NCBI GenBank assembly: GCA_947303395.1
Contig: CAMYYD010000012.1
Span: 1 to 64,000 of the forward strand
From: an uncultured Bacteroidales bacterium
Lineage (GTDB): Bacteria; Bacteroidota; Bacteroidia; Bacteroidales; F082
DNA: 64,000 bases
Reading direction: 5' to 3'
Shown here: piece by piece, positions 1 to 64,000 of the stretch
Layout of the letters: every line of letters starts with the position of its first letter
Position numbering within the stretch: the first letter of the stretch is position 1
Made by a program: the position numbers and the translations under genes
The notes under the pieces: model-generated
What the model was told of the DNA's origin: nothing
What the model saw: only the letters and a program-made list of their open reading frames with translations
Databases searched by the model: none

Positions 1-497
1 TTAACGAAAAGATGAAATATGTGGAGAAGCTGGTTTACCTCCACCTCCGCCCTATCGTGTTGGCTCAAGACATCGTAACTGATTCAGCAGTAAGGCGTTT
101 GCTTTTTGATGCAGGTGACGACATCGACGATCTGATGACACTTTGCGACGCAGATATCACATCGAAAAACGAAGAGAAGAAAGCCCGTTTCCATAATAAT
201 TTCCAGATTGTAAGAAGGAAGTTGAAGGAGATTGAGGCGAAAGACCATCTGCGCAACTGGCAGCCTCCTGTCGACGGTACCGTCATCATGAAAACCTTTG
301 GAATTCCTGAGAGTCGCGACGTCGGCGTGATAAAAACCGCCATCCGTGAAGCCATTTTGGACGGCATCATCGGCAACAATTTCGAGGAAGCTTATCAGTT
401 TATGAAAACTGAAGGCGAAAAACTCGGCTTGAAGGTGATTTGCGAGGTCACTGAGCCTGTGGAAGTCAAATCTAACGGACCTGTTCCCGTCAAATAA
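1..497 (+). CDS. cca: CCA tRNA nucleotidyltransferase, C-terminal part
   Basis: C-terminal ~165 residues of a poly(A) polymerase/CCA-adding family enzyme that adds or repairs the 3' CCA end of tRNA in the cytoplasm. The reading frame is open from base 3 with no start inside the window, so the gene begins upstream; the methionine at 12 is internal. What is visible is the helical tail after the HD domain: [20 protein letters not shown], then [19 protein letters not shown] and a closing segment with [16 protein letters not shown], which I recognise from Bacteroidota CCA enzymes. The catalytic GSxxRD/DxD head is outside the window. It ends 7 bp before miaA, so the two tRNA-maturation genes are probably co-transcribed. 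Confidence 0.8.
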
Positions 498-504
498 TTC
501 TGTT

Positions 505-1401
505 TTGGAAAACAAGCATCTCATAGTATTGGCTGGCCCTACCGCGTCGGGAAAAACGGCGACGGCGATAAAGCTCGCGAAGGCTTTTGATGCTGAAATC
601 ATATCCGCCGACAGCCGTCAGTTTTACAAAGAATTGTCCATCGGAACGGCAGCTCCAACGCCTGAAGAACTAGCCCAGGTGAAGCATCATTTTGTTCACA
701 ATCTGAGCATTGAAGACAAATACGATGTCGCTGATTATGAAAAAGATGTATTATCTTTTTTAAAGGAATACTTTAAGATAAAAAATGTCGCCATCATGAC
801 TGGTGGTTCGGGTCTTTTTATCGATGCAGTGTGCAACGGATTGGATGAGATTCCTGACATCTCAGATGAGATCAGAACCAAGGTCACGAAGATTCTTGAA
901 GAAGGTGGTTTGGTGGCTTTGCAGAAAGAAGTTGAGCAGGTTGACCCAGAATATTTTCAGATTGTCGACAGGCAAAATCCGCGTCGTTTGCAGCGTGCTT
1001 TGGAGGTTTATTATCAAACTAACAGGCCCTACTCGACTTTCAGGCAAAGAAATGTTGCAAAACGTGATTTTGACATCATTAAGTTTGCGATTCTTTGGGA
1101 TCGCGACAAGCTCATCGAGCGAATTAACAAGCGAGTTGATTTGATGATGCAGCAAGGATTGCTTGACGAAGTTAAGTCAGTGTATCCGAAACGTCATCTA
1201 AACTCTTTAAACACAGTAGGTTACAAAGAGTTGTTCGATTATCTCGACGGGAAATGCACATTAGAGCAGGCTGTGGAGCAGATCAAGATCAACACTCGGC
1301 AATATGCGAAGCGGCAGATGACGTGGCTGCGGAAAAATAATGATTATCAGTGGTTTACGACTGATGAGGTTGATAAGATTATAGATAATAATTCATTTTA
1401 A
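505..1401 (+). CDS. miaA: tRNA dimethylallyltransferase MiaA
   Basis: Transfers a dimethylallyl group to the exocyclic N6 of A37 in tRNAs reading UNN codons. The protein (298 aa, normal for the family) starts with a P-loop, LAGPTASGKTATAIKLA, followed by the hallmark ISADSRQFYKELSIGTAAP, then MTGGSGLFIDAVCNG, DRQNPRRLQRALEVY and the C-terminal YAKRQMTWLRK. The start is TTG at 505; no ATG or GTG lies nearby in frame, and the P-loop needs these residues. It follows cca by 7 bp. The stop codon lies inside a long inverted repeat shared with the converging HAD gene. Confidence 0.95.
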   Translation: MENKHLIVLAGPTASGKTATAIKLAKAFDAEIISADSRQFYKELSIGTAAPTPEELAQVKHHFVHNLSIEDKYDVADYEKDVLSFLKEYFKIKNVAIMTGGSGLFIDAVCNGLDEIPDISDEIRTKVTKILEEGGLVALQKEVEQVDPEYFQIVDRQNPRRLQRALEVYYQTNRPYSTFRQRNVAKRDFDIIKFAILWDRDKLIERINKRVDLMMQQGLLDEVKSVYPKRHLNSLNTVGYKELFDYLDGKCTLEQAVEQIKINTRQYAKRQMTWLRKNNDYQWFTTDEVDKIIDNNSF

Positions 1402-1467
1402 ATATGCAAACAGCGGTCTGGATATGCTTCGCATACCGCAAGGCCTGCTTTTTTGCATATTTAAAAT
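1395..1467. terminator. Long inverted repeat between converging genes
   Basis: A perfect 16-bp inverted repeat, ATTTTAAATATGCAAA at 1395-1410 and its complement at 1452-1467, encloses a smaller TATGC-ttc-GCATA hairpin. Both arms include the stop codons of the two converging genes (miaA and the HAD hydrolase), and T runs follow the structure in both directions. The likely role is a bidirectional terminator. Confidence 0.6.
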
Positions 1468-2069
1468 GTAATATTTAATGCCTTTAAATCCTCTTTTAGT
1501 TTGATAGCATTTTCAAATCTTATTGCATTGATTCCCACTGCTTTAGCACCTTCAACGTTTTTAAGGTTATCGTCGATGAAGAGGCTCTCTTCTGCTTTCA
1601 GATTGTATTTATTAAGCAAAGTGTGGAAAATCTCTGGATTCGGCTTCAGTTGCTTGACTTCACCGCTGACAACGATTTTGTCGATTAGACTGAAGATGCG
1701 ATATGTCTTCTGCACCGTTGGAAATGTCTCAGCTGACCAGTTTGTGAGACCGTAAATGACTGGAAAACCATTGGCTTTCAACGATTTGATAAGGTCGTAC
1801 ATTTCAGGAATCTCCTCTCCCATCGTATCCATCCAGTTGGTTTGGTAAAGTTTCAGGGCTTCAGCGTATTTGGGAAACATTGCAGAGCGTTCTTTAACGG
1901 CTTGTGCGAAAGGTTTACCACCGTCCATTTCAGCGTTCCATTCTGTTGTGCACACGTTTTCAACGAAATAGTTTGCCTCGTTGATATCGTTGAAATACTT
2001 ATCAAAAAGATAATGAGGGTTCCAGTCAACGAGCACGCCACCGAAGTCGAAAATTATATTTTTTATCAT
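1461..2069 (-). CDS. HAD-IA family phosphatase
   Basis: A 202-aa haloacid-dehalogenase superfamily hydrolase, probably a small-molecule phosphatase of the YihX/epoxide-hydrolase-like subgroup. Motif I is FDFGGVLVDWNP near the N-terminus (nucleophile and acid/base Asp replaced by the FDFGG pattern typical of HAD-IA variant 3), motif II is YGLTNWS, the lysine of motif III lies in SGEVKQLKPNPEIF, and motif IV is LFIDDNLKNVEGA. The substrate cannot be told from sequence. It lies one base downstream of the YgjP-like gene on the same strand (2071), so the two are likely one transcript. Confidence 0.85.
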   Translation of the reverse strand: MIKNIIFDFGGVLVDWNPHYLFDKYFNDINEANYFVENVCTTEWNAEMDGGKPFAQAVKERSAMFPKYAEALKLYQTNWMDTMGEEIPEMYDLIKSLKANGFPVIYGLTNWSAETFPTVQKTYRIFSLIDKIVVSGEVKQLKPNPEIFHTLLNKYNLKAEESLFIDDNLKNVEGAKAVGINAIRFENAIKLKEDLKALNITF

Positions 2070-2070
2070 T

Positions 2071-2775
2071 TTATAGAAATTTTAATTCTTTTTTCCATTG
2101 TTTCCAGTCGGGCATCATCTCCTCCATCAATGCATAGAAGCCAGCTTGGTGGTTGAAATAAACGAGATGGCACATTTCGTGAATCATCACCTGGCGAATG
2201 CAGTTTTCATTCAACTTGATTAGTTGCAAATTCAAGCTGATGTTGCCTCTTCGTGAGCAGCTGCCCCATCGGGAGCGCATGTTTCTAATGCTGATTTTTG
2301 CTGGAGAAACGTTGTATTTTTTGAATTTTTCAAGGATGGGAGGAAGAAGATTGCTGAAGACGATTTTTGCTTGGGCTCGATACCAATTATTAAGTAGATG
2401 CTCTAGAAAATCTAGATTTTCTAGAGCATCTAGATTTTTACAATTGACTATCAAAGAGTTGCTTTCGATAAAAACGCAGTTTTTATCGCTTTTATTAACT
2501 TGAAGTATATATTGCTTTCCGAGATAATAATGAATCTCGCCTGAAACGTACTCTTTCTGCTGATTATCAGCGTTTTGCAATCTGTCAAGATGATTAAAAA
2601 TCCAACGTTTATGCTGGTTCAGGAATGCGGCAACATCACTTTCACGGTATAGTAGCGGCGTGCGGACTTCAATCACGCCGTCACGACGGATTTTAGCCAC
2701 AACACTCCTCCGATGCGAGCGCTTGAACTCGTATCGGACTTCCAAGCCGTTGATAATGAGTGATGATTGCGACAT
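2071..2775 (-). CDS. YgjP-like zinc metallopeptidase domain protein
   Basis: A 234-aa protein of the YgjP/DUF45 (SprT-like) family. The C-terminal half carries MRSRWGSCSRRGNISLNLQL and the zinc-binding HEMCHL (HExxH), followed by a third ligand region at FNHQAGFYALMEEMMPDW. The N-terminal third is a beta-rich domain ending in KRWIFNHLDRLQ. The substrate is unknown for the family; a peptidase or a nucleic-acid-linked role is possible. A perfect 38-bp palindrome lies inside the gene at about residues 115-127 and is translated as LDALENLDFLEHL, which looks like an in-frame insertion. A -7 box (TACTTTTG) precedes it on the minus strand near 2801-2808. Confidence 0.85.
   Translation of the reverse strand: MSQSSLIINGLEVRYEFKRSHRRSVVAKIRRDGVIEVRTPLLYRESDVAAFLNQHKRWIFNHLDRLQNADNQQKEYVSGEIHYYLGKQYILQVNKSDKNCVFIESNSLIVNCKNLDALENLDFLEHLLNNWYRAQAKIVFSNLLPPILEKFKKYNVSPAKISIRNMRSRWGSCSRRGNISLNLQLIKLNENCIRQVMIHEMCHLVYFNHQAGFYALMEEMMPDWKQWKKELKFL
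2395..2432. repeat. Perfect 38-bp palindrome inside the ygjP-like gene
   Basis: The left arm TAGATGCTCTAGAAAATCT (2395-2413) is followed directly by its exact reverse complement (2414-2432). It contains nested CTAGA units and stays open in the reading frame of the host gene. It could form a 19-bp stem with almost no loop. It is unlike the GC-rich palindromes elsewhere in the window. Confidence 0.9.
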
Positions 2776-2794
2776 TCTTTTTTAAAACAAATCT

Positions 2795-2827
2795 TTTGCA
2801 AAAGTACAAAAATTAGTGTTACTTTTG
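2795..2827 (+). promoter_or_regulatory. Bacteroidota promoter for the FISUMP lipoprotein
   Basis: A TTTG -33 box at 2795-2798 and a TACTTTTG -7 box at 2820-2827, separated by 21 bp, lie 19 bp before the ATG at 2847. This fits the Bacteroidota sigma factor consensus. Confidence 0.65.
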
Positions 2828-2846
2828 CGGTGTCGAATTTTTTATC

Positions 2847-3515
2847 ATGAAACAGAGTTTCAGATTTTATGCAATAGCTTTGGTTGCGATGATGGTTTTG
2901 ATGCCGAGTTGCAAGAAAGATAGTGTGCAAGAGCCGCCAACTGTCACAACGCATGAATTTGTTGATTTAGGCTTGCCGAGCGGCACTTTATGGGCTACTT
3001 GTAATGTTGGAGCTAGCAATCCCGAAGATTTGGGCGATTTCTTTGCATGGGGCGAAACAGCGCCAAAAGAGATCTATGATTGGGCTAGTTATCCTTATGG
3101 CGATTGCATCGACAACTGTTTTAAAATGACAAAGTATTGCGACGAAGACAGTCTGAGCGTTTTGGAGCCTTCCGACGACGCTGCAACAGCCAACTGGGGC
3201 GACAATTGGCGCATGCCTACCATGGAAGAATGGGAAGAGTTATATCAAAAAACAACATATATCTGGACCGACGTTAACGGTGTTTACGGGCGGCTTTTGA
3301 CCGGCTACAACGGCAACAGCATCTTTCTGCCAGCCGCAGGATTCCGTTTGAACGATGGCTACTACTGCCCTAACCTGGGACTTTACTGGGCAAGCACTCG
3401 CCACTACAACTGCACCGAACGCGGTTGGAGCTATCATTTCGATTATGAGACCAGCCACGTGTGCGGGACCTACGAACGCAACCAAGGACAGGTGGTGCGG
3501 GCTGTAAGACGTTAA
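2847..3515 (+). CDS. FISUMP-domain lipoprotein
   Basis: A 222-aa predicted surface or periplasmic lipoprotein. The N-terminus has a short basic start, a hydrophobic stretch and the lipobox LMPSC, giving lipidation at about Cys22. The mature part starts HEFVDLGLPSGTLWATCNVG and continues with GDFFAWGETAPKE, NWRMPTMEEWEELY and YWASTRHY, the pattern of the Fibrobacter succinogenes major paralogous (FISUMP) domain common in Bacteroidota. The function of the domain is not known; related domains resemble sugar-binding C-type-lectin folds. It has its own promoter and its last four bases overlap the stop of the converging thioesterase gene. Confidence 0.8.
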   Translation: MKQSFRFYAIALVAMMVLMPSCKKDSVQEPPTVTTHEFVDLGLPSGTLWATCNVGASNPEDLGDFFAWGETAPKEIYDWASYPYGDCIDNCFKMTKYCDEDSLSVLEPSDDAATANWGDNWRMPTMEEWEELYQKTTYIWTDVNGVYGRLLTGYNGNSIFLPAAGFRLNDGYYCPNLGLYWASTRHYNCTERGWSYHFDYETSHVCGTYERNQGQVVRAVRR

Positions 3516-3889
3516 AGTCCTAATTTCGCCATAAACTTCTTAATATCAACGATATAGCGGATGTGAGAGCCTTCGCCGATGAGACCGTCATCATCTGATG
3601 CCGACACTTTGAATGTCAGCTTTCGGCCGTCGATTTCTTCCAAAACCGCTGTCGCTTTTATCGTTGCGCCAAGCTTTGAAGGCTTCACATGCGATGTGCT
3701 GATATGCGCGCCCACTGTCGACGAGCCTTCAGGCAGATCGTTCTCAACGGCAGTCATTGCTGCATTTTCCATGAGACCGATCATTGCAGGAGTCGCGAAA
3801 ACATCAAGTCCACCGGAGCCATAAGTGCGTGCGGTATTGCTTGAATTTACTGTAGTTGTTGAGGTATGAGATAATCCGATTTGTAGCAT
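3512..3889 (-). CDS. Hotdog-fold thioesterase, FlK-like
   Basis: A 125-aa single-domain protein similar to fluoroacetyl-CoA thioesterase (FlK)-like hotdog proteins. Diagnostic segments are VFATPAMIGLMENAAMTAV (the hotdog helix region), the STVGAHISTSHVKPSKLGAT strand pair and the final RYIVDIKKFMAKL. It probably hydrolyses an acyl-CoA; the substrate is not visible and a fluoroacetate role is not implied. It is a monocistronic minus-strand gene whose stop overlaps that of the FISUMP lipoprotein by four bases (TTAA). Confidence 0.75.
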   Translation of the reverse strand: MLQIGLSHTSTTTVNSSNTARTYGSGGLDVFATPAMIGLMENAAMTAVENDLPEGSSTVGAHISTSHVKPSKLGATIKATAVLEEIDGRKLTFKVSASDDDGLIGEGSHIRYIVDIKKFMAKLGL

Positions 3890-3943
3890 AATTCAAAATT
3901 TTTGCAAAATTAGAAAAATTTCACATTATTTGAGCAGTTTTCA

Positions 3944-3951
3944 TATCTTTG
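3944..3951 (+). promoter_or_regulatory. -7 box before the alpha-galactosidase gene
   Basis: TATCTTTG matches TAnnTTTG and lies 17 bp before the ATG at 3969. It falls inside the longer open frame that begins at 3930, so it argues for the 3969 start. No good -33 box is seen at the usual distance. Confidence 0.55.
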
Positions 3952-3968
3952 CAAAAAATCTAATTACT

Positions 3969-5180
3969 ATGAAAAACATCTTTACACTTCTTTTCGTCGT
4001 GCTGATGAGCATCGCTGCAACGGCACAAAACACCAAACCGCAACCAATGACACAGGAAGAGTTTGAGGCGCTTTGCCCCACTCCGCCAATGGGATGGAAC
4101 AGCTGGAACAAGTTCGGCTGCGACGTGAACGAGCAACTGCTGATGGGCGCTGCCGACGCTATGGTGGCATCGGGTATGAAAGAGGCAGGCTACGAATACA
4201 TCGTCGTTGACGACTGCTGGCAGATCGACCGCGACGCTGACGGCAACATCGTTTGCGACCCTGAGCGTTTTCCGCACGGAATGAAATATGTGGCAGATTA
4301 TATCCACTCAAAAGGACTGAAATTCGGCATTTATTCATGTGTTGGCGCTTACACCTGCGCCGGACGACCAGGCAGCATGGGGCACGAATATCAGGACGCG
4401 CTGTTTTATGCACGCACTGGCGTCGATTATCTGAAATATGACTTCTGCAACAACCGCGGAACCAACTCGAAGACAGCCTACACCATCATGCGCGAAGCTT
4501 TGAAAGAGGCTGGCAGACCTATAGTTTTCAGCATCTGCGAATGGGGCAGCACCAAACCTTGGGAATGGGGCAAAGGCATCGGCCACCTCTGGAGAGCCAC
4601 CGGCGACATCATCAACATGTGGGACGGTCGCGAAGACTGGGGCGGACACGGAATGGTCAACATTATCGATTTGGTGCAGGATTTGTATCCATACAACGGT
4701 CCGGGACACTGGAACGACCCTGATATGCTTGAAGTCGGCAATGGAGGAATGACAACAATTGAAGACCAGAGCCACTTCTCGATGTGGTGCATGCTCGCAG
4801 CTCCGCTGATGGCTGGCAACGACTTGGGCAACATGAGCGACGACACCAAGCGCATCCTCACAAATAAAGACGTTATCGCAATCGACCAGGATTCATTGGG
4901 AATTCAGGCACATCTGTCGGTGGCAATGGGCGACCGTCAAATCTGGGTGAAACAGCTCGCCAACGATGAATGGGCAGTTTGTTTCTTCAACAGAAGTGAA
5001 ACGGAATGGAATCTCAACTTCAACTGGAACGATATTCCGGAGATTCGCGCCACTGGCGACAATTATAAGGTTTACGACCTCTGGCAGCATAAAACCATCG
5101 CAAAATCGACAAAAAAGAATGTGGTTAACAACATCCCATCGCACGGTGTGCTGATGGTAAAATTGACACCTGAGAAGTAA
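3969..5180 (+). CDS. GH27 alpha-galactosidase, secreted
   Basis: A glycoside hydrolase family 27 enzyme that removes terminal alpha-galactosyl residues from glycans, for example raffinose oligosaccharides or galactomannans. Counting from the ATG at 3969, residues 1-20 form a signal peptide ending ATAQ. The catalytic (beta/alpha)8 domain starts at PPMGWNSWNKFGC (~39-51), with YIVVDDCWQ (~77-85), the nucleophile Asp in YLKYDFCNN (~D158), the probable acid/base Asp in WRATGDI (~D213), and the signature GHWNDPDMLEVGN (~246-258). A beta-sandwich C-terminal domain follows. The frame extends upstream to a TTG at 3930 but that stretch contains the promoter. No SusC/SusD genes are near, so it is not in a visible polysaccharide locus. 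Confidence 0.93.
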   Translation: MKNIFTLLFVVLMSIAATAQNTKPQPMTQEEFEALCPTPPMGWNSWNKFGCDVNEQLLMGAADAMVASGMKEAGYEYIVVDDCWQIDRDADGNIVCDPERFPHGMKYVADYIHSKGLKFGIYSCVGAYTCAGRPGSMGHEYQDALFYARTGVDYLKYDFCNNRGTNSKTAYTIMREALKEAGRPIVFSICEWGSTKPWEWGKGIGHLWRATGDIINMWDGREDWGGHGMVNIIDLVQDLYPYNGPGHWNDPDMLEVGNGGMTTIEDQSHFSMWCMLAAPLMAGNDLGNMSDDTKRILTNKDVIAIDQDSLGIQAHLSVAMGDRQIWVKQLANDEWAVCFFNRSETEWNLNFNWNDIPEIRATGDNYKVYDLWQHKTIAKSTKKNVVNNIPSHGVLMVKLTPEK

Positions 5181-5182
5181 GT

Positions 5183-5803
5183 TTATTTTATCATAAACAC
5201 TATCTTATCGCCTTTGGTCATCTTGGTTTTGATCATATCATAAATCTTTAACTCAAACTCTTTCAAAGATTTAGTAGAGATTTGAGATAAGACCTCTTCG
5301 CATTTTGTCATCTCGCCGGCTTCACGATAAAGCTCGGCTTTAAACAGCATATTCTGACTATTCCATTTATTGGAAGCGATATAATCATTGATGATTTCGA
5401 TAAAAAACGTCTCTTCACGCGCTGGTGCCGGTGTATCAGAGTTGCGATAATATTCATCGTTGAAAGCCATGATGATATGATGCCTTATCACCTGCATGTC
5501 GTCGCGTTTAATACTATTATCGACTTTAAACTGCTCGTAAGCCTCTTTCCACTCCTGATACGACAACTCGCCGCGCTCCGACGACCAATCATCACCTTCC
5601 TTGTAAGGTTGTTTATATTCCAGATAATACTTTCCACATTTAGAGCATTTCTGCACCGGTGAAACCCGAGGCAACATCGGGGCAATCATTTTCTGGTCAG
5701 ACCAATGTTTAGCACCGAAGGTATTGCCAGATGCCAGATTCAGCAGTTCTTTCCGCTCGCCGCAAAAAGGACATTTAACAATTTTAGCATTTGCAGGTAA
5801 CAT
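5183..5803 (-). CDS. Zinc-ribbon protein of unknown function
   Basis: A 206-aa protein I cannot assign to a named family. It has two CxxC knuckles: CPFCGE (~11-16) and CSKCGK (~53-58), which together could hold one zinc ion, and a helical, charged remainder with KWNSQNMLFKAELYREAGEM that resembles a short TPR-like hairpin region. It is probably cytoplasmic (no signal peptide or membrane segment). It converges on the alpha-galactosidase gene with a 2-bp gap. Confidence 0.6.
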   Translation of the reverse strand: MLPANAKIVKCPFCGERKELLNLASGNTFGAKHWSDQKMIAPMLPRVSPVQKCSKCGKYYLEYKQPYKEGDDWSSERGELSYQEWKEAYEQFKVDNSIKRDDMQVIRHHIIMAFNDEYYRNSDTPAPAREETFFIEIINDYIASNKWNSQNMLFKAELYREAGEMTKCEEVLSQISTKSLKEFELKIYDMIKTKMTKGDKIVFMIK

Positions 5804-5812
5804 AATCTCACT

Positions 5813-5872
5813 CTTTAAACTTTAAACTATTAAACTTTAAACTACTCTAAACTCTACACTCTCAACTCCAAA
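5813..5872. repeat. Low-complexity spacer of AAACT units
   Basis: Repeated CTTTAAACT/ATTAAACTTTAAACT units followed by ACTCTACACTCTCAACTCC. A very similar composition is seen at 24970-25000 before the ribBA stop. No gene or structured RNA is evident. Confidence 0.5.
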
Positions 5873-6127
5873 CTACCGTCTCTTCAGTTCCTTCAGCGCC
5901 TGGCAAAGCTGATCAGGGCAAGAAGTAATCTTGTTTCCGCAGCGGATGCCATCGAGTTTGGCGATAACGTCGTCGATCTTCTGCCCTTTCACCAGTCGGC
6001 AGATTCCCTGCAGATTGCCGTTGCAGCCTCCAAGGAAAGCCACATTTTGAATGACGTTGTCATCATCAGCTGTCACGTCGATGAGGATTGAGCAAGTGCC
6101 TTGGGTGGTGTATTGAATGTGTTTCAT
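5873..6127 (-). CDS. TSCPD domain protein
   Basis: An 84-aa protein matching the small TSCPD-domain family (Cys-rich, related to the C-terminal domain of some vitamin-B12-dependent ribonucleotide reductases). Visible features: TTQGTCSILIDV, VAFLGGCNGNLQGICRLV, CGNKITSCPDQLCQALKEL; the conserved cysteines suggest metal binding. The start is placed at 6127 (MKHIQYTTQ); the frame extends 14 codons further but into the end of hsdR. It follows the hsdR stop by 4 bp and may be transcribed with it, though its function has no visible link with restriction. Confidence 0.75.
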   Translation of the reverse strand: MKHIQYTTQGTCSILIDVTADDDNVIQNVAFLGGCNGNLQGICRLVKGQKIDDVIAKLDGIRCGNKITSCPDQLCQALKELKRR

Positions 6128-6131
6128 ATTT

Positions 6132-9100
6132 CTAAATATTATTTTTCTTAAAATTTTCAGCCTGCTCAAAAATAGCCTTGAACACTTCGTCTCTTGTCGC
6201 AGGTGGATAGTCGTGTTTGGCGAGTGTTAATATTATTTTTACTTTTAGCTGTGCCGTAATATCTGCACGTTTATCCCAATCGATAAATTGAGAACCATCA
6301 TCTACAACATCCTTGACGTCTTTTGCCATAGCAATATACTCTTCTTCCGTATATTTATCTAAGAACCCGTATTGCTCCGCCACTGATTTTAAAATATCAT
6401 AAAACGCTTTGACTTCAATGTTTGGAATTCCGTCAGGCAAAACGCTGTCTTTCTTAATGTCTTCAAACAAATCAGCCAACTGCTTTGCGACTTCTGTAAC
6501 GATTTCGTCAGCCAAAACGATGTCATCCGATCGGTCGTTGTATTTGTCGATAATTTCTTTCAAACGGTCTGTAAAACTGACAGCTTTTACCTTGTTAACC
6601 CGTCTGACGCTATCAATAACACGCTTCAGCAACTGCTCCATCAACTTGACTTTTGTGTTTTGATATGGCAAACGTTTCAGCTTCTCCATATACTGCGTGG
6701 CAAGCATATCAATTTGCTCAGAATTGTCGAGTCGCATGGTGTTTATAGCGACAACTTCTTCAGAAACAAGTGCTTCATTAACAAGCTTCAGCACATGTTT
6801 GTTCATCTGTGTGGCATCCGGCGCAACACCTGTTGTAGTCTTATAAATGATTGAACGCACGCCGGAGAAGAAATGAACATCATTGACTTCGTCATTTTTG
6901 ATACGCTCGTCGTTGTTGCACATATTGTACGCCGATTTCATGATTAAAGTATGCTTCATGAAGCGCTTTTCCGACTCAGCAGTCTGTTGGATGCGCTCTG
7001 CGGCAATTTGCAGCGTATTCAGCTGTTCAAGCGGTGTTCCTGTGAAGAATTTGCTATAATCGAATCCATTGAACATTCGTCTAAGCAAGTCGAGTTCATC
7101 CTTGAACAGCTTCACAGCGGCATCGATAGTATCAACTGGAGTGCCGTTCTGTCCACCAGAGGCATATTTCTTCATCGCCTGATTAAACTTTTTCTTAATT
7201 CCAAGATAATCAACGATTAAGCCCTTGTCTTTTCCAGGATAATTTCTATTCACACGACTAACTGTCTGAATCAACGTGTGCATTTGCAACGGCTTATAGC
7301 AATACATCGTGTCGAGACAAGGCACATCGAAACCGGTAATCCACATGTCAACAACAATGGCAATCTTGAAGTTAGATTTGTCTTCTTTAAACTGTAGGTC
7401 AAGTTTCTTGCGGTCATCGTCGGTGCCTAACAGATTGTATAATTCAGGGTCGTCGTCTTTCTGACGTATGCACACCAATTTGATTTTCTCAATCGGCTTG
7501 ATTTTTTCAGATTCTTCTTTTGTCAGCTCCTCGCCTTCTCCGCAAATCTTCACCTCTGCCCATTCCGGACGCATGGCAACAATCTCTTTATAGATTGAAA
7601 ACGCTATTTCACGTGTCGCACACACAATCATCGCCTTGCCTTTTACTGTGCTACCCTCTTCCACTCTACGCTCGTAATGCTGCACAAAATCGACCGCCAA
7701 ACGATGAATCAAATCCGGACTGTTGAGTAATATGCTCATTTGCGTCATTGCACGTTTGCTTTCTTCGATCTGATATTCCGACGAGCCTTCTTCGGCGCAT
7801 TTGTCGTAATATGCCTCGATTTGTTTTATGAGCTCGCTGTCGGCGAATACATGCGATGCACGTCCTTCATACATAATGGTTTTGGTGATACCATCCTCAA
7901 CGGCCTCAATCATTGAATATTCATCAACAATGCCACCAAATACGTCAAGTGTAGGGTCGATTGGAGTGCCGGTAAATCCGACATAAGTAGCGTTTGGCAA
8001 CGAATCGCGCAGATATTTTGCAAAACCGTATGAGCGTTTGACGCCTTTATCAGTAATCTCCACTTTCTCTTCCAAACTTGTCTGTGTACGATGGGCTTCA
8101 TCGCTGATACAGATGATGTTAGCTCTGTTTGAAAGCAGATTTATATCCTTTGAGAATTTTTGTATTGTCGTTAAGAATACACCACCACTTGTCCTACCCT
8201 GCAGTTTAGACTTCAAATCCTCACGACTTTCAACCTGTTCAATGACGCTGTCACCAACAAACTGTTTTGCATTGAGCAACAAACGTGACAGCTGGTCGTC
8301 AAGGTCGGTACGGTCGGTTATGAGGATAATCGTTGGGCTGCATAATGCTTTGCTTTTCATAAGTAAACGGCATAAGAATAACATTGTCAACGACTTACCA
8401 CAACCTGTTGCGCCGAAATATGTACCGCCTTTGCCGTCTCCGTTAGGATTCAGCTTGCTATGGTTCTGTATATTCTGATAAAGCGAACGTGCTGCGAAAT
8501 ACTGGGGATAACGACAGATATATTTGCGCTCATCTTTTGATGTATCGGGGAAATAAACGAAGTTGTGGATGACATCGACGAGACGGTCTTTACGGAAAAG
8601 TCCTGCAATCATCGTTTTCAGCGAGTTGATGCCATCGCCAGCCTTGTCTTTGGCGTTGACTTTTCGCCAGGCGTAGAAAAACTCATAAGGTGTATAAAGT
8701 GTTCCGAATTTGTTGTTCACCCCATCCGAAACGACAATAAACGCCGTGTATTTGAAAAGCTGAGGAATATCGCGACGATAACGGATTGTCAGTTGTTTGT
8801 ATGCGTCTTCTATTGTCGTATTCTGTTTGAGAGCGTTTTTGAATTCAAACACCACCATCGGCAAGCCATTTATAAAAATGATTGCATCTGGGATGCGAAG
8901 TGTGTTGCCGACAATCTCAAACTGGTTTAACACCTTGAATTTGTTATATTTTTGATTTGCCTCATCGAAAGCTATCGGATAGATATAGAGATTTTGTTTT
9001 GTGGCATCCTCACGTTTCAGTGAGAAGCCATCCATCAGCAGATTCAGAGTATGCTTGTTTTCATCGTAAAGCGAGCCGCCAGTCCTCTGTTTTATCACGC

Positions 9101-9299
9101 GTATTGCGCTCTCCACCTCTTGCTCTGTGATGCCGTCGTTTTTATAGCGGTTACGCAGATATTGCGCGAGGTCGTCGTGCAGCACCACCTCATCGAGGTC
9201 GCGCTCTGTAAGAGCATCGCCCTTCACATAATCGTAGTCCTGCTCAAGCAGCAATGCGATTATCGACTGTTCTAACTGGCTTTCGTTGAAGTATGGCAT
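6132..9299 (-). CDS. hsdR: Type I restriction enzyme, R subunit (HsdR)
   Basis: The 1055-aa motor and nuclease subunit of a type I restriction-modification complex: it translocates unmodified DNA with ATP and cuts it. The N-terminal PD-(D/E)xK nuclease has IPD (~136-138) and VVFEFKN (E152, K154). The SF2 motor has Walker A GATGCGKS (~296-303, TGCGKS instead of the usual TGSGKS), SDEAHRTQ (~399-406), VGFTGTPID and QTVSRVNR. The C-terminal helical domain contacts HsdM/HsdS. The start ATG (9297-9299) lies 11 bp after the rloB stop. A 71-bp near-copy of its 5' end lies at 11445-11515, beyond rloAB. It is the last gene of the restriction operon. Confidence 0.95.
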   Translation of the reverse strand: MPYFNESQLEQSIIALLLEQDYDYVKGDALTERDLDEVVLHDDLAQYLRNRYKNDGITEQEVESAIRVIKQRTGGSLYDENKHTLNLLMDGFSLKREDATKQNLYIYPIAFDEANQKYNKFKVLNQFEIVGNTLRIPDAIIFINGLPMVVFEFKNALKQNTTIEDAYKQLTIRYRRDIPQLFKYTAFIVVSDGVNNKFGTLYTPYEFFYAWRKVNAKDKAGDGINSLKTMIAGLFRKDRLVDVIHNFVYFPDTSKDERKYICRYPQYFAARSLYQNIQNHSKLNPNGDGKGGTYFGATGCGKSLTMLFLCRLLMKSKALCSPTIILITDRTDLDDQLSRLLLNAKQFVGDSVIEQVESREDLKSKLQGRTSGGVFLTTIQKFSKDINLLSNRANIICISDEAHRTQTSLEEKVEITDKGVKRSYGFAKYLRDSLPNATYVGFTGTPIDPTLDVFGGIVDEYSMIEAVEDGITKTIMYEGRASHVFADSELIKQIEAYYDKCAEEGSSEYQIEESKRAMTQMSILLNSPDLIHRLAVDFVQHYERRVEEGSTVKGKAMIVCATREIAFSIYKEIVAMRPEWAEVKICGEGEELTKEESEKIKPIEKIKLVCIRQKDDDPELYNLLGTDDDRKKLDLQFKEDKSNFKIAIVVDMWITGFDVPCLDTMYCYKPLQMHTLIQTVSRVNRNYPGKDKGLIVDYLGIKKKFNQAMKKYASGGQNGTPVDTIDAAVKLFKDELDLLRRMFNGFDYSKFFTGTPLEQLNTLQIAAERIQQTAESEKRFMKHTLIMKSAYNMCNNDERIKNDEVNDVHFFSGVRSIIYKTTTGVAPDATQMNKHVLKLVNEALVSEEVVAINTMRLDNSEQIDMLATQYMEKLKRLPYQNTKVKLMEQLLKRVIDSVRRVNKVKAVSFTDRLKEIIDKYNDRSDDIVLADEIVTEVAKQLADLFEDIKKDSVLPDGIPNIEVKAFYDILKSVAEQYGFLDKYTEEEYIAMAKDVKDVVDDGSQFIDWDKRADITAQLKVKIILTLAKHDYPPATRDEVFKAIFEQAENFKKNNI

Positions 9300-9310
9300 T
9301 GGCTTATAAT

Positions 9311-10033
9311 TTATTTAAACACTTTATATACATATGAATACGAATGTATATCCAAATCTCCTTTAGCTTCATATGTTTTAATATTACATTCTGCACGCTT
9401 AATAGCATCGTCCAACTTGCCATCTGCGCACAGATTTTTCACCCATGTTGAATCCTCCAAACACTTTGTTTTCTTGAGCAACTTTTTTAGACTTTGATTG
9501 GGATTTGGAAAACATGGTTTAATATATGATGCTAAAAGTCTTGAAACGGCAGGATAGTTCTTTAAAAACCCCGTATAATTTTCAAAATGAAGCAAGAACC
9601 AATATTCAATGTTTGGCATATTTTGGCATATAGAAACTATGCCTTTTGATATTTCGGCTTGAAATTTTTTCACAAAAGCTTCATGTTTTTTTATTTTCAC
9701 ATCATCACCATAAATTGTATCCCAATCAAAAACACAAAAGATTCTTGCATCTGTATTATTATTTAATATCTCCGTTATCCTTTGTGGAAACGCCTCCGTA
9801 TAATTTGACTCATCACCAAAATACTCTGGTTTAATAATAAACTTATACTTAGTAGTATTACTGATATGAGTAAAATAATACCGCTCTGTATTTGTTCCAC
9901 CACTGATTAGAAATGGATATAATGGTACCATATCCCGTATACCCACATTTTCTTCATGCGATGGAACTAAACCAGCCTTAAAATATTGCCGTTGTTTAAT
10001 GTCTTCCGCTAGTTCTCTCTTTTCCATACTCAC
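9311..10033 (-). CDS. rloB: RloB-like TOPRIM protein
   Basis: A 240-aa RloB-family protein, the likely nuclease partner of the ATPase encoded just upstream. The TOPRIM-like pattern is visible: acidic Glu in ISGGTNTERYYF (~E50), CVFDWDT (~100-106, DxD at 103 and 105), then the RloB hallmark NMPNIEYWFLLHFENYTG (~138-155). The family takes its name from R-linked ORFs found inside type I restriction loci of Campylobacter, exactly the setting here. Similar ATPase plus RloB pairs form the AbiL abortive-infection system, and PARIS uses a comparable ATPase/TOPRIM architecture. It overlaps rloA by 4 bp, so the two are translationally coupled. Confidence 0.8.
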   Translation of the reverse strand: MSMEKRELAEDIKQRQYFKAGLVPSHEENVGIRDMVPLYPFLISGGTNTERYYFTHISNTTKYKFIIKPEYFGDESNYTEAFPQRITEILNNNTDARIFCVFDWDTIYGDDVKIKKHEAFVKKFQAEISKGIVSICQNMPNIEYWFLLHFENYTGFLKNYPAVSRLLASYIKPCFPNPNQSLKKLLKKTKCLEDSTWVKNLCADGKLDDAIKRAECNIKTYEAKGDLDIHSYSYVYKVFK

Positions 10034-11319
10034 TTCATAGTAGCACCAAAACGTTTGTTGCGATAAGCTTCTCGAATAGAAGATAAACGATTAATACCTC
10101 TAAAGTCTGTTAGTTTGTACAAATCCGTAACACCAGATTTCTTCTTTTCAGTGAACCATACAGCATCTTTTCTAATCAAATCATCAACCAAATCTAATAA
10201 TCCATCATAGTGTGTAGCTACAAGTATTTGTGATCTATTAGAATTCCTTAGAAACTCATACAAAATCTTTTCTAATAATTTGGGGTGTAATGAAGTCTCA
10301 ATCTCATCAATTGGCAAAACCCCTTTTTTTTGCAGTACACTATATAATGCTGCCTCTAGACCAAATACACGTATAGTTCCTCGTGATTCTTCTTTCCCAA
10401 CAAACTGATATGTTTCTTCTCCTCTTTCATTTTCCACCGTATGCACAAAATGTGTTTGAAGTTGTTTCATGGTTTTTTCTTTTTTAAGACGATCTTTCTC
10501 ATTCTTTGAGATGTCATCATTTTCGAGAAGCATCTTCAGGGTGTCCTCAGAAAGTTGTCTATCAACAACATTAGTTAAAATGTTTGTAATATTAAAATCC
10601 GCTTCCTTTAAAAAGCCAAGAATATGATTAACTACATCTTTATCTTCTGAAGCCTTTTGTTGCGCATACCTCGTTAAACTTGTAACAGGAGTAATTGTTT
10701 GCATAATCTGATTTCTCAACCAATCTTTAGCTGTATCAATATGAGGAAGAGTAACATTAACTTGATTGCGAGCCACAAAAAAAGACATATTTTTCAAGCA
10801 TTTTAAGCTTATTTCCTCTTCTGCAGTACCGCTAATCTTGTCGGCATTATTGTTCGTTTTGTTGAAATGGATTACAGATTGTCCATTTTCCAACACCCTC
10901 TCAAATAATAATATTGGTTGTGTGCTATTATAATATGATAATTTCTCTAGATAAACTTGATGTTCATCCAGCTCCAATTGATAACAATATTTTGTGCTGT
11001 TAACAAAAAACACTATTTCAAAACTTGATGGTAATGCCGATGACGTATTATCAAGTTTAAATGGGACTATACCTGTATTCTCATCCAGATCATATGGTTT
11101 ATTAGACCAAAAATGCCACAAATCATCAAACACTTTTAGTAAATTAGATTTTCCTGATGCATTGTATCCATATACGATAGCATAGCGTAATAGTCTTGTG
11201 CTCTCATTTACTTGAACCACTTGATAGTCTTCAGCAAATTTGTCTTTGGTTGCTTCAAAACTAAGAGTCACTTCATCTTTGAACGACAAATAGTTTTTTA
11301 TTTTCATTTCCTGAATCAT
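10030..11319 (-). CDS. rloA: AAA15/RloA-like ATPase
   Basis: A 429-aa ABC/SMC-like ATPase of the AAA15 group (RloA, AbiLi, AriA relatives). Walker A is GYNASGKSN (~51-59) after the conserved IKNYLSFKDEVTLSFEA start; the ABC signature region and Walker B with D-loop are at LPIDEIETSLHPKL (~335-348), followed by the H-loop ILVATH. The middle insert (~200-300) is helical and charged. Together with RloB it probably forms a phage-sensing complex that releases or activates the TOPRIM effector. It has its own -7 box (11345-11352), which suits an independently acquired cassette inside the hsd operon. Confidence 0.8.
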   Translation of the reverse strand: MIQEMKIKNYLSFKDEVTLSFEATKDKFAEDYQVVQVNESTRLLRYAIVYGYNASGKSNLLKVFDDLWHFWSNKPYDLDENTGIVPFKLDNTSSALPSSFEIVFFVNSTKYCYQLELDEHQVYLEKLSYYNSTQPILLFERVLENGQSVIHFNKTNNNADKISGTAEEEISLKCLKNMSFFVARNQVNVTLPHIDTAKDWLRNQIMQTITPVTSLTRYAQQKASEDKDVVNHILGFLKEADFNITNILTNVVDRQLSEDTLKMLLENDDISKNEKDRLKKEKTMKQLQTHFVHTVENERGEETYQFVGKEESRGTIRVFGLEAALYSVLQKKGVLPIDEIETSLHPKLLEKILYEFLRNSNRSQILVATHYDGLLDLVDDLIRKDAVWFTEKKKSGVTDLYKLTDFRGINRLSSIREAYRNKRFGATMK

Positions 11320-11344
11320 AATTTTTTGTTGTTATTACACGCTG

Positions 11345-11352
11345 CAAATATA
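11345..11352 (-). promoter_or_regulatory. -7 box for rloAB
   Basis: CAAATATA on the plus strand reads TATATTTG on the minus strand, a match to TAnnTTTG about 25 bp before the rloA start at 11319. The surrounding ~100 bp is strongly AT-rich. Confidence 0.5.
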
Positions 11353-11444
11353 AAACAAAAATCAATTAAAAACCATTTTTATTTTAAAAATTTACATATT
11401 TTGTGCAAAATTTAAAAATTAAACAATAAATAATTTATTTCTAC

Positions 11445-11515
11445 TAATCATAATCCTGCTCAAGCAGCAGTGCGATTATCGACTGTTCTAACTGGCTTTC
11501 GTTGAAGTATGGCAT
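11445..11515 (-). pseudogene. Fossil copy of the hsdR 5' end
   Basis: These 71 bp match the first 71 bp of hsdR (9229-9299) at 68 positions. Read on the minus strand they give ATG and 23 codons identical in amino acids to the HsdR N-terminus (MPYFNESQLEQSIIALLLEQ, then DYD) before a TAG stop. The three differences are all synonymous or at the stop-forming end (GAC/GAT, TAC/TAT, TTG/CTG), so this piece looks like the remains of a once-functional hsdR allele rather than a random duplication. With the real hsdR start it brackets the rloAB cassette as a direct repeat. Confidence 0.85.
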
Positions 11516-11548
11516 AAATCTCTGTTTTGTCTTAGGATTATCGAAATA

Positions 11549-12595
11549 CTATATATAACTCTTTAATGAGATATTCTTACCTGTTTTAATATTATAATTA
11601 AGAATAGCAATAGCATATCCAACAGGTGTCAAAGCAATTGTTCTCAAATCACTCAATTTATCATCCCAGTCTTTTATAAATGATCTAATTCGAGAATTTA
11701 TTGAGCACAAAAATGCCAATATATCATCATTACTCATTTTATTTTGATTATGGAGTTGCATTATTTGCGTGGAAACTCTTTCTAGTTTATTTTGCCTTAT
11801 AATGGTTGTCAATACCGTTTCGTTTATTGCATTAAATTGCATCAGTGATAAATTTTGCTGGCATTTCGCTAATATTGGAATAATCTGATCACAATCTTTC
11901 GAAAAAGTTTGTTTAAATGTCTCATCTGAAAAACCTTTATTAAATAAGCCGCCATATTTAAGATTTAATATATCAATAAATGGTTTATATGTACTAATTC
12001 CACCTAAAAAAGTACAACATCCTGTGTATTGTAAATGAGTATATATTGAATTCGACTTTTTATTTGGATAAAAAGTCATTAGTCTATTATTAATAAAATC
12101 CTTAAAATCATCTATATTAGTTATGCGGTGAGTGATATAAACCGCTGACAATATCAGGGATAGTATGTTAATCTGATCTTGTGTTAGTTTGGGGATTATT
12201 TCTATAGCTTCATCCAAAACAATTTGTTCCATACTACGCTCTTTAGCCTCCATTCTTTGAATCAACATTCCTAACATGCGCTCTTTTAACTCTGCATCTC
12301 CTGTTTTTACATAGTTTTTAATAACAGAGAATGCTGAATATTGAATAGAAGGATCTTTTAATCTCACGCTCAGTTCAGGATGTTCTTCAAACAGCTTTTT
12401 AGTAAAATCATCCACAATTTCATTTGCACGTTTTTCTGCTGTTTGGGCTGCCTCATTCATCATTTTTTGACAATTAGCATTAAAAACGTCTAAGGCTATT
12501 TGTCTTGCTTCTGTATATGAAATGCCACAAGTAACATCACCGATTACTTGTATATTCTTTGAATTATCTCCTCCCTCTTGTTTCTGAATATCCAT
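11549..12595 (-). CDS. LPO_1073/Vpar_1526-like protein
   Basis: A 348-aa soluble protein that I recognise as resembling the LPO_1073/Vpar_1526 family, proteins of unknown function often found in accessory regions. The N-terminus has the motif QEGGDNSKNIQVIGD (~6-20), followed by ISYTEARQIALDVFNANCQK, AEKRANEIVDDFTKKLFEEHPE and YVKTGDAELKERMLGMLIQR. The rest is helical and ends in TPVGYAIAILNYNIKTGKNI. No catalytic motif is visible. It is the third gene of a tight operon (abiH, 68-aa membrane peptide, this gene; gaps -1 and 7 bp). The motif is repeated at the C-terminus of the membrane peptide with 11 of 15 residues identical. Confidence 0.6.
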   Translation of the reverse strand: MDIQKQEGGDNSKNIQVIGDVTCGISYTEARQIALDVFNANCQKMMNEAAQTAEKRANEIVDDFTKKLFEEHPELSVRLKDPSIQYSAFSVIKNYVKTGDAELKERMLGMLIQRMEAKERSMEQIVLDEAIEIIPKLTQDQINILSLILSAVYITHRITNIDDFKDFINNRLMTFYPNKKSNSIYTHLQYTGCCTFLGGISTYKPFIDILNLKYGGLFNKGFSDETFKQTFSKDCDQIIPILAKCQQNLSLMQFNAINETVLTTIIRQNKLERVSTQIMQLHNQNKMSNDDILAFLCSINSRIRSFIKDWDDKLSDLRTIALTPVGYAIAILNYNIKTGKNISLKSYI

Positions 12596-12602
12596 ACTCT
12601 AC

Positions 12603-12809
12603 TTACTTGTTTATTTCAGTATAATCACCATTAACTTGAATGTTTGTTGAGTTTCTACCACCTTTTTGTGTTTGTTTATTTTTCACAGAGTATTTATTTC
12701 TATAGTAATAGGAAGTTCCACCTATTCCCAACAAAGCACCTAATAATACTGACAATAATGCGCCTACAATGTTATCAGTTATCCAAAACAATATCTGTTC
12801 CATAATCAC
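12603..12809 (-). CDS. 68-aa membrane peptide with GGxNSxNIQVxGD tail
   Basis: A small predicted inner-membrane protein. Residues ~13-35 form one glycine-rich hydrophobic helix (VGALLSVLLGALLGIGG), followed by a basic linker RNKYSVKNK and the tail QKGGRNSTNIQVNGDY (~48-63). The tail matches the N-terminus of the downstream protein; of the 11 shared residues, 6 use different codons, so the motif is kept by selection on protein and not by recent duplication. Its ATG overlaps the last base of abiH. Possible roles are membrane recruitment or an assembly-triggered membrane effector; neither is shown by sequence alone. Confidence 0.7.
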   Translation of the reverse strand: MIMEQILFWITDNIVGALLSVLLGALLGIGGTSYYYRNKYSVKNKQTQKGGRNSTNIQVNGDYTEINK

Positions 12810-13765
12810 TATTTTTTAAACATTAACGAATTAATGGCAATAAAGAATCTGTTATCCATATCATTCGATGTAATTCCCATCTTTGAGTATAGTCTTTGCC
12901 TTTCTCTTCTCTCTACCATTGTTAATCTATATTTTCTTGTTTCAGGTATCTCCCCAGGACAATATAAAAAACTTATTACTCCTATGTCTTGTCTCTTATT
13001 AAGCTCATTACCTAATAATTTCCACCAGCGCATATCAGTATCTCCAAAAGAAACACCAAACAACACCACCAGATTAGCTGCTTGTATTAGGTCTTCACAC
13101 TTTCTATGACGAACATTTTTCATGGCAGCATTCGCATTTACTTTTATTAAAAAACTTGCGATATCATCAGAATTTTGGAATGAAATATTTTTTATTTGGT
13201 TTTTATTATCCACACCAATAATAATTGTATCACCAAGTTGCCCATGTACATGACAAATACTTTGTAATATAGAATGTCGTTTCTCATTAAAAACATTGTT
13301 ATCACCCATCAATTTTTCAAATGTATAAGTGTAATTCAAAGATATTACGTTATAATTAATACCGACTGAAGGGTTAATACTATTTATTATAAAATCATTA
13401 TACAAAGGTCTATCAACTTCAGCCAAATATTGCTCAGGGTTTTGGATGTCCATCATAAACTTGTATCTCGTATTATTACCCAACAAATAATTATCATCTT
13501 CTAATTGTAAATAATTTTGTAGGTGTTGGCTTAGTTCATCATGCAAACTGTCCATGTCTTCTTCGGTTTTAACTTTTGACGTAAAAACACCTAAAGCTTC
13601 CTCCATATCAGACCACAATTTTGTATCCTCTTTTATATCTTTCTTCATTTGCTCTAAAAGCGGACTACATTCGGTTTTCATCAAATATTGATAAAATTCC
13701 GGATAACTTGTATGCATTCCTTGTGCTTTGTCAAAGCCGTTTCCTAAAATGTAAAGAACATTCAT
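12809..13765 (-). CDS. AbiH-family protein
   Basis: A 318-aa member of the AbiH family (named for a lactococcal abortive-infection gene). Diagnostic parts: N-terminal LYILGNGFDKAQGMHTSY (~4-21), NYNVISLNYTYTFEKL (~137-152), CHVHGQLGD (~171-179) and NLVVLFGVSFGDTDMRWW (~231-248). The GNGFD, FNYT-like, HxHG and FGxSFGDxD pattern resembles the SIR2-like nucleotide-binding fold, so an NAD-consuming effector is plausible but not proven. It leads the operon with the 68-aa membrane peptide and the LPO_1073-like gene. Upstream, after 13 bp, lies a fossil hsdS 3' end, so this gene probably once followed hsdS directly. Confidence 0.8.
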   Translation of the reverse strand: MNVLYILGNGFDKAQGMHTSYPEFYQYLMKTECSPLLEQMKKDIKEDTKLWSDMEEALGVFTSKVKTEEDMDSLHDELSQHLQNYLQLEDDNYLLGNNTRYKFMMDIQNPEQYLAEVDRPLYNDFIINSINPSVGINYNVISLNYTYTFEKLMGDNNVFNEKRHSILQSICHVHGQLGDTIIIGVDNKNQIKNISFQNSDDIASFLIKVNANAAMKNVRHRKCEDLIQAANLVVLFGVSFGDTDMRWWKLLGNELNKRQDIGVISFLYCPGEIPETRKYRLTMVERRERQRLYSKMGITSNDMDNRFFIAINSLMFKK

Positions 13766-13778
13766 AATTATAATATTT

Positions 13779-13808
13779 TTATTTTCCCATCTTCGCCAAT
13801 CGCAAAGA
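13779..13808 (-). pseudogene. Fossil copy of the hsdS 3' end
   Basis: Minus-strand codons read S-L-R-L-A-K-M-G-K-stop, matching the C-terminus of HsdS (S-L-L-L-A-R-M-G-K-stop). 25 of the first 29 bases agree with 14866-14894. The copy lies 13 bp before abiH, the same spacing as hsdS to its present neighbour (14 bp). The rest of the interval 13766-13900 is AT-rich with no other feature visible. Confidence 0.7.
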
Positions 13809-13900
13809 CTATGATTTATTTACTAAAATATATTCATTAAATAATTAATCATATGTTTTATTTGAACAATATTACACAAACCGACTTGTTCTCTAAATAG

Positions 13901-14851
13901 CTATTCAATTGTTATTTTCAATGGGCTTATATCAAAAAAAGCATTAATAGTATTTAATCTATCAAAATAATCCCTACCTAATTGAGGCTGTGTTATTCTC
14001 TGTTTTATTTGATCATACACTTCTTGAGATGAAAACAATGATTTTTGACATGTAATTTGATTGTTTTTATCGTCATGGGTGAAGAGTATTATAGCTGTAG
14101 ATAACAGAGCTATTAGAAAGCCAAATGTATAGGACTCGTTTCCTTTAAAAATATTAGAAAGTTCAAATGGTTTATTCTTTTCCATTGATAAAGAACATGC
14201 ATACACTGCTAATAGACCACTAGCGGAGGTCGTCGTTATAAAATACGTCTTTGCCTTTTCTGTCATTTTTTCATCAAGTTTAGCATCTTGATTATAAATA
14301 TCCGAAGTACTATTAAACGATTCCTCTAACTGCTTTGATATTTTATCTTCTGTTTCTTTCATATGAGTTTTGAACCTATCATCAATTTGTTCCACAATAT
14401 TATCTAATTGCTCTGAAATAGTTTTTGAAGTATTTTGTAATTTCGATTCAGCTATTTTTAGTTCCGACAAAGTACCTTCAATTTGATCTGAAGCGTTTTT
14501 TATGGTATCTGTAGCATTATCAATTCTTGTAAACTGCTTATACATATCAGTACTAGATTGTACTGTTACAAAGATTGCAAGGACTGATAACACCATCGCT
14601 GTAATTGTTGAACCAAACGACAAATAATCAAAGATAGCATTATTAGGACCACCATATTTTGATGTAATAAGCATAATTACCGCAAAACCCAGGAAACCTG
14701 CAATATAGTTTCGATGAATTTTGATGATCTTTTTAGACATTAGACACTCTGTTGGTACAGTCTTTTTCTCAAACAAATGATCACAGATAATGGCAACAAG
14801 TGCAACAGCAGTTGCACAGCCAATCAAAAAAATGATAATTGTAGCATTCAT
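13901..14851 (-). CDS. Membrane protein with central coiled coil
   Basis: A 316-aa protein I do not recognise. Predicted membrane segments lie at ~4-23, ~49-63 and ~76-98; then comes a long heptad-rich region (~100-200) with many Asp/Glu/Lys and repeated I/L spacing (TDTIKNASDQIEGTLSELK); two more membrane segments lie at ~203-222 and ~242-257, and a soluble tail follows. The shape recalls membrane-anchored sensors or effectors with a coiled-coil between membrane bundles. It lies 14 bp after hsdS and before the fossil hsdS end, so it seems to have been inserted at the hsdS 3' end. A defence role is inferred from position only. Confidence 0.6.
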   Translation of the reverse strand: MNATIIIFLIGCATAVALVAIICDHLFEKKTVPTECLMSKKIIKIHRNYIAGFLGFAVIMLITSKYGGPNNAIFDYLSFGSTITAMVLSVLAIFVTVQSSTDMYKQFTRIDNATDTIKNASDQIEGTLSELKIAESKLQNTSKTISEQLDNIVEQIDDRFKTHMKETEDKISKQLEESFNSTSDIYNQDAKLDEKMTEKAKTYFITTTSASGLLAVYACSLSMEKNKPFELSNIFKGNESYTFGFLIALLSTAIILFTHDDKNNQITCQKSLFSSQEVYDQIKQRITQPQLGRDYFDRLNTINAFFDISPLKITIE

Positions 14852-14865
14852 ATTTTTTATTTTTT

Positions 14866-15993
14866 TTATTTCCCCATCCTTGCCAATAGCAAAGATTGTA
14901 ATTCCGTTAATTTTGAATTCTCTTTTTTGTAAACAATAACATTTCTTTTAATTGTTTCAAATTCAGAGTATGCTTTTTCTTGAATATCTTTTGTTGCAAC
15001 GACGACAGACAACTTTTTCATATCTTTATCGCTTAAATGAGCAACGGTTGTCCCTTCAATCGATGTTTCGAGTTCTTTAATAGGATTGAAGATTGAGAAA
15101 TAGATTTGGTATGAAGATAAAGATTCTTTTGGGTTTGGGATAATCCTAACAATTCGTTGGTTTTGAAATGCATATCCACCACTCCATATTGTCATATGAA
15201 AAACACCATCCATTCCAATTAATATATCTCCATCACTTATTTGGTATTTATCGTCTACTTGTTCTGTCGTATATGTATCCGTTTTGTTTTCTAAAATATC
15301 TCTAATCCTAATAACAGGTGTAAATTGATTGTCATCACAAAACAATTCAGAATCAAAAGGATAACCATATATAACTTTCGCCACATCAAATATGGATAAC
15401 TTTCTCCACCCTTCCGGCAGATTCTCCTTATCCACACCATCTACAAACATCTTTCTGTACAACGCTTGCGCTGTTTCTTCCAAATTCGCAATCATCTGCT
15501 CGTTGAGGCGAATGCGGTTTGAAAGCGTTTCGTATTCAGATACAATTTCACGCTGGCAGTCGATTGAAGGAATTGGCAACTGGACATTGCAGAGCTCATC
15601 CCAATCAAACACTTCACGGGCACTGCCATGTGAATGAAATCGAGCATATCGGTCAAACTCTGGACGGCGGAACCACATCATCAAATATTCAGGCAATAAT
15701 GCACTATGATCCACAATCTCAAAAACAGTGTATGCTTGAGAAACTATTGCATTTTCATAATCTGAAAGTAAAGCAATAGCTATTTTATCACCACGTCTCG
15801 ATGTGTCAGCAATATAAACAAATTGACCCTTCTCCACGATTTTATATGAAGACATATCAGTACCAATAGTATTTGCTATTGAAGGCATAAATACCTTAGA
15901 TACACTCAAACCCAACAAGTTCGTAACCTTCAAATCCGAATTACGAACATTAACCTCTCTGATGTAGTCGCCTAAACGTTTATATATTGTCAT
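14866..15993 (-). CDS. hsdS: Type I restriction enzyme, specificity subunit (HsdS)
   Basis: A 375-aa DNA-recognition subunit that sets the target sequence for both methylation and cleavage. Two target-recognition domains are visible (about 1-145 and 190-340), each followed by a conserved helical spacer: QREIVSEYETLSNRIRLNEQ (~156-175) and QEKAYSEFETIKRNV (~338-352), ending in LLLARMGK. The first half begins immediately without the usual N-terminal conserved region. The ATG overlaps the stop of fic by 4 bp (ATGA). There is no second, inverted hsdS nearby, so phase variation by shuffling is not evident here. Confidence 0.93.
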   Translation of the reverse strand: MTIYKRLGDYIREVNVRNSDLKVTNLLGLSVSKVFMPSIANTIGTDMSSYKIVEKGQFVYIADTSRRGDKIAIALLSDYENAIVSQAYTVFEIVDHSALLPEYLMMWFRRPEFDRYARFHSHGSAREVFDWDELCNVQLPIPSIDCQREIVSEYETLSNRIRLNEQMIANLEETAQALYRKMFVDGVDKENLPEGWRKLSIFDVAKVIYGYPFDSELFCDDNQFTPVIRIRDILENKTDTYTTEQVDDKYQISDGDILIGMDGVFHMTIWSGGYAFQNQRIVRIIPNPKESLSSYQIYFSIFNPIKELETSIEGTTVAHLSDKDMKKLSVVVATKDIQEKAYSEFETIKRNVIVYKKENSKLTELQSLLLARMGK

Positions 15994-17141
15994 GCGTAAT
16001 AGTCTTTATTGAATATATCCATATATTTCTGGAAGACAAATATGCGGTTGCGGCTTTGTCCGGTCAGTTCCTTCAGATAATCGTCTTCGCACAAATCCTT
16101 AATGAGCGCATTAGCCGATTTGTATGTAACGCCACAAACTTTAGCGGCATCTTCAACATTCGTGTAAGGATTCTCCAGCAATTTGTGCATCAGCACAATG
16201 GCAGTTGTACTTCTTCTTCCATATCTCTCACGAATGTCATTCTCCATCTGATCCTTAAATCGGATAATATGTGAAAGGGTTTCAACCGCAACAGTTGATG
16301 TCTGTTCTATGCCAACTAAGAAATATTTAATCCATTGCAACATATCGTTTTTAACACGAATGTTGTTCAGATTATCATAATAAATATCCTTTTTTCTCTC
16401 AAAGAAAGTTGAGAGATACAGCAGCGGCTTGTTAAGAATTTTCTCTTTTACCAAAAACAAGGTTATTAGCAATCGCCCGATTCGTCCATTGCCGTCAAGA
16501 AATGGGTGTATGGTTTCAAACTGATAATGTGCGATGGCTATCTTTATGAGCGCAGGCACGTGAATCTCGTCGTTATTCATGAATTTTTCCAAATCGCTCA
16601 TCAAATCGTTTAGCAATTGGAAATGTGGAGGAATATATCGGGCATCAGCTAAAGAAGCGCCGCCTATCCAGTTTTGACTTGTGCGGAACTCTCCAGGCAT
16701 CTTATGTTCGCCACGCACGCTATTTAAAAGAATCTTGTGAGTTGATTTTATTAGCCTCGATGAAATTGGCAAACTTTTTAGTTCTTCAATGGCATCATTT
16801 ATAGCAGCAATATAGTTTTGCACTTCTTGCCAATCGTCTCTCCTTTCAGGAAGAATCTCATTTTTCGGAAGAATTGCCTCATCAATTTTTGTTTGTGTTC
16901 CTTCAATTCGGCTTGAATCAACAGCCTCTTTCATCACATGAAGCTGAATAAACAAATCAATATTTGGCACTAAGCGCGAAAAAGAATTGAGTTCACCCAG
17001 TTTTATGGCCGCCTTTTCCAAAAGATGGTTTATTGTCGGGTCACTCCACGTCCATTCGTCATTTATCAACGAAGGGACAAAATACTTGTAACCATAGCCT
17101 TGTTCGTAATGTCCGGATTCAAATTTTTCGATTTCTATCAT
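15990..17141 (-). CDS. fic: Fic family AMP-transferase, autoinhibited type
   Basis: A 383-aa Fic protein; such enzymes transfer AMP (or another nucleotide part) from ATP to hydroxyl groups of target proteins. The core motif HPFLDGNGRIGR is complete (~212-223). An N-terminal inhibitory motif SSRIEG ([ST]xxxE[GN], ~76-81) marks the class with an intramolecular inhibitory helix. A Fic_N-type region precedes it and a winged-helix-like domain with YTNVEDAAKVCGVTYKSANA closes the protein. It sits between hsdM and hsdS, coupled to hsdS by an ATGA overlap, and has a -7 box 18 bp upstream. The target is unknown. Confidence 0.9.
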   Translation of the reverse strand: MIEIEKFESGHYEQGYGYKYFVPSLINDEWTWSDPTINHLLEKAAIKLGELNSFSRLVPNIDLFIQLHVMKEAVDSSRIEGTQTKIDEAILPKNEILPERRDDWQEVQNYIAAINDAIEELKSLPISSRLIKSTHKILLNSVRGEHKMPGEFRTSQNWIGGASLADARYIPPHFQLLNDLMSDLEKFMNNDEIHVPALIKIAIAHYQFETIHPFLDGNGRIGRLLITLFLVKEKILNKPLLYLSTFFERKKDIYYDNLNNIRVKNDMLQWIKYFLVGIEQTSTVAVETLSHIIRFKDQMENDIRERYGRRSTTAIVLMHKLLENPYTNVEDAAKVCGVTYKSANALIKDLCEDDYLKELTGQSRNRIFVFQKYMDIFNKDYYA

Positions 17142-17158
17142 ATTATCTGTTTTTTCTG

Positions 17159-17166
17159 CAAAGATA
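17159..17166 (-). promoter_or_regulatory. -7 box before fic
   Basis: CAAAGATA on the plus strand is TATCTTTG on the minus strand, 17 bp before the fic start at 17141. The 165-bp hsdM-fic gap (17142-17306) is AT-rich, so fic-hsdS may have its own transcript besides read-through from hsdM. Confidence 0.5.
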
Positions 17167-17306
17167 CAATAAAAAATTCATTATTTTACTTTTTGCTTAA
17201 AAAATAAAATAAAAAAATTCTTATTTACTTTTATAGCGTAAAAATAACATTCAAAGCAACTAAAACATTCCCATTCTTTCCAATATTTTAAAAACTGGAA
17301 AGAATT

Positions 17307-18875
17307 TTATAGTTTGTATCCTAACTTCTCGAACAATTTTTCAAGTTCTTTCTTGCTCTCATCCTCCTGTTTCAGCAATTCACGCATATCTTTTTGAAGC
17401 TCCTGCATCTTGGTGTTGAAGTCAATCTGCTCGTCGCGGTTGCGGAACTCGATATATTTGCTTGGCACAAGACTCCAACCTTTCTGCTCAATCTCACTGC
17501 GAGTGGCAGAATAACAGTATTCCGCCTCGTTGTGATATGTATCTTTACATCCTTCTTGCTGCCAATTATGGTATGTGCGAGTAACCTTATCCCTCGTGTC
17601 GGGGTCAAGTTCAACGTATTTCTTCTCGAAAGGCACGCCCATTTGCCGCAAATCCATGAAAAGAATCTCATTTTCATGGTCGCGATAATGGATCTCCAGT
17701 CCGTTTTTCGTCACCACATGCGCCTTTTTGTTGTTATTCAAAATCCACAAAGTAACGCTAATGTCTGTGGAATAGAACAAGTTTCTCGGCAAAATAATGA
17801 TAGCTTCAACCTTATCATTTTCAATGAGTTTCTTACGGATGGCGAGTTCTATGCCGTCAGCGCTCAAAGCTCCGTTTGCCAACAAGAAACCTGCAACTCC
17901 ATTGGTGGAAAGTTTGGACAGAATGTTCAAAATCCAGCCGTAGTTGGCATTAGATGTCGGAGGTGTATCATAGCCGCTCCAACGGGCATCAGTCGTGAGC
18001 TGGTTATCCTCACGCCAATCTTTTTGGTTAAACGGCGGATTTGCCATTATATAATCGGCTTTCAAATCCTGGTGCTGGTCGTTGTGGAAAGTGTCGCCTT
18101 GCTTGATATCTGCCGAGATACCTCTAATCGCAAGATTCATTCGAGCCAGCTTGAAAGTAGTGTTGGTGTTTTCCTGTCCGTAAACGCTAACGTTCTTTTG
18201 GTTGCCATGGTGGGCCTTCACAAACTTCATCGACTGCACAAACATGCCACCCGAGCCACAACAAGGGTCGTAAATCTTTCCATCGTAAGGCTCAATGAGT
18301 TCAGCTATAAGATTCACTATTGATTTAGGAGTGTAGTATTCTCCTTTACCCTTGCCTTCTTTAATAGCGAATTTACCAAGAAAATACTCGTAAACACGTC
18401 CCATCAGGTCGTTTTCCGAATCTTTCACTGTGTCCAACTTATTTATCTCATCAAGCAGTGAAGCGAATTTGGTTTTATCAAGACCGAGATTGGAATAATA
18501 GTTGTTAGGAAGAGCTCCCGCTAACTGTTTGTTTTTCTTCTCGATGTTTGACAGAGCATCGTCAATAATTTGGAAAATATTTGATTGCTTGGCATTTTCC
18601 ATGATATAAGACCAACGGCACTCTTCTGGCAAATAGAACACATTTTCTGCCGTATAGAATTCAACCTGGTCGATATATTCTTTAAGTCCCTGCTCAATAA
18701 GTTCTTGTTTCCGTTGTTCAAAACGGTCGCCAGCATATTTAAGGAAAATGAGACTCAGTACAACATGTTTATACTCCGAAGGTTCTACAGCTCCACGCAA
18801 TTTGTCACACGACTCCCACAGAGCTGATTCCATGCTTTTCGCTGGTTTTTTATTTTGTTTTTCTGTTTTTGCCAT
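17307..18875 (-). CDS. hsdM: Type I restriction enzyme, methylase subunit (HsdM)
   Basis: A 522-aa N6-adenine methyltransferase subunit. The N-terminal bundle (SALWESCDKLRGAVEPSEYK) is typical. The SAM-binding motif I is DPCCGSGGMF (~203-212), preceded by GEYYTPKSIVNLI (~178-190); catalytic motif IV is NPPF (~279-282). The C-terminal helices with KDMRELLKQEDESKKELEKL contact HsdS. Length is normal. It lies 4 bp after the GIY-YIG gene and is separated from fic by 165 bp. It is needed to protect host DNA, so its expression from the first promoter of the locus is expected. Confidence 0.96.
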   Translation of the reverse strand: MAKTEKQNKKPAKSMESALWESCDKLRGAVEPSEYKHVVLSLIFLKYAGDRFEQRKQELIEQGLKEYIDQVEFYTAENVFYLPEECRWSYIMENAKQSNIFQIIDDALSNIEKKNKQLAGALPNNYYSNLGLDKTKFASLLDEINKLDTVKDSENDLMGRVYEYFLGKFAIKEGKGKGEYYTPKSIVNLIAELIEPYDGKIYDPCCGSGGMFVQSMKFVKAHHGNQKNVSVYGQENTNTTFKLARMNLAIRGISADIKQGDTFHNDQHQDLKADYIMANPPFNQKDWREDNQLTTDARWSGYDTPPTSNANYGWILNILSKLSTNGVAGFLLANGALSADGIELAIRKKLIENDKVEAIIILPRNLFYSTDISVTLWILNNNKKAHVVTKNGLEIHYRDHENEILFMDLRQMGVPFEKKYVELDPDTRDKVTRTYHNWQQEGCKDTYHNEAEYCYSATRSEIEQKGWSLVPSKYIEFRNRDEQIDFNTKMQELQKDMRELLKQEDESKKELEKLFEKLGYKL

Positions 18876-18879
18876 ATTA

Positions 18880-19530
18880 TTATTCTTTTTCCTTTTCGAC
18901 TCTCATCTCCTCCAGCACTTTCCCTTTAAAACTAAAATACTTCGACCCTTGATAAGCACCTGAAGCATTTCGTTTGTCTTCCGGCATGAAAGTTCCGACG
19001 AAAGGCGAAAGTTTGTATATTCTGCCTTCGTATTCAATCTGGTCGTCACTTGCAACTTTTACCTCAATACCAGTCGGAATAAATGTAAGCGTAGAGCCAA
19101 TTGGAATGTTAACCATGCTGAATTTGAAACGTCCGCGTTTCATTTCACGTTTCTCTTTTTTATCACCTTCTTTATGAACAACTGGTATATTGTTTTCATA
19201 CAAAACAATTTCAGCATCGTCAATCGCGCTGGCAATATCCTTGAAAATATCAAGTGCAACTTGCGGAGCCACGTTGAAAAACTCACGATTCTGGCGAATC
19301 CTCAAATCGGTCAAACGGTCGATGGTTTTATGCACTAATTTCTCAACCTCGTTGTATTTGCAGGTCTTCATCGTGGCGAAAATCTCAAACGGCAACGGCA
19401 CGGCGGTGTTGTCAAGCTCCTTCGAGCGCACATCCACCGGACGCGAGCTTTTGCCAATCTTCACCCAGTCTTCCTTAAAACTCGGATTGGTAAGGATATA
19501 CACGTATCCTTGTTTTGAGTCCTCAGTCAT
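18880..19530 (-). CDS. T5orf172-type GIY-YIG domain protein
   Basis: A 216-aa protein whose N-terminal ~110 residues match the T5orf172/GIY-YIG nuclease fold: YVYILTNPSFKEDWVKIGKS (the GIY-like YVYI and KIG parts), RSKELDNTAVPLPFEI and NREFFNV. The C-terminal part (~140-200) is a small beta-rich domain with STLTFIPTGIEV and FVGTFMPEDKRNASG resembling DUF4357-like modules. It is the first gene of the restriction operon, 4 bp before hsdM. It may be an auxiliary nuclease or a regulator; in Bacteroidota such genes often accompany hsdM. Confidence 0.75.
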   Translation of the reverse strand: MTEDSKQGYVYILTNPSFKEDWVKIGKSSRPVDVRSKELDNTAVPLPFEIFATMKTCKYNEVEKLVHKTIDRLTDLRIRQNREFFNVAPQVALDIFKDIASAIDDAEIVLYENNIPVVHKEGDKKEKREMKRGRFKFSMVNIPIGSTLTFIPTGIEVKVASDDQIEYEGRIYKLSPFVGTFMPEDKRNASGAYQGSKYFSFKGKVLEEMRVEKEKE

Positions 19531-19554
19531 GTCTGTATATTTTGTTTTACCCTA

Positions 19555-19585
19555 CAAAAATACAAACTATTTCCAAAAATGCAAA
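19555..19585 (-). promoter_or_regulatory. Main promoter of the restriction operon
   Basis: On the minus strand a TTTG -33 box (19585-19582) is followed after 19 bp by TATTTTTG (19562-19555), a full Bacteroidota promoter, 24 bp before the ATG at 19530. Confidence 0.7.
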
Positions 19586-19610
19586 ATATTTTAAAAGAAA
19601 AATCTGATTC

Positions 19611-19715
19611 TTATTTTGATTTCATAAATGCCACTTCATTTCTGAGTTTTTCATTCTCTTTTTGAAGTTCTTAAAGTTCTTTTCTCAACTTATCCAAATC
19701 GTTTTTCTGTTCATT
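19611..19715 (-). pseudogene. C-terminal coiled-coil remnant of a broken gene
   Basis: Minus-strand codons read NEQKNDLDKLRKEL, stop (TAA at 19671-19673), ELQKENEKLRNEVAFMKSK, stop. This is the end of a gene with a leucine-zipper-like tail, broken by an internal stop and cut off on its 5' side by the GC-rich repeat that begins near 19717. I cannot name the parent gene. Confidence 0.5.
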
Positions 19716-19716
19716 G

Positions 19717-19921
19717 CGACAGCCTATTCGGGCTGCAGTCGTGCGCTCGCGAATGAACGCTGTGCGTCCCTCCATCATGGCTTCGCCCCCACTTCGCTTC
19801 GCGGCGCGGGGGCCCGGCCCGATTGCGGGGCAGCGAAGGCCTAAAAGCAGGACTAAGCGGGGGCCGATTAATCGGGCCTTGATCTTTTCGGTTCATTTTC
19901 CATCAAGGGAAAAGGAACAAA
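19717..19921. repeat. GC-rich repeat element, copy 1, with terminal hairpin
   Basis: About 200 bp of very GC-rich sequence in an AT-rich neighbourhood. It begins at GCGACA, includes CTTCGCGGCGCGGGGGCCCG, has an inverted pair GGCCCGATT/AATCGGGCC, and ends with a 44-bp segment (19878-19921) that can fold as GGTTCATTTTCC / GGGAAAAGGAAC. The same start and end are found in copy 2 (20333-20435). Open frames across it are unlikely to be genes. It looks like a dispersed non-coding element of the genome. Confidence 0.65.
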
Positions 19922-20015
19922 TAAACCGCCTGACAAGGCATAATAATTGTTAAAAACTTTTAAGATTTCCTCCAAAATCCCGCAACTTTTGTTAATAGAA
20001 TTTAACACTAAAATC

Positions 20016-20047
20016 CTTGACACATAAGGAATTATACTGTAATTTTG
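20016..20047 (+). promoter_or_regulatory. Promoter of the truncated rhuM
   Basis: CTTGAC (-33) at 20016-20021 and TAATTTTG (-7) at 20040-20047, with 20 bp between CTTG and the -7 box. The whole segment 19974-20099 is about 80% identical to 20433-20556, which serves the next gene. Confidence 0.6.
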
Positions 20048-20096
20048 CAACCAAGGAATTCAACGTTATTTTTGAAATCTTTTAAAATTGTAAAAA

Positions 20097-20396
20097 ATGG
20101 ATAATCAAGTAGTTTTAACAGCAGACGGTCAGCAATCGGAAAAGTCGGTAATTATTTACAGAAGCGAAGATGGCACGATTCAGATTGAGGTGCAGCTTTA
20201 TAATGACACTGTTTGGATGAACCGACAACAAATGGCAACTCTTTTTGACCGAGATATAAAAACAATAGGCAAACATATTAAAAACGCTCTTTCTGAAGAA
20301 TTAAAAGGATATTCAGTTGTCGCAAAATTTGCGACAACTGCTTCGCGGTGCGGGGGCCCGCGCCAGACGGCGGTTCGAGCATCGGCTGGCGCTTGA
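20097..20396 (+). pseudogene. Truncated RhuM-family gene
   Basis: The first ~80 codons match the N-terminus of RhuM-family (virulence RhuM) proteins: KSVIIYRSEDGTIQIEVQLY, DTVWMNRQQMATLFDRDIKT and IGKHIKNALSEELKGYSVVAKFATTA. Normal members are about 300-340 aa. Here the sequence runs straight into the second GC-rich repeat (from about 20333) and stops at 20396 after unrelated residues, so the gene has been cut by the element and the remaining part is not found in the window. The start ATG and the promoter are intact. Confidence 0.75.
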
Positions 20397-20435
20397 TCTT
20401 TTCGGTTCATTTTCCATCAAGGGAAAAGGAACAAA
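20333..20435. repeat. GC-rich repeat element, copy 2, inside rhuM
   Basis: Begins at GCGACA within the rhuM frame, carries CTTCGCGGTGCGGGGGCCCG, an inverted pair GCGCCAG/CTGGCGC, and ends with the exact 44-bp hairpin segment (20392-20435) also present at 19878-19921. It is shorter than copy 1 in the variable middle. Confidence 0.7.
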
Positions 20436-20474
20436 ATCCTGCAACTTTTGTAAACAATAATTAACAATTAAATC

Positions 20475-20506
20475 CTTGACAAACAAAGAATTATGACGTA
20501 ATTTTG
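20475..20506 (+). promoter_or_regulatory. Promoter of the BECR-like gene
   Basis: CTTGAC at 20475-20480 and TAATTTTG at 20499-20506 with the same 20-bp gap as in the rhuM promoter; the surrounding 124 bp are a diverged duplicate of that region. Confidence 0.6.
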
Positions 20507-20553
20507 CAGCAGAGAATTCGACATTATTTTTGAAATATTTTAATATTTTAATT

Positions 20554-20967
20554 ATGAATAATTTCGGTCCAGTTTACACACAATTTGCAGGGAAGCCTAA
20601 AGAGGCAATAAAGTTTTTAAGGAAAATGAAAGATGGTGAATGTATTGCTGCGCTGCATCGCAATGATATTGGCGACATCGATATTGTTTGGGGGAAAGTT
20701 ACAGATCCTATAAAACACAAAGGATATGGTCTGGCTCATATAATCGACAAACATGAGCTGGAAATCAACCGATTGGGTTTCAATATAGAGGATTTTATTC
20801 CAATTGTTGTTCAGTTTGGCGATTTCAACTTAAAAAAATCAGACAGTCAGAAAAAAGTCTTTGAAAGCAAGGGGTTCCGTTTTGTTATAGCTTTACAAAA
20901 AGATCCGCAAGGAAAAACAAAGAAGTGGCTGCTTACAGCCTTTGACATAATAAAAAGACCGAAGTAA
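20554..20967 (+). CDS. BECR-fold nuclease-like protein (PBECR/DUF3519-like)
   Basis: A 137-aa protein resembling the barnase-EndoU-colicin E5/D-RelE-like nuclease domains found in phage polyvalent proteins and toxins. Key stretch: GKPKEAIKFLRKMKDGECIA, NDIGDIDIVWGKV, then KGYGLAHIIDKHELEINRLG, with a closing strand KWLLTAFDIIKR. The GDID(I/L)VWG and GYGLAHI-(x)-KH elements are the conserved core. The ATG at 20554 is chosen over the TTG at 20530 because the duplicated leader aligns with the rhuM start. No adjacent antitoxin gene is evident; whether it is an active RNase is unknown. Confidence 0.6.
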   Translation: MNNFGPVYTQFAGKPKEAIKFLRKMKDGECIAALHRNDIGDIDIVWGKVTDPIKHKGYGLAHIIDKHELEINRLGFNIEDFIPIVVQFGDFNLKKSDSQKKVFESKGFRFVIALQKDPQGKTKKWLLTAFDIIKRPK

Positions 20968-20979
20968 AACCTCGGTCTT
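20955..20979 (+). terminator. Hairpin at the end of the BECR-like gene
   Basis: AAGACCGA (20955-20962) pairs with TCGGTCTT (20972-20979); the stem spans the stop codon. There is no long T tract, so termination may be weak. The rest of 20980-21090 shows only a short CTGTCA/TGACAG pair. Confidence 0.45.
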
Positions 20980-21090
20980 ATACGTTCGTCACTGTCAAAA
21001 ACATCGACGCTGACAGTCTTCGTTACCTACGCTGTATGGTAAAACGACACTGCAAAAATACTAAACTTTTTTGATTTGTCAAGTGGTTTT

Positions 21091-21651
21091 TTAAAAAATT
21101 TCTTCAAACATCTTCCGATACGCCTCCGCTTTCTTTTCAAACGCTAATGGATAAGCTCTTGAGGATGATGGGAGCCTGTATAATGTCAGGTATTTTTCTA
21201 ATGAAATTTTGGAATTCGGCGCTGGAATATCATTGATATTGAAATAATTACATACTTCAATGGTAGCCTTCTCCCCTGTCGTAGCAATGGCTTTGCATTG
21301 TGGCATCTTCGCCAACAAAGCTCTGATGTCGGTTCTCTCAACTATTTCAAGGAATGCATCGGAAGCGTTGTCTTTCAGTCGGTTTACAGCCATTGCAGTG
21401 TCGAAAAACGCTATTCCTTTTTCATTTAAGAATGCCATTATCTCATTCATTTTAAAGCACTTACGCCCCAAATCGACAAAATGGTTCTTGTCGTGAAACC
21501 AAATCTCGCCTTCCAAACGCCAGTGGTCGTTCAGGAAATTAGGGTAAAAGAACTCCATGCACCAGCGCTTCTTCTGCGGCGGAAAACTGCCCAAAAACAA
21601 CACTTTCGCATTAGCTGGCAGAAACGGCTTCAAAGGATGGCGCTCAATCAT
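21091..21651 (-). CDS. Uracil-DNA glycosylase family protein
   Basis: A 186-aa protein of the UDG superfamily (MUG/DNA-deoxyinosine glycosylase-like), which removes damaged or deaminated bases from DNA. The N-terminal motif is VLFLGSFPPQKKRWCMEFFY (the LGSxP active-site loop), and the C-terminal one RLPSSSRAYPLAFEKKAEAY (LPSSSxA DNA-insertion loop). The start is set at 21651 (MIERHPLKPF); the frame extends further upstream into the EamA gene but without similarity. It follows the EamA gene by 11 bp on the same strand. Confidence 0.75.
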   Translation of the reverse strand: MIERHPLKPFLPANAKVLFLGSFPPQKKRWCMEFFYPNFLNDHWRLEGEIWFHDKNHFVDLGRKCFKMNEIMAFLNEKGIAFFDTAMAVNRLKDNASDAFLEIVERTDIRALLAKMPQCKAIATTGEKATIEVCNYFNINDIPAPNSKISLEKYLTLYRLPSSSRAYPLAFEKKAEAYRKMFEEIF

Positions 21652-21662
21652 AATCAAAGGTT

Positions 21663-22649
21663 TTAAATAAAAAACAAGCAAGCTCCAGCGACGCTGATGA
21701 CAGCGCCGATGACCTCGCGGACAGTGACTTTCTGATGGAATAGTATTGCAGCCGGAGCGATGATAAGGATTGGCGTAAGGGCGAAAAGCGTCTGCGCGAT
21801 GCCAGTTGAGGTGTACTGCGTGGCAAGCAACGACGCACTGACTCCGATAAACGGACCGAAGATGGTCGACGCCAGCACACACCACATCGCCTTGCGGTCG
21901 TTAACGGCACGATGCAATTGCTTTAATCCGTCTTTATTGAAGATAATCAAAGCCAAGAAAAAGCCCGTCAATCCGATGTAAGCGCGAATTGTAGTGGCCG
22001 CAATGGGCACACTGATGCTCACCTGCAACGGCAGTATAGCGCCTTCAAAAACTGAATCCTGCGCGATGTTCAATGCCTCAAGAGCGGCATCGTAATGCGT
22101 CAGGCCGACCTTGCTGAGCACTAAGCCGAAACCTTGGCAGATTCCAGCCATAGCTGCATAAAAGATACCTCTCGCAGGCAGCTTGAAATGCAACTTCTGT
22201 TTCTCTGAACCGTCACTTTTTGACAATATCGACAAGGCAATACCGCTCAACGTGATTATCATTCCAACGATGGCTATCGGGCGCATGTGCTCGCCAAGCA
22301 ATATCCTTCCGGTGATAGCCGCCGTCGGCGCCGAAAGTGTCATGAAAAGCTGGCCGAAACGCGAGCCGATATGGATATATCCCTGCATCAGGCAGTAGTC
22401 GCCGATGACATAACCAACCAAGCCCGAGAGAAGCAGCCACAGCCACGTGCCGCCATCGGCATGACGAGGATACGGCACGCCCATCACCAGCCATAAAGTT
22501 ACCATCAGAAGCACAAGCGACATCGTCATCCTGATGGTGTTGAACGGCAACGAGCCCATGCGCTTCGAGCCGACCTCCGCAAACAAAGCGGTGGCAGTCC
22601 ATGAAACAGCAACAAATAAAGCTATCAGCTCTCCTATAAACATGGTCAT
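21663..22649 (-). CDS. EamA/DMT family transporter
   Basis: A 328-aa inner-membrane protein with about ten hydrophobic segments in two EamA repeats, a drug/metabolite transporter fold. The first repeat starts MFIGELIALFVAVSWTATAL; the second at GIFYAAMAGICQGFGLVLSK. Substrate unknown; the family exports or imports small metabolites. The start is ATG at 22649 or 22643; the open frame continues upstream but into non-coding sequence and pncB antisense. It is divergent from pncB. Confidence 0.85.
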   Translation of the reverse strand: MTMFIGELIALFVAVSWTATALFAEVGSKRMGSLPFNTIRMTMSLVLLMVTLWLVMGVPYPRHADGGTWLWLLLSGLVGYVIGDYCLMQGYIHIGSRFGQLFMTLSAPTAAITGRILLGEHMRPIAIVGMIITLSGIALSILSKSDGSEKQKLHFKLPARGIFYAAMAGICQGFGLVLSKVGLTHYDAALEALNIAQDSVFEGAILPLQVSISVPIAATTIRAYIGLTGFFLALIIFNKDGLKQLHRAVNDRKAMWCVLASTIFGPFIGVSASLLATQYTSTGIAQTLFALTPILIIAPAAILFHQKVTVREVIGAVISVAGACLFFI

Positions 22650-22705
22650 TTCAAAATTAAGGCGCAAAAATACTAATTTTTTGATATGAATAATTATAAA
22701 TATGA

Positions 22706-22742
22706 GATTTCTCCACTCCCTTTGGTCGGTCGAAATGACAGA
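22706..22742. repeat. Half of a palindromic dispersed repeat
   Basis: GAGATTTCTCCACTCCCTTT followed by GGTCGGTCGAAATGACAGAGG matches one arm of the 83-bp palindromic element found inside the gene at 31184-32704. Here only one arm is present, in the gap between the EamA gene and pncB. Confidence 0.65.
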
Positions 22743-22803
22743 GGTAGAACAGAAAAAATCTGTGAAAATCCGTGTAATCCGTGGTTTATATAAAAAAATG
22801 TTA

Positions 22804-22811
22804 TACCTTTG
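22804..22811 (+). promoter_or_regulatory. -7 box before pncB
   Basis: TACCTTTG matches TAnnTTTG and ends 18 bp before the ATG at 22830. It covers the TTG at 22809, which excludes that codon as start. Confidence 0.55.
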
Positions 22812-22829
22812 CAAAAAATTAGGATTTTT

Positions 22830-24308
22830 ATGATGGAATTGAATGCTTCTTATTGCTCCGACAAGTATCAGTATACGATGGGCAAGTCGTTCTACGACAA
22901 TGGGATGAAGGACAAACGCGCTGTGTTCAACCTCTTCTACCGCAAGGCTCCAGATACCAACAACTGGGCCGTGGTGAGCGGCGTGCGCGAGGTGCTTAAA
23001 ATGGTGGAAGGCCTTGGAAAAGCTGACGAAAGCTTCTTCGAGCAGTTCCTCCCAGGCGACGAATACGAAGAAGTACGCAAATATTTCGCCACGATGAAGT
23101 TCACCGGCAACATCTACGCCATGCGCGAGGGCGAAATCGCATTCCCGAAAGAGCCTATCATCACCATCGAAGGCCCGATCATCGAGGCGCAAGTGCTTGA
23201 AACTCCTATGCTTTGCATCATGAACCATCAGATGGCAGTGGCAACAAAGGCATCGCGTGTGACACGTAGCACCACCAAGCCTGTCAGCGAGTTCGGAAGC
23301 CGTCGCGCTCACGGTCCATGGGCTGCCATCTACGGCGGAAAAGCAGCATTCATCGGTGGTTGCCAGAACACATCAAACATCGTCACAGGTGTGGAGTTCG
23401 GCTTCCCGGCATCAGGAACAATGGCACACAGCTATGTGACATCGTTCGGCCCAACAGTGAAAGGCGAATACGAAGCATTCGACAAATATATCAAGACACA
23501 CAAAAACGAGGTGCTGATTCTGCTGGTCGACACATACGACACCCTGAAATGCGGCGTCAAAAACGCCATCAAGGCATTCAAAGCCAACGGAATAGACGAC
23601 TCCTACCCTTACGGCTACGGTATCCGTCTCGACAGCGGCGACCTCACATACCTCTCAATAAAAGCCCGCGATATGCTCGACGAAGCTGGTCTGAAGAATT
23701 GTAAGATATTCGCAACCAACGCATTAGACGAATATCTTATCATGGAGTTGGAGCGTCAGGGTTGCAAGGTCGACAGCTACGGTGTGGGCGATGCAATAGC
23801 CACAAGCAAGCACAATCCTTGTTTCGGTAACGTTTACAAGCTGGTTCAAGTCGACGACATGCCTGTTTTGAAACGCTCGGAGGAAAGCAGCAAGCTCATC
23901 AATCCTGGTTTCCAGATCACATATCGTATCATCAAAAACAACAAATTCAAGGTTGATGTGACCTGTCTGCGTGGCGACAGACTCGCACGAGCCATTGAGA
24001 ATCATGAAGAAATCACGTTGCGCGATGAGTATGACCCTTTAAAATCGAGAACCTTCCAAGCTGGAGAATACGAATACCGCATCTTGCAGCCGCAGGTTAT
24101 GAAAGACGGCAAACCGATTGTTGAATACGTCTCGATTACCGAGAAGCGGAATTATTACCTCGACAACCTTGCCCACCTAGACGACACCGAAAAGCGTCTC
24201 ATCAACCCGCACTACTACAAATGCGATATTTCCGACGATCTTTACGACCTGAAGGAACGCCTAATCAACAATATCGTGAAGGAAATCGAGGAATTTGATA
24301 AGGAATAA
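22830..24308 (+). CDS. pncB: Nicotinate phosphoribosyltransferase
   Basis: A 492-aa enzyme that joins nicotinate with PRPP (with ATP) to make nicotinate mononucleotide in NAD salvage. Visible signatures: LNASYCSDKYQYTMGKSFYD at the start, GFPASGTMAHSYVTSF (with the active-site His region), LVDTYDTLKCGVKNAIKAF and YGIRLDSGDLTYLSIKARDM (phosphate-binding and beta-barrel strands). Two ATGs at 22830 and 22833 are both possible starts. Length fits the long bacterial form. Confidence 0.93.
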   Translation: MMELNASYCSDKYQYTMGKSFYDNGMKDKRAVFNLFYRKAPDTNNWAVVSGVREVLKMVEGLGKADESFFEQFLPGDEYEEVRKYFATMKFTGNIYAMREGEIAFPKEPIITIEGPIIEAQVLETPMLCIMNHQMAVATKASRVTRSTTKPVSEFGSRRAHGPWAAIYGGKAAFIGGCQNTSNIVTGVEFGFPASGTMAHSYVTSFGPTVKGEYEAFDKYIKTHKNEVLILLVDTYDTLKCGVKNAIKAFKANGIDDSYPYGYGIRLDSGDLTYLSIKARDMLDEAGLKNCKIFATNALDEYLIMELERQGCKVDSYGVGDAIATSKHNPCFGNVYKLVQVDDMPVLKRSEESSKLINPGFQITYRIIKNNKFKVDVTCLRGDRLARAIENHEEITLRDEYDPLKSRTFQAGEYEYRILQPQVMKDGKPIVEYVSITEKRNYYLDNLAHLDDTEKRLINPHYYKCDISDDLYDLKERLINNIVKEIEEFDKE

Positions 24309-24313
24309 AAAAC

Positions 24314-24372
24314 GTAGGGACGGATCGAATCCGTCCCTGTTTCATTTTAGGACGGACGCGGTCCGTCCCTAC
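24314..24372. terminator. Double hairpin between pncB and ribH
   Basis: GTAGGGACGGAT-cga-ATCCGTCCC and GGACGGAC-gcg-GTCCGTCC lie side by side, and the outer ends GTAGGGACGGA and TCCGTCCCTAC also pair. It belongs to the GTAGGGACG/CGTCCCTAC palindrome family seen at 27180, 43971 and 49513. Placed between converging genes it can end both transcripts. Confidence 0.6.
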
Positions 24373-24381
24373 AAATAATCG

Positions 24382-24843
24382 TTATATCTGTTTCAGCAGA
24401 TTAACCATCTCAATTGCAGTTGTCACTGCGTCGTATCCCTTATTTCCTGCTTTTGAACCAGCACGTTCAACGGCTTGTTCGATGCTGTCGGTTGTGAGAA
24501 CGCCAAAGATTACTGGCACTTCGGTTTGGAGACCGACTTGAGCGATGCCTTTTGTGGCTTCATTGGCAACCATGTCGAAATGAGGTGTTGCGCCACGGAT
24601 CACTGCTCCAAGACAAACAACTGCGTCGTATTTCTTGCTTGCTGCCATTTTCTTTGCCACAAGCGGGATCTCGAAAGCGCCCGGAACCCAAGCGATATCA
24701 ATATTTTTCTCATCTCCACCGTGACGTTTGAAAGCGTCGATGGCGCCACCCAACAGCTTGTTGGTGATGATTTCGTTGAAACGGCCGGCCACGATAGCGA
24801 TTTTCTGACCTTCAGCCAATAATTTTCCTTCTAAAATATTCAT
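24382..24843 (-). CDS. ribH: 6,7-dimethyl-8-ribityllumazine synthase
   Basis: A 153-aa lumazine synthase: condenses 5-amino-6-ribitylaminouracil with 3,4-dihydroxy-2-butanone 4-phosphate, the step before riboflavin synthase. It usually forms a 60-mer or pentamers. Motifs: [52 protein letters not shown] (substrate loop, with the catalytic His region) and the [12 protein letters not shown] tail. Last gene of the riboflavin operon, 150 bp after ribBA; the spacer is low-complexity (see 24844-24993). Confidence 0.96.
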
Positions 24844-24993
24844 AATTTAAAGATTTAAAAATTCAAAATTATAATTTTTTTAACATTAATTTTCATCAAT
24901 TACCCATTAATTTTTCATTAATTCTTTTCTATCATCAACTGATTAACTGAACAACTGACTAACTGAATAACTTTAAACTCCACACTCCAAACT
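24844..24993. other. Low-complexity ribBA-ribH spacer
   Basis: AT-rich spacer with degenerate AACTGA/AACTGAATAACT units and an AAACTCCACACTCCAAACTTC tail resembling 5813-5872. I see no open frame and no clear promoter, so ribH is probably read from the rib operon promoter. Confidence 0.4.
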
Positions 24994-26226
24994 TCAAACT
25001 TCTTCCTCCTGTCTTCTGACTTCTTTAACATGGAGCATGTGCCCCATTTTTTTGTATTTTGTGTAAAGATAGAATGCGTCCTTTTCGTTGCAAGTCATCT
25101 CGATTGGTTCACGACCGACTATTTCGATGCCGTAGCCTTCCAAACCACTGATTTTCATCGGGTTATTGGTCATCACAATGATTTTCTTAGCACCTAAATC
25201 TGCCAAAATCTCCGCGCCTGTGCCGTAATCTCTTAAATCTGCAGCGAAACCTAAAGCTAAATTCGCTTCAACGGTATCCATGCCTTTGTCCTGCAAGGTG
25301 TAGGCTTTCAGCTTGTTAATCAAGCCGATGCCACGGCCTTCCTGGCGGAGATAAAGCAAAACTCCCCTGCCCTTGGCCTCGATACGACGCATTGCCTCCT
25401 GTAATTGCTCGCCACAGTCGCAGCGCATCGAACCGAAAGCGTCGCCTGTCAAGCATTCTGAGTGTACACGGCAAAGAACTGGTTCCGGGGTACTCAAATC
25501 GCCTTTCACCAACGCCACATGGTGTTCGCCAGTGATTTTATCGACGTATCCTATAGCTTTGAAAGTGCCATATTTCGTTGGCAATTCCGCTTCTGTAACG
25601 CGTTCAACCAAGACTTCAGTCTTACGGCGATATTTAATCAACTCAGCTATCGAAGTGATTTTCAAGTTGTTAGCTTTTGCAAACTGCACCAATTCAGTTG
25701 TGCGCATCATGGTGCCGTCTTCGCGCATAATCTCGCAGCACAGACCGCATTCCTTCAGTCCGGCGAGACGCATCAAATCGACGGTAGCCTCAGTGTGACC
25801 ACCACGTTTCAGCACTCCACCCTGACGGGCTTCAAGCGGAAACATGTGACCCGGACGACGAAAATCTTCCGGACGGATGCCGTCTTCAACAACTTTTTGA
25901 GCAGTTATTGAGCGTTCAACAGCCGAAATGCCTGTCGTGGTATCTCTGTAATCGATTGAAACCGTAAACGCAGTGCAGTGGTTGTCTGTATTTTCAAGCA
26001 CCATCTGATTGAGTCTCAATCGTTTGCATATCTCAGAACTCATCGGCATACAAATCAATCCTTTGCCGTATGATGCCATAAAATTCACGTTTTCGACGGT
26101 CGCAAACTCAGCCGCACAAATCAAATCGCCTTCGTTTTCGCGGTCAGGGTCATCAACCACGATGATCATCTTACCTGCGCGAAGGTCTTCCAAAGCTTCC
26201 TCAATAGTATTAAAATCCTTGTTCAT
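24994..26226 (-). CDS. ribBA: Bifunctional DHBP synthase / GTP cyclohydrolase II
   Basis: A 410-aa fusion making both precursors of riboflavin. The N-terminal RibB domain (1-~200) converts ribulose 5-phosphate to 3,4-dihydroxy-2-butanone 4-phosphate: [54 protein letters not shown]. The C-terminal RibA domain (~205-400) opens GTP: zinc cysteines in [20 protein letters not shown], then [20 protein letters not shown] and [12 protein letters not shown]. All expected catalytic parts are present. It lies 5 bp after ribE in the rib operon. Confidence 0.97.
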
Positions 26227-26231
26227 TTATA

Positions 26232-26873
26232 TTAAAAATTATTATCTTTCAATAAGTTAAGCAATCTTTCATCATGTTGAAAAGTTATATTTCCAACAAA
26301 TTTCTCGATATATTTTCCAACGATATCGTTTTCCAAATTCACAGTGTCGCCAATCTTTTTCTTGGTCAAAGTGGTCTCGTCTTGCGTGTGCTGAATAATC
26401 GAAACTCCGAAGTCGAAACTCGTTACATCAGTGACAGTCAATGAGATACCGTCTATTGTAATAGAACCTTTTTCAACGATATATCTCAAAATCTCAGGTC
26501 TGGTCTCGATTTTCACACGAATTGCCTTGTCGTCATGAGTCATTTTTGAGATAACACCTATGCCATCGATATGTCCCGAGACTATATGTCCACCGAAACG
26601 ACCGTTAGCAGGCATTGCGCGTTCGCAATTCACCAAATCATTGATTCTCAAATCTTTGAAATTGGTGCGATTCATTGTTTCAGGCATCACGTCGGCGGTG
26701 TAAGAGCTGTCGTCGAAAGTCGTGACAGTAAGGCAGACACCATTGGTGCAGATACTGTCGCCGATATGGATGTCGTCCAAAATCTTCTTCACAGCAATAG
26801 TCAGCTTGATGCTGTTTGCGTGCCTGACAATCGCCTTCACCTTGCCGATTTCGTCAATTATTCCCGTGAACAT
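26232..26873 (-). CDS. ribE: Riboflavin synthase, alpha chain
   Basis: A 213-aa two-domain enzyme that dismutates two lumazines to riboflavin. Each half has the barrel signature: MFTGIIDEIGKV ... DSICTNGVCLTVT ... NGRFGGHIVSGHIDG in the first, and KGSITIDGISLTVTDV with HTQDETTL in the second. Complete. The ATG overlaps the 3' end of ribD by 16 bp, showing translational coupling. Confidence 0.95.
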   Translation of the reverse strand: MFTGIIDEIGKVKAIVRHANSIKLTIAVKKILDDIHIGDSICTNGVCLTVTTFDDSSYTADVMPETMNRTNFKDLRINDLVNCERAMPANGRFGGHIVSGHIDGIGVISKMTHDDKAIRVKIETRPEILRYIVEKGSITIDGISLTVTDVTSFDFGVSIIQHTQDETTLTKKKIGDTVNLENDIVGKYIEKFVGNITFQHDERLLNLLKDNNF

Positions 26874-27970
26874 ATCTTTCCTTTAATTAAAATATCTCCG
26901 TTAATATTTTGAATATCAATATTTTGCAATAGAATTGCATCGTTCATTTTTTCAATTCCCTTACCGGAAACCGGTGTTTTCGCGCTTTCTCCACCAATGA
27001 TTTTCGGTGCGATAAACGCCCACACCTCATCAACGCAACCGGCTTCAAGGAACGCGGCATTTAGGGTGGCGCCACCACCTAATAAAATGGAATCAATGCC
27101 CATGGAACCTAATTTAGTCATAAGGTCGTTGATGTCGACGTGGCCATTATTTGATTTGCATTGAATCAATTCAATGCCCGTAGAGACGCACGGCCGTGCG
27201 TCTCTACAATTATCGGACACGGTTGTCGCAACAATTGTTCTGTATTCCTTCGCCGTCTTAACCAATTGAGAATCAACAGGTATTCTTAAATTTGAATCCA
27301 CTACAATTCTTATCGGCTGATGCGGATTTCCTTCCAATCTTACATTCAACATCGGATTGTCAGCCAAAACTGTGCCGATTCCCACGATAACAGCCGCCAT
27401 TTCGCTTCTTAACTCATGGACCAGCTTGCGGGATTCCTCATTCGTCACCCAGCGCGAATCGCCAGTAAATGCTGCTATTTTGCCGTCAAGGGTCATTGCA
27501 GTCTTCATGATGACATAAGGGCGCTTAGTGGTGATGTATTTCAAAAACACCTTATTCAATTCACGAATCTCATTCTCGCAAAGTCCCACTTCGACCTCAA
27601 TGCCTGCATCTTGCAAAATCTTCACGCCTTTTCCTGCAACCAATGGGTTCGGATCGAGGATGCCCACAAAGACTTTTTTGATGCCTTTTTCAATGATTAT
27701 TTCGGTGCAAGGTGGTGTTTTCCCGTAGTGGCAGCAAGGTTCAAGTGTTACATAAAGTGAAGCGCCTTTAGTTTCTGATTGACAACGTAATAGAGCATTA
27801 CGTTCAGCATGAAATTCACCGTATTTTTCGTGATATCCTTCGGCGATTATCTGTCCGTCTTTCACGACTACGCAACCGACCAGAGGATTAGGATGGACGT
27901 ATCCTCCGCCCTTCTTGGCGAGCTCGATGGCGCGCCTCATAAACTCGATGTCTTTTTCGCAATATGACAT
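26858..27970 (-). CDS. ribD: Bifunctional deaminase/reductase RibD
   Basis: A 370-aa fusion doing the second and third steps of the pyrimidine branch of riboflavin synthesis. The deaminase domain has HAERNAL (zinc ligand and catalytic Glu) and LEPCCHYGKTPPCTEI (zinc cysteines), NPLVGCVVV and DPNPLVAGKGV. The reductase domain begins near RPYVIMKTAMTLDGKIAAFT with SRWVTNEESRKLVHELR and GIGTVLADNPMLNVRL. Odd: a perfect 28-bp palindrome (27180-27207) lies in the reductase domain and is translated as NCRDARPCVSTGI near residues 253-265, an apparent in-frame insertion. First gene after the FMN riboswitch. Confidence 0.95.
   Translation of the reverse strand: MSYCEKDIEFMRRAIELAKKGGGYVHPNPLVGCVVVKDGQIIAEGYHEKYGEFHAERNALLRCQSETKGASLYVTLEPCCHYGKTPPCTEIIIEKGIKKVFVGILDPNPLVAGKGVKILQDAGIEVEVGLCENEIRELNKVFLKYITTKRPYVIMKTAMTLDGKIAAFTGDSRWVTNEESRKLVHELRSEMAAVIVGIGTVLADNPMLNVRLEGNPHQPIRIVVDSNLRIPVDSQLVKTAKEYRTIVATTVSDNCRDARPCVSTGIELIQCKSNNGHVDINDLMTKLGSMGIDSILLGGGATLNAAFLEAGCVDEVWAFIAPKIIGGESAKTPVSGKGIEKMNDAILLQNIDIQNINGDILIKGKICSRE
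27180..27207. repeat. Perfect 28-bp palindrome inside ribD
   Basis: GTAGAGACGCACGG at 27180-27193 is followed by its exact reverse complement. It is a member of the GTAGRGACG family seen at 24314, 43971 and 49513, but here it lies within a coding gene and keeps the frame open. Confidence 0.9.
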
Positions 27971-27999
27971 AAAAAAAGCCCCAAATAAACATCAGGGCA
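27971..27999 (-). terminator. Riboswitch-controlled terminator before ribD
   Basis: On the minus strand GCCC-(TGATGTTTATTT)-GGGGC is followed by seven T directly before the ribD ATG. The 5' arm with GCCCTGA (27998-27992) is complementary to TCAGGGC (28136-28130) at the 5' edge of the FMN aptamer, so pairing between them would form an antiterminator when FMN is absent. Confidence 0.55.
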
Positions 28000-28028
28000 G
28001 CATATTTTGAAAAATTTAATCAAACAAA

Positions 28029-28139
28029 CTTCTCTCATCCGGACTGTCACCGTCGGTTTCGGAATTTCACCGAATCAGTTCCCCTTGGGGAAGTCGCGGA
28101 CTGTCACCGCCGGAAAGGAATTTCACCTTGCCCTGAAGT
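28029..28139 (-). ncRNA. FMN riboswitch (RFN element)
   Basis: The minus-strand leader of ribD shows the conserved RFN order: CTTCAGGGCAAGGTGAAATT, CCGGCGGTGACAGTCCGCGA, a variable stem CCCCAAGGGG, then GGTGAAATTCCGAAACCGAC, GGTGACAGTCCGGATGAGAG and AAG. The P1 ends CTTC and GAAG pair. FMN binding is expected to shut down the rib operon, probably by freeing the terminator at 27971-27999. Confidence 0.93.
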
Positions 28140-28148
28140 TTTCGACTG

Positions 28149-28156
28149 CAAAAATA
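28149..28156 (-). promoter_or_regulatory. -7 box of the riboflavin operon
   Basis: CAAAAATA on the plus strand is TATTTTTG on the minus strand, 9 bp before the start of the FMN aptamer. The promoter overlaps the last codons of aroC region (stop at 28177). Confidence 0.55.
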
Positions 28157-28176
28157 CACAAATTTTTAATATTGTG

Positions 28177-29142
28177 CTATATTTTATTGCATTTTTTTAA
28201 CAAAACGAAGTCGAGAGTGACCATCGCGGCCATCGCCTCAACGATCGGAAGCACTCGCGGGACGACACAGGTATCATGTCGGCCCTGAATCTCCAAAGTC
28301 ACTGGATTTCCATGAATATCAACGGTTTGCTGTGGTAACATCACCGACGGAATCGGCTTGAAAGCGACTCTGAAAACGATATCTTCGCCATTTGTAATGC
28401 CTCCTTGAACACCACCTGAATGGTTGGTTTTGGTGCGGATTCGCTCACCATCAAACACAAACTCATCGTTACATTCGCTACCTCTCATCCTTGCGGCGTT
28501 GAATCCTTCACCTATTTCAAAGCCCTTTGCCGCATTGATTGTCATCATGGCGTATGCCAATATCGCATGAAATTTCATAAATGCTGGCTCTCCGAGGCCC
28601 ACAGGAGCGTTTTTGATAGTTCCTTGGATAATTGCACCAACCGTATCCTTTTCTCTCGCCTCGCCCATCTCAATCACTTCTGATGAGATTTCAATGTTTT
28701 GTGAAGCAAGAATCTGTTTCGCGATAGCACCTGCAACCACACATGGCAACAGCGTTCTCGCAGAGCCTCTACCGCCTCCCGCATAGTCTCTGATTCCATA
28801 TTTCATCTGATAGGTGAAATCGGCATGCGACGGACGGAAAACATCCTTAATATTCTCATAATCAGAGGTTTTCGCATCTTTGTTACGAATCAAAAATGCT
28901 ATCGGAGCGCCAGTTGTCTTGCCCTCAAATAATCCCGAAAGGAATTCTACCTCGTCTGGTTCTTTTCTGGCAGACATAGTGGAATCTTGTCCTGGTTTTC
29001 TGCGAGATAACTCTTTCTCAATCAGAGCTTTATCCAATAAAATACCAGCGGGACAGCCGTCGATTACTCCGCCGATAGCTGCCCCGTGTGACTCACCAAA
29101 TGTAGTCAGGCAAAATGCCGTTCCAAATGTATTGGAATTCAA
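28177..29142 (-). CDS. aroC: Chorismate synthase
   Basis: A 321-aa enzyme of the shikimate pathway that turns 5-enolpyruvylshikimate 3-phosphate into chorismate with reduced FMN as helper. Motifs: TFGESHGAAIGGVIDGCPAG at the start, RRKPGQDSTMSARKEPDEVE, GGGRGSARTLLP, and RHDTCVVPRVLPIVEAMAAM near the end. It is about 30-40 residues shorter than many homologues, but both termini look complete. Its ATG abuts the stop of the DUF349 gene. FMN dependence makes its position just upstream of the rib operon notable. Confidence 0.95.
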   Translation of the reverse strand: MNSNTFGTAFCLTTFGESHGAAIGGVIDGCPAGILLDKALIEKELSRRKPGQDSTMSARKEPDEVEFLSGLFEGKTTGAPIAFLIRNKDAKTSDYENIKDVFRPSHADFTYQMKYGIRDYAGGGRGSARTLLPCVVAGAIAKQILASQNIEISSEVIEMGEAREKDTVGAIIQGTIKNAPVGLGEPAFMKFHAILAYAMMTINAAKGFEIGEGFNAARMRGSECNDEFVFDGERIRTKTNHSGGVQGGITNGEDIVFRVAFKPIPSVMLPQQTVDIHGNPVTLEIQGRHDTCVVPRVLPIVEAMAAMVTLDFVLLKKCNKI

Positions 29143-31014
29143 TTATTGTTCGTTTAAGATTTTAATTTTTGCCTCAAGAACCTTGACATCGTTCTTGATC
29201 TTGGCGATTTTCTTCTCATATTCGGCCTTCAAAATCTCCGACTGTTTGCTTCTTGCGAAGAATCCGATGTTATTTTCCAACGTTACGATTTCGTCGCGCA
29301 ACTTCTGAATCTTATTCTGAAGGTTCATGCGCTCTCTTCTGACCTTGTCGCGTGAATCAGGATCTTCTTTCAGGCCTGAAATCATATTGCGGTACTCGTT
29401 GGTAGTCAATTCGTTATCATTGGCGCGCATCTTGTCGAACATGCCGTCGATGAGGCTGCGATATTCGTTCTGGATAGCGTCTTTGACCTTCATCGGGACG
29501 TGACCGATTGCCATCCATTCTCTCTGGAATCCGCGGATTGCCTCCATATTCTCGTTGCGGTCTTTCTTCAACTCGTAAGCTTTAATGCGCTCGATGAGTT
29601 CCTGTTTTGCCTTGAGGTTAGTGTCCTCTTCGCCTTTAATTCCTGAGAAATGCGATGATTTGTTACCGAAGAAAGCGTCGCAAGCGCTGCGGAAACGTTT
29701 CCAAATCTTGTCGGAATGACGCTTTGGCACCGGACCGATGGTCTTCCACTCTTCCTGCAGTTTCTTGATGCGGTCGGTGGTCTTCTTCCACTCAGTCGAA
29801 TCGACTAGATTCTCAACTTCAACGCAGATTTGCAACTTCTTGTTGTAGTTTTCCATCTGCTGCACCTTGAGCTTGCTGAAGAATTCCTTCTTTGCCTCGA
29901 AGAATGTGTTCATCGAGCCTTTGAAGCGGTTCCAGATCTCATCGCTCTGTTTCTTAGCGACCGGGCCGATCTGCTTCCACATCTTGAACAACTCATTGAC
30001 GTCGTTCGACTTCTTCTGGTAAGCGTTGATGCTGTTAACCGGTTCATTTACAATCTCTTCCATCTTCACACAGATAGCCTCTTTAGCATCGTAGTTAGCC
30101 TTTTGCTCTTCTTCAAGCTTGGCATAATGCTCGCGGCGAATCTGGTTGACTTTGTCGGTTGTATTCTTGAAACGCTCCCAGATCTCATCTTTCTTTTCCT
30201 GTGGAACCGGACCGATTTCCTTCCACTCGTCGTGATATTTCTGGAGAAGTTTGAACGCTTTTGTCAGTGATTTCTCAAGAAGCAGAAGTTCTGCCTTTTC
30301 GCAAAGTTCAATCTTAGCTTCGAGATTCTTCTTCAGGTCGAGGTCACGTAACTCTCTGTTAATCTTTACTTTATCGTAGAATTTCTCGATAAGGAAATGA
30401 TATGTGTTCCAAATATTCGAAACCTCGTTGGCCGGAACCTGACCGATTTCTTTCCATCTGTCCTGAAGCGCGCGGAAGTCGTCGTAAGTCTTTTTCAGAG
30501 TCTCTTCAGAGTAAATCAAAGCCTTCAATTCCTCAATGATTCCAAGCTTTTGCTGAAGATTATCGTTCTTCTGACGCTCGAGTTCTTCCTTATATTTTTC
30601 CTTATTCACCTTATAGATGTCGAAAGCTGCTTTGAAACGCACCTCAAGCGGATCGTCAGTGTGCTCGTAGCTTTCTTTGTCGCCACCATCGAGGATAAAC
30701 TGTTCCATTTCACGGTCACGGTCTTCCTTATTGAGTCTCAAGAAGTTAGATTTAATAGCGACGACTTTGTCTTTAATCTTGGCAATGTCTGAATCTTGAA
30801 CTGTTTCTTCCAAGAGTTCAACGAGTTGGAGTTTGTTAAGATTTGAAAAATCGAATTCCAGTTCCTCTTCCTCTTCATTTTCGTCGATTAAATCCAATTC
30901 ATTTTCTTGTGGAATTTCTTCATTCACATCAATTTTCACATTGATTTTAATTGCACCCGGCAAAATTGTCGGTTTGTTGAGTTTCTCAATTGTCTTGAGG
31001 TCGGTAGCGTTCAT
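29143..31014 (-). CDS. DUF349 repeat protein
   Basis: A 623-aa, highly charged cytoplasmic protein made of repeated DUF349 units. At least five repeats are visible around RWKEIGQVPANEVSNIW, EWKEIGPVPQEKKDEIWERF, MWKQIGPVAKKQSDEIWNRF, EWKTIGPVPKRHSDKIWKRF and EWMAIGHVPMKVKDAI. The N-terminus has an acidic run (ENEEEEELEFDFSNL) and the C-terminus is a coiled coil. The molecular function of DUF349 is not settled. It lies directly before aroC (no gap), likely one transcript, with a -7 box upstream at 31108-31115. Confidence 0.85.
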   Translation of the reverse strand: MNATDLKTIEKLNKPTILPGAIKINVKIDVNEEIPQENELDLIDENEEEEELEFDFSNLNKLQLVELLEETVQDSDIAKIKDKVVAIKSNFLRLNKEDRDREMEQFILDGGDKESYEHTDDPLEVRFKAAFDIYKVNKEKYKEELERQKNDNLQQKLGIIEELKALIYSEETLKKTYDDFRALQDRWKEIGQVPANEVSNIWNTYHFLIEKFYDKVKINRELRDLDLKKNLEAKIELCEKAELLLLEKSLTKAFKLLQKYHDEWKEIGPVPQEKKDEIWERFKNTTDKVNQIRREHYAKLEEEQKANYDAKEAICVKMEEIVNEPVNSINAYQKKSNDVNELFKMWKQIGPVAKKQSDEIWNRFKGSMNTFFEAKKEFFSKLKVQQMENYNKKLQICVEVENLVDSTEWKKTTDRIKKLQEEWKTIGPVPKRHSDKIWKRFRSACDAFFGNKSSHFSGIKGEEDTNLKAKQELIERIKAYELKKDRNENMEAIRGFQREWMAIGHVPMKVKDAIQNEYRSLIDGMFDKMRANDNELTTNEYRNMISGLKEDPDSRDKVRRERMNLQNKIQKLRDEIVTLENNIGFFARSKQSEILKAEYEKKIAKIKNDVKVLEAKIKILNEQ

Positions 31015-31107
31015 CGTTTGATAAATGTTTGATAATCAATAATTTAATTTAGTCGTTATCAGAATTTCACTTTCGCGAAACTCGATATTAGAGTATAAAA
31101 TAGGCTG

Positions 31108-31115
31108 CAAAGATA
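31108..31115 (-). promoter_or_regulatory. -7 box before the DUF349 gene
   Basis: CAAAGATA on the plus strand reads TATCTTTG on the minus strand, 93 bp before the ATG at 31014. Confidence 0.45.
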
Positions 31116-31183
31116 ATAATTTTCTCATGATTTTGAATTATTTTGAAAAAAATTTGTAAGTTTGTAACCTAAAATTTTGCAGT

Positions 31184-32704
31184 ATGCTGACTTTGGAAGA
31201 GATTAAGAAAACGATAGCGGAACTCATTGAAAATCTAGGAGAAAAGGTTTTGGAGACAACAGCGATGCCGAGTTCGGGTTCGTCGAGACGGTATTTTCGG
31301 GTGAAAACAGACAAGCGACATTTGATTGGAGCTTATAATATCAACATCGAGGAAAACGACGCTTTCTTCAGTTTTTCAATGCATTTTCATGAATGCGGAC
31401 TGCCAGTTCCGGAGATTTTGGCGATTTCTTCCGACAAGTATATTTACGTGCAGACTGATTTAGGCGATGACACATTGTTTTCTCACGTTGAAAATTGTCT
31501 GAAAAACGGCAAATTTGACGATGAGACAATAGAATTATACAAAAAATCGCTTGACAAACTCTTTGATTTTCAGACTGTTGGACACAAAGGACTCGATTAT
31601 TCCAAGGCGTTCCCTACCCCTGCATTCGATGAGATGTCGATCATGGAGGATTTGAATTATTTCAAATACTGTTTTTTGAAGGAGCAGGAAGAAATTTCGT
31701 TCAACGAGACACGCTTAGACACTGATTTTCAGCGACTTGCGAAATACATTTTGGAGGCTCCATCCGATTTCTTCATGTATCGTGATTTTCAGTCAAGGAA
31801 CATCATGATTGTCGATAATGAGCCTTATTTCATTGATTATCAAGGAGGAAGAAAAGGACCTCTGCAGTATGATGTGGTGTCGCTGCTGTATCAGGTGAAA
31901 GCAAGGATACCAGAGGAGATTAGAACACAACTGATTGAGTACTACAAACAAAGGATTTCTCGACTCCCTTCGGTCGCTCGAAATGACATCGGGAGTCTGT
32001 CATTTCGACCGGAGCGCAGCGTAGTGGAGAAATCCTCTTTAGTAGAATCATTCGATAAGTATTTCCCAGCGTTTGTTTTATTGCGTCTCCTTCAAGTTCT
32101 CGGTGCTTACGGCTTTAGAGGATTGATACAGAAGAAGTTACATTTCATGCAAAGCATTCCGTATGCGATAAAGGAGTTGATGAAAGTGAATAAAAAATGG
32201 GAATTGCCGTTCGAACTGCCGGAATTACAGTCGGTTATCAAGCAGATGAACATCGTGTTGCCGAAATACGAAAGCGTTGAACCTGAACGACTTACGATAA
32301 CCGTCAACAGTTTCTCTTACAAAAACGGAGGCGTTCCTTACGACAAAAGCGGCAATGGCGGCGGTTATGTTTTCGATTGCAGAGCATTGCCAAATCCGGG
32401 ACGTTATGCTGAATTCAAGAAAAGCACTGGCGAAGATCGAGATGTGATTGAGTTTATGGACGACAAGCCTGATACTCATTACTTCTTGCAGAATGTTCAA
32501 ATGCTTGTGTTTCAATCGATTGACAACTACCTTGAACGCGGTTTCAAGAACCTGCAAATCAATTTTGGATGCACTGGCGGTCAGCACAGGTCGGTGTTTT
32601 TTGCGCAAACAATCGGCCGGATGATTCATGAAAACTACCCAATGGTTAACGTAGAAATCAACCATTTGGCACAACATATCTCTCACGTTTATGAAGCAAA
32701 ATAG
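31184..32704 (+). CDS. AmgK-like sugar kinase fused to RapZ C-terminal domain
   Basis: A 506-aa two-domain protein. The N-terminal ~340 residues are an aminoglycoside-phosphotransferase-fold kinase like AmgK (anomeric MurNAc/GlcNAc kinase): MPSSGSSRRYFRV, YVQTDLGDDTLF, catalytic FMYRDFQSRNIM and metal-binding YFIDYQGGRKGP. The C-terminal ~130 residues match the RapZ C-terminal domain: ITVNSFSYKNGG, VFDCRALPNPGRY, INFGCTGGQHRSVFFAQ. The next gene is murU-like and overlaps it by 14 bp, so a cell-wall sugar recycling role is likely. An 83-bp palindromic element inserted in frame (31953-32035) adds about 28 residues between kinase lobes. Confidence 0.85.
   Translation: MLTLEEIKKTIAELIENLGEKVLETTAMPSSGSSRRYFRVKTDKRHLIGAYNINIEENDAFFSFSMHFHECGLPVPEILAISSDKYIYVQTDLGDDTLFSHVENCLKNGKFDDETIELYKKSLDKLFDFQTVGHKGLDYSKAFPTPAFDEMSIMEDLNYFKYCFLKEQEEISFNETRLDTDFQRLAKYILEAPSDFFMYRDFQSRNIMIVDNEPYFIDYQGGRKGPLQYDVVSLLYQVKARIPEEIRTQLIEYYKQRISRLPSVARNDIGSLSFRPERSVVEKSSLVESFDKYFPAFVLLRLLQVLGAYGFRGLIQKKLHFMQSIPYAIKELMKVNKKWELPFELPELQSVIKQMNIVLPKYESVEPERLTITVNSFSYKNGGVPYDKSGNGGGYVFDCRALPNPGRYAEFKKSTGEDRDVIEFMDDKPDTHYFLQNVQMLVFQSIDNYLERGFKNLQINFGCTGGQHRSVFFAQTIGRMIHENYPMVNVEINHLAQHISHVYEAK
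31953..32035. repeat. 83-bp palindromic element inside the amgK-rapZ gene
   Basis: Arms GGATTTCTCGACTCC...TCGAAATGACA and TGTCATTTCGA...GTGGAGAAATCC are imperfect inverted repeats around a 9-bp centre. One arm also occurs alone at 22706-22742. It is read through in frame as RISRLPSVARNDIG and SLSFRPERSVVEKSS. Confidence 0.85.
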
Positions 32705-33425
32705 AAGAACGGCATTTATCCTCGCAGCAGGTCTCGGAACCCGCTTAAAAGAGCTGACATCTAATGCCCCAAAGGCTTTAGTATCAATAAATAATATGCC
32801 TTTACTTGAAGTGTTACTTAAAGATTTGATAAAACAGGATTTCAACCATATTGTTATAAATATTCATCACTTTGGGGAACAAATTATTGAGTATTTAAAA
32901 GGTAGAAATGACGTCAAAATAGAGATTTCCGACGAGCGACCTCTTCTCATGGACACTGGCGGCGCCATTCTGCAGGCTCTGCCCTATTTCGAGCAAAGCG
33001 AAGCGGTGCTGGTTCACAACGTGGATGTGCTCACAAACGTTGATTTGAAAGGCTTTTACGACGATTTCTGCAAAAGCGATGATGCTGCATGGCTACTCAC
33101 TCAGGAGCGCAACAGCAAGCGCAAGTTAGTATTTGATAATCAAGACAATTTCCTCGGTCGTTTTAACAATGAAACCAAAGATTATGATGGCATCGGCACA
33201 TTGCCAAACGATTGTAAGTTATTGTCTTTCAGCGGAATACACATTTTTAAACCAGAATATTTCAAAAGTTTTGAAGTAAAACCTTGTTATATATTCAAAT
33301 TATATCAGCAAATAGCTGAAAATCATAAAGTTACATCAAAACTTATACATCCTGACTATTGGTTCGATTTGGGTACGCAGGAACAACTGAAAAACGCGGA
33401 GTTATGGCTTTCATCAAGAAGATAA
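32691..33425 (+). CDS. murU: MurU-like nucleotidyltransferase
   Basis: A 244-aa sugar-1-phosphate nucleotidyltransferase, probably the UDP-MurNAc-forming enzyme that works after AmgK in peptidoglycan recycling. It has the nucleotide-binding LAAGLGTRLKELTSNAPKAL at the N-terminus, HNVDVLTNVDLKGF (metal-binding Asp), FSGIHIFKPEYF and the ending DYWFDLGTQEQLKNAE. The start overlaps the kinase gene by 14 bp and the end overlaps the next gene by 22 bp. Other sugar-nucleotide substrates cannot be excluded from sequence. Confidence 0.8.
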   Translation: MKQNRRTAFILAAGLGTRLKELTSNAPKALVSINNMPLLEVLLKDLIKQDFNHIVINIHHFGEQIIEYLKGRNDVKIEISDERPLLMDTGGAILQALPYFEQSEAVLVHNVDVLTNVDLKGFYDDFCKSDDAAWLLTQERNSKRKLVFDNQDNFLGRFNNETKDYDGIGTLPNDCKLLSFSGIHIFKPEYFKSFEVKPCYIFKLYQQIAENHKVTSKLIHPDYWFDLGTQEQLKNAELWLSSRR

Positions 33426-36130
33426 GTGATTATATTACAAGTCATTACGATTTGACAAAGGAGAACATCACCATTGTTTTCCCGAACAAACGTGCCGCTT
33501 TGCAGTTGAGAACAGAGCTCGCAAAGACCATAAAAACCAACTTTTGGGTGCCACAAATCCTGTCAATCCAGCAAGCAATGGAAGAATGGAGCGGATTGCA
33601 ACTCATTGATAATATTGAAGTTATATTCGAGATTATCAAGATGAACCAGGAGTTCTTTCCATACGCCGCACAGATGGCTAAGGATTTTGACGAGATTGAT
33701 CAGTATGGCGTGAATGCCGAAAAGCTTTTTGCACATCTGAAAGATGCCAAAGAGATTGAAGAATGGAATCTTAGCCTCGAAAACGGCGTGGAATCGAATT
33801 ATTTGAAGTTTTTCGGTTCACTCATCACCTATTATAACAGTCTTCGCGACACGCTTCAGAAGAGCGGACAGGGTTATTACGGCATGATAACCAAGAAGAT
33901 AGCTACATTTGACGATGCCACTTTGCAGAAATGCACTCAAGGTCGCAGAATTGTCTTCGCAGGTTTCAATGCATTGACAAGAACCGAAGAGAACATCATC
34001 GTGCGCATGGTTGAAAGCGGTAACGCAGTGATGCTCTGGGACTTAGACAAATATTATTACGAAGACGAAAAGCAGGAAGCCGGACATTTTGCAAGGAAAT
34101 TCTTCCAAAAACATCCGAATTTTGAAAAAAACTTCATCGGCGATGGTTTCGCACAAGAAAAAAACATCAAAGTTGTAAGCGTTTCGGGTAATGCGGTGCA
34201 AACCAATGCGTTACAATTACTTTTAAAGAAGGATAAGAAAACAGTAGTTGTTTTGGCGGATGAGTCGCTGCTGATACCGGTTTTGAACTCGATTCCTGAA
34301 AGTTGCGGCAACATTCAGGTCACGATGGGCTATCCTTATGACAAAACAACGGTCTATCACTTTGTTGATCAATTGTTTAGATATCAGCAAACATTATCAG
34401 GCGACGATAATAAGATATATCTTTGGACGTTCATCCGTTTTTGCAATTCCGACTTTATCAAATTGATTTTCAATGGATTGGAATATGACACGCTGAATTC
34501 TTGGCTGATGAAGAAAGCCGCGGATTCGGTCTACTATCTCAAAAAATCGGATTTGAAAGATTTTGAGGAATTTGAGCATCTTTACAAATTCCTTGACATC
34601 GTGACAACAAAGTGGACTGATGCGAAAGAAAGTGTTGATTCATTAAAGGATATATTTGTCCTTTCCGTAGCAAAACTTGACAAAGACAACAATTTCACCA
34701 AGAATCAGATCAGTGTGGCGGGCAGGATAATCAACAGAATTGAATTGCTGCTGAGCAAATATTCCGATTACATCAAAATCATTGATTTACAGATGCTTTA
34801 CGCTCAAGTTGCAAGTCAGATGTCGATAAATTTACAGGGCGACAAAGAAGGTTTGCAAATCATGGGACTGCTCGAGACTCGTAACCTCGACTTCGATGTG
34901 ATTCATTTTTTGAGCGTCAACGAAGGTGTTTTGCCTCAAAACAAAACTCATAACAGTTTGATTCCGTTTGACTTACGAAAATCTTACGGTTTGCCGACAT
35001 ACGACCAACAGCAGGCGGTTTACGCATATCACTTCTATCGTTTGTTACAAAACGCGAAGGAAATCAACCTTTATTACAACAACATTGCGGATTTGTCAGG
35101 CATGGGCGAACCCAGTCGATTCATCAGGCAGATGGAGTATGAATATGCAAAGGATAATGACAAGGTAAAACTTGAGCATTTGCAGTATAAATCGCCGTCA
35201 ATCAATGAGAAACAAAGTAAAATTGAGATTGCGAAAACCGACGAGATGCTTGAAAAGATACATAGCCTCTCGCCCAGTTCGATAGGAATTTATATCAGAT
35301 GTCCGTTGCAATTTTACTGGAGAAGAATTGAGAATATTGAGGACAAATCGCTGGACGAAGAGATCCAGATGAACGTTATCGGCAATATTGTCCACAAAAC
35401 TCTTGATTATTTCTACAAAAAATTTGGCAAAAACGAGATCATTTCGCTTGAATTATTTGATGATTTTTACAAAAAGTACTTTGACGAATGCTATCATAAT
35501 TCATTGATTGACAATGGTTTTGAGCATGGTTTACCAGAGACAGGATTCAACTATCTGAACAAGACCGTCATCGACAGCATGCTTGAAAACTTTATCAAAT
35601 ATGAGAGAAAGTTTCTAGGAGAAGGCAACAAATTGTCGATTATCAACACCGAAAAAGAGCTTAATTTAGAGATTGATTATCAAGGACATAAGGTAAATTT
35701 ACATGGTTTTGCCGATAGAATTGACAAAGTTGGCGATGAAATCAGGATTATCGACTATAAAACAGGCAAAGTGAACCCTTACGATGTGAAAATCAATGAT
35801 AAAGTTGAAGGAATAACGGGGATGGCTGAGAAAGCGGTGCAATTATTGATGTACAAATATCTGTATCTATCAGAGAACTTAGAGAATTCAGAGATCTCTG
35901 AGCACCAAATAAAGCCGGGCATAATCGGTTTTCAAAAGCTCAGTCACGGAGTTTACAGCTTGGAAATCAACGATGCGCATGAGTTAAGTTCTTCATTTAA
36001 AGAGACTTGCGATAAGTACTTCAACGAGTTTTTAGCTGAATTTTTCAATAAAGACATACCATTTACACAGACTAAAGAAACGAGAAACTGCAGTTTCTGC
36101 GATTTCAGGAGCATCTGCAAACGTGGTTAA
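33404..36130 (+). CDS. AddB-like PD-(D/E)XK nuclease
   Basis: A 908-aa protein resembling AddB/RecB-family exonucleases in double-strand break repair. The N-terminal part is helicase-like without a complete Walker A (TIVFPNKRAALQLRTEL), the middle has LETRNLDFDVIHFLSVNEGV (a helicase-like motif), and the C-terminal nuclease has SPSSIGIYIRCPLQFYWRR, FADRIDKVGDEIRIIDYKTG (catalytic D-(x)n-DYK) and NCSFCDFRSIC. Cys in the RCP segment plus CxxC-x5-C would suit the iron-sulfur staple of AddB. The start ATG at 33404 is preferred over an upstream GTG inside murU. Its usual partner AddA is not in the window. Confidence 0.85.
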   Translation: MAFIKKISDYITSHYDLTKENITIVFPNKRAALQLRTELAKTIKTNFWVPQILSIQQAMEEWSGLQLIDNIEVIFEIIKMNQEFFPYAAQMAKDFDEIDQYGVNAEKLFAHLKDAKEIEEWNLSLENGVESNYLKFFGSLITYYNSLRDTLQKSGQGYYGMITKKIATFDDATLQKCTQGRRIVFAGFNALTRTEENIIVRMVESGNAVMLWDLDKYYYEDEKQEAGHFARKFFQKHPNFEKNFIGDGFAQEKNIKVVSVSGNAVQTNALQLLLKKDKKTVVVLADESLLIPVLNSIPESCGNIQVTMGYPYDKTTVYHFVDQLFRYQQTLSGDDNKIYLWTFIRFCNSDFIKLIFNGLEYDTLNSWLMKKAADSVYYLKKSDLKDFEEFEHLYKFLDIVTTKWTDAKESVDSLKDIFVLSVAKLDKDNNFTKNQISVAGRIINRIELLLSKYSDYIKIIDLQMLYAQVASQMSINLQGDKEGLQIMGLLETRNLDFDVIHFLSVNEGVLPQNKTHNSLIPFDLRKSYGLPTYDQQQAVYAYHFYRLLQNAKEINLYYNNIADLSGMGEPSRFIRQMEYEYAKDNDKVKLEHLQYKSPSINEKQSKIEIAKTDEMLEKIHSLSPSSIGIYIRCPLQFYWRRIENIEDKSLDEEIQMNVIGNIVHKTLDYFYKKFGKNEIISLELFDDFYKKYFDECYHNSLIDNGFEHGLPETGFNYLNKTVIDSMLENFIKYERKFLGEGNKLSIINTEKELNLEIDYQGHKVNLHGFADRIDKVGDEIRIIDYKTGKVNPYDVKINDKVEGITGMAEKAVQLLMYKYLYLSENLENSEISEHQIKPGIIGFQKLSHGVYSLEINDAHELSSSFKETCDKYFNEFLAEFFNKDIPFTQTKETRNCSFCDFRSICKRG

Positions 36131-37180
36131 TCATTTGAATATCAAGTCGATATACACTGGAAGGTGATCAGCGTAGCCACCGGAATATTTTGGTCCGACA
36201 TAAGTTCTGAACAGTTTCACGCCACCAAACGATTCGTCTTTCTCAAAAAGGAAGTCGGCATGAAAAATCTGGGCGCTTTTATCCTTGTATTTCAAACCTT
36301 TATTGTTGGAAATCAAATGATTACTTACAATAATTTGGTCGAAGATTTGCCAGGAATATTCATGTTTTAAGGTGCCGAAGAAGCCAAGATTTTTGTTATC
36401 ATAAAATAGATTAACGAGACATTTGAGATGATTTAGTTTTTTAGCGCCAAGAACTTCATTGATGCTTGGGTCTTCGGGGGTGTCGTTAAAATCACCCATG
36501 ATGATGATTTTGGGAGTTGAATGAGGCAAATTAAACAACGAATCGACTTTGTGTTTCAAAGTGTTAGCAGCGAGAGCACGAAGTTTGACTGTTTCACGTT
36601 CGCCACCGTAACGCGATGGCCAGTGATTGACGAAAACATGCAAAGTATCCTCTCGCCTGTCGTAAAACTTGGCATAGAGGATATCGCGGGTCTTATAATT
36701 CGGATTTTTATGATTTCTGACCTTAATCGGCTCAGTATAAATAAGTTGCAGTTTATCGATACAATAAACCATAGCCACGTCGATGCCACGTTTATCGTCG
36801 CCTTCATAATGAATTATACGATAATTGTGCGATTTTAGCGGCGTTTGATTGAAAAGTGAATGCAAGACATAGTCGTTTTCGACCTCTGAGATGCCCAGAA
36901 TCGCCAATGGCTTGTTTTCAGAAATTGCAAGAATCGCTTTATAAAGATTGTTTCGTTTCTTGTAAAATCGCGATTTCGTCCAATGTTGACTGCCATTTTC
37001 AGTGAATTCGTTGTAAACACGGGTGGAATCGACGAAAGGGTCGAAAAAATTTTCGAAGTTCCAGAATGCGACACGAAATGGCTCGTCGTCTTGAGCGAGA
37101 GCATTAAAAGAGCTAACTATTTGTAATTCAATGAACAACAAAAATAACAACGGAATTTTTATTAGAGATATCGGTCTCAT
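36131..37180 (-). CDS. Secreted endonuclease/exonuclease/phosphatase-fold protein
   Basis: A 349-aa EEP-superfamily protein with a signal peptide (hydrophobic residues ~7-29, ending NALAQ). Motifs: RVAFWNFENFFDP, LGISEVEN (metal-binding Glu), GIDVAMVY, VNHWPSRYGG and the strand IIIMGDFNDTPED (Asp/Asn), and near the end GGYADHLPVYI (catalytic His). It may cleave extracellular DNA or a phosphoester; the exact substrate is not visible. The stop abuts that of the AddB-like gene. Confidence 0.9.
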   Translation of the reverse strand: MRPISLIKIPLLFLLFIELQIVSSFNALAQDDEPFRVAFWNFENFFDPFVDSTRVYNEFTENGSQHWTKSRFYKKRNNLYKAILAISENKPLAILGISEVENDYVLHSLFNQTPLKSHNYRIIHYEGDDKRGIDVAMVYCIDKLQLIYTEPIKVRNHKNPNYKTRDILYAKFYDRREDTLHVFVNHWPSRYGGERETVKLRALAANTLKHKVDSLFNLPHSTPKIIIMGDFNDTPEDPSINEVLGAKKLNHLKCLVNLFYDNKNLGFFGTLKHEYSWQIFDQIIVSNHLISNNKGLKYKDKSAQIFHADFLFEKDESFGGVKLFRTYVGPKYSGGYADHLPVYIDLIFK

Positions 37181-37201
37181 ATTTTTAAGTTTTTAGACAA
37201 G

Positions 37202-37209
37202 CAAAGATA
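37202..37209 (-). promoter_or_regulatory. -7 box before the EEP gene
   Basis: CAAAGATA on the plus strand reads TATCTTTG on the minus strand, 21 bp before the ATG at 37180. Confidence 0.5.
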
Positions 37210-37243
37210 CAAAGAATTTTTAGAATGATTAAATATTTTTTAA

Positions 37244-37251
37244 TAATTTTG
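37244..37251 (+). promoter_or_regulatory. -7 box before the thioredoxin-like gene
   Basis: TAATTTTG, 33 bp before the ATG at 37285; likely drives the thioredoxin-like gene and mnmE. Confidence 0.5.
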
Positions 37252-37284
37252 CAGAAGAATAATTAATAGGTCTGATAAGGCGTA

Positions 37285-38499
37285 ATGACAAATATGATAA
37301 ATAGGATTATTAAATTTTGGACACTGTTATTTTTGATGATTCCGTTTTGGGGAATTTCGCAGGTTGATATTAAGATTTCGTTTGATAATCAACAGGATAG
37401 CGTGTTTTATTTTTGCAAATACAGAGGATCGAAAACCATTGTCATTGACACTTTAAAGACGGTTGAAAACCAAATCAAATACAAAAATAAAACCAAGTTG
37501 CCTGAAGGAATTTATCTTCTGACAAATGACAAAAACTTTCCATTGATTGAGGTGTTAGTTAGTAAAAAACAAAAATTTTCATTGACAATCAATGATTTGG
37601 AAGATTTGAATTCCGTTAAAGTGAAAGGTCGCGCCAAAGAAACCGAGCTTTATTACAAACTCATGGCGAAAGTTCGGGAAACTGATGCAAATATTAAGGT
37701 ATTGGAGAGTGAAAACGAATATAATCCGGACAATTTACGTAAAATCGACTCATTGAAAAAAGATCTGGATAGTTTTGGAAACTCATTGAAAATCAAAAAG
37801 AAAGACTCCTTTATCAATTTGGTTATCAATTCTATGAAACGTCATGGAATGCATGATTACTGGGAGGATTTCCCGCTAGACGATGCAAGAATTTTGACTT
37901 ATCCATTGATTGACAATAAGTTGGAGACATATTTCGACAATCTTTACAATGATGCGGTAACGATTAATGCGGAAATCGACAAACTCATAGCAAAGACTGG
38001 CGATTGCGTGGAAGTCCGCGATTATCTGATTTGGTATTTTTACAGAAAATACTATTCGCCGAAATACATGAATCTTGACGATGTTTACATCCATTTGGTT
38101 GACGAGTATTTCTTGAAGGTGGAGATGGAAAATGTGTCGGAAAGCGTGATAAATCTGATGGCCGACCGAGCAAACTACCTTGAAAACCTGAAAATCGGGG
38201 CGAAACTGCCGGAGATTGGTAATTTGTATTCCATTAACGCATCGTATATTACGGTGATTTTTTACGATAAGACATGTCATAAATGCGCTCAGGAAGGCAG
38301 AATTTTGGAAGAGATTCGTTCTCGTCATCCTGAAATGGTGATTTTCCCGGTGGAAGTCAACTCGACCGATATAAAAAATCTGTTGGCTAAGTACGACATT
38401 CAGACCACGCCAATGATTTATGTCCTTGACAGCAAGAAACAAATCATCGCAAAACGTCTCAGTGCGAAACAAGTTGAACTAGTTTTAAACATGGATTAA
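37285..38499 (+). CDS. Thioredoxin-like periplasmic protein (DUF4369/DUF5106 type)
   Basis: A 404-aa exported protein of a Bacteroidota family. Residues ~8-25 form a signal peptide (ending WGISQ); ~25-115 is a beta-rich domain like DUF4369; ~120-300 is helical like DUF5106; the C-terminal ~110 residues are a thioredoxin fold with KTCHKCAQEG (CxxC) and TTPMIYVLD (cis-Pro loop). It probably handles disulfides or redox stress in the periplasm. The stop is one base before the mnmE start, so the genes are co-transcribed though their roles are unrelated. Confidence 0.8.
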   Translation: MTNMINRIIKFWTLLFLMIPFWGISQVDIKISFDNQQDSVFYFCKYRGSKTIVIDTLKTVENQIKYKNKTKLPEGIYLLTNDKNFPLIEVLVSKKQKFSLTINDLEDLNSVKVKGRAKETELYYKLMAKVRETDANIKVLESENEYNPDNLRKIDSLKKDLDSFGNSLKIKKKDSFINLVINSMKRHGMHDYWEDFPLDDARILTYPLIDNKLETYFDNLYNDAVTINAEIDKLIAKTGDCVEVRDYLIWYFYRKYYSPKYMNLDDVYIHLVDEYFLKVEMENVSESVINLMADRANYLENLKIGAKLPEIGNLYSINASYITVIFYDKTCHKCAQEGRILEEIRSRHPEMVIFPVEVNSTDIKNLLAKYDIQTTPMIYVLDSKKQIIAKRLSAKQVELVLNMD

Positions 38500-38500
38500 A

Positions 38501-40018
38501 ATGAGCAAGTACGACACAATTTGCGCCGTTGCAACGGCTTCAGGAACAGGAGCAATCGCAGTGATTAGGCTTTCGGGTGCCGACAGCCATCAGATTGCGC
38601 GTTACATTTTCAGAAGAAACGGCAAGACATTGGAAGACAATGAAATAGAACCATATAAAGCATATTACGGCGAGATTTTCGACCCGATAAAAGACGATAA
38701 GCCGATGGTTGACGATGCGCTGGTGACGTTTTTTAAGTCGCCCCACTCCTACACCGGTGAAGATTCCGTTGAGATAAGCTGTCACGGTTCGGAATTCGTG
38801 CAAAAGAAGATTCTGGAGCTTCTGGTCGTGCGCGGTTGCCGTCTAGCGGAGCCAGGCGAATTCTCAAAGCGCGCTTTCATCAACGGGAAACTGGATTTGG
38901 CGCAGGCAGAAGCTGTTGCAGATTTGATTTCGTCGCAAAACGAGGCGGAACACCGAATTGCCGTGAACCAGCTGAAAGGCGGCTTCTCAAACGAGTTGCG
39001 TGATTTGAGAACGAGATTAGTCGATCTGACCTCGTTGTTAGAGCTGGAGCTCGACTTCTCGGAGGAAGATGTGGAGTTTGCCGACAGAAAGAAACTTTAC
39101 GATTTGCTCGACACCGCTTTGAAACATATCAGCAAGCTAACCGATTCATTCAGAATGGGTAACGCGATAAAAAACGGCATTCCTGTTGCTATCGTCGGTG
39201 AGACAAACACTGGCAAAAGCACGCTTCTGAACGCCATTTTAGGTGAAGAACGCGCCATTGTGAGCGACATTGAAGGAACAACGCGCGACACCATCGAAGA
39301 AACGTTCACCATTGAAGGCACGATGTACCGTTTCATCGACACAGCAGGCATTCGTGAAACATCGGAAACCATTGAAAAGATTGGCATTGAGCGTACTTTC
39401 AAGAAGATTGCTGAAGCCGACATAGTGATAGGAATGCTTGACGGAACCAAACCTATAAAAGGTATAATTAAAGCATGGAAAGACATCGTAAACCATGTTA
39501 ACGTATTGAAACAGAATCTCATAATCATGGTAAACAAGAGCGACATCATGGATGCGGCGAAAATGTTCACCCTAAACGACGATTATTTCGATTATATGAA
39601 GTCGACATACGAAAAAAACATTGAAAAACATGGCGGCTACATGACTGACGAGTATGGCTACAGCATTACAGGAATGGATTTGTACAACATCCAGGGACTG
39701 CTTACATTCTCGTATATGTCGGCAAAGAATCCTGAAGATATTGAGAACTTGAAAAGCAGCATACGCTATCGTTATACGGATATGCCAAATATTGACGGAA
39801 ACACCACTTTGGTGACCAATATCAGGCATTTTGAGGCACTGACTCAAGCAAAAGAGAGCCTCGAGCTGGTGAAAAACGGCATGGACAACAAACTTTCCGC
39901 CGATTTGCTTGCCGAGGATTTGCGTCAGGCACTATATTTCATTGGCAGCATCACCGGCGAAGTCACCAACGGAGAGGTCTTGAATAATATTTTCGGTCGT
40001 TTTTGCATCGGGAAATAA
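38501..40018 (+). CDS. mnmE: tRNA modification GTPase MnmE
   Basis: A 505-aa GTPase that, with MnmG, makes the cmnm5 modification at U34 of tRNA. N-terminal folate-binding domain starts TICAVATASGTGAIAVIRLS; HGSEFVQKKILELL and GEFSKRAFINGKLDLAQAEA follow. The G domain has GETNTGKSTLLN (P-loop), GTTRDTIEE, DTAGIRE and NKSD. The final FGRFCIGK supplies the catalytic Cys. It is ~50 residues longer than usual because of an insert between NKSD and the SAK motif (MDAAKMFTLNDDYFDYMKST to FSYMSAKN). Confidence 0.96.
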   Translation: MSKYDTICAVATASGTGAIAVIRLSGADSHQIARYIFRRNGKTLEDNEIEPYKAYYGEIFDPIKDDKPMVDDALVTFFKSPHSYTGEDSVEISCHGSEFVQKKILELLVVRGCRLAEPGEFSKRAFINGKLDLAQAEAVADLISSQNEAEHRIAVNQLKGGFSNELRDLRTRLVDLTSLLELELDFSEEDVEFADRKKLYDLLDTALKHISKLTDSFRMGNAIKNGIPVAIVGETNTGKSTLLNAILGEERAIVSDIEGTTRDTIEETFTIEGTMYRFIDTAGIRETSETIEKIGIERTFKKIAEADIVIGMLDGTKPIKGIIKAWKDIVNHVNVLKQNLIIMVNKSDIMDAAKMFTLNDDYFDYMKSTYEKNIEKHGGYMTDEYGYSITGMDLYNIQGLLTFSYMSAKNPEDIENLKSSIRYRYTDMPNIDGNTTLVTNIRHFEALTQAKESLELVKNGMDNKLSADLLAEDLRQALYFIGSITGEVTNGEVLNNIFGRFCIGK

Positions 40019-40039
40019 CATAGTATTTGAAAAAATATG

Positions 40040-40047
40040 TATATTTG
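40040..40047 (+). promoter_or_regulatory. -7 box before the AraC-type regulator
   Basis: TATATTTG, 35 bp before the ATG at 40083 and 21 bp after the mnmE stop. Confidence 0.5.
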
Positions 40048-40082
40048 CACCCGATAAACTGTTTTTTCATAAAAGATGGGTG

Positions 40083-41207
40083 ATGTTAAGTAATTCGCAA
40101 TATTTATTATTCTTTTCGATAAACTTGGTTTATGTTGTCGTCTGCCTGTACGGATGGCTGTTAAAGACTTTTTACGTACCTGAGGCGTATAAGCATATCT
40201 TCGGCGAGCTCCACCCTGCCCGTTTTACACTTGCCAACATGTTTATGATGCAGGTTTTGGAGTTTCCTTTCATCTTCATGATAGGTCGTCCCGAAGTGCT
40301 TTTCTACATAAACGGCTCATCACTCATGTTCCTCACCGCATATCTGGTGGTTCTCATCAAAGGCTATTTCTTCCTGGATTTTTACAAGCCGCTTCGACTT
40401 TTATATTTCCTGCATCCAGTGATGTTAGTATGGGTTGTATTACTACTGCCTGTATTGGGAGTATTGGAATTCACGCCTTTATACAAAATGATTATGACCA
40501 TCGTGGTACTAATGATAGCTTTGGCATACATTTTACGGCTTGACAGATGCAGGTTGAAATTAGTCAACCAGATACGTGAAATTGACGAGGATGAATTCTC
40601 CAGCGAAGAAGACTTCCCTGTAAAACTCGCGAGGAGAATGAAATGGTTACCATTGATTGTCATCATGGTTCTCGTAGTGGCATTCATTTTAGACAGTTAT
40701 TATATGAAGATGGTGCGCGACATTTTTCTTATTGTGATAAATGTCTGGTTCGCAATCTACACTTTGAATCCACACAGGAACACCAAGAAACTGCCGCAGG
40801 AGTTGAAGAAAAAAGAAAACGTTGAAGAGGCTGCCGCATCGGTCAAATACAGACTTTCCGAGAAATATTGCCAAGATACGGAAAAGAAGCTTGTCGATAT
40901 CCTAAAAGAGAAGAAACTATATCTCGAAGAGCATCTTACAATGAATGATCTCACCGATGTGATGCATACCAATAAAAATTACCTCAGTGAAGTCATCGCG
41001 AGAAGCGTTTACCAGTCGTTTTACCAGCTTGTAAACACAATGCGAATAGAGCATGCATGTGAATTGCTGCGCAACGACCCTAAGGCTAAACTTGAACAAG
41101 TAGCAATGGCTTCAGGATTTTCATCGGGAAGTAGTTTTTCGCAAGTATTCAAGCGTTTAAAAGATATTTCACCTAAGGAATATATCAGCCAAATACACGC
41201 AGAATAA
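40083..41207 (+). CDS. Membrane-anchored AraC-family regulator
   Basis: A 374-aa transcription factor with about six to seven hydrophobic helices in the N-terminal two thirds (e.g. YLLFFSINLVYVVVCLYGWL and LIVIMVLVVAFILDSYY) and an AraC DNA-binding domain at the C-terminus: MNDLTDVMHTNKNYLSEVIA (first HTH), VNTMRIEHACELLRNDPKAK and QVAMASGFSSGSSFSQVFKR (second HTH with the AxxxGFxSxSxFxxxFK signature). Such proteins in Bacteroidota sense signals through the membrane part. The start may be GTG at 40080. A tandem repeat array begins within its last codons and precedes the next gene, a likely target. Confidence 0.88.
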   Translation: MLSNSQYLLFFSINLVYVVVCLYGWLLKTFYVPEAYKHIFGELHPARFTLANMFMMQVLEFPFIFMIGRPEVLFYINGSSLMFLTAYLVVLIKGYFFLDFYKPLRLLYFLHPVMLVWVVLLLPVLGVLEFTPLYKMIMTIVVLMIALAYILRLDRCRLKLVNQIREIDEDEFSSEEDFPVKLARRMKWLPLIVIMVLVVAFILDSYYMKMVRDIFLIVINVWFAIYTLNPHRNTKKLPQELKKKENVEEAAASVKYRLSEKYCQDTEKKLVDILKEKKLYLEEHLTMNDLTDVMHTNKNYLSEVIARSVYQSFYQLVNTMRIEHACELLRNDPKAKLEQVAMASGFSSGSSFSQVFKRLKDISPKEYISQIHAE

Positions 41208-41316
41208 AATTTTTACACCGAGACTAAAATTTTTACACGGAAAATAAAATTCCGTACTTCCACACTAAAGCGATTTACACGCAGAATAAAACGTTTTACA
41301 CGCAGAATAAAACGTT
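41194..41316 (+). repeat. Tandem array of ~20-21 bp repeats
   Basis: Units of TACACGCAGAATAAAAcgtt type start at 41194, 41214, 41234, 41255 (degenerate), 41276 and 41297, with periods of 20, 20, 21, 21, 21 bp, close to two helical turns. The first unit contains the stop of the AraC-type regulator; the last ends 17 bp before the -7 box of the next gene. Direct repeats of this size in front of a promoter resemble AraC-family binding sites. Confidence 0.75.
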
Positions 41317-41332
41317 TCTCGTGCGCTTGATA

Positions 41333-41340
41333 TATTTTTG
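41333..41340 (+). promoter_or_regulatory. -7 box before the T9SS-exported protein
   Basis: TATTTTTG, 17 bp before the ATG at 41358, directly after the repeat array. Confidence 0.55.
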
Positions 41341-41357
41341 CAGCCGTAAATGACGAT

Positions 41358-43664
41358 ATGAAAAACGCATTCTCAAACGGCACAAAAATGAATTTAACAA
41401 CCAACCTGGTTGCGAGGAAATTTATGTTTACGCTCCTCGCAATACTAATGACCACCCTGTCATGGGCACAGCAGCTTTCAGGAGAAGGTACGGAGGATAA
41501 TCCATACCTTATTAATAATGCTGATGATTGGAAAACATTCACCAACAACGTCAACAAATCTGTTAATAATACTGCTTACTACCTCCTCAAAGCCGACCTC
41601 TACCTCGGAACAGAAGTAGAACCTATCACCACTGTGGTAGGCCATCAAAGAAACAGACAATTTAAAGGCACTTTCGACGGCGGATTCCACACTATCCACT
41701 TGATTATGAACCGCACGAATGACTTCGCGGGTCTTTTCGGTACAACCGACAATGCAACAATCAAGAATATTACAGTCGACGGCACCATTACCACAGATCA
41801 TAAATTTGCCGGAGGAATTGTCGGTTATTCCAACAACACCAGCAATAACACCACACGACTCATTAACTGCATTAGCAGAGTGCATATAATTTGCGATAGT
41901 ATTCGTGAATATATAGATTACAACGGAAATGTTCAACCAACAGGTACTAAACCATACGACTGTACTCATGGCGGATTGGTCGGACAAAACGAGTCTGGAA
42001 TTATTAGTTTTGAAAACTGCATCTTCGAAGGCAGCATCACCGACTCCAAAGAAGAGAAGACAGCTAACAAATGCACAGGATTCATCGGATGGGTTAACAA
42101 CACTGTTTATTACACCAACTGCACAATGGCTGGAACCATTGACGTCAAGGCAAACGACAATAGTCTGAAAGACAGCATGGCTAATTTCCACAGAAAGGCA
42201 GCTTCAGCAAAAGTCTATTTCAATGGTCCGTCATATTATATCTCTGACTACACATACCCTGGTTTGGCTACACAAGGCACTCAGGCTCCTACAACAGAAC
42301 CTGATAATGCCATTTCAAAAAAATACATTGTTGGCAAAACCACATATTATGTACCAAGCGCAGAAATCTATGGCGACGAGGTTAGCTATTACGGCAGAGA
42401 TCTTGTTGAGAGCAAAGATTTCAGACTTACAAAGCAACATACTGAAGATCAATATATAATCACTTTCCAAGGATTAGACAGATATGCTGGAACCTATCAA
42501 GAAGTATACAATAAGATTGATGTGAACATCACACCTTGGGACGCTGAGAAACAGACAGGTTGGTATGCTCTCTCATCACCTAACCAGGATATAGCGTTCA
42601 GTGAAGTTGAGAATTTGACAAGTGCAACACACAACATATACCGTTACGACGAAAAGAACCGCATTTGGCAGGAATATAGAAACACGGCCAATATTTACAG
42701 TGCCTTTGAGAATGGACGCGGCTATATTTATCGTACATTAGACAACGGCGGAACGATTACGTTTAACGGTACCCCTAATCGTGGCGATGTCAGCTACACA
42801 TTGTCATCGACATATAAAACAGATAATTGTACAGGATTCAATCTCATCGGCAACCCTTACACACACAGTATTTATAAAGGTGTCGCAATTCCAGACGATT
42901 ATCTTTCAGATGGTTACTGTCTTTTAAACACTGACGGAACATGGCTCTACAAGTCAGATGCTGACGCTATCCCGGCAACAACAGCAATCTTGGTTCAGGC
43001 ACAGAACATCAGATCAGCCCAAACCATCACGATGAAAGACACAAAGGCAGCTCCTACTGCAAAAAGAGCCAACAACGATAACATCTGGTTCACAGTGAAG
43101 AACGGACAGTACAATGATGTTGCTTGCATCGAGTTTAAGGAAGGTGACGGCTTCAACAAGATGGCACATTACAATGAAGACGCCCCTATGCTTTACGTCA
43201 GCTACAACGGTCAGGAATACGCTGCGGCCAACGTGAGCGACGACACAAAGGTCATCGACCTATGCTTCAAGACAAAAGAAACGAGCAGATATACACTTAG
43301 CTTCAAAGCTAATGGCATGTTTGATTATCTTCACTTAATCGACAGAATTACTGGCGAGGACGTGGATATGCTTATCGACGACGAGTATTCATTCATCGGC
43401 ACAAGCACTGACAACGCCGACCGTTTCATCTTGAAGTTCAGCTACAACACTGGCCACGATGATGTTGATGAGGTTTTTGCCTACCAAAACGGTAGCGACC
43501 TCATCGTAAACGGTGAAGGCGAGCTTCAGGTGTTCGACGTGACTGGACGCATGATGATGAACGCGAGCGTCAATGGAGACCAGCGCATTAACCTCAAGCA
43601 AGGCGTTTACATTTTGAGATTGCTTGGCAATGACGTTAAGACGCAAAAAATAGTCGTTAGATAA
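41358..43664 (+). CDS. T9SS-exported repeat protein with sorting domain
   Basis: A 768-aa secreted protein. The signal peptide lies at MNLTTNLVARKFMFTLLAIL to SWAQ; if the ATG at 41391 is used, 11 residues are lost. The N-terminal part has GLUG-like units (FAGLFGTTDNATI, FAGGIVGYSNN, HGGLVGQNES) typical of adhesin-like beta-helices. The C-terminal ~75 residues are a type A T9SS sorting domain with LQVFDVTGRMMMNASV and INLKQGVYILRLLGN, ending in KTQKIVVR. It should be exported by the type IX system and attached to the surface or released. It is preceded by the repeat array and promoter. Confidence 0.85.
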   Translation: MKNAFSNGTKMNLTTNLVARKFMFTLLAILMTTLSWAQQLSGEGTEDNPYLINNADDWKTFTNNVNKSVNNTAYYLLKADLYLGTEVEPITTVVGHQRNRQFKGTFDGGFHTIHLIMNRTNDFAGLFGTTDNATIKNITVDGTITTDHKFAGGIVGYSNNTSNNTTRLINCISRVHIICDSIREYIDYNGNVQPTGTKPYDCTHGGLVGQNESGIISFENCIFEGSITDSKEEKTANKCTGFIGWVNNTVYYTNCTMAGTIDVKANDNSLKDSMANFHRKAASAKVYFNGPSYYISDYTYPGLATQGTQAPTTEPDNAISKKYIVGKTTYYVPSAEIYGDEVSYYGRDLVESKDFRLTKQHTEDQYIITFQGLDRYAGTYQEVYNKIDVNITPWDAEKQTGWYALSSPNQDIAFSEVENLTSATHNIYRYDEKNRIWQEYRNTANIYSAFENGRGYIYRTLDNGGTITFNGTPNRGDVSYTLSSTYKTDNCTGFNLIGNPYTHSIYKGVAIPDDYLSDGYCLLNTDGTWLYKSDADAIPATTAILVQAQNIRSAQTITMKDTKAAPTAKRANNDNIWFTVKNGQYNDVACIEFKEGDGFNKMAHYNEDAPMLYVSYNGQEYAAANVSDDTKVIDLCFKTKETSRYTLSFKANGMFDYLHLIDRITGEDVDMLIDDEYSFIGTSTDNADRFILKFSYNTGHDDVDEVFAYQNGSDLIVNGEGELQVFDVTGRMMMNASVNGDQRINLKQGVYILRLLGNDVKTQKIVVR

Positions 43665-43690
43665 ACAATAAAAGATAAAAGGAAGAAAAA

Positions 43691-43948
43691 ATGAAAAAGC
43701 TAATTTTAACCATTTCAATTATATTTACACTAAATCTTTGTGCTAACGCTCAATGCGACGGCTTCTTCGGCGGTTGGAGCGACGGTTATAGCGATAGATC
43801 ATCTGGGGGGATATCTAATCCGGGTATTGCGACGCCTAAAACCCTAATCGGTAGCACAGAAAACGCTGATGCTCCTCTTGGCAGCGGATTGATAGTACTC
43901 TCCGTACTTGGCGTCTGTTATTCTATTGTAAAAAATAGAAAAGATTAG
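43691..43948 (+). CDS. Small exported protein with C-terminal PLGSG membrane tail
   Basis: An 85-aa protein: signal peptide to NLCANA, a short Gly/Ser/Asp-rich middle with DGFFGGWSDGYSDR, then APLGSGLIVLSVLGVCYS and a basic end KNRKD. The signal peptide plus motif, single helix and basic end looks like a tripartite sorting tail (as in sortase/exosortase-type substrates), though I do not know a named class for it. It is 26 bp after the T9SS protein and likely co-transcribed. Function unknown. Confidence 0.6.
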   Translation: MKKLILTISIIFTLNLCANAQCDGFFGGWSDGYSDRSSGGISNPGIATPKTLIGSTENADAPLGSGLIVLSVLGVCYSIVKNRKD

Positions 43949-43970
43949 TTAATCAGTTATATGTTAAGTT

Positions 43971-43998
43971 GTAGGGACGCGCTTCGGTGCGTCCCTAC
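43971..43998 (+). terminator. Palindromic hairpin after the small exported gene
   Basis: GTAGGGACGC-GCTTCGGT-GCGTCCCTAC followed by GTTTTTT. A member of the dispersed GTAGGGACG family that here can act as a terminator. Confidence 0.6.
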
Positions 43999-44015
43999 GT
44001 TTTTTATACAATTTT

Positions 44016-44047
44016 CTTGCATAATTAAAAATTTCATCATAACTTTG
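44016..44047 (+). promoter_or_regulatory. Promoter of the EF-G gene
   Basis: CTTG (-33) at 44016-44019, 20 bp, TAACTTTG (-7) at 44040-44047; the ATG is at 44076. Confidence 0.55.
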
Positions 44048-44075
44048 CCTTTTCATTTCAGTCAATATATATTTT

Positions 44076-46139
44076 ATGAGTCAGAACATATCTAAATTAA
44101 GGAATATCGGTATCGCCGCACATATCGACGCAGGCAAAACCACAGTTTCGGAACGTATATTGTTTTTCACCGGTGTGAACCGTAAACTCGGTGAGACGCA
44201 CGACGGACAAGCCACAATGGACTTCATGAAACAAGAACAGGAACGTGGTATCACCATCGCTTCAGCAGCTATCACGGCACATTGGAACGACTATCAGATA
44301 AATTTAATCGACACCCCCGGTCACGTCGACTTCACCGTTGAAGTGGAACGTTCGTTGCGCGTTATCGACGGCATGGTGGCGGTGTTTTGCGCTGTTGGAG
44401 GCGTACAGCCGCAAAGTGAGACGGTTTGGAACCAAGCCGACAAATACCGCGTGCCAAGAATCGCGTTCGTCAATAAAATGGACCGCACAGGAGCCGATTT
44501 CAACGAGGTGGTGAGCCAGATGAACAAATACCTTGGCGCCAACGCTGTGCCTCTGCATCTTCCGATAGGCGTGGAAAACGACTTCGAAGGCATGGTTGAC
44601 CTCGTCAATATGAATTCAGTGCTTTTCAAGGACAAGGAACGCATCGTCGGTCCTATTCCAGAGCATATGATGGAACAAGCTTTGGCGGCACGTCAGAACC
44701 TCATTGAGCACGTTGCCGACTTTGACGACGATATCGCTGAACTGTATCTCGCCGAAGAAGAGATTCCGTTAGACAAATTGAAAGAAGCCATCCGCAAAGC
44801 AACTATCAAACTTATGATGGTTCCTGTTTTGTGCGGCTCGGCATATAAAAACAAAGGAATTCAGCTGCTTCTCGACGCTATTGTCGACTATCTCCCATCA
44901 CCAAAGGACCTCGGCGCCATTATCGCCCACGATCCTTACGACGAGGAGAAGACATGCCAGAGAAACCCTGTCGAGAGTGAGCCGTTGTCGGCATTGGCAT
45001 TCAAGCTCATCAACGATCCGTATGTCGGCCAGCAGACGTTTATCCGTGTGTTCAGCGGCAAGCTCACCAACGGAATGAGCGTGTATAACACCAACAAAGG
45101 CAAGAGCGAACGCATCGGACGAATCTTCCGCATCAAGGCGAAGGAACGCGAGGAGATTCAGGAAGCCTCAGCAGGCGAAATCGTAGCACTCGTGGGCATG
45201 AAGATAACACGTACAGGCGACACTTTATGTGACGAAAACGCTCCGTTGCTGCTTGAAAACATCCATATCCCGCCAGCGGTCATAGAGATGAAAGTCAACC
45301 TCGAAGACAAGAAAAACCGCAACAAACTCGGCGAAGCATTGGCAAAACTCTGCAACGAAGACCCTTCATTCCGCGCACATTTCGACGAGGAGACCGAAGA
45401 GACTATCATCGCCGGCATGGGTGAGCTGCACTTGGAAATCATCGTAGACAGATTGAAAGACGAGTTTAAAGTCCCGGTGACAGTCGGTGCACCTTCTGTA
45501 TCATTCAGAGAGACAATCACTTCGCAGTTCGAGTGCAACTACCGCTTCGTGAAACAGACAGGCGGCAAGGGACAGTTTGCACACACCGTCATACGCTTCG
45601 AGCCTAACCCAGGCAAAGGATTCGAGTTCGTCGACATCACCAAGGGCGGCGTGATTCCGAAAGAGTTCATCCCTTCAGTGGAAAAAGGTCTGCAGGCTGC
45701 AATGAACAAAGGCCCATTTGCAGGATATCCTGTCGTGGACGTGAAATGCGTGCTCGTTGACGGTAGCTCCCACCCTGTCGACTCATCCGACATGGCGTTC
45801 CAGCTCTGTGCTCAGATGTGCTTCAAACAGGCATTCATGAAAGCTAATCCAGTGCTTCTCGAGCCACAGATGAAGGTCGAAGTCAACACTCCTGACGACT
45901 ACATCGGCAATGTTACCGGCGATCTCAACAAACGCCGTGGACGTATCGAGGCGATGCGCCGTTTCCGCAAAGGCTCGCAGAAACTCGACGCTTTCGTGCC
46001 GTTGATGGAGATGTTCGGCTACGCAACCGCTTTGAGAAACATCACATCTGGTCGCGCAAACTACTCGATGGAGTTCAACAACTACACTCCGATGCCAAAA
46101 GACAAGCAGGAGGAAATCGTCAAAGAACGCAATAAATGA
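44076..46139 (+). CDS. fusA: Elongation factor G (paralogue-like)
   Basis: A 687-aa translational GTPase that moves tRNA and mRNA on the ribosome. All G motifs are present: [33 protein letters not shown]. Domain IV and V are complete ([50 protein letters not shown]). The N-terminus ([20 protein letters not shown] with [17 protein letters not shown]) differs from the usual Bacteroidota fusA and recalls spd/mitochondrial-type EF-G1, so this may be a second EF-G. No ribosomal genes (rpsL, rpsG, tuf) are nearby, which supports that. Its end overlaps the NhaC gene by 4 bp. Confidence 0.85.
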
Positions 46140-47794
46140 CCAAAAAATACAGAATAGTCGTCATTTTAGCAGCCATAATAATATGCTTCGTCGTATTATA
46201 TCTGGCAGGACCATTCCATGAGCCGATGCCGCTGTGGCTATCGGTGTTGCCACCTGTCATTGCCATCGCTATGGCGTTGATATTCAAAGAGGTGATATCG
46301 GCACTGTTTATTGGCGTGCTATCCGGCACCTTCCTCATGGCGTTGTTTACCGGACAAGAACCAGGAGCGGCATTTGGAAGCGGACTTTTAAGAGTTGTCG
46401 ACACCTATATCACAGGCTCAATCTTCGATTCCGACCACGTTACAATCATCGTTTTTACGCTGATGATTGGCGGAATGGTCAAGATTATCTCGGCAAATGG
46501 AGGCATGCAAGGCATAGTTAATTGGCTTCTGCGACGCGCCAAAGGACCACGTTCCGGACAGCTCATGACGTTTTTCATGGACCTCTGCATATTCTTCGAC
46601 GACTATTCAAACACCTTGATGGTTGGAAACACCATGCGGCCTGTCGCCGACAAGCTGAAAGTGTCGCGCGAGAAGCTCGCTTACATCGTCGATTCAACGT
46701 CAGCACCAGTGGTTGCTATAGCTTTCGTCACCACATGGATCGGCGCGGAGCTGAGTTACATTCAGGAAGGAATCAACGTTATCGGCATCGACGCATCGGC
46801 ATATTCAGTGTTCTTCCATTCATTGAAATACAGCTTCTACCCTCTCCTAACGCTCGCTTTCGTCCTGATGATAATCTACAGCGGTCGCGACTTCGGTCCG
46901 ATGTTGAAAGCTGAAAAAGAAGCACGTGTAAAAGAAGATTCATGTTCGGAAAGCTCAGAAAACTCTAATAAATCCGCACATGGCATCGATGCATTGGTTC
47001 CATTGTTAACTCTTATTTTCGGAACAATCATCGGACTTTTCGTCACAGGTTACGACGCATCAGTTTGGCAAGACGCAAGCCTCGACACATTCTCGAAACT
47101 GTCAGCAACCATTGGCAATGCCAACTCATACCTCGCATTACTTTGGTCGTCGCTCATCTCATTGCTTTCTGCAATAATAATGACTTTACTCCGTGGCTCG
47201 CTCGAGTTCGGCAAAATCATGGAAGAGATGATTGACGGCTTCAAGCTGATGTTCAACGCCGTTTTGATTCTCACGATGGCGTGGTCTATCGCATTGGTTA
47301 CCAAAGACATGCACACTGCAGAATTCGTCTCGGATATACTTTTGAAACTGTCACTGTCGCCGTTCATCGTCCCAGCTTTGACATTCATTTTAGCCGCTTT
47401 GATAGGCTTCTCGACAGGCACATCATGGGGCACGATGGCGATTCTTTATCCTTTAATTTTGCCAGCTTCATGGATGCTTAGTCAGGATCAGGGATTGAGC
47501 GTAACAAGCACTATGCCGTTGTTTTACAACGTTGTAGCCTCGGTGATGGCCGGTGCCGTGATGGGAGACCACTGCTCGCCTATTTCCGACACCACTATCA
47601 TGAGCTCGATGGCGTCGGGATGCAACCACCTGCAGCATGTGAAAACACAGATGCCTTATGCGCTCACAGTCGGCACAGTAGCATTGTTGATTGGAGTTCT
47701 GCCGACAGCTTTAGGACTGCCAGCGTGGGTGGCGTTTGCCTTAGCCATTGCAACATTAGCGGTTATTGTGAGGTTTGTTGGAAAGAAAGATTAA
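46136..47794 (+). CDS. NhaC-family Na+/H+ antiporter
   Basis: A 552-aa inner-membrane transporter of the NhaC family with about 12 hydrophobic segments, exchanging sodium for protons or a related solute. Signatures: [57 protein letters not shown] and [18 protein letters not shown]. The ATG overlaps the end of the EF-G gene (ATGA), so the two are translated together, which is unusual. The stop overlaps that of the threonine aldolase gene by 4 bp on the other strand. Confidence 0.9.
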
Positions 47795-48813
47795 ACAAGC
47801 TTTTTCAGCGCCTCCACAAAGTTATTTATGTCGTCTTCAGTTGTGTCGAACGAGCACATCCATCTTACCACGTCTTTATCGAGGTCCCAGTCGTAGAAGA
47901 AATATTGCTTCTGCAATTCTGTCCAGACTTTACGAGGCAGTTGCACGAAAACGCCGTTAACTTGTACAGGATAAACGACTTTCACCTGCGGAATGTCTTT
48001 CACCTTATTGTATAAGAGCTGCGCCATACGGTTTGAATGCTCAGCGTTTCTGCGCCAAAGCTCGTCTTTGAAATATGCCTCAAACTGCACAGCAAGGAAA
48101 CGCATCTTCGAGCAGAGCTGAAGACCTTGTTTGCGGCGGTATTTGTAATCCTTCGCCAATTCAGGATTCAGAAACACCACCGACTCCCCTATCATCAGAC
48201 CGTTTTTGGTGCCGCCGAACGAAACGACATCGACTCCAGCGTCGGTTGTCATCTCTTTGAAGGTGCAATTCAAAGCCACTGCCGCATTTGCGAGACGAGC
48301 GCCATCCATGTGAAGGTACATGTCATACTCATGCGCCAGCTTCGCCAATTCCTTGATTTCATTGATGGTGTAAAGCGTTCCAAGCTCCGTCGATTGTGTT
48401 ATCGTGATTGCTTTCGGCTGCGAATGATGCTCAAAACCGAAACCATGCATGCGAGTCATCACCAAATCTGGTGTGAGCTTGCCATCGGGAGTGTCGACGG
48501 TAAGAAGACGGCATCCGACGATACGTTGCGGCGCACCGCATTCATCCACGTTGACATGCGCCGTTTCCGCACATATCACCGCTTCATGAGAGCGCACCAT
48601 CGCATCGATAGCCATAGTGTTGGCACCAGTGCCATTAAACACAAACGACACAACAGCCTGCTCACCAAACTGTTGCTTGAACAATTTTTCAACTCTGGCG
48701 CAATATTCATCGTCGCCGTATGCCAAAGCATGGTCAACATTAGCTTCAGCAATCGCCTTCAAAACCTCTGGACTTATGCCAGAATGGTTGTCACTTCCGA
48801 ATCCTCTTTTCAT
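47791..48813 (-). CDS. ltaE: Low-specificity L-threonine aldolase
   Basis: A 340-aa PLP enzyme that splits L-threonine or allo-threonine to glycine and acetaldehyde. Start region FGSDNHSGISPEVLKAI, VFNGTGANTMAIDAM, ETAHVNVDECGAPQ, HMDGARLANAAVALN and the PLP-binding lysine in SFGGTKNGLMIGESV. Length is normal. It is 5 bp downstream of the last gene of the Hdr-like operon (48819) and so may be read from it. Confidence 0.92.
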   Translation of the reverse strand: MKRGFGSDNHSGISPEVLKAIAEANVDHALAYGDDEYCARVEKLFKQQFGEQAVVSFVFNGTGANTMAIDAMVRSHEAVICAETAHVNVDECGAPQRIVGCRLLTVDTPDGKLTPDLVMTRMHGFGFEHHSQPKAITITQSTELGTLYTINEIKELAKLAHEYDMYLHMDGARLANAAVALNCTFKEMTTDAGVDVVSFGGTKNGLMIGESVVFLNPELAKDYKYRRKQGLQLCSKMRFLAVQFEAYFKDELWRRNAEHSNRMAQLLYNKVKDIPQVKVVYPVQVNGVFVQLPRKVWTELQKQYFFYDWDLDKDVVRWMCSFDTTEDDINNFVEALKKLV

Positions 48814-48818
48814 AATTA

Positions 48819-50561
48819 TTATATTTTTTCACAAACAATCTCGGCAATATCCTTAACCTGAACCGGCGATTTCTTTGCAAATGTCTTCAAACAAAGCGGA
48901 CATGCAGTAACAATCTCGTCAGGGTTATTGAACATCAGGTCGTTGACTGAATTCTGTGTTATTTCATCGCGTTCCTGCTGAGTCAAGTTGAAGCTTCCCA
49001 GACTTCCGCCACAGCAGATGCTGAGTTCTTTCTCTGACTTCGCCTTACGCAGATTACCAACATTTTCAATCACTTCGCGCGGCTCATCATACACTCCGAA
49101 CGCTCTTCCAAGTTCACAAGGATCGTGATATACGTAGTTCACATCGCCTTTGTTGACTTTGAGCTTACCGTTTTTAATCAACTCATTGATATACTGCGTA
49201 TGATGTTGAATTTCAATGCTTTCGAGCTGATATTCATCCTTGAAAACCTTGTAGCAGATTGGGCATGAAAGCACCAACTTCTTGGCTCCCGACTTCTTAA
49301 TAAGCTCGGTGTTTTTCGCAATCATTGCTTGTGCTTCAGCGACCTTTCCGCTGAGAAGCATCGGGCGACCGCAGCAGATGCCGCCGTCTTTGTCAAGGAA
49401 CTCGTAGTCATCACCTGCCGCATCCATGATTTGTTTCATCGAACGCATGATTTTGGGTGTTAGTTGGGTCATGCAGCCGGCGAAATATACCACCGACGGG
49501 GTTTTACAATTTGACGCATTCGATGCGTCCCCACAACCACAATCATCAAGATATGAATGGTCGCTATTAATATAATAAGGTGTAGCGGCTCGCTGACTCC
49601 ATTTTATGTCGCACGACTCGATGCTCACCGGACAAATCATGACGCATTTGCCGCACATCAGGCAGGTCTCCGCGATACGTTTTGCATCTTCAGAGTCGCC
49701 ATTTCTCATCATTTTCATGAAATAAGCCGATGTGTTGCCGCTGTTTTTGTCGTTGACACTCATCGGGCAAGCATCGATGCACAGACCGCAGCTCGGACAT
49801 GAGTAAAGCTGTGCCAAATTGTATCCCTTACGTGGCTCGCGAGCCTTCAAACCTGCATGTTGCAGCAAGATGAACAAGGCTTCAGTAGGAATATGCATAT
49901 ATCTTGTGAACGGCAGCATGCACATAAATATCATCAAATCAATGGAATAGAGCCACCAAAATGCCATGATATTGCTCTTTTCGGCGATGAGTCGGAACGG
50001 GAAAATGGTCCACAAAGCGAAACGAACCAAGTTGTCGGCGAAACCGAACTTCGTCACTCGCTTCACTCCCACTATCTTCGAGTAAATTTTCTTCACCACA
50101 GCAATCAAAATTCCGCTGATAATCACTAAGAGGAAGAAATCCATCAGGAAGGCAAAGACTGGTGTCTCCGTAGCGAAATGCTTATAGAAAATCGGGTAAT
50201 AGAAGTTTGTGAATGTGCGCGCAAAGCCTTCAACCTCAACACCTTGCAATGGTTTCAAGGTAAAAAGCATCACGTGGCCGATTACGATAATCATGAACCA
50301 GCCGAACGCTATGGCGGAGTGCATGTATCCCAAAATCGGGTTACGTTTCCAGATTTTCACATGGAAGAGACAGTCGCCAAAAAGGTCGCGGATGTTAGCC
50401 CAAGCTGTCTTTGGTGTCACCAGCGAGCGCCATAACTTCTTTCGGTCATCTTTAGGCAGCTGCGCTATGATTCGAACAAGCCCCACGAGACAGTACGTCA
50501 GCACGAAAGCCATGCCGAGCACGAACGGGAGCACAAACGGATGGAAAATATACTGGTTCAT
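48819..50561 (-). CDS. HdrDE-like membrane iron-sulfur oxidoreductase
   Basis: A 580-aa fusion. The N-terminal ~250 residues have several membrane helices (cytochrome b/NarI-like, as in HdrE or QmoC); then two 4Fe-4S clusters, CPSCGLCIDACP and CLMCGKCVMICP; then two CCG domains as in HdrD/GlpC: GGICCGRPMLLSG, CPICYKVF, HDPCELGRAFG, SICCGGSLGSF and CPLCLKTF. It should carry electrons between the quinone pool and the soluble Hdr-like partners. Odd: residues ~343-350 (CGDASNASNC) are encoded by a decayed palindromic repeat, an in-frame insertion. Last of five overlapping genes. Confidence 0.8.
   Translation of the reverse strand: MNQYIFHPFVLPFVLGMAFVLTYCLVGLVRIIAQLPKDDRKKLWRSLVTPKTAWANIRDLFGDCLFHVKIWKRNPILGYMHSAIAFGWFMIIVIGHVMLFTLKPLQGVEVEGFARTFTNFYYPIFYKHFATETPVFAFLMDFFLLVIISGILIAVVKKIYSKIVGVKRVTKFGFADNLVRFALWTIFPFRLIAEKSNIMAFWWLYSIDLMIFMCMLPFTRYMHIPTEALFILLQHAGLKAREPRKGYNLAQLYSCPSCGLCIDACPMSVNDKNSGNTSAYFMKMMRNGDSEDAKRIAETCLMCGKCVMICPVSIESCDIKWSQRAATPYYINSDHSYLDDCGCGDASNASNCKTPSVVYFAGCMTQLTPKIMRSMKQIMDAAGDDYEFLDKDGGICCGRPMLLSGKVAEAQAMIAKNTELIKKSGAKKLVLSCPICYKVFKDEYQLESIEIQHHTQYINELIKNGKLKVNKGDVNYVYHDPCELGRAFGVYDEPREVIENVGNLRKAKSEKELSICCGGSLGSFNLTQQERDEITQNSVNDLMFNNPDEIVTACPLCLKTFAKKSPVQVKDIAEIVCEKI
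49513..49529. repeat. Palindromic repeat relic inside the HdrDE-like gene
   Basis: GACGCAT-tcg-ATGCGTC, followed on the right by CCCCAC, resembles the GTAGGGACG palindromes elsewhere with a decayed left end. It keeps the frame open and encodes small residues before the first CCG domain. Confidence 0.6.
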
Positions 50562-50869
50562 CGTGTAATGTCTAACAAAATCTTACGAATATTGATGCCG
50601 CGCGGACAAACTAAAGTGCATTTGCCACAAAACATGCAATGTTGAATCAATTTCTTTGCCTCAGCTTCCTTACCTCTTTGAAGCATCAGAAGTATGCGGC
50701 GGAAACTCATCTCGGTGAAGTTGCCCGCAGTGCAAGTCGCTGTGCATGAACCACATGCGATGCAAGTGTTGACGTCAGGATTGGTCTCCTTCAGATGATT
50801 GAACGTCGTCAGGTCGACACTGTCTATCTTGACGTGCGAGCTTGGTGACAAACAGAATCCGAAATCCAT
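50558..50869 (-). CDS. HdrC-like 4Fe-4S protein
   Basis: A 103-aa ferredoxin-like protein with two complete clusters: CIACGSCTATC and CMFCGKCTLVCPRG. It is the size of a single HdrC subunit and overlaps the next gene by 4 bp; 2 bp separate it from the HdrA-like gene. It probably links the flavoprotein to the membrane subunit. Confidence 0.8.
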   Translation of the reverse strand: MDFGFCLSPSSHVKIDSVDLTTFNHLKETNPDVNTCIACGSCTATCTAGNFTEMSFRRILLMLQRGKEAEAKKLIQHCMFCGKCTLVCPRGINIRKILLDITR

Positions 50870-50871
50870 AA

Positions 50872-51897
50872 CTACTTGTTGTTTATGTAGTTAAACACTT
50901 CAACTGCCACCGAGCGTGCCTCGCCAATAGTGTCAGGCAACGACTTCGGAGCGGTGCAGGTTCCAGCAACAAAAACGCCGTCCTGTTTGCTGTCGTTCAT
51001 GCCTAAATACATATCCTTATTCTGCATGAAACCGTCGCTATTATTGGCGATTCCGAGCTTTTGCTGGATTGCTTCGATGCTCTTGTTCTTCTCCATGCTG
51101 CACATCAAAACGAGTAAGTCAAGAGTCATCCTCAACGGTTTTCCGAACAAGGTGTCCTCAGCCTTGATGACGAGACGTCCGTCCATGTCTTCCGACACCT
51201 CGCACACACGACCGCGGATGCATTTCACGTCGTAGTCTTTCTGCGTTTTGAGATATAAATCTTCATAACCCGGACCGAACATTCGCAAATCCATGTAGAA
51301 CGTGTAAACCTCAGCATCTGGGAACACTTCCTTCATCTCGCAAGCCTGCTTCAAAGCTGTTGTGCAGCACACTTTCGAGCAATATGTGTTGCCGACTTTA
51401 ACGTCGCGGGCGCCGACACAGTGAACGAAACCTATCTTTTTCGGATTGTTGATGCGCTCGTCTTTGCCCGTACGGAAAAACTTCTCGAGTTCAAGGCTGG
51501 TAATCACATTATTATAAATGCCATAGCCATATTCCTGCTTTCTCTCAGCTTTGAAAAGATCAAAACCTGTAGCAAGAACCACTGCTTTAGCGTCGATAAT
51601 CTCGCCATTATTCAAATTGGCTTTAAAACCATTGTTATCACGCTGAATATCAGTCACTTGTGTATTCAAACGCACATCCACGCCTTTAACGTTATCGAGC
51701 ATCTGATCCACCACATCTTTGGCAGGATGAAACGCTGGGAACAGTCTGTCCCACTGCGCGATATGACCGCCGAGTTTTTCACTCTTTTCAACAATTATCG
51801 GATTCAGCCCAAGCTTCTGCAGCTGTGTGGCGGCTTCCATTCCGGCGGCTCCTCCGCCTATTATCAATATATTTTCTTTCATAACGTTGATTTTCAA
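50872..51897 (-). CDS. HdrA-like FAD oxidoreductase
   Basis: A 341-aa flavoprotein resembling HdrA/QmoA. The N-terminal Rossmann motif is ILIIGGGAAGMEAATQLQKL; further down KAVVLATGFDLF, FVHCVGARD with GNTYCSKVCCTTALKQACEM (Cys-rich insert typical of HdrA), and a C-terminal GVFVAGTCTAPKSLPDTIGE. It lacks the ferredoxin and extra domains of large HdrA proteins, so bifurcation ability is uncertain. It overlaps the HdrB-like gene by 4 bp. Confidence 0.82.
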   Translation of the reverse strand: MKINVMKENILIIGGGAAGMEAATQLQKLGLNPIIVEKSEKLGGHIAQWDRLFPAFHPAKDVVDQMLDNVKGVDVRLNTQVTDIQRDNNGFKANLNNGEIIDAKAVVLATGFDLFKAERKQEYGYGIYNNVITSLELEKFFRTGKDERINNPKKIGFVHCVGARDVKVGNTYCSKVCCTTALKQACEMKEVFPDAEVYTFYMDLRMFGPGYEDLYLKTQKDYDVKCIRGRVCEVSEDMDGRLVIKAEDTLFGKPLRMTLDLLVLMCSMEKNKSIEAIQQKLGIANNSDGFMQNKDMYLGMNDSKQDGVFVAGTCTAPKSLPDTIGEARSVAVEVFNYINNK

Positions 51898-52964
51898 ACT
51901 GATTTAATACACGACGGGCACATCGGCTGTCCCAAATCCTTGCCATTCACGCCCTGATATTTTTTCTTCGGATCGTAAGGAATTCCCATCTTTTCAAGTA
52001 ATGGCTCTATGGCCACCTGATGCATCTGAAGTCCGAGATCCCAAGGGTCGTAACCCATCACCAGACCTGCCACTTCCTCATAAGTCAAAGCTGGAATGCC
52101 ATAGCCGTTTTTGCCGTAGGTCTTTCCAGTCTGCTCTGCGATGACATATTGCCATCTGTCAAGGAAATAAGGGCATCCCGGACAGTTGGTGATTATCAAA
52201 TCAGGCTCGTAAGGCTCCATCGACTCGAATTTTTTATAGGTATTCGACTCGGAATAGCCACGGTTTGCCTGCACGAAATACTGACGGAATCCGAAGCCGC
52301 AACAATGACGGCGTTCAGGATAGTCGACGACCTCACCACCCCAAGCCTCAATCATTCCGACAAGGACATGAGGATACTCAGCACCGCCAAAACCTTTCGA
52401 CGGAAACATCTTCGAATAGTGACATCCGATATGCTCGACACACTTCAAAGGCTTGCCAGTCTTGACGTTTACGAGCGGGAACTTCATCTGTTTGGCAATA
52501 TCAAACCTAAATTTATAAATAAGGTCGCTGGCGTGAGCAAGATATTTCGGCTTTGCGAACTCTTTCTTGCAAGAATCCCACAAATATTGACGAATTTTTG
52601 CCTCCAGTTCAGGATATTCGTGCCAAGTCTCAAGCGTCTCGGTATAGCATCCGAACGAAGTGATGCAGGAGCAGACGTAATTTTCATATCCGCTCTCGTG
52701 CATCAGCGCAAACTGACGCGCGATAATCGTCATCGCAGTCTCCTGAGGGATTGTGTCGCTGTGATAGGCAATGCCGCCACAGGTTGTATGATATGGATTT
52801 TCGTAAATATCCTTTCCAAGTTTATTTCTCGTGATATCCAAGAAAGTCACCTCCGAACCTGGCCAAAATGCCTGACGGATGCAGCTTCTCACATAAAAAT
52901 AATGGTCATCGGGAATGTCTTTCTGATAATCTGCCCAAATTTTCTGTTTTCCTTCAATAATCAT
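51894..52964 (-). CDS. HdrB-like CCG-domain protein
   Basis: A 356-aa protein with CCG-type cysteine motifs: TTCGGIAYH, CSCITSFGCY, VEHIGCHYSKMF, RRHCCGFGF and NCPGCPYFLDRW. In HdrB such motifs bind unusual 4Fe-4S clusters that reduce disulfides. Here the true substrate is unknown; methanogenic heterodisulfide is not expected. It follows the HdrC-like gene by 3 bp. Confidence 0.8.
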   Translation of the reverse strand: MIIEGKQKIWADYQKDIPDDHYFYVRSCIRQAFWPGSEVTFLDITRNKLGKDIYENPYHTTCGGIAYHSDTIPQETAMTIIARQFALMHESGYENYVCSCITSFGCYTETLETWHEYPELEAKIRQYLWDSCKKEFAKPKYLAHASDLIYKFRFDIAKQMKFPLVNVKTGKPLKCVEHIGCHYSKMFPSKGFGGAEYPHVLVGMIEAWGGEVVDYPERRHCCGFGFRQYFVQANRGYSESNTYKKFESMEPYEPDLIITNCPGCPYFLDRWQYVIAEQTGKTYGKNGYGIPALTYEEVAGLVMGYDPWDLGLQMHQVAIEPLLEKMGIPYDPKKKYQGVNGKDLGQPMCPSCIKSV

Positions 52965-52967
52965 TGC

Positions 52968-53681
52968 CTAGTTGTTTAAATGTTTTTCCCAATCGTTTTC
53001 AGTATAAACTTTCATGAAATATTCCTCGTCGGTGAGGTTTTCCTTAACAGCCTCCTCATGAGCATCGCTCAAAACTTGATCCATCAATTCGGTAGCACCG
53101 GTCACATCGAAGATATTTTTCAACTGATCGAGACTCTCCTTCGGAATCTTGCGGAGTCCACCTGGACCATCGCCATCGAGATTCGAACCCATACGTGCAT
53201 GCAAATCATCCAAATTATCGTTGATCCACTTGCCAACCGGACCGAATTCCTTATGCGTCTCATAGTCGAAAGTGCGCGGATAAACGCAATATCCGTAATT
53301 TAAAATATTGGAACACAAGTCTTTAACCACAACATATTGCTGGCGACCTTTCTCTGATTGCATGTAAAGTCCGCTTCTCATCGCAAGCTTGCGCAACGAC
53401 ATGATAACCAAACCTGGAGCATTGGCACGCGGACAACGGGTCACGCACGACATACATTCGCCGCAATACCAGATAGTGTCGCTTTTTAGAAGTTCTTCCA
53501 ATTCTTCCTCATTTTTGCGCGCCACAATGTTCACAATGTTCTTCGGATTGTATTTGTAGAACTCCGCAGCCGGACAAACCGCCGTACACACGCCGCAGTT
53601 CATACATGCCTTCATTCCCTCTTTTATCCTGTAATCCTTATATAATTCCTCTACAAGATGTCCCTCAAATCTATATTTCAT
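52968..53681 (-). CDS. HdrC-like iron-sulfur protein
   Basis: A 237-aa protein with two 4Fe-4S motifs, CMNCGVCTAVCPAAEF (~26-41) and CGECMSCVTRCPRANAPG (~73-90), and a helical C-terminal half without known motifs. It opens the five-gene operon. Confidence 0.8.
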   Translation of the reverse strand: MKYRFEGHLVEELYKDYRIKEGMKACMNCGVCTAVCPAAEFYKYNPKNIVNIVARKNEEELEELLKSDTIWYCGECMSCVTRCPRANAPGLVIMSLRKLAMRSGLYMQSEKGRQQYVVVKDLCSNILNYGYCVYPRTFDYETHKEFGPVGKWINDNLDDLHARMGSNLDGDGPGGLRKIPKESLDQLKNIFDVTGATELMDQVLSDAHEEAVKENLTDEEYFMKVYTENDWEKHLNN

Positions 53682-53724
53682 AAAAGTAAATTAGTATATA
53701 GTAAACAATTTTACTAACAAGGTG

Positions 53725-53732
53725 CAAAAATA
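53725..53732 (-). promoter_or_regulatory. -7 box of the Hdr-like operon
   Basis: CAAAAATA on the plus strand reads TATTTTTG on the minus strand, 43 bp before the ATG at 53681. Confidence 0.5.
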
Positions 53733-53805
53733 GCAAAATTTTGTTTTAAAAAGAGAAATGGTAAAATTTTTTACTAAATTTTTAAAGTCGTATTTTAGAA
53801 TAATT

Positions 53806-53813
53806 TATATTTG
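53806..53813 (+). promoter_or_regulatory. -7 box before glmS
   Basis: TATATTTG, 39 bp before the ATG at 53853. It covers the TTG at 53811, excluding that start. Confidence 0.55.
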
Positions 53814-53852
53814 CAAGTTGAAAAATATTTTTTAATTCAAATTTATACAAAA

Positions 53853-55697
53853 ATGTGCGGAATTGTTGCATACATTGGCAAACAGGAAGCCTATCCGATT
53901 CTTATCAACGGATTGAAACGCCTCGAATACCGTGGTTATGACAGCGCCGGAGTGGCTCTGCTTAACGATAAAAACGAACTCAATGTTTATAAGACAAAAG
54001 GCAAAGTGTCTGATTTAGAGAGCTTTGCAAAAGATAAAGATATCAGCGGTCATATCGGCATCGCCCACACCCGCTGGGCTACTCATGGCGAACCAAACGA
54101 TATCAACGCACACCCGCACTTGTCGCGTTCAGGTAATATCGCTTTGATTCACAATGGAATTATCGAGAATTATCTGACTATTAAAAAAGAATTAGAAAAT
54201 CGTGGCTATGTCTTCAAGTCAAGCACCGACACTGAAGTCTTGGTGAATCTCATTGAAGATGTGCAAATCACACAGAAAGTCGACCTTTTTGAGGCAACCC
54301 GTATAGCTCTCAATCACGTGAACGGTGCCTATGCCATCGCTTTGATCGAAAAAGGTCACCCCGACACATTGATTGCAGCGCGTAAAGGCAGTCCAATGGT
54401 CATCGGCCTCGGTGACGGCGAGTTCTTCATCGCTTCCGACGCAACTCCTATCGTCGGCATGACATCACAGGTGGTTTACATTGAAAATGAAGAGGTTGTG
54501 AAGGTGAAACTTGGCGAAGACCTGAAACTCAAGACCATAGATGACGTGGAGATGACTCCTTATATTCAAGAGCTTCAGCTGAACCTCGAGTCGATTGAGA
54601 AAGGCGGCTTCGACCATTTCATGCTGAAAGAAATCTACGAGCAGCCGACAACCGTTCGCGACACCATGCGCGGCCGTCTGCACGCTGACCTCGGTACCGT
54701 CACACTCGGCGGCATCTTTGATTATGAACAAAAGATTCTCAACGCGCGAAATATCATTATCGTGGCTTGCGGAACTTCGTGGCACGCAGCTCTCGTGGGC
54801 AGCTATCTCATTGAAGTTTACGCAGGAATCCGCGTTAAAGTGGAATACGCATCAGAGTTCCGTTATCGTGAGCCTGTCATCTACCCTGACGATGTTGTCA
54901 TCGCCATCTCACAGTCTGGCGAAACAGCTGATACCCTTGCTGCCATTGACATCGCGAAGAAAAAAGGTGCAACTGTCCTTGGCATCTGCAACGTCATCGG
55001 CTCGTCGATCTCACGTGCCACCGACGCAGGAATCTACACCCACGCAGGTCCGGAAATCGGTGTCGCTTCAACAAAAGCATTCACAGCTCAAGTCGCAGTT
55101 CTTACGATGATGGCAATTCGTCTGGCCGAACTCAACGGACATCTGCCGAAATCGAAGATCATGGAGCTTATCCACGAGCTCGACCTCATTCCTGAAAAGA
55201 TTCAGACGACTTTGGAACGCAGCGCTATCGTGAAAGACATCGCCGCTGAGATGAAAGACTGCCACAACGCCATTTATCTCGGCCGATTGCAGAACTTCCC
55301 TGTCGCCCTAGAAGGCGCTCTCAAGCTGAAAGAAATTTCTTACATCCACGCCGAAGGTTATCCTGCCGCTGAGATGAAACACGGTCCTATCGCATTGATA
55401 GACAAAGACATGCCTGTCATCTTCATCGCGACAAACAAATCAACTTACGAGAAAGTGGTTTCTAACGTTCAGGAAGTCAAAGCACGTCACGGAAAGATCA
55501 TCAGCGTGGTGACCGAAGGCGATGTTTTGGTGAAAGAGATGTCGGATTACGTCATCGAAATCCCTGATACTGAATGCACTTACGCTCCGTTGCTGGCCAC
55601 AATCCCGCTGCAACTCCTCGCCTATTACATCGCTGTGCTGCGCGGTTGCAACGTCGACCAGCCTCGTAACTTGGCAAAATCTGTAACAGTAGAATAA
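53853..55697 (+). CDS. glmS: Glutamine--fructose-6-phosphate aminotransferase
   Basis: A 614-aa enzyme making glucosamine 6-phosphate, the first step to UDP-GlcNAc for peptidoglycan and LPS. The start is set at MCGIVAYIG because Cys2 must become the N-terminal nucleophile of the glutaminase domain; further motifs are LEYRGYDSAGVAL, HTRWATHGEPND and NGIIENY. Two SIS isomerase domains follow (ACGTSWHAALVGSYLIE, ISQSGETADTLAAI; YLGRLQNFPVALEGALKLKE), ending NVDQPRNLAKSVTVE. No riboswitch-ribozyme is visible upstream. The next gene starts 3 bp later. Confidence 0.97.
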   Translation: MCGIVAYIGKQEAYPILINGLKRLEYRGYDSAGVALLNDKNELNVYKTKGKVSDLESFAKDKDISGHIGIAHTRWATHGEPNDINAHPHLSRSGNIALIHNGIIENYLTIKKELENRGYVFKSSTDTEVLVNLIEDVQITQKVDLFEATRIALNHVNGAYAIALIEKGHPDTLIAARKGSPMVIGLGDGEFFIASDATPIVGMTSQVVYIENEEVVKVKLGEDLKLKTIDDVEMTPYIQELQLNLESIEKGGFDHFMLKEIYEQPTTVRDTMRGRLHADLGTVTLGGIFDYEQKILNARNIIIVACGTSWHAALVGSYLIEVYAGIRVKVEYASEFRYREPVIYPDDVVIAISQSGETADTLAAIDIAKKKGATVLGICNVIGSSISRATDAGIYTHAGPEIGVASTKAFTAQVAVLTMMAIRLAELNGHLPKSKIMELIHELDLIPEKIQTTLERSAIVKDIAAEMKDCHNAIYLGRLQNFPVALEGALKLKEISYIHAEGYPAAEMKHGPIALIDKDMPVIFIATNKSTYEKVVSNVQEVKARHGKIISVVTEGDVLVKEMSDYVIEIPDTECTYAPLLATIPLQLLAYYIAVLRGCNVDQPRNLAKSVTVE

Positions 55698-55700
55698 TGA

Positions 55701-58256
55701 ATGAAAAAGTTTCTCCTATTTATATTAATGCTTTCCTCAACGGTGGCATTTGCCCAACAAACAGTCGTCAAAGGCAAGGTCGTTGATATCGAAACAGGAG
55801 AAACTTTACCCTATGCAAACATATCGTATGTCGTTGACGGTCAGACATTTGGCACTGCTAGCGATATAAATGGTGTTTATCGTCTCGAATCCGACAAGAT
55901 TTTCGATTACGTGACCTTTGAATACGCCGGTTACAAGCCTTACAAGGTGAAAATCAAGCGTTTCACAACGCAGACTGTCAACGCGAAAATGGCATCGGTG
56001 TCGATAACATTGCCAAAAGCTGAAATCAAGGCAAAACGCAAAATCAAGGAACGCTACAAACGCAAGGGAAATCCAGCGGTTGAGCTCATCAGAAAAGTTC
56101 AGAAAAATGCCGAACAAAACAGCCTCACCGGCTTCGATTACTATCAATATGACGAGTATTCAAAGCTGGAACTGGGCCCGTCGAATCTCAGCGACAGCTT
56201 GGCCAGCAAGGGATTTATGAAAAGTGTGAACTTCGTATGCGAAAACATGCGTCCCTCCGAACTGACAGGCAGAAACTACCTCTCAATGTACTTCGTGGAG
56301 ACGCTTTCAAAGACATATTATCGCAAAGAGCCTCACTTCATCTCCACCGAAGTCACTGATACTAAAGATGTTCTGCTGAGCAAATTCCTCGATTTCACCT
56401 CGATGGAAGCGGTCATCGACAACTGGATTGGCTTCGTCGATGTATACCAGCGCAACGTCAACCTGTTCAACAACGAATACACCTCCCCTATGTCGCCAAT
56501 TGCGGTGACTTTCTATCATTTTTACATCGTCGACACCGTCAATTATCAGAATGAAAACTGCATCGTTTTGTCGTTCACTCCTGCCAACCAGATGGACATG
56601 GGTCTATGTGGAAGTCTTTGGATTACAAACGATTCCTCGTATATGGTGAAAAAGGTGCAGCTACAGATTCCTAAGCATTCGGGCACCAATTTCGTCGAGG
56701 CGATGATGTTCGAACAGGAATATCAGAAGGTAGGTTCAGTGATGATGCCAACGCATTATAACCTTGTTGCCGACATCTTTTATCTCGGTGTCGCTCTGCA
56801 TGGCCGACGTTCAGGCGTATTCTCGAATATCGAGATAAATAAGCCGATGCCGAAAGAATTCTACACGAACAAACCGGAAAAAACGCGCTCAAAAACGTTC
56901 TACGACCATCGTGACGACGAAGAATATTGGAAAACACGGCGTACCGACAGCCTCTCAAGTCATGAAAAACGCATCGCTGAAGACAACGAACAGCTCAAAA
57001 AAGTATGGACATACCGTCTCTTGGCAGGCACCGCTTTCGCTATTGGATACAACTACATCGACTGTGGTCCTATTGATATCGGTCCTGTGTTCAATATGCT
57101 GAGTCACAATGAATTAGAAGGCTGGCGACCACGTTTTGGAGCGAAGACAAACACTCATTTTCACAAACATATTTTTCTCGAAGGATATGTTGCTTATGGC
57201 ACCAAAGACGAGAAGCTGAAATACCGCGGACAGATAATGTACTCGTTCAACGACAAGGTCAATAATCAGTGGGAATTCCCAATGAACCTGATGACGCTGT
57301 CTTATCTGCACGATGTCGACATCCCCGGTAAAAGCATGTTTGGACGTAATCTTAAAGATGATCACGACCGTCTCGGAAGGTCATTTTCACGTCTTGGCAA
57401 CAGGAAAATGGTCTTTATCGACAAGGTGCGTCTGAATTATGATTATGAGACAAAAAATCAGACTGGTTTTAAGTTATTCGTTGAATATCAAGAACAACGC
57501 CCAATTGGCGATTTGATTTACGAGACTAACGGAGGCAAAATCTATAATCCATTCACTACCAATGCCATAGGATTTGAAATCCGTTTCGCACATAATGAAA
57601 AAGTTTATCAGTTACATCAATATCGCAAACCTCTCGCAAGTTCTGTTTCCCCTGTATTTACAATCGGATACAGCTACGGCGGAAAGGTCTTGGGTTCCGA
57701 TTACGAATATCACAAAATTCAAGCAATGGTCAGCAAACGCTGGTTTTTCAGCGTGTTAGGCGTTGCCGACATCAGCATCACCGGCGGCTCAGTACTTGGA
57801 TCAGCGCCCTACCCACTCCTCTTCGTTCACCGCGCCAATCAAGGCATTTACTACGATGATTTTGGCTTCAACCTCATGAATTATTATGAATTTGTGAGTC
57901 AATATTATGTACAAGGAATGTTCGATTATAACTTTAACGGGTTCATTCTCAACAGGATACCACTCATCGGAAAGCTAAAACTCCGTGAAGTTCTGTCAGT
58001 CAAAGCGGTTTGGGGCGGCATCTCCAACGATTGCGACCCGGCAAGTGGAAATCCTGCCCTTTTCAAGTTCCCGACAACTCCCGACGGACAGATCCATACC
58101 TACACTCTCGAAAAAGAGCCTTACGTAGAAGGCGGCATCGGAATCGCTAACATATTCAGTATCTTACGAATAGACTATGTACGACGCTTCAACTACCTCG
58201 ACCATCCGGAGGTAGACAAATGGGGAATCTTTTTCTCGTTAAAAGTAAAATTCTAA
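55701..58256 (+). CDS. DUF5686/carboxypeptidase-regulatory outer-membrane protein
   Basis: An 851-aa predicted outer-membrane protein. Signal peptide to AFAQ; residues ~20-105 are a CarboxypepD_reg-like domain (VVKGKVVDIETGETLPYANI, ASDINGVYRL, FEYAGYKPYKVKIK); the remainder is DUF5686, ending in a beta-barrel with a final aromatic residue (IFFSLKVKF). Not a TonB receptor: no TonB box or plug motif is seen. A paralogue is encoded at 58949-61360. Function unknown. Confidence 0.85.
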   Translation: MKKFLLFILMLSSTVAFAQQTVVKGKVVDIETGETLPYANISYVVDGQTFGTASDINGVYRLESDKIFDYVTFEYAGYKPYKVKIKRFTTQTVNAKMASVSITLPKAEIKAKRKIKERYKRKGNPAVELIRKVQKNAEQNSLTGFDYYQYDEYSKLELGPSNLSDSLASKGFMKSVNFVCENMRPSELTGRNYLSMYFVETLSKTYYRKEPHFISTEVTDTKDVLLSKFLDFTSMEAVIDNWIGFVDVYQRNVNLFNNEYTSPMSPIAVTFYHFYIVDTVNYQNENCIVLSFTPANQMDMGLCGSLWITNDSSYMVKKVQLQIPKHSGTNFVEAMMFEQEYQKVGSVMMPTHYNLVADIFYLGVALHGRRSGVFSNIEINKPMPKEFYTNKPEKTRSKTFYDHRDDEEYWKTRRTDSLSSHEKRIAEDNEQLKKVWTYRLLAGTAFAIGYNYIDCGPIDIGPVFNMLSHNELEGWRPRFGAKTNTHFHKHIFLEGYVAYGTKDEKLKYRGQIMYSFNDKVNNQWEFPMNLMTLSYLHDVDIPGKSMFGRNLKDDHDRLGRSFSRLGNRKMVFIDKVRLNYDYETKNQTGFKLFVEYQEQRPIGDLIYETNGGKIYNPFTTNAIGFEIRFAHNEKVYQLHQYRKPLASSVSPVFTIGYSYGGKVLGSDYEYHKIQAMVSKRWFFSVLGVADISITGGSVLGSAPYPLLFVHRANQGIYYDDFGFNLMNYYEFVSQYYVQGMFDYNFNGFILNRIPLIGKLKLREVLSVKAVWGGISNDCDPASGNPALFKFPTTPDGQIHTYTLEKEPYVEGGIGIANIFSILRIDYVRRFNYLDHPEVDKWGIFFSLKVKF

Positions 58257-58885
58257 AGGATAATATCTTCCAATTTCACTTTCGGAACGTAATGCACGCC
58301 GTCAACACGGTAATACGCGCGGCTTTCATCAACGGAAATCTGCTTCAGCTTGATGTTTTCAGCGCCTTTTCCGACAGCCAGAATCGCTAATGGCTCGCAT
58401 TTCAAGTCGAAATGCTCAACGATATTCGCTTTGTTGAATGCGCAAATCATCACGCAATTCAGTCCCATCTCGGTTGCTTTCAGCGACATACTCTGCAACG
58501 AAATTCCAAGGTCGATGTCGATAATTTTTGTCTCCGGCACCGATGTGCATACGATGATAAACGCCTCAGGCTCAGTGCCTTCATATGGCAGATGTAACTC
58601 CGGAAGCATTCCTCCAAGTTTGATATTGTTCAAAATAAAGTCAGCGTCCTCCCCTTTCGTCACAAGCTTGAAACGCAACACCTGCTGGTTCTTCCCTGAA
58701 GCAATCTTAGTGTTCACATTCACAATGCGTTCAAGCATGTCGCGCTTCACCACAAAATCTTTCTTGTAACCTCTGTAGCTGCGGTTTTTCTCAAACAAAG
58801 CGTCCAATGAAACATGCTTACTCGTTGATTTTCTTGAACTTGAAGAGAACTCTTCCATTCGCTTTTCTAAATATCCGTCTGCCAT
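58253..58885 (-). CDS. Nitroreductase-family protein
   Basis: A 210-aa flavin-dependent nitroreductase-fold protein. Motifs: LFEKNRSYRGYKKDFVVKRD (the NRSxRxF-like FMN-binding start), TKIASGKNQQVLRFKLV, DLGISLQSMSLKATEMGLNC and the end ILAVGKGAENIKL. The start is set at 58885 (MADGYLEKR) because the -7 box covers the earlier ATG at 58906. Physiological substrate unknown. The stop overlaps that of the DUF5686 gene by 4 bp. Confidence 0.85.
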   Translation of the reverse strand: MADGYLEKRMEEFSSSSRKSTSKHVSLDALFEKNRSYRGYKKDFVVKRDMLERIVNVNTKIASGKNQQVLRFKLVTKGEDADFILNNIKLGGMLPELHLPYEGTEPEAFIIVCTSVPETKIIDIDLGISLQSMSLKATEMGLNCVMICAFNKANIVEHFDLKCEPLAILAVGKGAENIKLKQISVDESRAYYRVDGVHYVPKVKLEDIIL

Positions 58886-58903
58886 TGCTTTAAATTTAAA
58901 ATG

Positions 58904-58931
58904 CAAAAATACGAAAAAATGTGTATTTTTG
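58904..58931. promoter_or_regulatory. Divergent -7 boxes
   Basis: TATTTTTG on the minus strand (58911-58904) for the nitroreductase gene and TATTTTTG on the plus strand (58924-58931) for the second DUF5686 gene, only 12 bp apart, so the two promoters face away from each other and must overlap upstream. Confidence 0.55.
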
Positions 58932-58948
58932 CATTCAAATTAATCTTA

Positions 58949-61360
58949 ATGACTATTAAAAAGTATATATTACTCGTAATCCTTATAATTGTCGCAATTA
59001 CTGCAAAAGCTCAGGTTTTCAGCGTCAACGGCACTGTTTTGGACAGCGTCACGAAGCAGAAACTGGCATTTGTGAACATCATCGTCAATGATGACGGCAC
59101 CTTCGGCACGACCACCGACATTGACGGAAATTTCAGCATCACGAGCAAGAAAGCCATTGAAACTCTGACGTTTTCGTATGTCGGATACAAGAAGAAGCAT
59201 GTTTCAGCAGAGAGTTTCAACCACAAATCGAATAAGTTTTTCTTAAGTCCGATAAGCTATAAACTCGACGAGGTGGTGTTTTACGCAGGCGAGAACCCGG
59301 CGCACCGCATCATCGATAGCGTTGTAAAAAATCGTCGCCACAACAACCCCGAAATGCTTGATTATTACCAATATACGATTTACGACCGTATGGTTTTCAC
59401 CGTCGACACCACAGAAGTAAGCGACTCGATGTTCGTCGATTTTGGCAAGCTTTGGCGCGAAAATGACCTTATGGTGATGGAGACCGTCTCCGAGATATAC
59501 CACAAGAAACCTAACAAAAACAAGCGTGAAATCAAGGCAAATATAGTGTCAGGACTGAAAAACCCGATGTATTTTTACGTTCTCGACGGCATGCAGAGCA
59601 CTCATTTTTATGACGAATTCATCACTGTTTACGAGAAAAACTACGTCAACCCCATCACCCCAGGCAGTAAATCGCGTTATTTCTTCGGTCTCGAATCGGT
59701 AATGCCAACAGCTAATGGCGACTCCTTATATATAATATCGTTCAAGCCACGCCGCGGTGCCACTTTCGATGCACTCAATGGCGTGATGACAATTACTTCA
59801 GACGGATGGGCCATTGTCAACGTGAAAGCTGAAGCAGCCGACAAATCCAACACTCTTGACGTTAAAATTCAACAGCTTTACTCGAAAATCAACGATTCTG
59901 TGTGGTTTCCAGTGCAACTTAACACCGACATCATTTTCCTGAGAATGCTTGCCCAAGATCATGCGTTGGAAATTGGTTTAGGCTCTCCTGAAAACACCAA
60001 CACTTCACTCAACGGCATCGGGAAAAGCTATATTTCGAACATAAACATCACCGAACCCATTGATAATAAGAAGTTTGGCTCTACCGACATCGACCTCGCC
60101 GAGGATTCCGGCATGAAGGACGATACGTTTTGGAAATACTACCGCAACGATAGCCTAAACCAAAGAATAATAAACACTTACAGGTTAGTTGACACCATCA
60201 TGGAGGATGCTGGCATCGACCTCGACAACCTCATGGATGCCACCAGCAGCATCCTCAAGGACGGCTCCATCCCGTGGGGAAAATTCAACATCGGGCTGTC
60301 AGATTTGATAAACTACAACCTCGCAAACAAATTTTACCTCGGATTAGGTCTCTCAACCAACGAAAAACTGTCGAAAACATTAAGATTTGGTGGCCATTTC
60401 GGATATTGGTTCGGTGCAAAACACTCCAATTTCGGTGGCAATTTTAAGATTATATTCAACCGCAAACAGGATTTCGGATTACGGTTAAGTTTGGACCACA
60501 TCTACAACGCTTTTGGTGACTATGGCTTGACGAACGGTACAAGGAACCCTCTCAACGAAAGCAATTTCAAAGAGTTTTACATAAAATGGACCACGCTCAA
60601 CACCACGGCTTCTGCTGAGCTTTCAACGCGTTTTGCCAAGGTTTGTAAGGGTTTTGTGACATTCAGTCTCCACGACAAGATATGGTCCGACATGACATAT
60701 CGTTTGACGACTCTCGATTTTAAACTTCGAATCGCGCTAGGCGAGCGTTATATGCTCACCAACAAAGGCCTCGTCACAATTGAGCAAGGCAGACCTATAA
60801 TTTGGCTTTCGTACCAAAAAAGCTTGCAAGGCATCCTCGATTGCCCATATAATTACGACAAGGTTCAAGCGCAGCTAACTTATTCATGGCTAACGCGTTA
60901 CATCGGAAAGACCACTATTGTGATTCAAGCGGGCTACGTCTTTGGCGACACTCCAATCTTTGAGAATTTCGACATCTATGCCAGCAACCATGGCTTTGCA
61001 CTGTATGCTCCCGAAAGTTTCGCCACGATGCAAATCAACGAGTTTGTGTGCGACCGCTTTGCTCTGCTTTTCTTTACTCATAACTTTGGTAAATTATTCA
61101 AAACCAAGCACTTAAACCCTGAATTTATCTTTGTTACCAATGTCGGCTGGGGCGATAACAACGATATTCGACCATTCGAAGGCGTCGAACTGAAAAGCAT
61201 GAAAGACGGTTTTTATGAAAGCGGTCTGGTGATAGATAACATATTGAAAATCAGCACCGCAAAGATTGGTTTGGGCGCTTATTACCGCTATGGAGCCAAC
61301 TCGTTCGACAAAATTGAAGACAACTTCGCTTTCAAACTAAAACTCTCGCTTAAGCTATAA
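58949..61360 (+). CDS. DUF5686/carboxypeptidase-regulatory outer-membrane protein, paralogue
   Basis: An 803-aa paralogue of the protein encoded at 55701. Signal peptide MTIKKYILLVILIIVAITAK with cleavage after KAQ; regulatory domain VFSVNGTVLDSVTKQKLAFV, TTDIDGNFSI, LTFSYVGYKKKHV; then DUF5686 with a barrel ending in LKLSLKL. The ATG at 58949 is chosen since upstream codons lie in the promoter. The last 11 bp overlap the converging sugar kinase gene. Confidence 0.85.
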   Translation: MTIKKYILLVILIIVAITAKAQVFSVNGTVLDSVTKQKLAFVNIIVNDDGTFGTTTDIDGNFSITSKKAIETLTFSYVGYKKKHVSAESFNHKSNKFFLSPISYKLDEVVFYAGENPAHRIIDSVVKNRRHNNPEMLDYYQYTIYDRMVFTVDTTEVSDSMFVDFGKLWRENDLMVMETVSEIYHKKPNKNKREIKANIVSGLKNPMYFYVLDGMQSTHFYDEFITVYEKNYVNPITPGSKSRYFFGLESVMPTANGDSLYIISFKPRRGATFDALNGVMTITSDGWAIVNVKAEAADKSNTLDVKIQQLYSKINDSVWFPVQLNTDIIFLRMLAQDHALEIGLGSPENTNTSLNGIGKSYISNINITEPIDNKKFGSTDIDLAEDSGMKDDTFWKYYRNDSLNQRIINTYRLVDTIMEDAGIDLDNLMDATSSILKDGSIPWGKFNIGLSDLINYNLANKFYLGLGLSTNEKLSKTLRFGGHFGYWFGAKHSNFGGNFKIIFNRKQDFGLRLSLDHIYNAFGDYGLTNGTRNPLNESNFKEFYIKWTTLNTTASAELSTRFAKVCKGFVTFSLHDKIWSDMTYRLTTLDFKLRIALGERYMLTNKGLVTIEQGRPIIWLSYQKSLQGILDCPYNYDKVQAQLTYSWLTRYIGKTTIVIQAGYVFGDTPIFENFDIYASNHGFALYAPESFATMQINEFVCDRFALLFFTHNFGKLFKTKHLNPEFIFVTNVGWGDNNDIRPFEGVELKSMKDGFYESGLVIDNILKISTAKIGLGAYYRYGANSFDKIEDNFAFKLKLSLKL

Positions 61361-62207
61361 CGTTATTGTAATACTCAATCAGTCCATCCATCGGGTTTTT
61401 AAGGATTTTTGCGCATTTAATATGATGATTCTCAAGTACTTGTAAAAGTATGCTTTGAAACGCAAACGCTATAGAACCAACGAAACCACACGTCGTCATT
61501 TCTAGCGCAGTCGAGAAATATCCGCCATTTAATAATGACGAATTTATAAACTCCTCAAAACAACCACAAACCAGTTTTACAATATATTGATTCTCAATAT
61601 TTTCCATTGCAAACATCGCAAACTCCGCCAGAAATCTCGACGGTTGCTCACCCTGATAAACCTTCTTCAAAAACGTTTCGCGATCCAAATGATACTTTTC
61701 ATCAAACTTCGTTCTCAAATCTTCCGGCATGATTCCCAAGAAATAATCGTGCACAATACGCTTCCCTATATGGCAGCCACTCCCCTCGTCACCTATCATA
61801 AACCCAAGAGAAGCAACACTTTGCGTGATATTTTCACCGTCATAAACGCATGCGTTCGAACCTGTTCCCAAAATACATGCCACGCCGGGATTTTTTCCGA
61901 AAAGCGCATGACAAGCCGCCAAAGTGTCGGGATAAACCTCTGCCTTAGCATTAAAGCATAATTTGCTGAAAATCAATTTTATCTTTAACTGATTGCCGTC
62001 ACTGCCGCATCCAGAGCCATAAAAATATATATTGCTAACATCCTGATTATCAATAGAATTCAAAGCCTCGCCGATAATATTGTTCATCGTCAGATTATCG
62101 GTAAAATTCGGGTTAAAACCATTGGTAATGAATCGTTTGGCAACATTGTTGCCATCAAGAAGCGCCCACTCGGCTTTTGTTGAGCCACAATCACAAATCA
62201 GTATCAT
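61350..62207 (-). CDS. BadF/BadG-type ATPase, N-acetylglucosamine kinase-like
   Basis: A 285-aa sugar kinase of the ASKHA fold. N-terminal phosphate-binding loop MILICDCGSTKAEWALLDG; ILGTGSNACVYDG and GFMIGDEGSGCHIGKRIVHD form the ATP/sugar-binding site; the C-terminal GFVGSIAFAF is the adenosine loop. The family includes eukaryotic-type GlcNAc kinases and MurNAc kinases, so a role in amino-sugar recycling alongside the AmgK/MurU genes at 31-33 kb is plausible. The start is set at 62207, after the -7 box. Confidence 0.82.
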   Translation of the reverse strand: MILICDCGSTKAEWALLDGNNVAKRFITNGFNPNFTDNLTMNNIIGEALNSIDNQDVSNIYFYGSGCGSDGNQLKIKLIFSKLCFNAKAEVYPDTLAACHALFGKNPGVACILGTGSNACVYDGENITQSVASLGFMIGDEGSGCHIGKRIVHDYFLGIMPEDLRTKFDEKYHLDRETFLKKVYQGEQPSRFLAEFAMFAMENIENQYIVKLVCGCFEEFINSSLLNGGYFSTALEMTTCGFVGSIAFAFQSILLQVLENHHIKCAKILKNPMDGLIEYYNNVIA

Positions 62208-62221
62208 TTTGAAATTTTTTG

Positions 62222-62229
62222 CAAAGTTA
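62222..62229 (-). promoter_or_regulatory. -7 box before the sugar kinase gene
   Basis: CAAAGTTA on the plus strand reads TAACTTTG on the minus strand, 14 bp before the ATG at 62207. Confidence 0.5.
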
Positions 62230-62260
62230 AAAAAAACTTCACACCTATTAATATATTTAC

Positions 62261-62268
62261 TACATTTG
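62261..62268 (+). promoter_or_regulatory. -7 box before speA
   Basis: TACATTTG, 51 bp before the speA ATG. The leader contains AATTAGC-ATA-GCTAATT (62294-62310) and a seven-codon frame ATG...TAG (62281-62304, MFNLKLA). Confidence 0.5.
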
Positions 62269-62319
62269 CACTGCAAAATAATGTTTAACTTAAAATTAGC
62301 ATAGCTAATTCATATCACT

Positions 62320-64000
62320 ATGGGAAGAAGTATGAGAAAATGGCGTGTTGAGGACTCAGCTGAGCTCTACAACATCAATAACTGGGGCATTAACTATTTC
62401 TCTATCAATGAGAAAGGCAACGTGGTAGTTACTCCACGCGAAGGCTGTGCCTCTGTTGACCTTCGTGAACTTGTCGACGAACTTCAGCTCCGCGACGTGT
62501 CGGCTCCAATGCTGATTCGTTTCCCAGACATCATCGACACTCGTATTGAGAAAATCGATTCCTGCTTCAAGGAAGCCGCTAAGGAATACGATTACAAAGG
62601 TAAAAATTTCATCGTTTTCCCTATCAAAGTCAACCAGATGCGCCCTGTGGTTGAGGAAATTGTCAGCCACGGAAAGAAATTCAATATCGGTCTGGAAGCC
62701 GGCTCAAAACCTGAGCTTCACGCAATCATCGCTTCAAACACCGATAGCGAATCACTTATCATCTGCAATGGATACAAAGACGAGAGCTTCATCGAATTGG
62801 CATTGTTAGCCCAGAAAATGGGACGCACAATCATCATCGTCGTTGAAAAAATGAACGAGTTGCGCCTCATTGCCAAATTATCGAAACAGCTGAAAGTGTC
62901 CCCAATGATTGGTATCCGCATCAAATTGGCAAGCTCAGGTGCAGGCAAATGGGAAGACTCAGGCGGCGACGCCTCGAAATTCGGTCTCTCATCTTCTGAA
63001 TTGCTCGAAGCTCTTGAATATCTTGAGAAAAACAACATGATGGACTGCCTCAAACTGGTGCATTATCACATCGGCAGTCAGGTCACAAAAATCAGAAGCA
63101 TAAAAATCGCCCTCAAGGAAGCCGCTCAGTTCTATGTTCAGCTTCACAAAATGGGCTTTAACGTTGAATTTGTTGACGTTGGCGGCGGTCTCGGTGTCGA
63201 TTACGACGGCACTCACTCAGCCAACAGCGCCAGCTCAGTCAACTACACAATTCAGGAATACGTCAACGACGCTATCTTCTCTATCGTCGATGCATGCGAC
63301 AAAAACGACCTCGCACATCCAAACATAATCAATGAATCGGGTCGCGCTCTGACGGCTCATCACTCTGTATTGATTATGGAAGTGCTTGAGACTGCGTCAC
63401 TTCCGACATGGGACGACGACAACGAGAAAGTTGAAGACACCGACCACGAGCTCATACACGACCTCTACGAGACTTGGGAGAACCTCACAAGCAAACAGTC
63501 GTCGATGCTCGAGACATGGCACGACGCTCAGGAAATCCGCGAAGAAGCCCTCGACCTCTTCAACATGGGACTTCTCGACCTCAAGACACGTGCTAAGATC
63601 GAGCGTATTTTCTGGTCTGTCGCATTGGAAATCAACCAGTTGGCATCACATCAGAAACGTGTACCTGATGAATTGCTTGCACTGCCTAAGTTATTGGCCG
63701 ACAAATATTTCTGCAACTTCTCGATGTTCCAGTCGTTACCTGACGCTTGGGCTATCGACCAGGTGTTCCCTGTGATGCCTATCCATCGTTTGAACGAATA
63801 TCCTGACCGTGAAGCCACTTTGCAAGACATCACTTGCGATTCCGACGGCAAGATGACCACTTACGTCACTGGTCACAGCTTGTCGCACAACCTTCCGGTT
63901 CATACATTGACAAAGAATGAGCCATATTATATTGGTGTGTTCCTCGTTGGCGCTTATCAGGAGATTTTGGGCGACATGCACAACCTCTTCGGCGACACCA
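62320..64000 (+). CDS. speA: Biosynthetic arginine decarboxylase, N-terminal part
   Basis: The first 560 codons of a PLP-dependent SpeA-type arginine decarboxylase, which makes agmatine for polyamine synthesis; the gene runs off the right end. Start MGRSMRKWRVEDSAELYNIN, the PLP-lysine segment FIVFPIKVNQMRPVVEEI, SSGAGKWEDSGGDASKFGLS, HYHIGSQV, FVDVGGGLGVDY and NESGRALTAHH are all present, with the ASHQKRVPDELLALPKLLAD helical insert region of SpeA after residue ~430. The frame is open to the last base. The ATG at 62320 follows a -7 box and a short leader. Confidence 0.95.
   Translation, partial: MGRSMRKWRVEDSAELYNINNWGINYFSINEKGNVVVTPREGCASVDLRELVDELQLRDVSAPMLIRFPDIIDTRIEKIDSCFKEAAKEYDYKGKNFIVFPIKVNQMRPVVEEIVSHGKKFNIGLEAGSKPELHAIIASNTDSESLIICNGYKDESFIELALLAQKMGRTIIIVVEKMNELRLIAKLSKQLKVSPMIGIRIKLASSGAGKWEDSGGDASKFGLSSSELLEALEYLEKNNMMDCLKLVHYHIGSQVTKIRSIKIALKEAAQFYVQLHKMGFNVEFVDVGGGLGVDYDGTHSANSASSVNYTIQEYVNDAIFSIVDACDKNDLAHPNIINESGRALTAHHSVLIMEVLETASLPTWDDDNEKVEDTDHELIHDLYETWENLTSKQSSMLETWHDAQEIREEALDLFNMGLLDLKTRAKIERIFWSVALEINQLASHQKRVPDELLALPKLLADKYFCNFSMFQSLPDAWAIDQVFPVMPIHRLNEYPDREATLQDITCDSDGKMTTYVTGHSLSHNLPVHTLTKNEPYYIGVFLVGAYQEILGDMHNLFGDT

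Follow-up and report, generated by a model that had tools for sequence, protein, structure and literature searches.

The question raised by this locus is whether three closely packed genes, coding for an AbiH family protein, a short membrane peptide and a protein of the LPO_1073/Vpar_1526 family, form one defence unit, and what is indicated by a motif that the latter two share. A reading made from the sequence alone had proposed a defence triad. In the window, i.e., the whole analyzed stretch of 64,000 nucleotides from an uncultured Bacteroidales bacterium, all three genes were found on the minus strand as claimed, together with the following features:

6132-9299: HsdR of the type I restriction locus
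9311-11319: AbiLi-like AAA_21 ATPase with RloB, in the same type I restriction locus
11549-12595, minus strand: LPO_1073/Vpar_1526 family protein (LPO protein) of 348 aa with N-terminal motif and helical domain (NF045477, E 2.2e-68, residues 24-348)
12536-12580, minus strand: N-terminal shared motif of the LPO protein, QEGGDNSKNIQVIGD (sequence; motif-profile match)
12603-12809, minus strand: short membrane peptide, 68 aa from GTG or 66 aa from the ATG at 12803 (ORF and hydropathy)
12624-12668, minus strand: C-terminal shared motif of the membrane peptide, QKGGRNSTNIQVNGD (sequence; motif-profile match)
12720-12770, minus strand: single transmembrane helix predicted in the peptide at residues 14-30 (17 residues with hydropathy 2.44)
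12809-13765, minus strand: AbiH family gene (Pfam PF14253, E 3.3e-39), a neighbour and not a constant part

The reported 7-bp gap between the peptide and LPO genes was confirmed, whereas the 1-bp overlap of AbiH and the peptide exists only with the GTG start; from the ATG, two codons after the GTG, the peptide begins 5 bp past the AbiH stop. The hydropathy analysis likewise gave one hydrophobic segment, in agreement with the single helix claimed for the peptide. The three genes are embedded in a type I restriction locus (6132-18875), which continues past them with a membrane/coil protein, HsdS, Fic and HsdM. The extra candidate defence genes of this restriction locus are the AbiLi-like ATPase with RloB, the LPO pair (LPO protein and peptide), AbiH, the membrane/coil protein and Fic.

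The LPO protein passes NF045477 with 230.7 bits (cut-off 45) over model positions 1-257 of 257, the match starting at residue 24 immediately past the motif, and it also matches phrog_19542. The membrane partners from E. coli and locus L035 match phrog_27656, to which the window peptide showed no match. NF045477 and both PHROGs are family entries without function whose names do not include the pairing; the motif precedes the start of the NF045477 model, and the LPO family models make no reference to the membrane partner. AlphaFold modelling (18-row alignment) resulted in a mean pLDDT of 87.7 and a pTM of 0.80, with a mainly helical structure from residue 27 on. At residues 1-9 and 11-23 the pLDDT is below 50, so that the N-terminal motif is predicted to be unfolded, low pLDDT being no proof of disorder. 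A solved relative was found neither by sequence nor by fold, which does not show that the fold is new. With PADLOC-DB 2.0.0, the peptide had no match at E 0.01 and the LPO protein matched only a CARF model (E 0.005 over 44 residues), which gives no defence-system membership. NB-ARC and NACHT are absent from the Pfam matches of the LPO protein at E 1 or better, where three matches are listed, all far below the cut-offs. In the open-licence PMC literature, nothing was found for LPO_1073, NF045477, both PHROG names or both E. coli protein accessions, and for Vpar_1526 the accessible text holds one table entry as an uncharacterized protein. In titles and abstract openings of open-licence PMC papers on amyloid signalling and anti-phage defence, the pair was not found, and it may figure among the 169 systems in the supplement of PMC9122126.

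The shared motif was verified in the window pair: 11 of 15 positions are identical between the LPO protein and the membrane peptide, and six of these 11 residues are encoded by different codons, both as described from the sequence alone. As a chance control, the termini of the 57 window ORFs were compared with each other (6,384 comparisons). Here, the motif pair ranks second with a score of 61, behind two CxxCxxC segments (63) that were judged by eye to be iron-sulphur-like, and the third pair scores 45. A motif profile found just two matches in the 2.4-Mb genome of the window (E 10 or better), namely the LPO and peptide motifs; since both had been included in the profile, the informative part is the absence of further sites. 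Frequent occurrence of the motif in unrelated proteins had been named beforehand as a refutation of the reading, and in the genomes searched it is not common there. The motif is short, rich in G, N, S and Q and has an I/V-Q core with a flavour of amyloid signalling, and an amyloid or RHIM-like nature is plausible. Q-A-G is read directly in 22 of 38 LPO motifs and 23 of 38 partner motifs. As many relatives read Q-A-G directly, the 'extra residue' of the window motif against the RHIM-type core is a local variant.

The LPO pair recurs far beyond the window. In all 38 distinct testable loci (window included), which fall into 31 clusters by LPO domain distance, the LPO gene lies directly next to a gene for a short membrane protein that carries a matching motif. 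Using only motif-free queries (the NCBI family model or domain-only alignments), which do not select for the motif because the family model starts just after it, the same holds for 28 of 28 distinct testable loci, again with the window. The sources of the motif-free set were the window, L003, L004 and L005, 16 loci in genome contigs and 17 in viral contigs; the 28 exclude duplicates, L029, L058 and a further two loci that served as query rows, and other searches raised the set to 38. An intact LPO gene without partner was not present among the loci examined; L029, a 62-aa LPO remnant, has none. The co-occurrence expected for three families thus stood for the peptide and LPO_1073 (38/38 loci) but failed for AbiH (1/29 genomes or records).

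Hosts of the pair include a Chlorobiaceae bin, Chitinophaga, a Brocadiaceae bin, alpha-, beta- and gammaproteobacteria, a Desulfomonile bin, Treponema porcinum, an Anaerolineaceae bin and E. coli. The LPO family is rare, with three of 173 genomes in the family of the window and two of 395 in its phylum, which is probably GTDB Bacteroidota, as the Chlorobiaceae bin of L015 is among its members; in six of 5,426 E. coli genomes, a match spans 80% or more of the query. The LPO domains of L015 (Chlorobiaceae bin) and L016 (Brocadiaceae bin) are 92% identical, pointing to recent transfer or mis-binning.

The membrane partners are 55-190 aa long (median 80; 38 loci), and only L027 (190 aa) and L040 (102 aa) exceed 100 aa. 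A simple hydropathy scan revealed one hydrophobic segment in 13 partners and two in 25. The net charge of the window peptide is -2 before and +4 after the helix, and a positive net charge after the last hydrophobic segment was found in 34 of 37 partners (L027 left out). By the positive-inside rule, a positively charged flank lies on the cytoplasmic side, and because of this charge the motif tail is predicted to be cytoplasmic. The partner is located upstream with a C-terminal motif in 36 of the 38 loci. In the Treponema locus L027 the partner gene is downstream and carries its motif at the N-terminus, before the helix; in L057 it is also downstream, but with a C-terminal motif, so the pairing persists despite rearrangement. 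Overall, the motif lies at the LPO N-terminus and the partner C-terminus in 37 of 38 loci, both motifs being N-terminal in L027. Gene gaps range from -26 to +14 bp in all of the first 22 loci. In L022 (5923-7815), two tandem LPO copies, both motif-bearing, share a single peptide gene, and tandem LPO copies with motif behind one membrane peptide gene are likewise present in L034. The Pantoea partner (L013:3621-3875) matches the LPO motif next door, yet is missing from the incomplete gene table.

Pair specificity of the motifs was analyzed with BLOSUM62 local scores of 45-residue ends. The mean own-pair score of the 38 loci was 54.2, compared to 37.9 for permuted pairs, with a maximum of 46.1 in 100,000 permutations. 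For 36 of 38 pairs, the own score was reached by at most five of 500 shuffles, the weak pairs being L027 (13/500) and L061 (18/500). Furthermore, LPO-motif distances track peptide-motif distances beyond LPO domain divergence (partial Mantel r 0.59, 0/5,000; first 22 loci alone: partial r 0.40, p 0.0004). The own partner ranks first in 11, within the top three in 14 of 38 loci, and at a median of 5.5; these low ranks are explained by close relatives sharing nearly the same motif, and within the close proteobacterial group the motifs are interchangeable among loci. Numbered from the registering Q, with automatic registration that misplaced some rows, within-pair agreement exceeds all 5,000 permutations at Q-8, Q-2, Q+1 and Q+3 and at no other position. 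Individual pairs follow suit: L057 has QGG and L070 IQGSKNVNV in both partners. Pairing in all 38 testable loci and the co-variation of the motifs bear out the earlier claim that selection maintains the motif and that the motif links the membrane peptide with the LPO_1073 protein. This suggests that the soluble and the membrane protein may meet through their matching tails.

The closest known arrangement is that of the bacterial amyloid signalling sequences (BASS), in which a short motif at the N-terminus of an NLR matches one at the C-terminus of a Bell protein encoded by the adjacent gene (PMC7889193, PMC8086366), and in which motifs vary between loci and match within a pair (PMC7889193, PMC8086366, PMC12261475). 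The LPO pair shares with BASS the motif at the N-terminus of the soluble protein and the C-terminus of the membrane-helix protein, in neighbouring genes (37/38 loci). In contrast to BASS, there is no NLR, the soluble partner being the LPO_1073 helical domain; the partners, with 55-102 aa in 37 of 38 loci and one or two segments, are probably too small for a Bell bundle; and the pair is found in many unicellular bacteria and prophages. A slight likeness was detected to the printed BASS3 peptide, for which 12 of 44 motif ends, rows not being independent, lie in the top 5% of shuffles (about two expected), and for two other printed BASS peptides the numbers were three and four of 44.

Since gene layout and motif resemble BASS, the LPO protein is favoured as the sensor and the peptide as the membrane effector of a two-gene system. 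The LPO domain would sense an infection cue and oligomerize, and the LPO motifs could then assemble into a short, amyloid-like beta-stack of the kind used in NLR/Bell signalling. This stack would recruit the cytoplasmic peptide tails, and the clustered peptide helices might damage the inner membrane or stop growth, by which phage infection would be aborted. We consider this course, in which motif stacking assembles the peptides into a growth-stopping lesion, to be a nearly even prospect. Adjacency, motif sharing, pair-wise co-variation and the presence of the pair at the P2 hotspot as well as in some type I restriction operons are direct observations. From these we infer stacking, membrane damage, phage sensing and defence. 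If this holds, the arrangement would be new as an NLR-free variant of amyloid-type pair signalling, its parts being families without function. A wider proposal is put forward more tentatively still: NLR-free amyloid signalling may be widespread in unicellular bacteria and prophages, with LPO_1073 as a new kind of infection sensor. Through a beta motif of roughly 20 residues that co-evolves in both partners, this sensor would template minimal one- or two-helix peptides into an assembly that kills the cell or arrests its growth.

The main rival is a RexAB-like pair without amyloid, in which the tails are docking motifs (e.g., for beta-augmentation) and the soluble protein binds and opens the membrane protein or is held inactive by it. 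A precedent exists in RexAB itself, a prophage-borne pair of a soluble and a membrane protein of which the membrane part damages the membrane, with the roles reversed in the RexAB-type system of phage Butters (PMC12894663). The LPO pair is likewise composed of two genes, often prophage-borne, for a soluble and a membrane protein by prediction, and the motif covariation fits any specific contact: simple docking would produce it just as stacking would. However, the same motif in both partners would suit homotypic stacking more than a lock-and-key contact, and no shared motif is described for RexAB in the accessible text of PMC12894663. RexB of P. putida has four predicted helices (PMC12894663), whereas the window peptide has one segment and the LPO partners one (13) or two (25). 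Docking of this kind is regarded as unlikely, though it has to be taken seriously.

A toxin-antitoxin system, with the peptide as toxin and the LPO protein neutralizing it via the motif, or the reverse, would account for a small hydrophobic protein adjoining a larger soluble gene at tight spacing in an often mobile context. It is improbable, as no intact LPO gene without partner occurred among the loci examined and only the 62-aa remnant of L029 stands alone. To our knowledge, toxin and antitoxin do not typically have a motif in common.

The three-gene system first proposed drew on AbiH lying directly upstream in the window with the 1-bp overlap; the gene passes PF14253 with 136 bits (gathering cut-off 30.9). 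Yet, among the 29 genomes or records with the pair (18 genomes and 11 records of plasmids, phages or viruses, several of which are fragments), AbiH was found only in that of the window itself. The second AbiH copy of this genome, on another contig, is accompanied by neither the peptide nor the LPO gene in the 3.8 kb inspected around it. AbiH as part of the triad is therefore largely refuted and very improbable; given its presence in one of 29, it looks like a bystander, and two genes, not three, are the best explanation of the functional unit. That the motif is a trace of recent duplication or a functionless low-complexity tail, as its shortness and richness in G, N, S and Q might allow, is refuted in practice and hardly credible in view of the six differing codons among 11 identical residues, its rarity in genomes (two sites in that of the window) and the co-variation across 31 clusters.

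The genomic context was inspected as well. The E. coli copies occupy the interval of P2-like phage genomes that is bounded by the replication endonuclease and portal genes, a site described as a defence hotspot (PMC9122126, PMC9519451). Copies at this site are located on a plasmid record (L006), in viral contigs (L007-L011) and on a chromosome (L053); the stretch of L008 contains only DinI as landmark and not the replication endonuclease. In L007, L010 and L011 the pair is the only large cargo, with no other ORF of more than 92 aa between the landmarks, and three further genes are carried in L006, L008 and L053. Four loci lie beside type I restriction genes, namely the window, L003 (HsdR), L004 (HsdS and HsdR) and L027 (HsdS), and further loci lie in viral contigs. 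The neighbours are mostly ordinary or phage families, type I restriction being the exception. P2 site, restriction genes and viral contigs are the usual company of defence genes and no proof of defence.

A review of amyloid signalling from 2021 asks whether bacterial signalling amyloids exist in NLR-independent pathways (PMC7889193). The LPO pair is a compact candidate for such an amyloid, and it is amenable to testing in E. coli because natural copies exist in the P2 hotspot without other large cargo. The analysis points out a partner for the LPO family, a very small membrane protein, and a confirmed role would assign a function to a family whose only name so far derives from locus tags.

Besides the pair, several neighbouring genes were recorded. 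In L009 (2638-3378), another copy at the P2 hotspot, the LPO pair is neighboured by a 246-aa ORF that is read in the opposite direction. A divergent set of three genes coding for 227, 359 and 333 aa, a candidate separate system, is located beside the pair at the E. coli P2 hotspot in L006 (2681-5431) and also in L008 and L053. In L063, L065, L066, L069 and L070, the gene after the pair is holin- or XhlA-type-like as judged by eye, which suggests carriage beside lysis genes.
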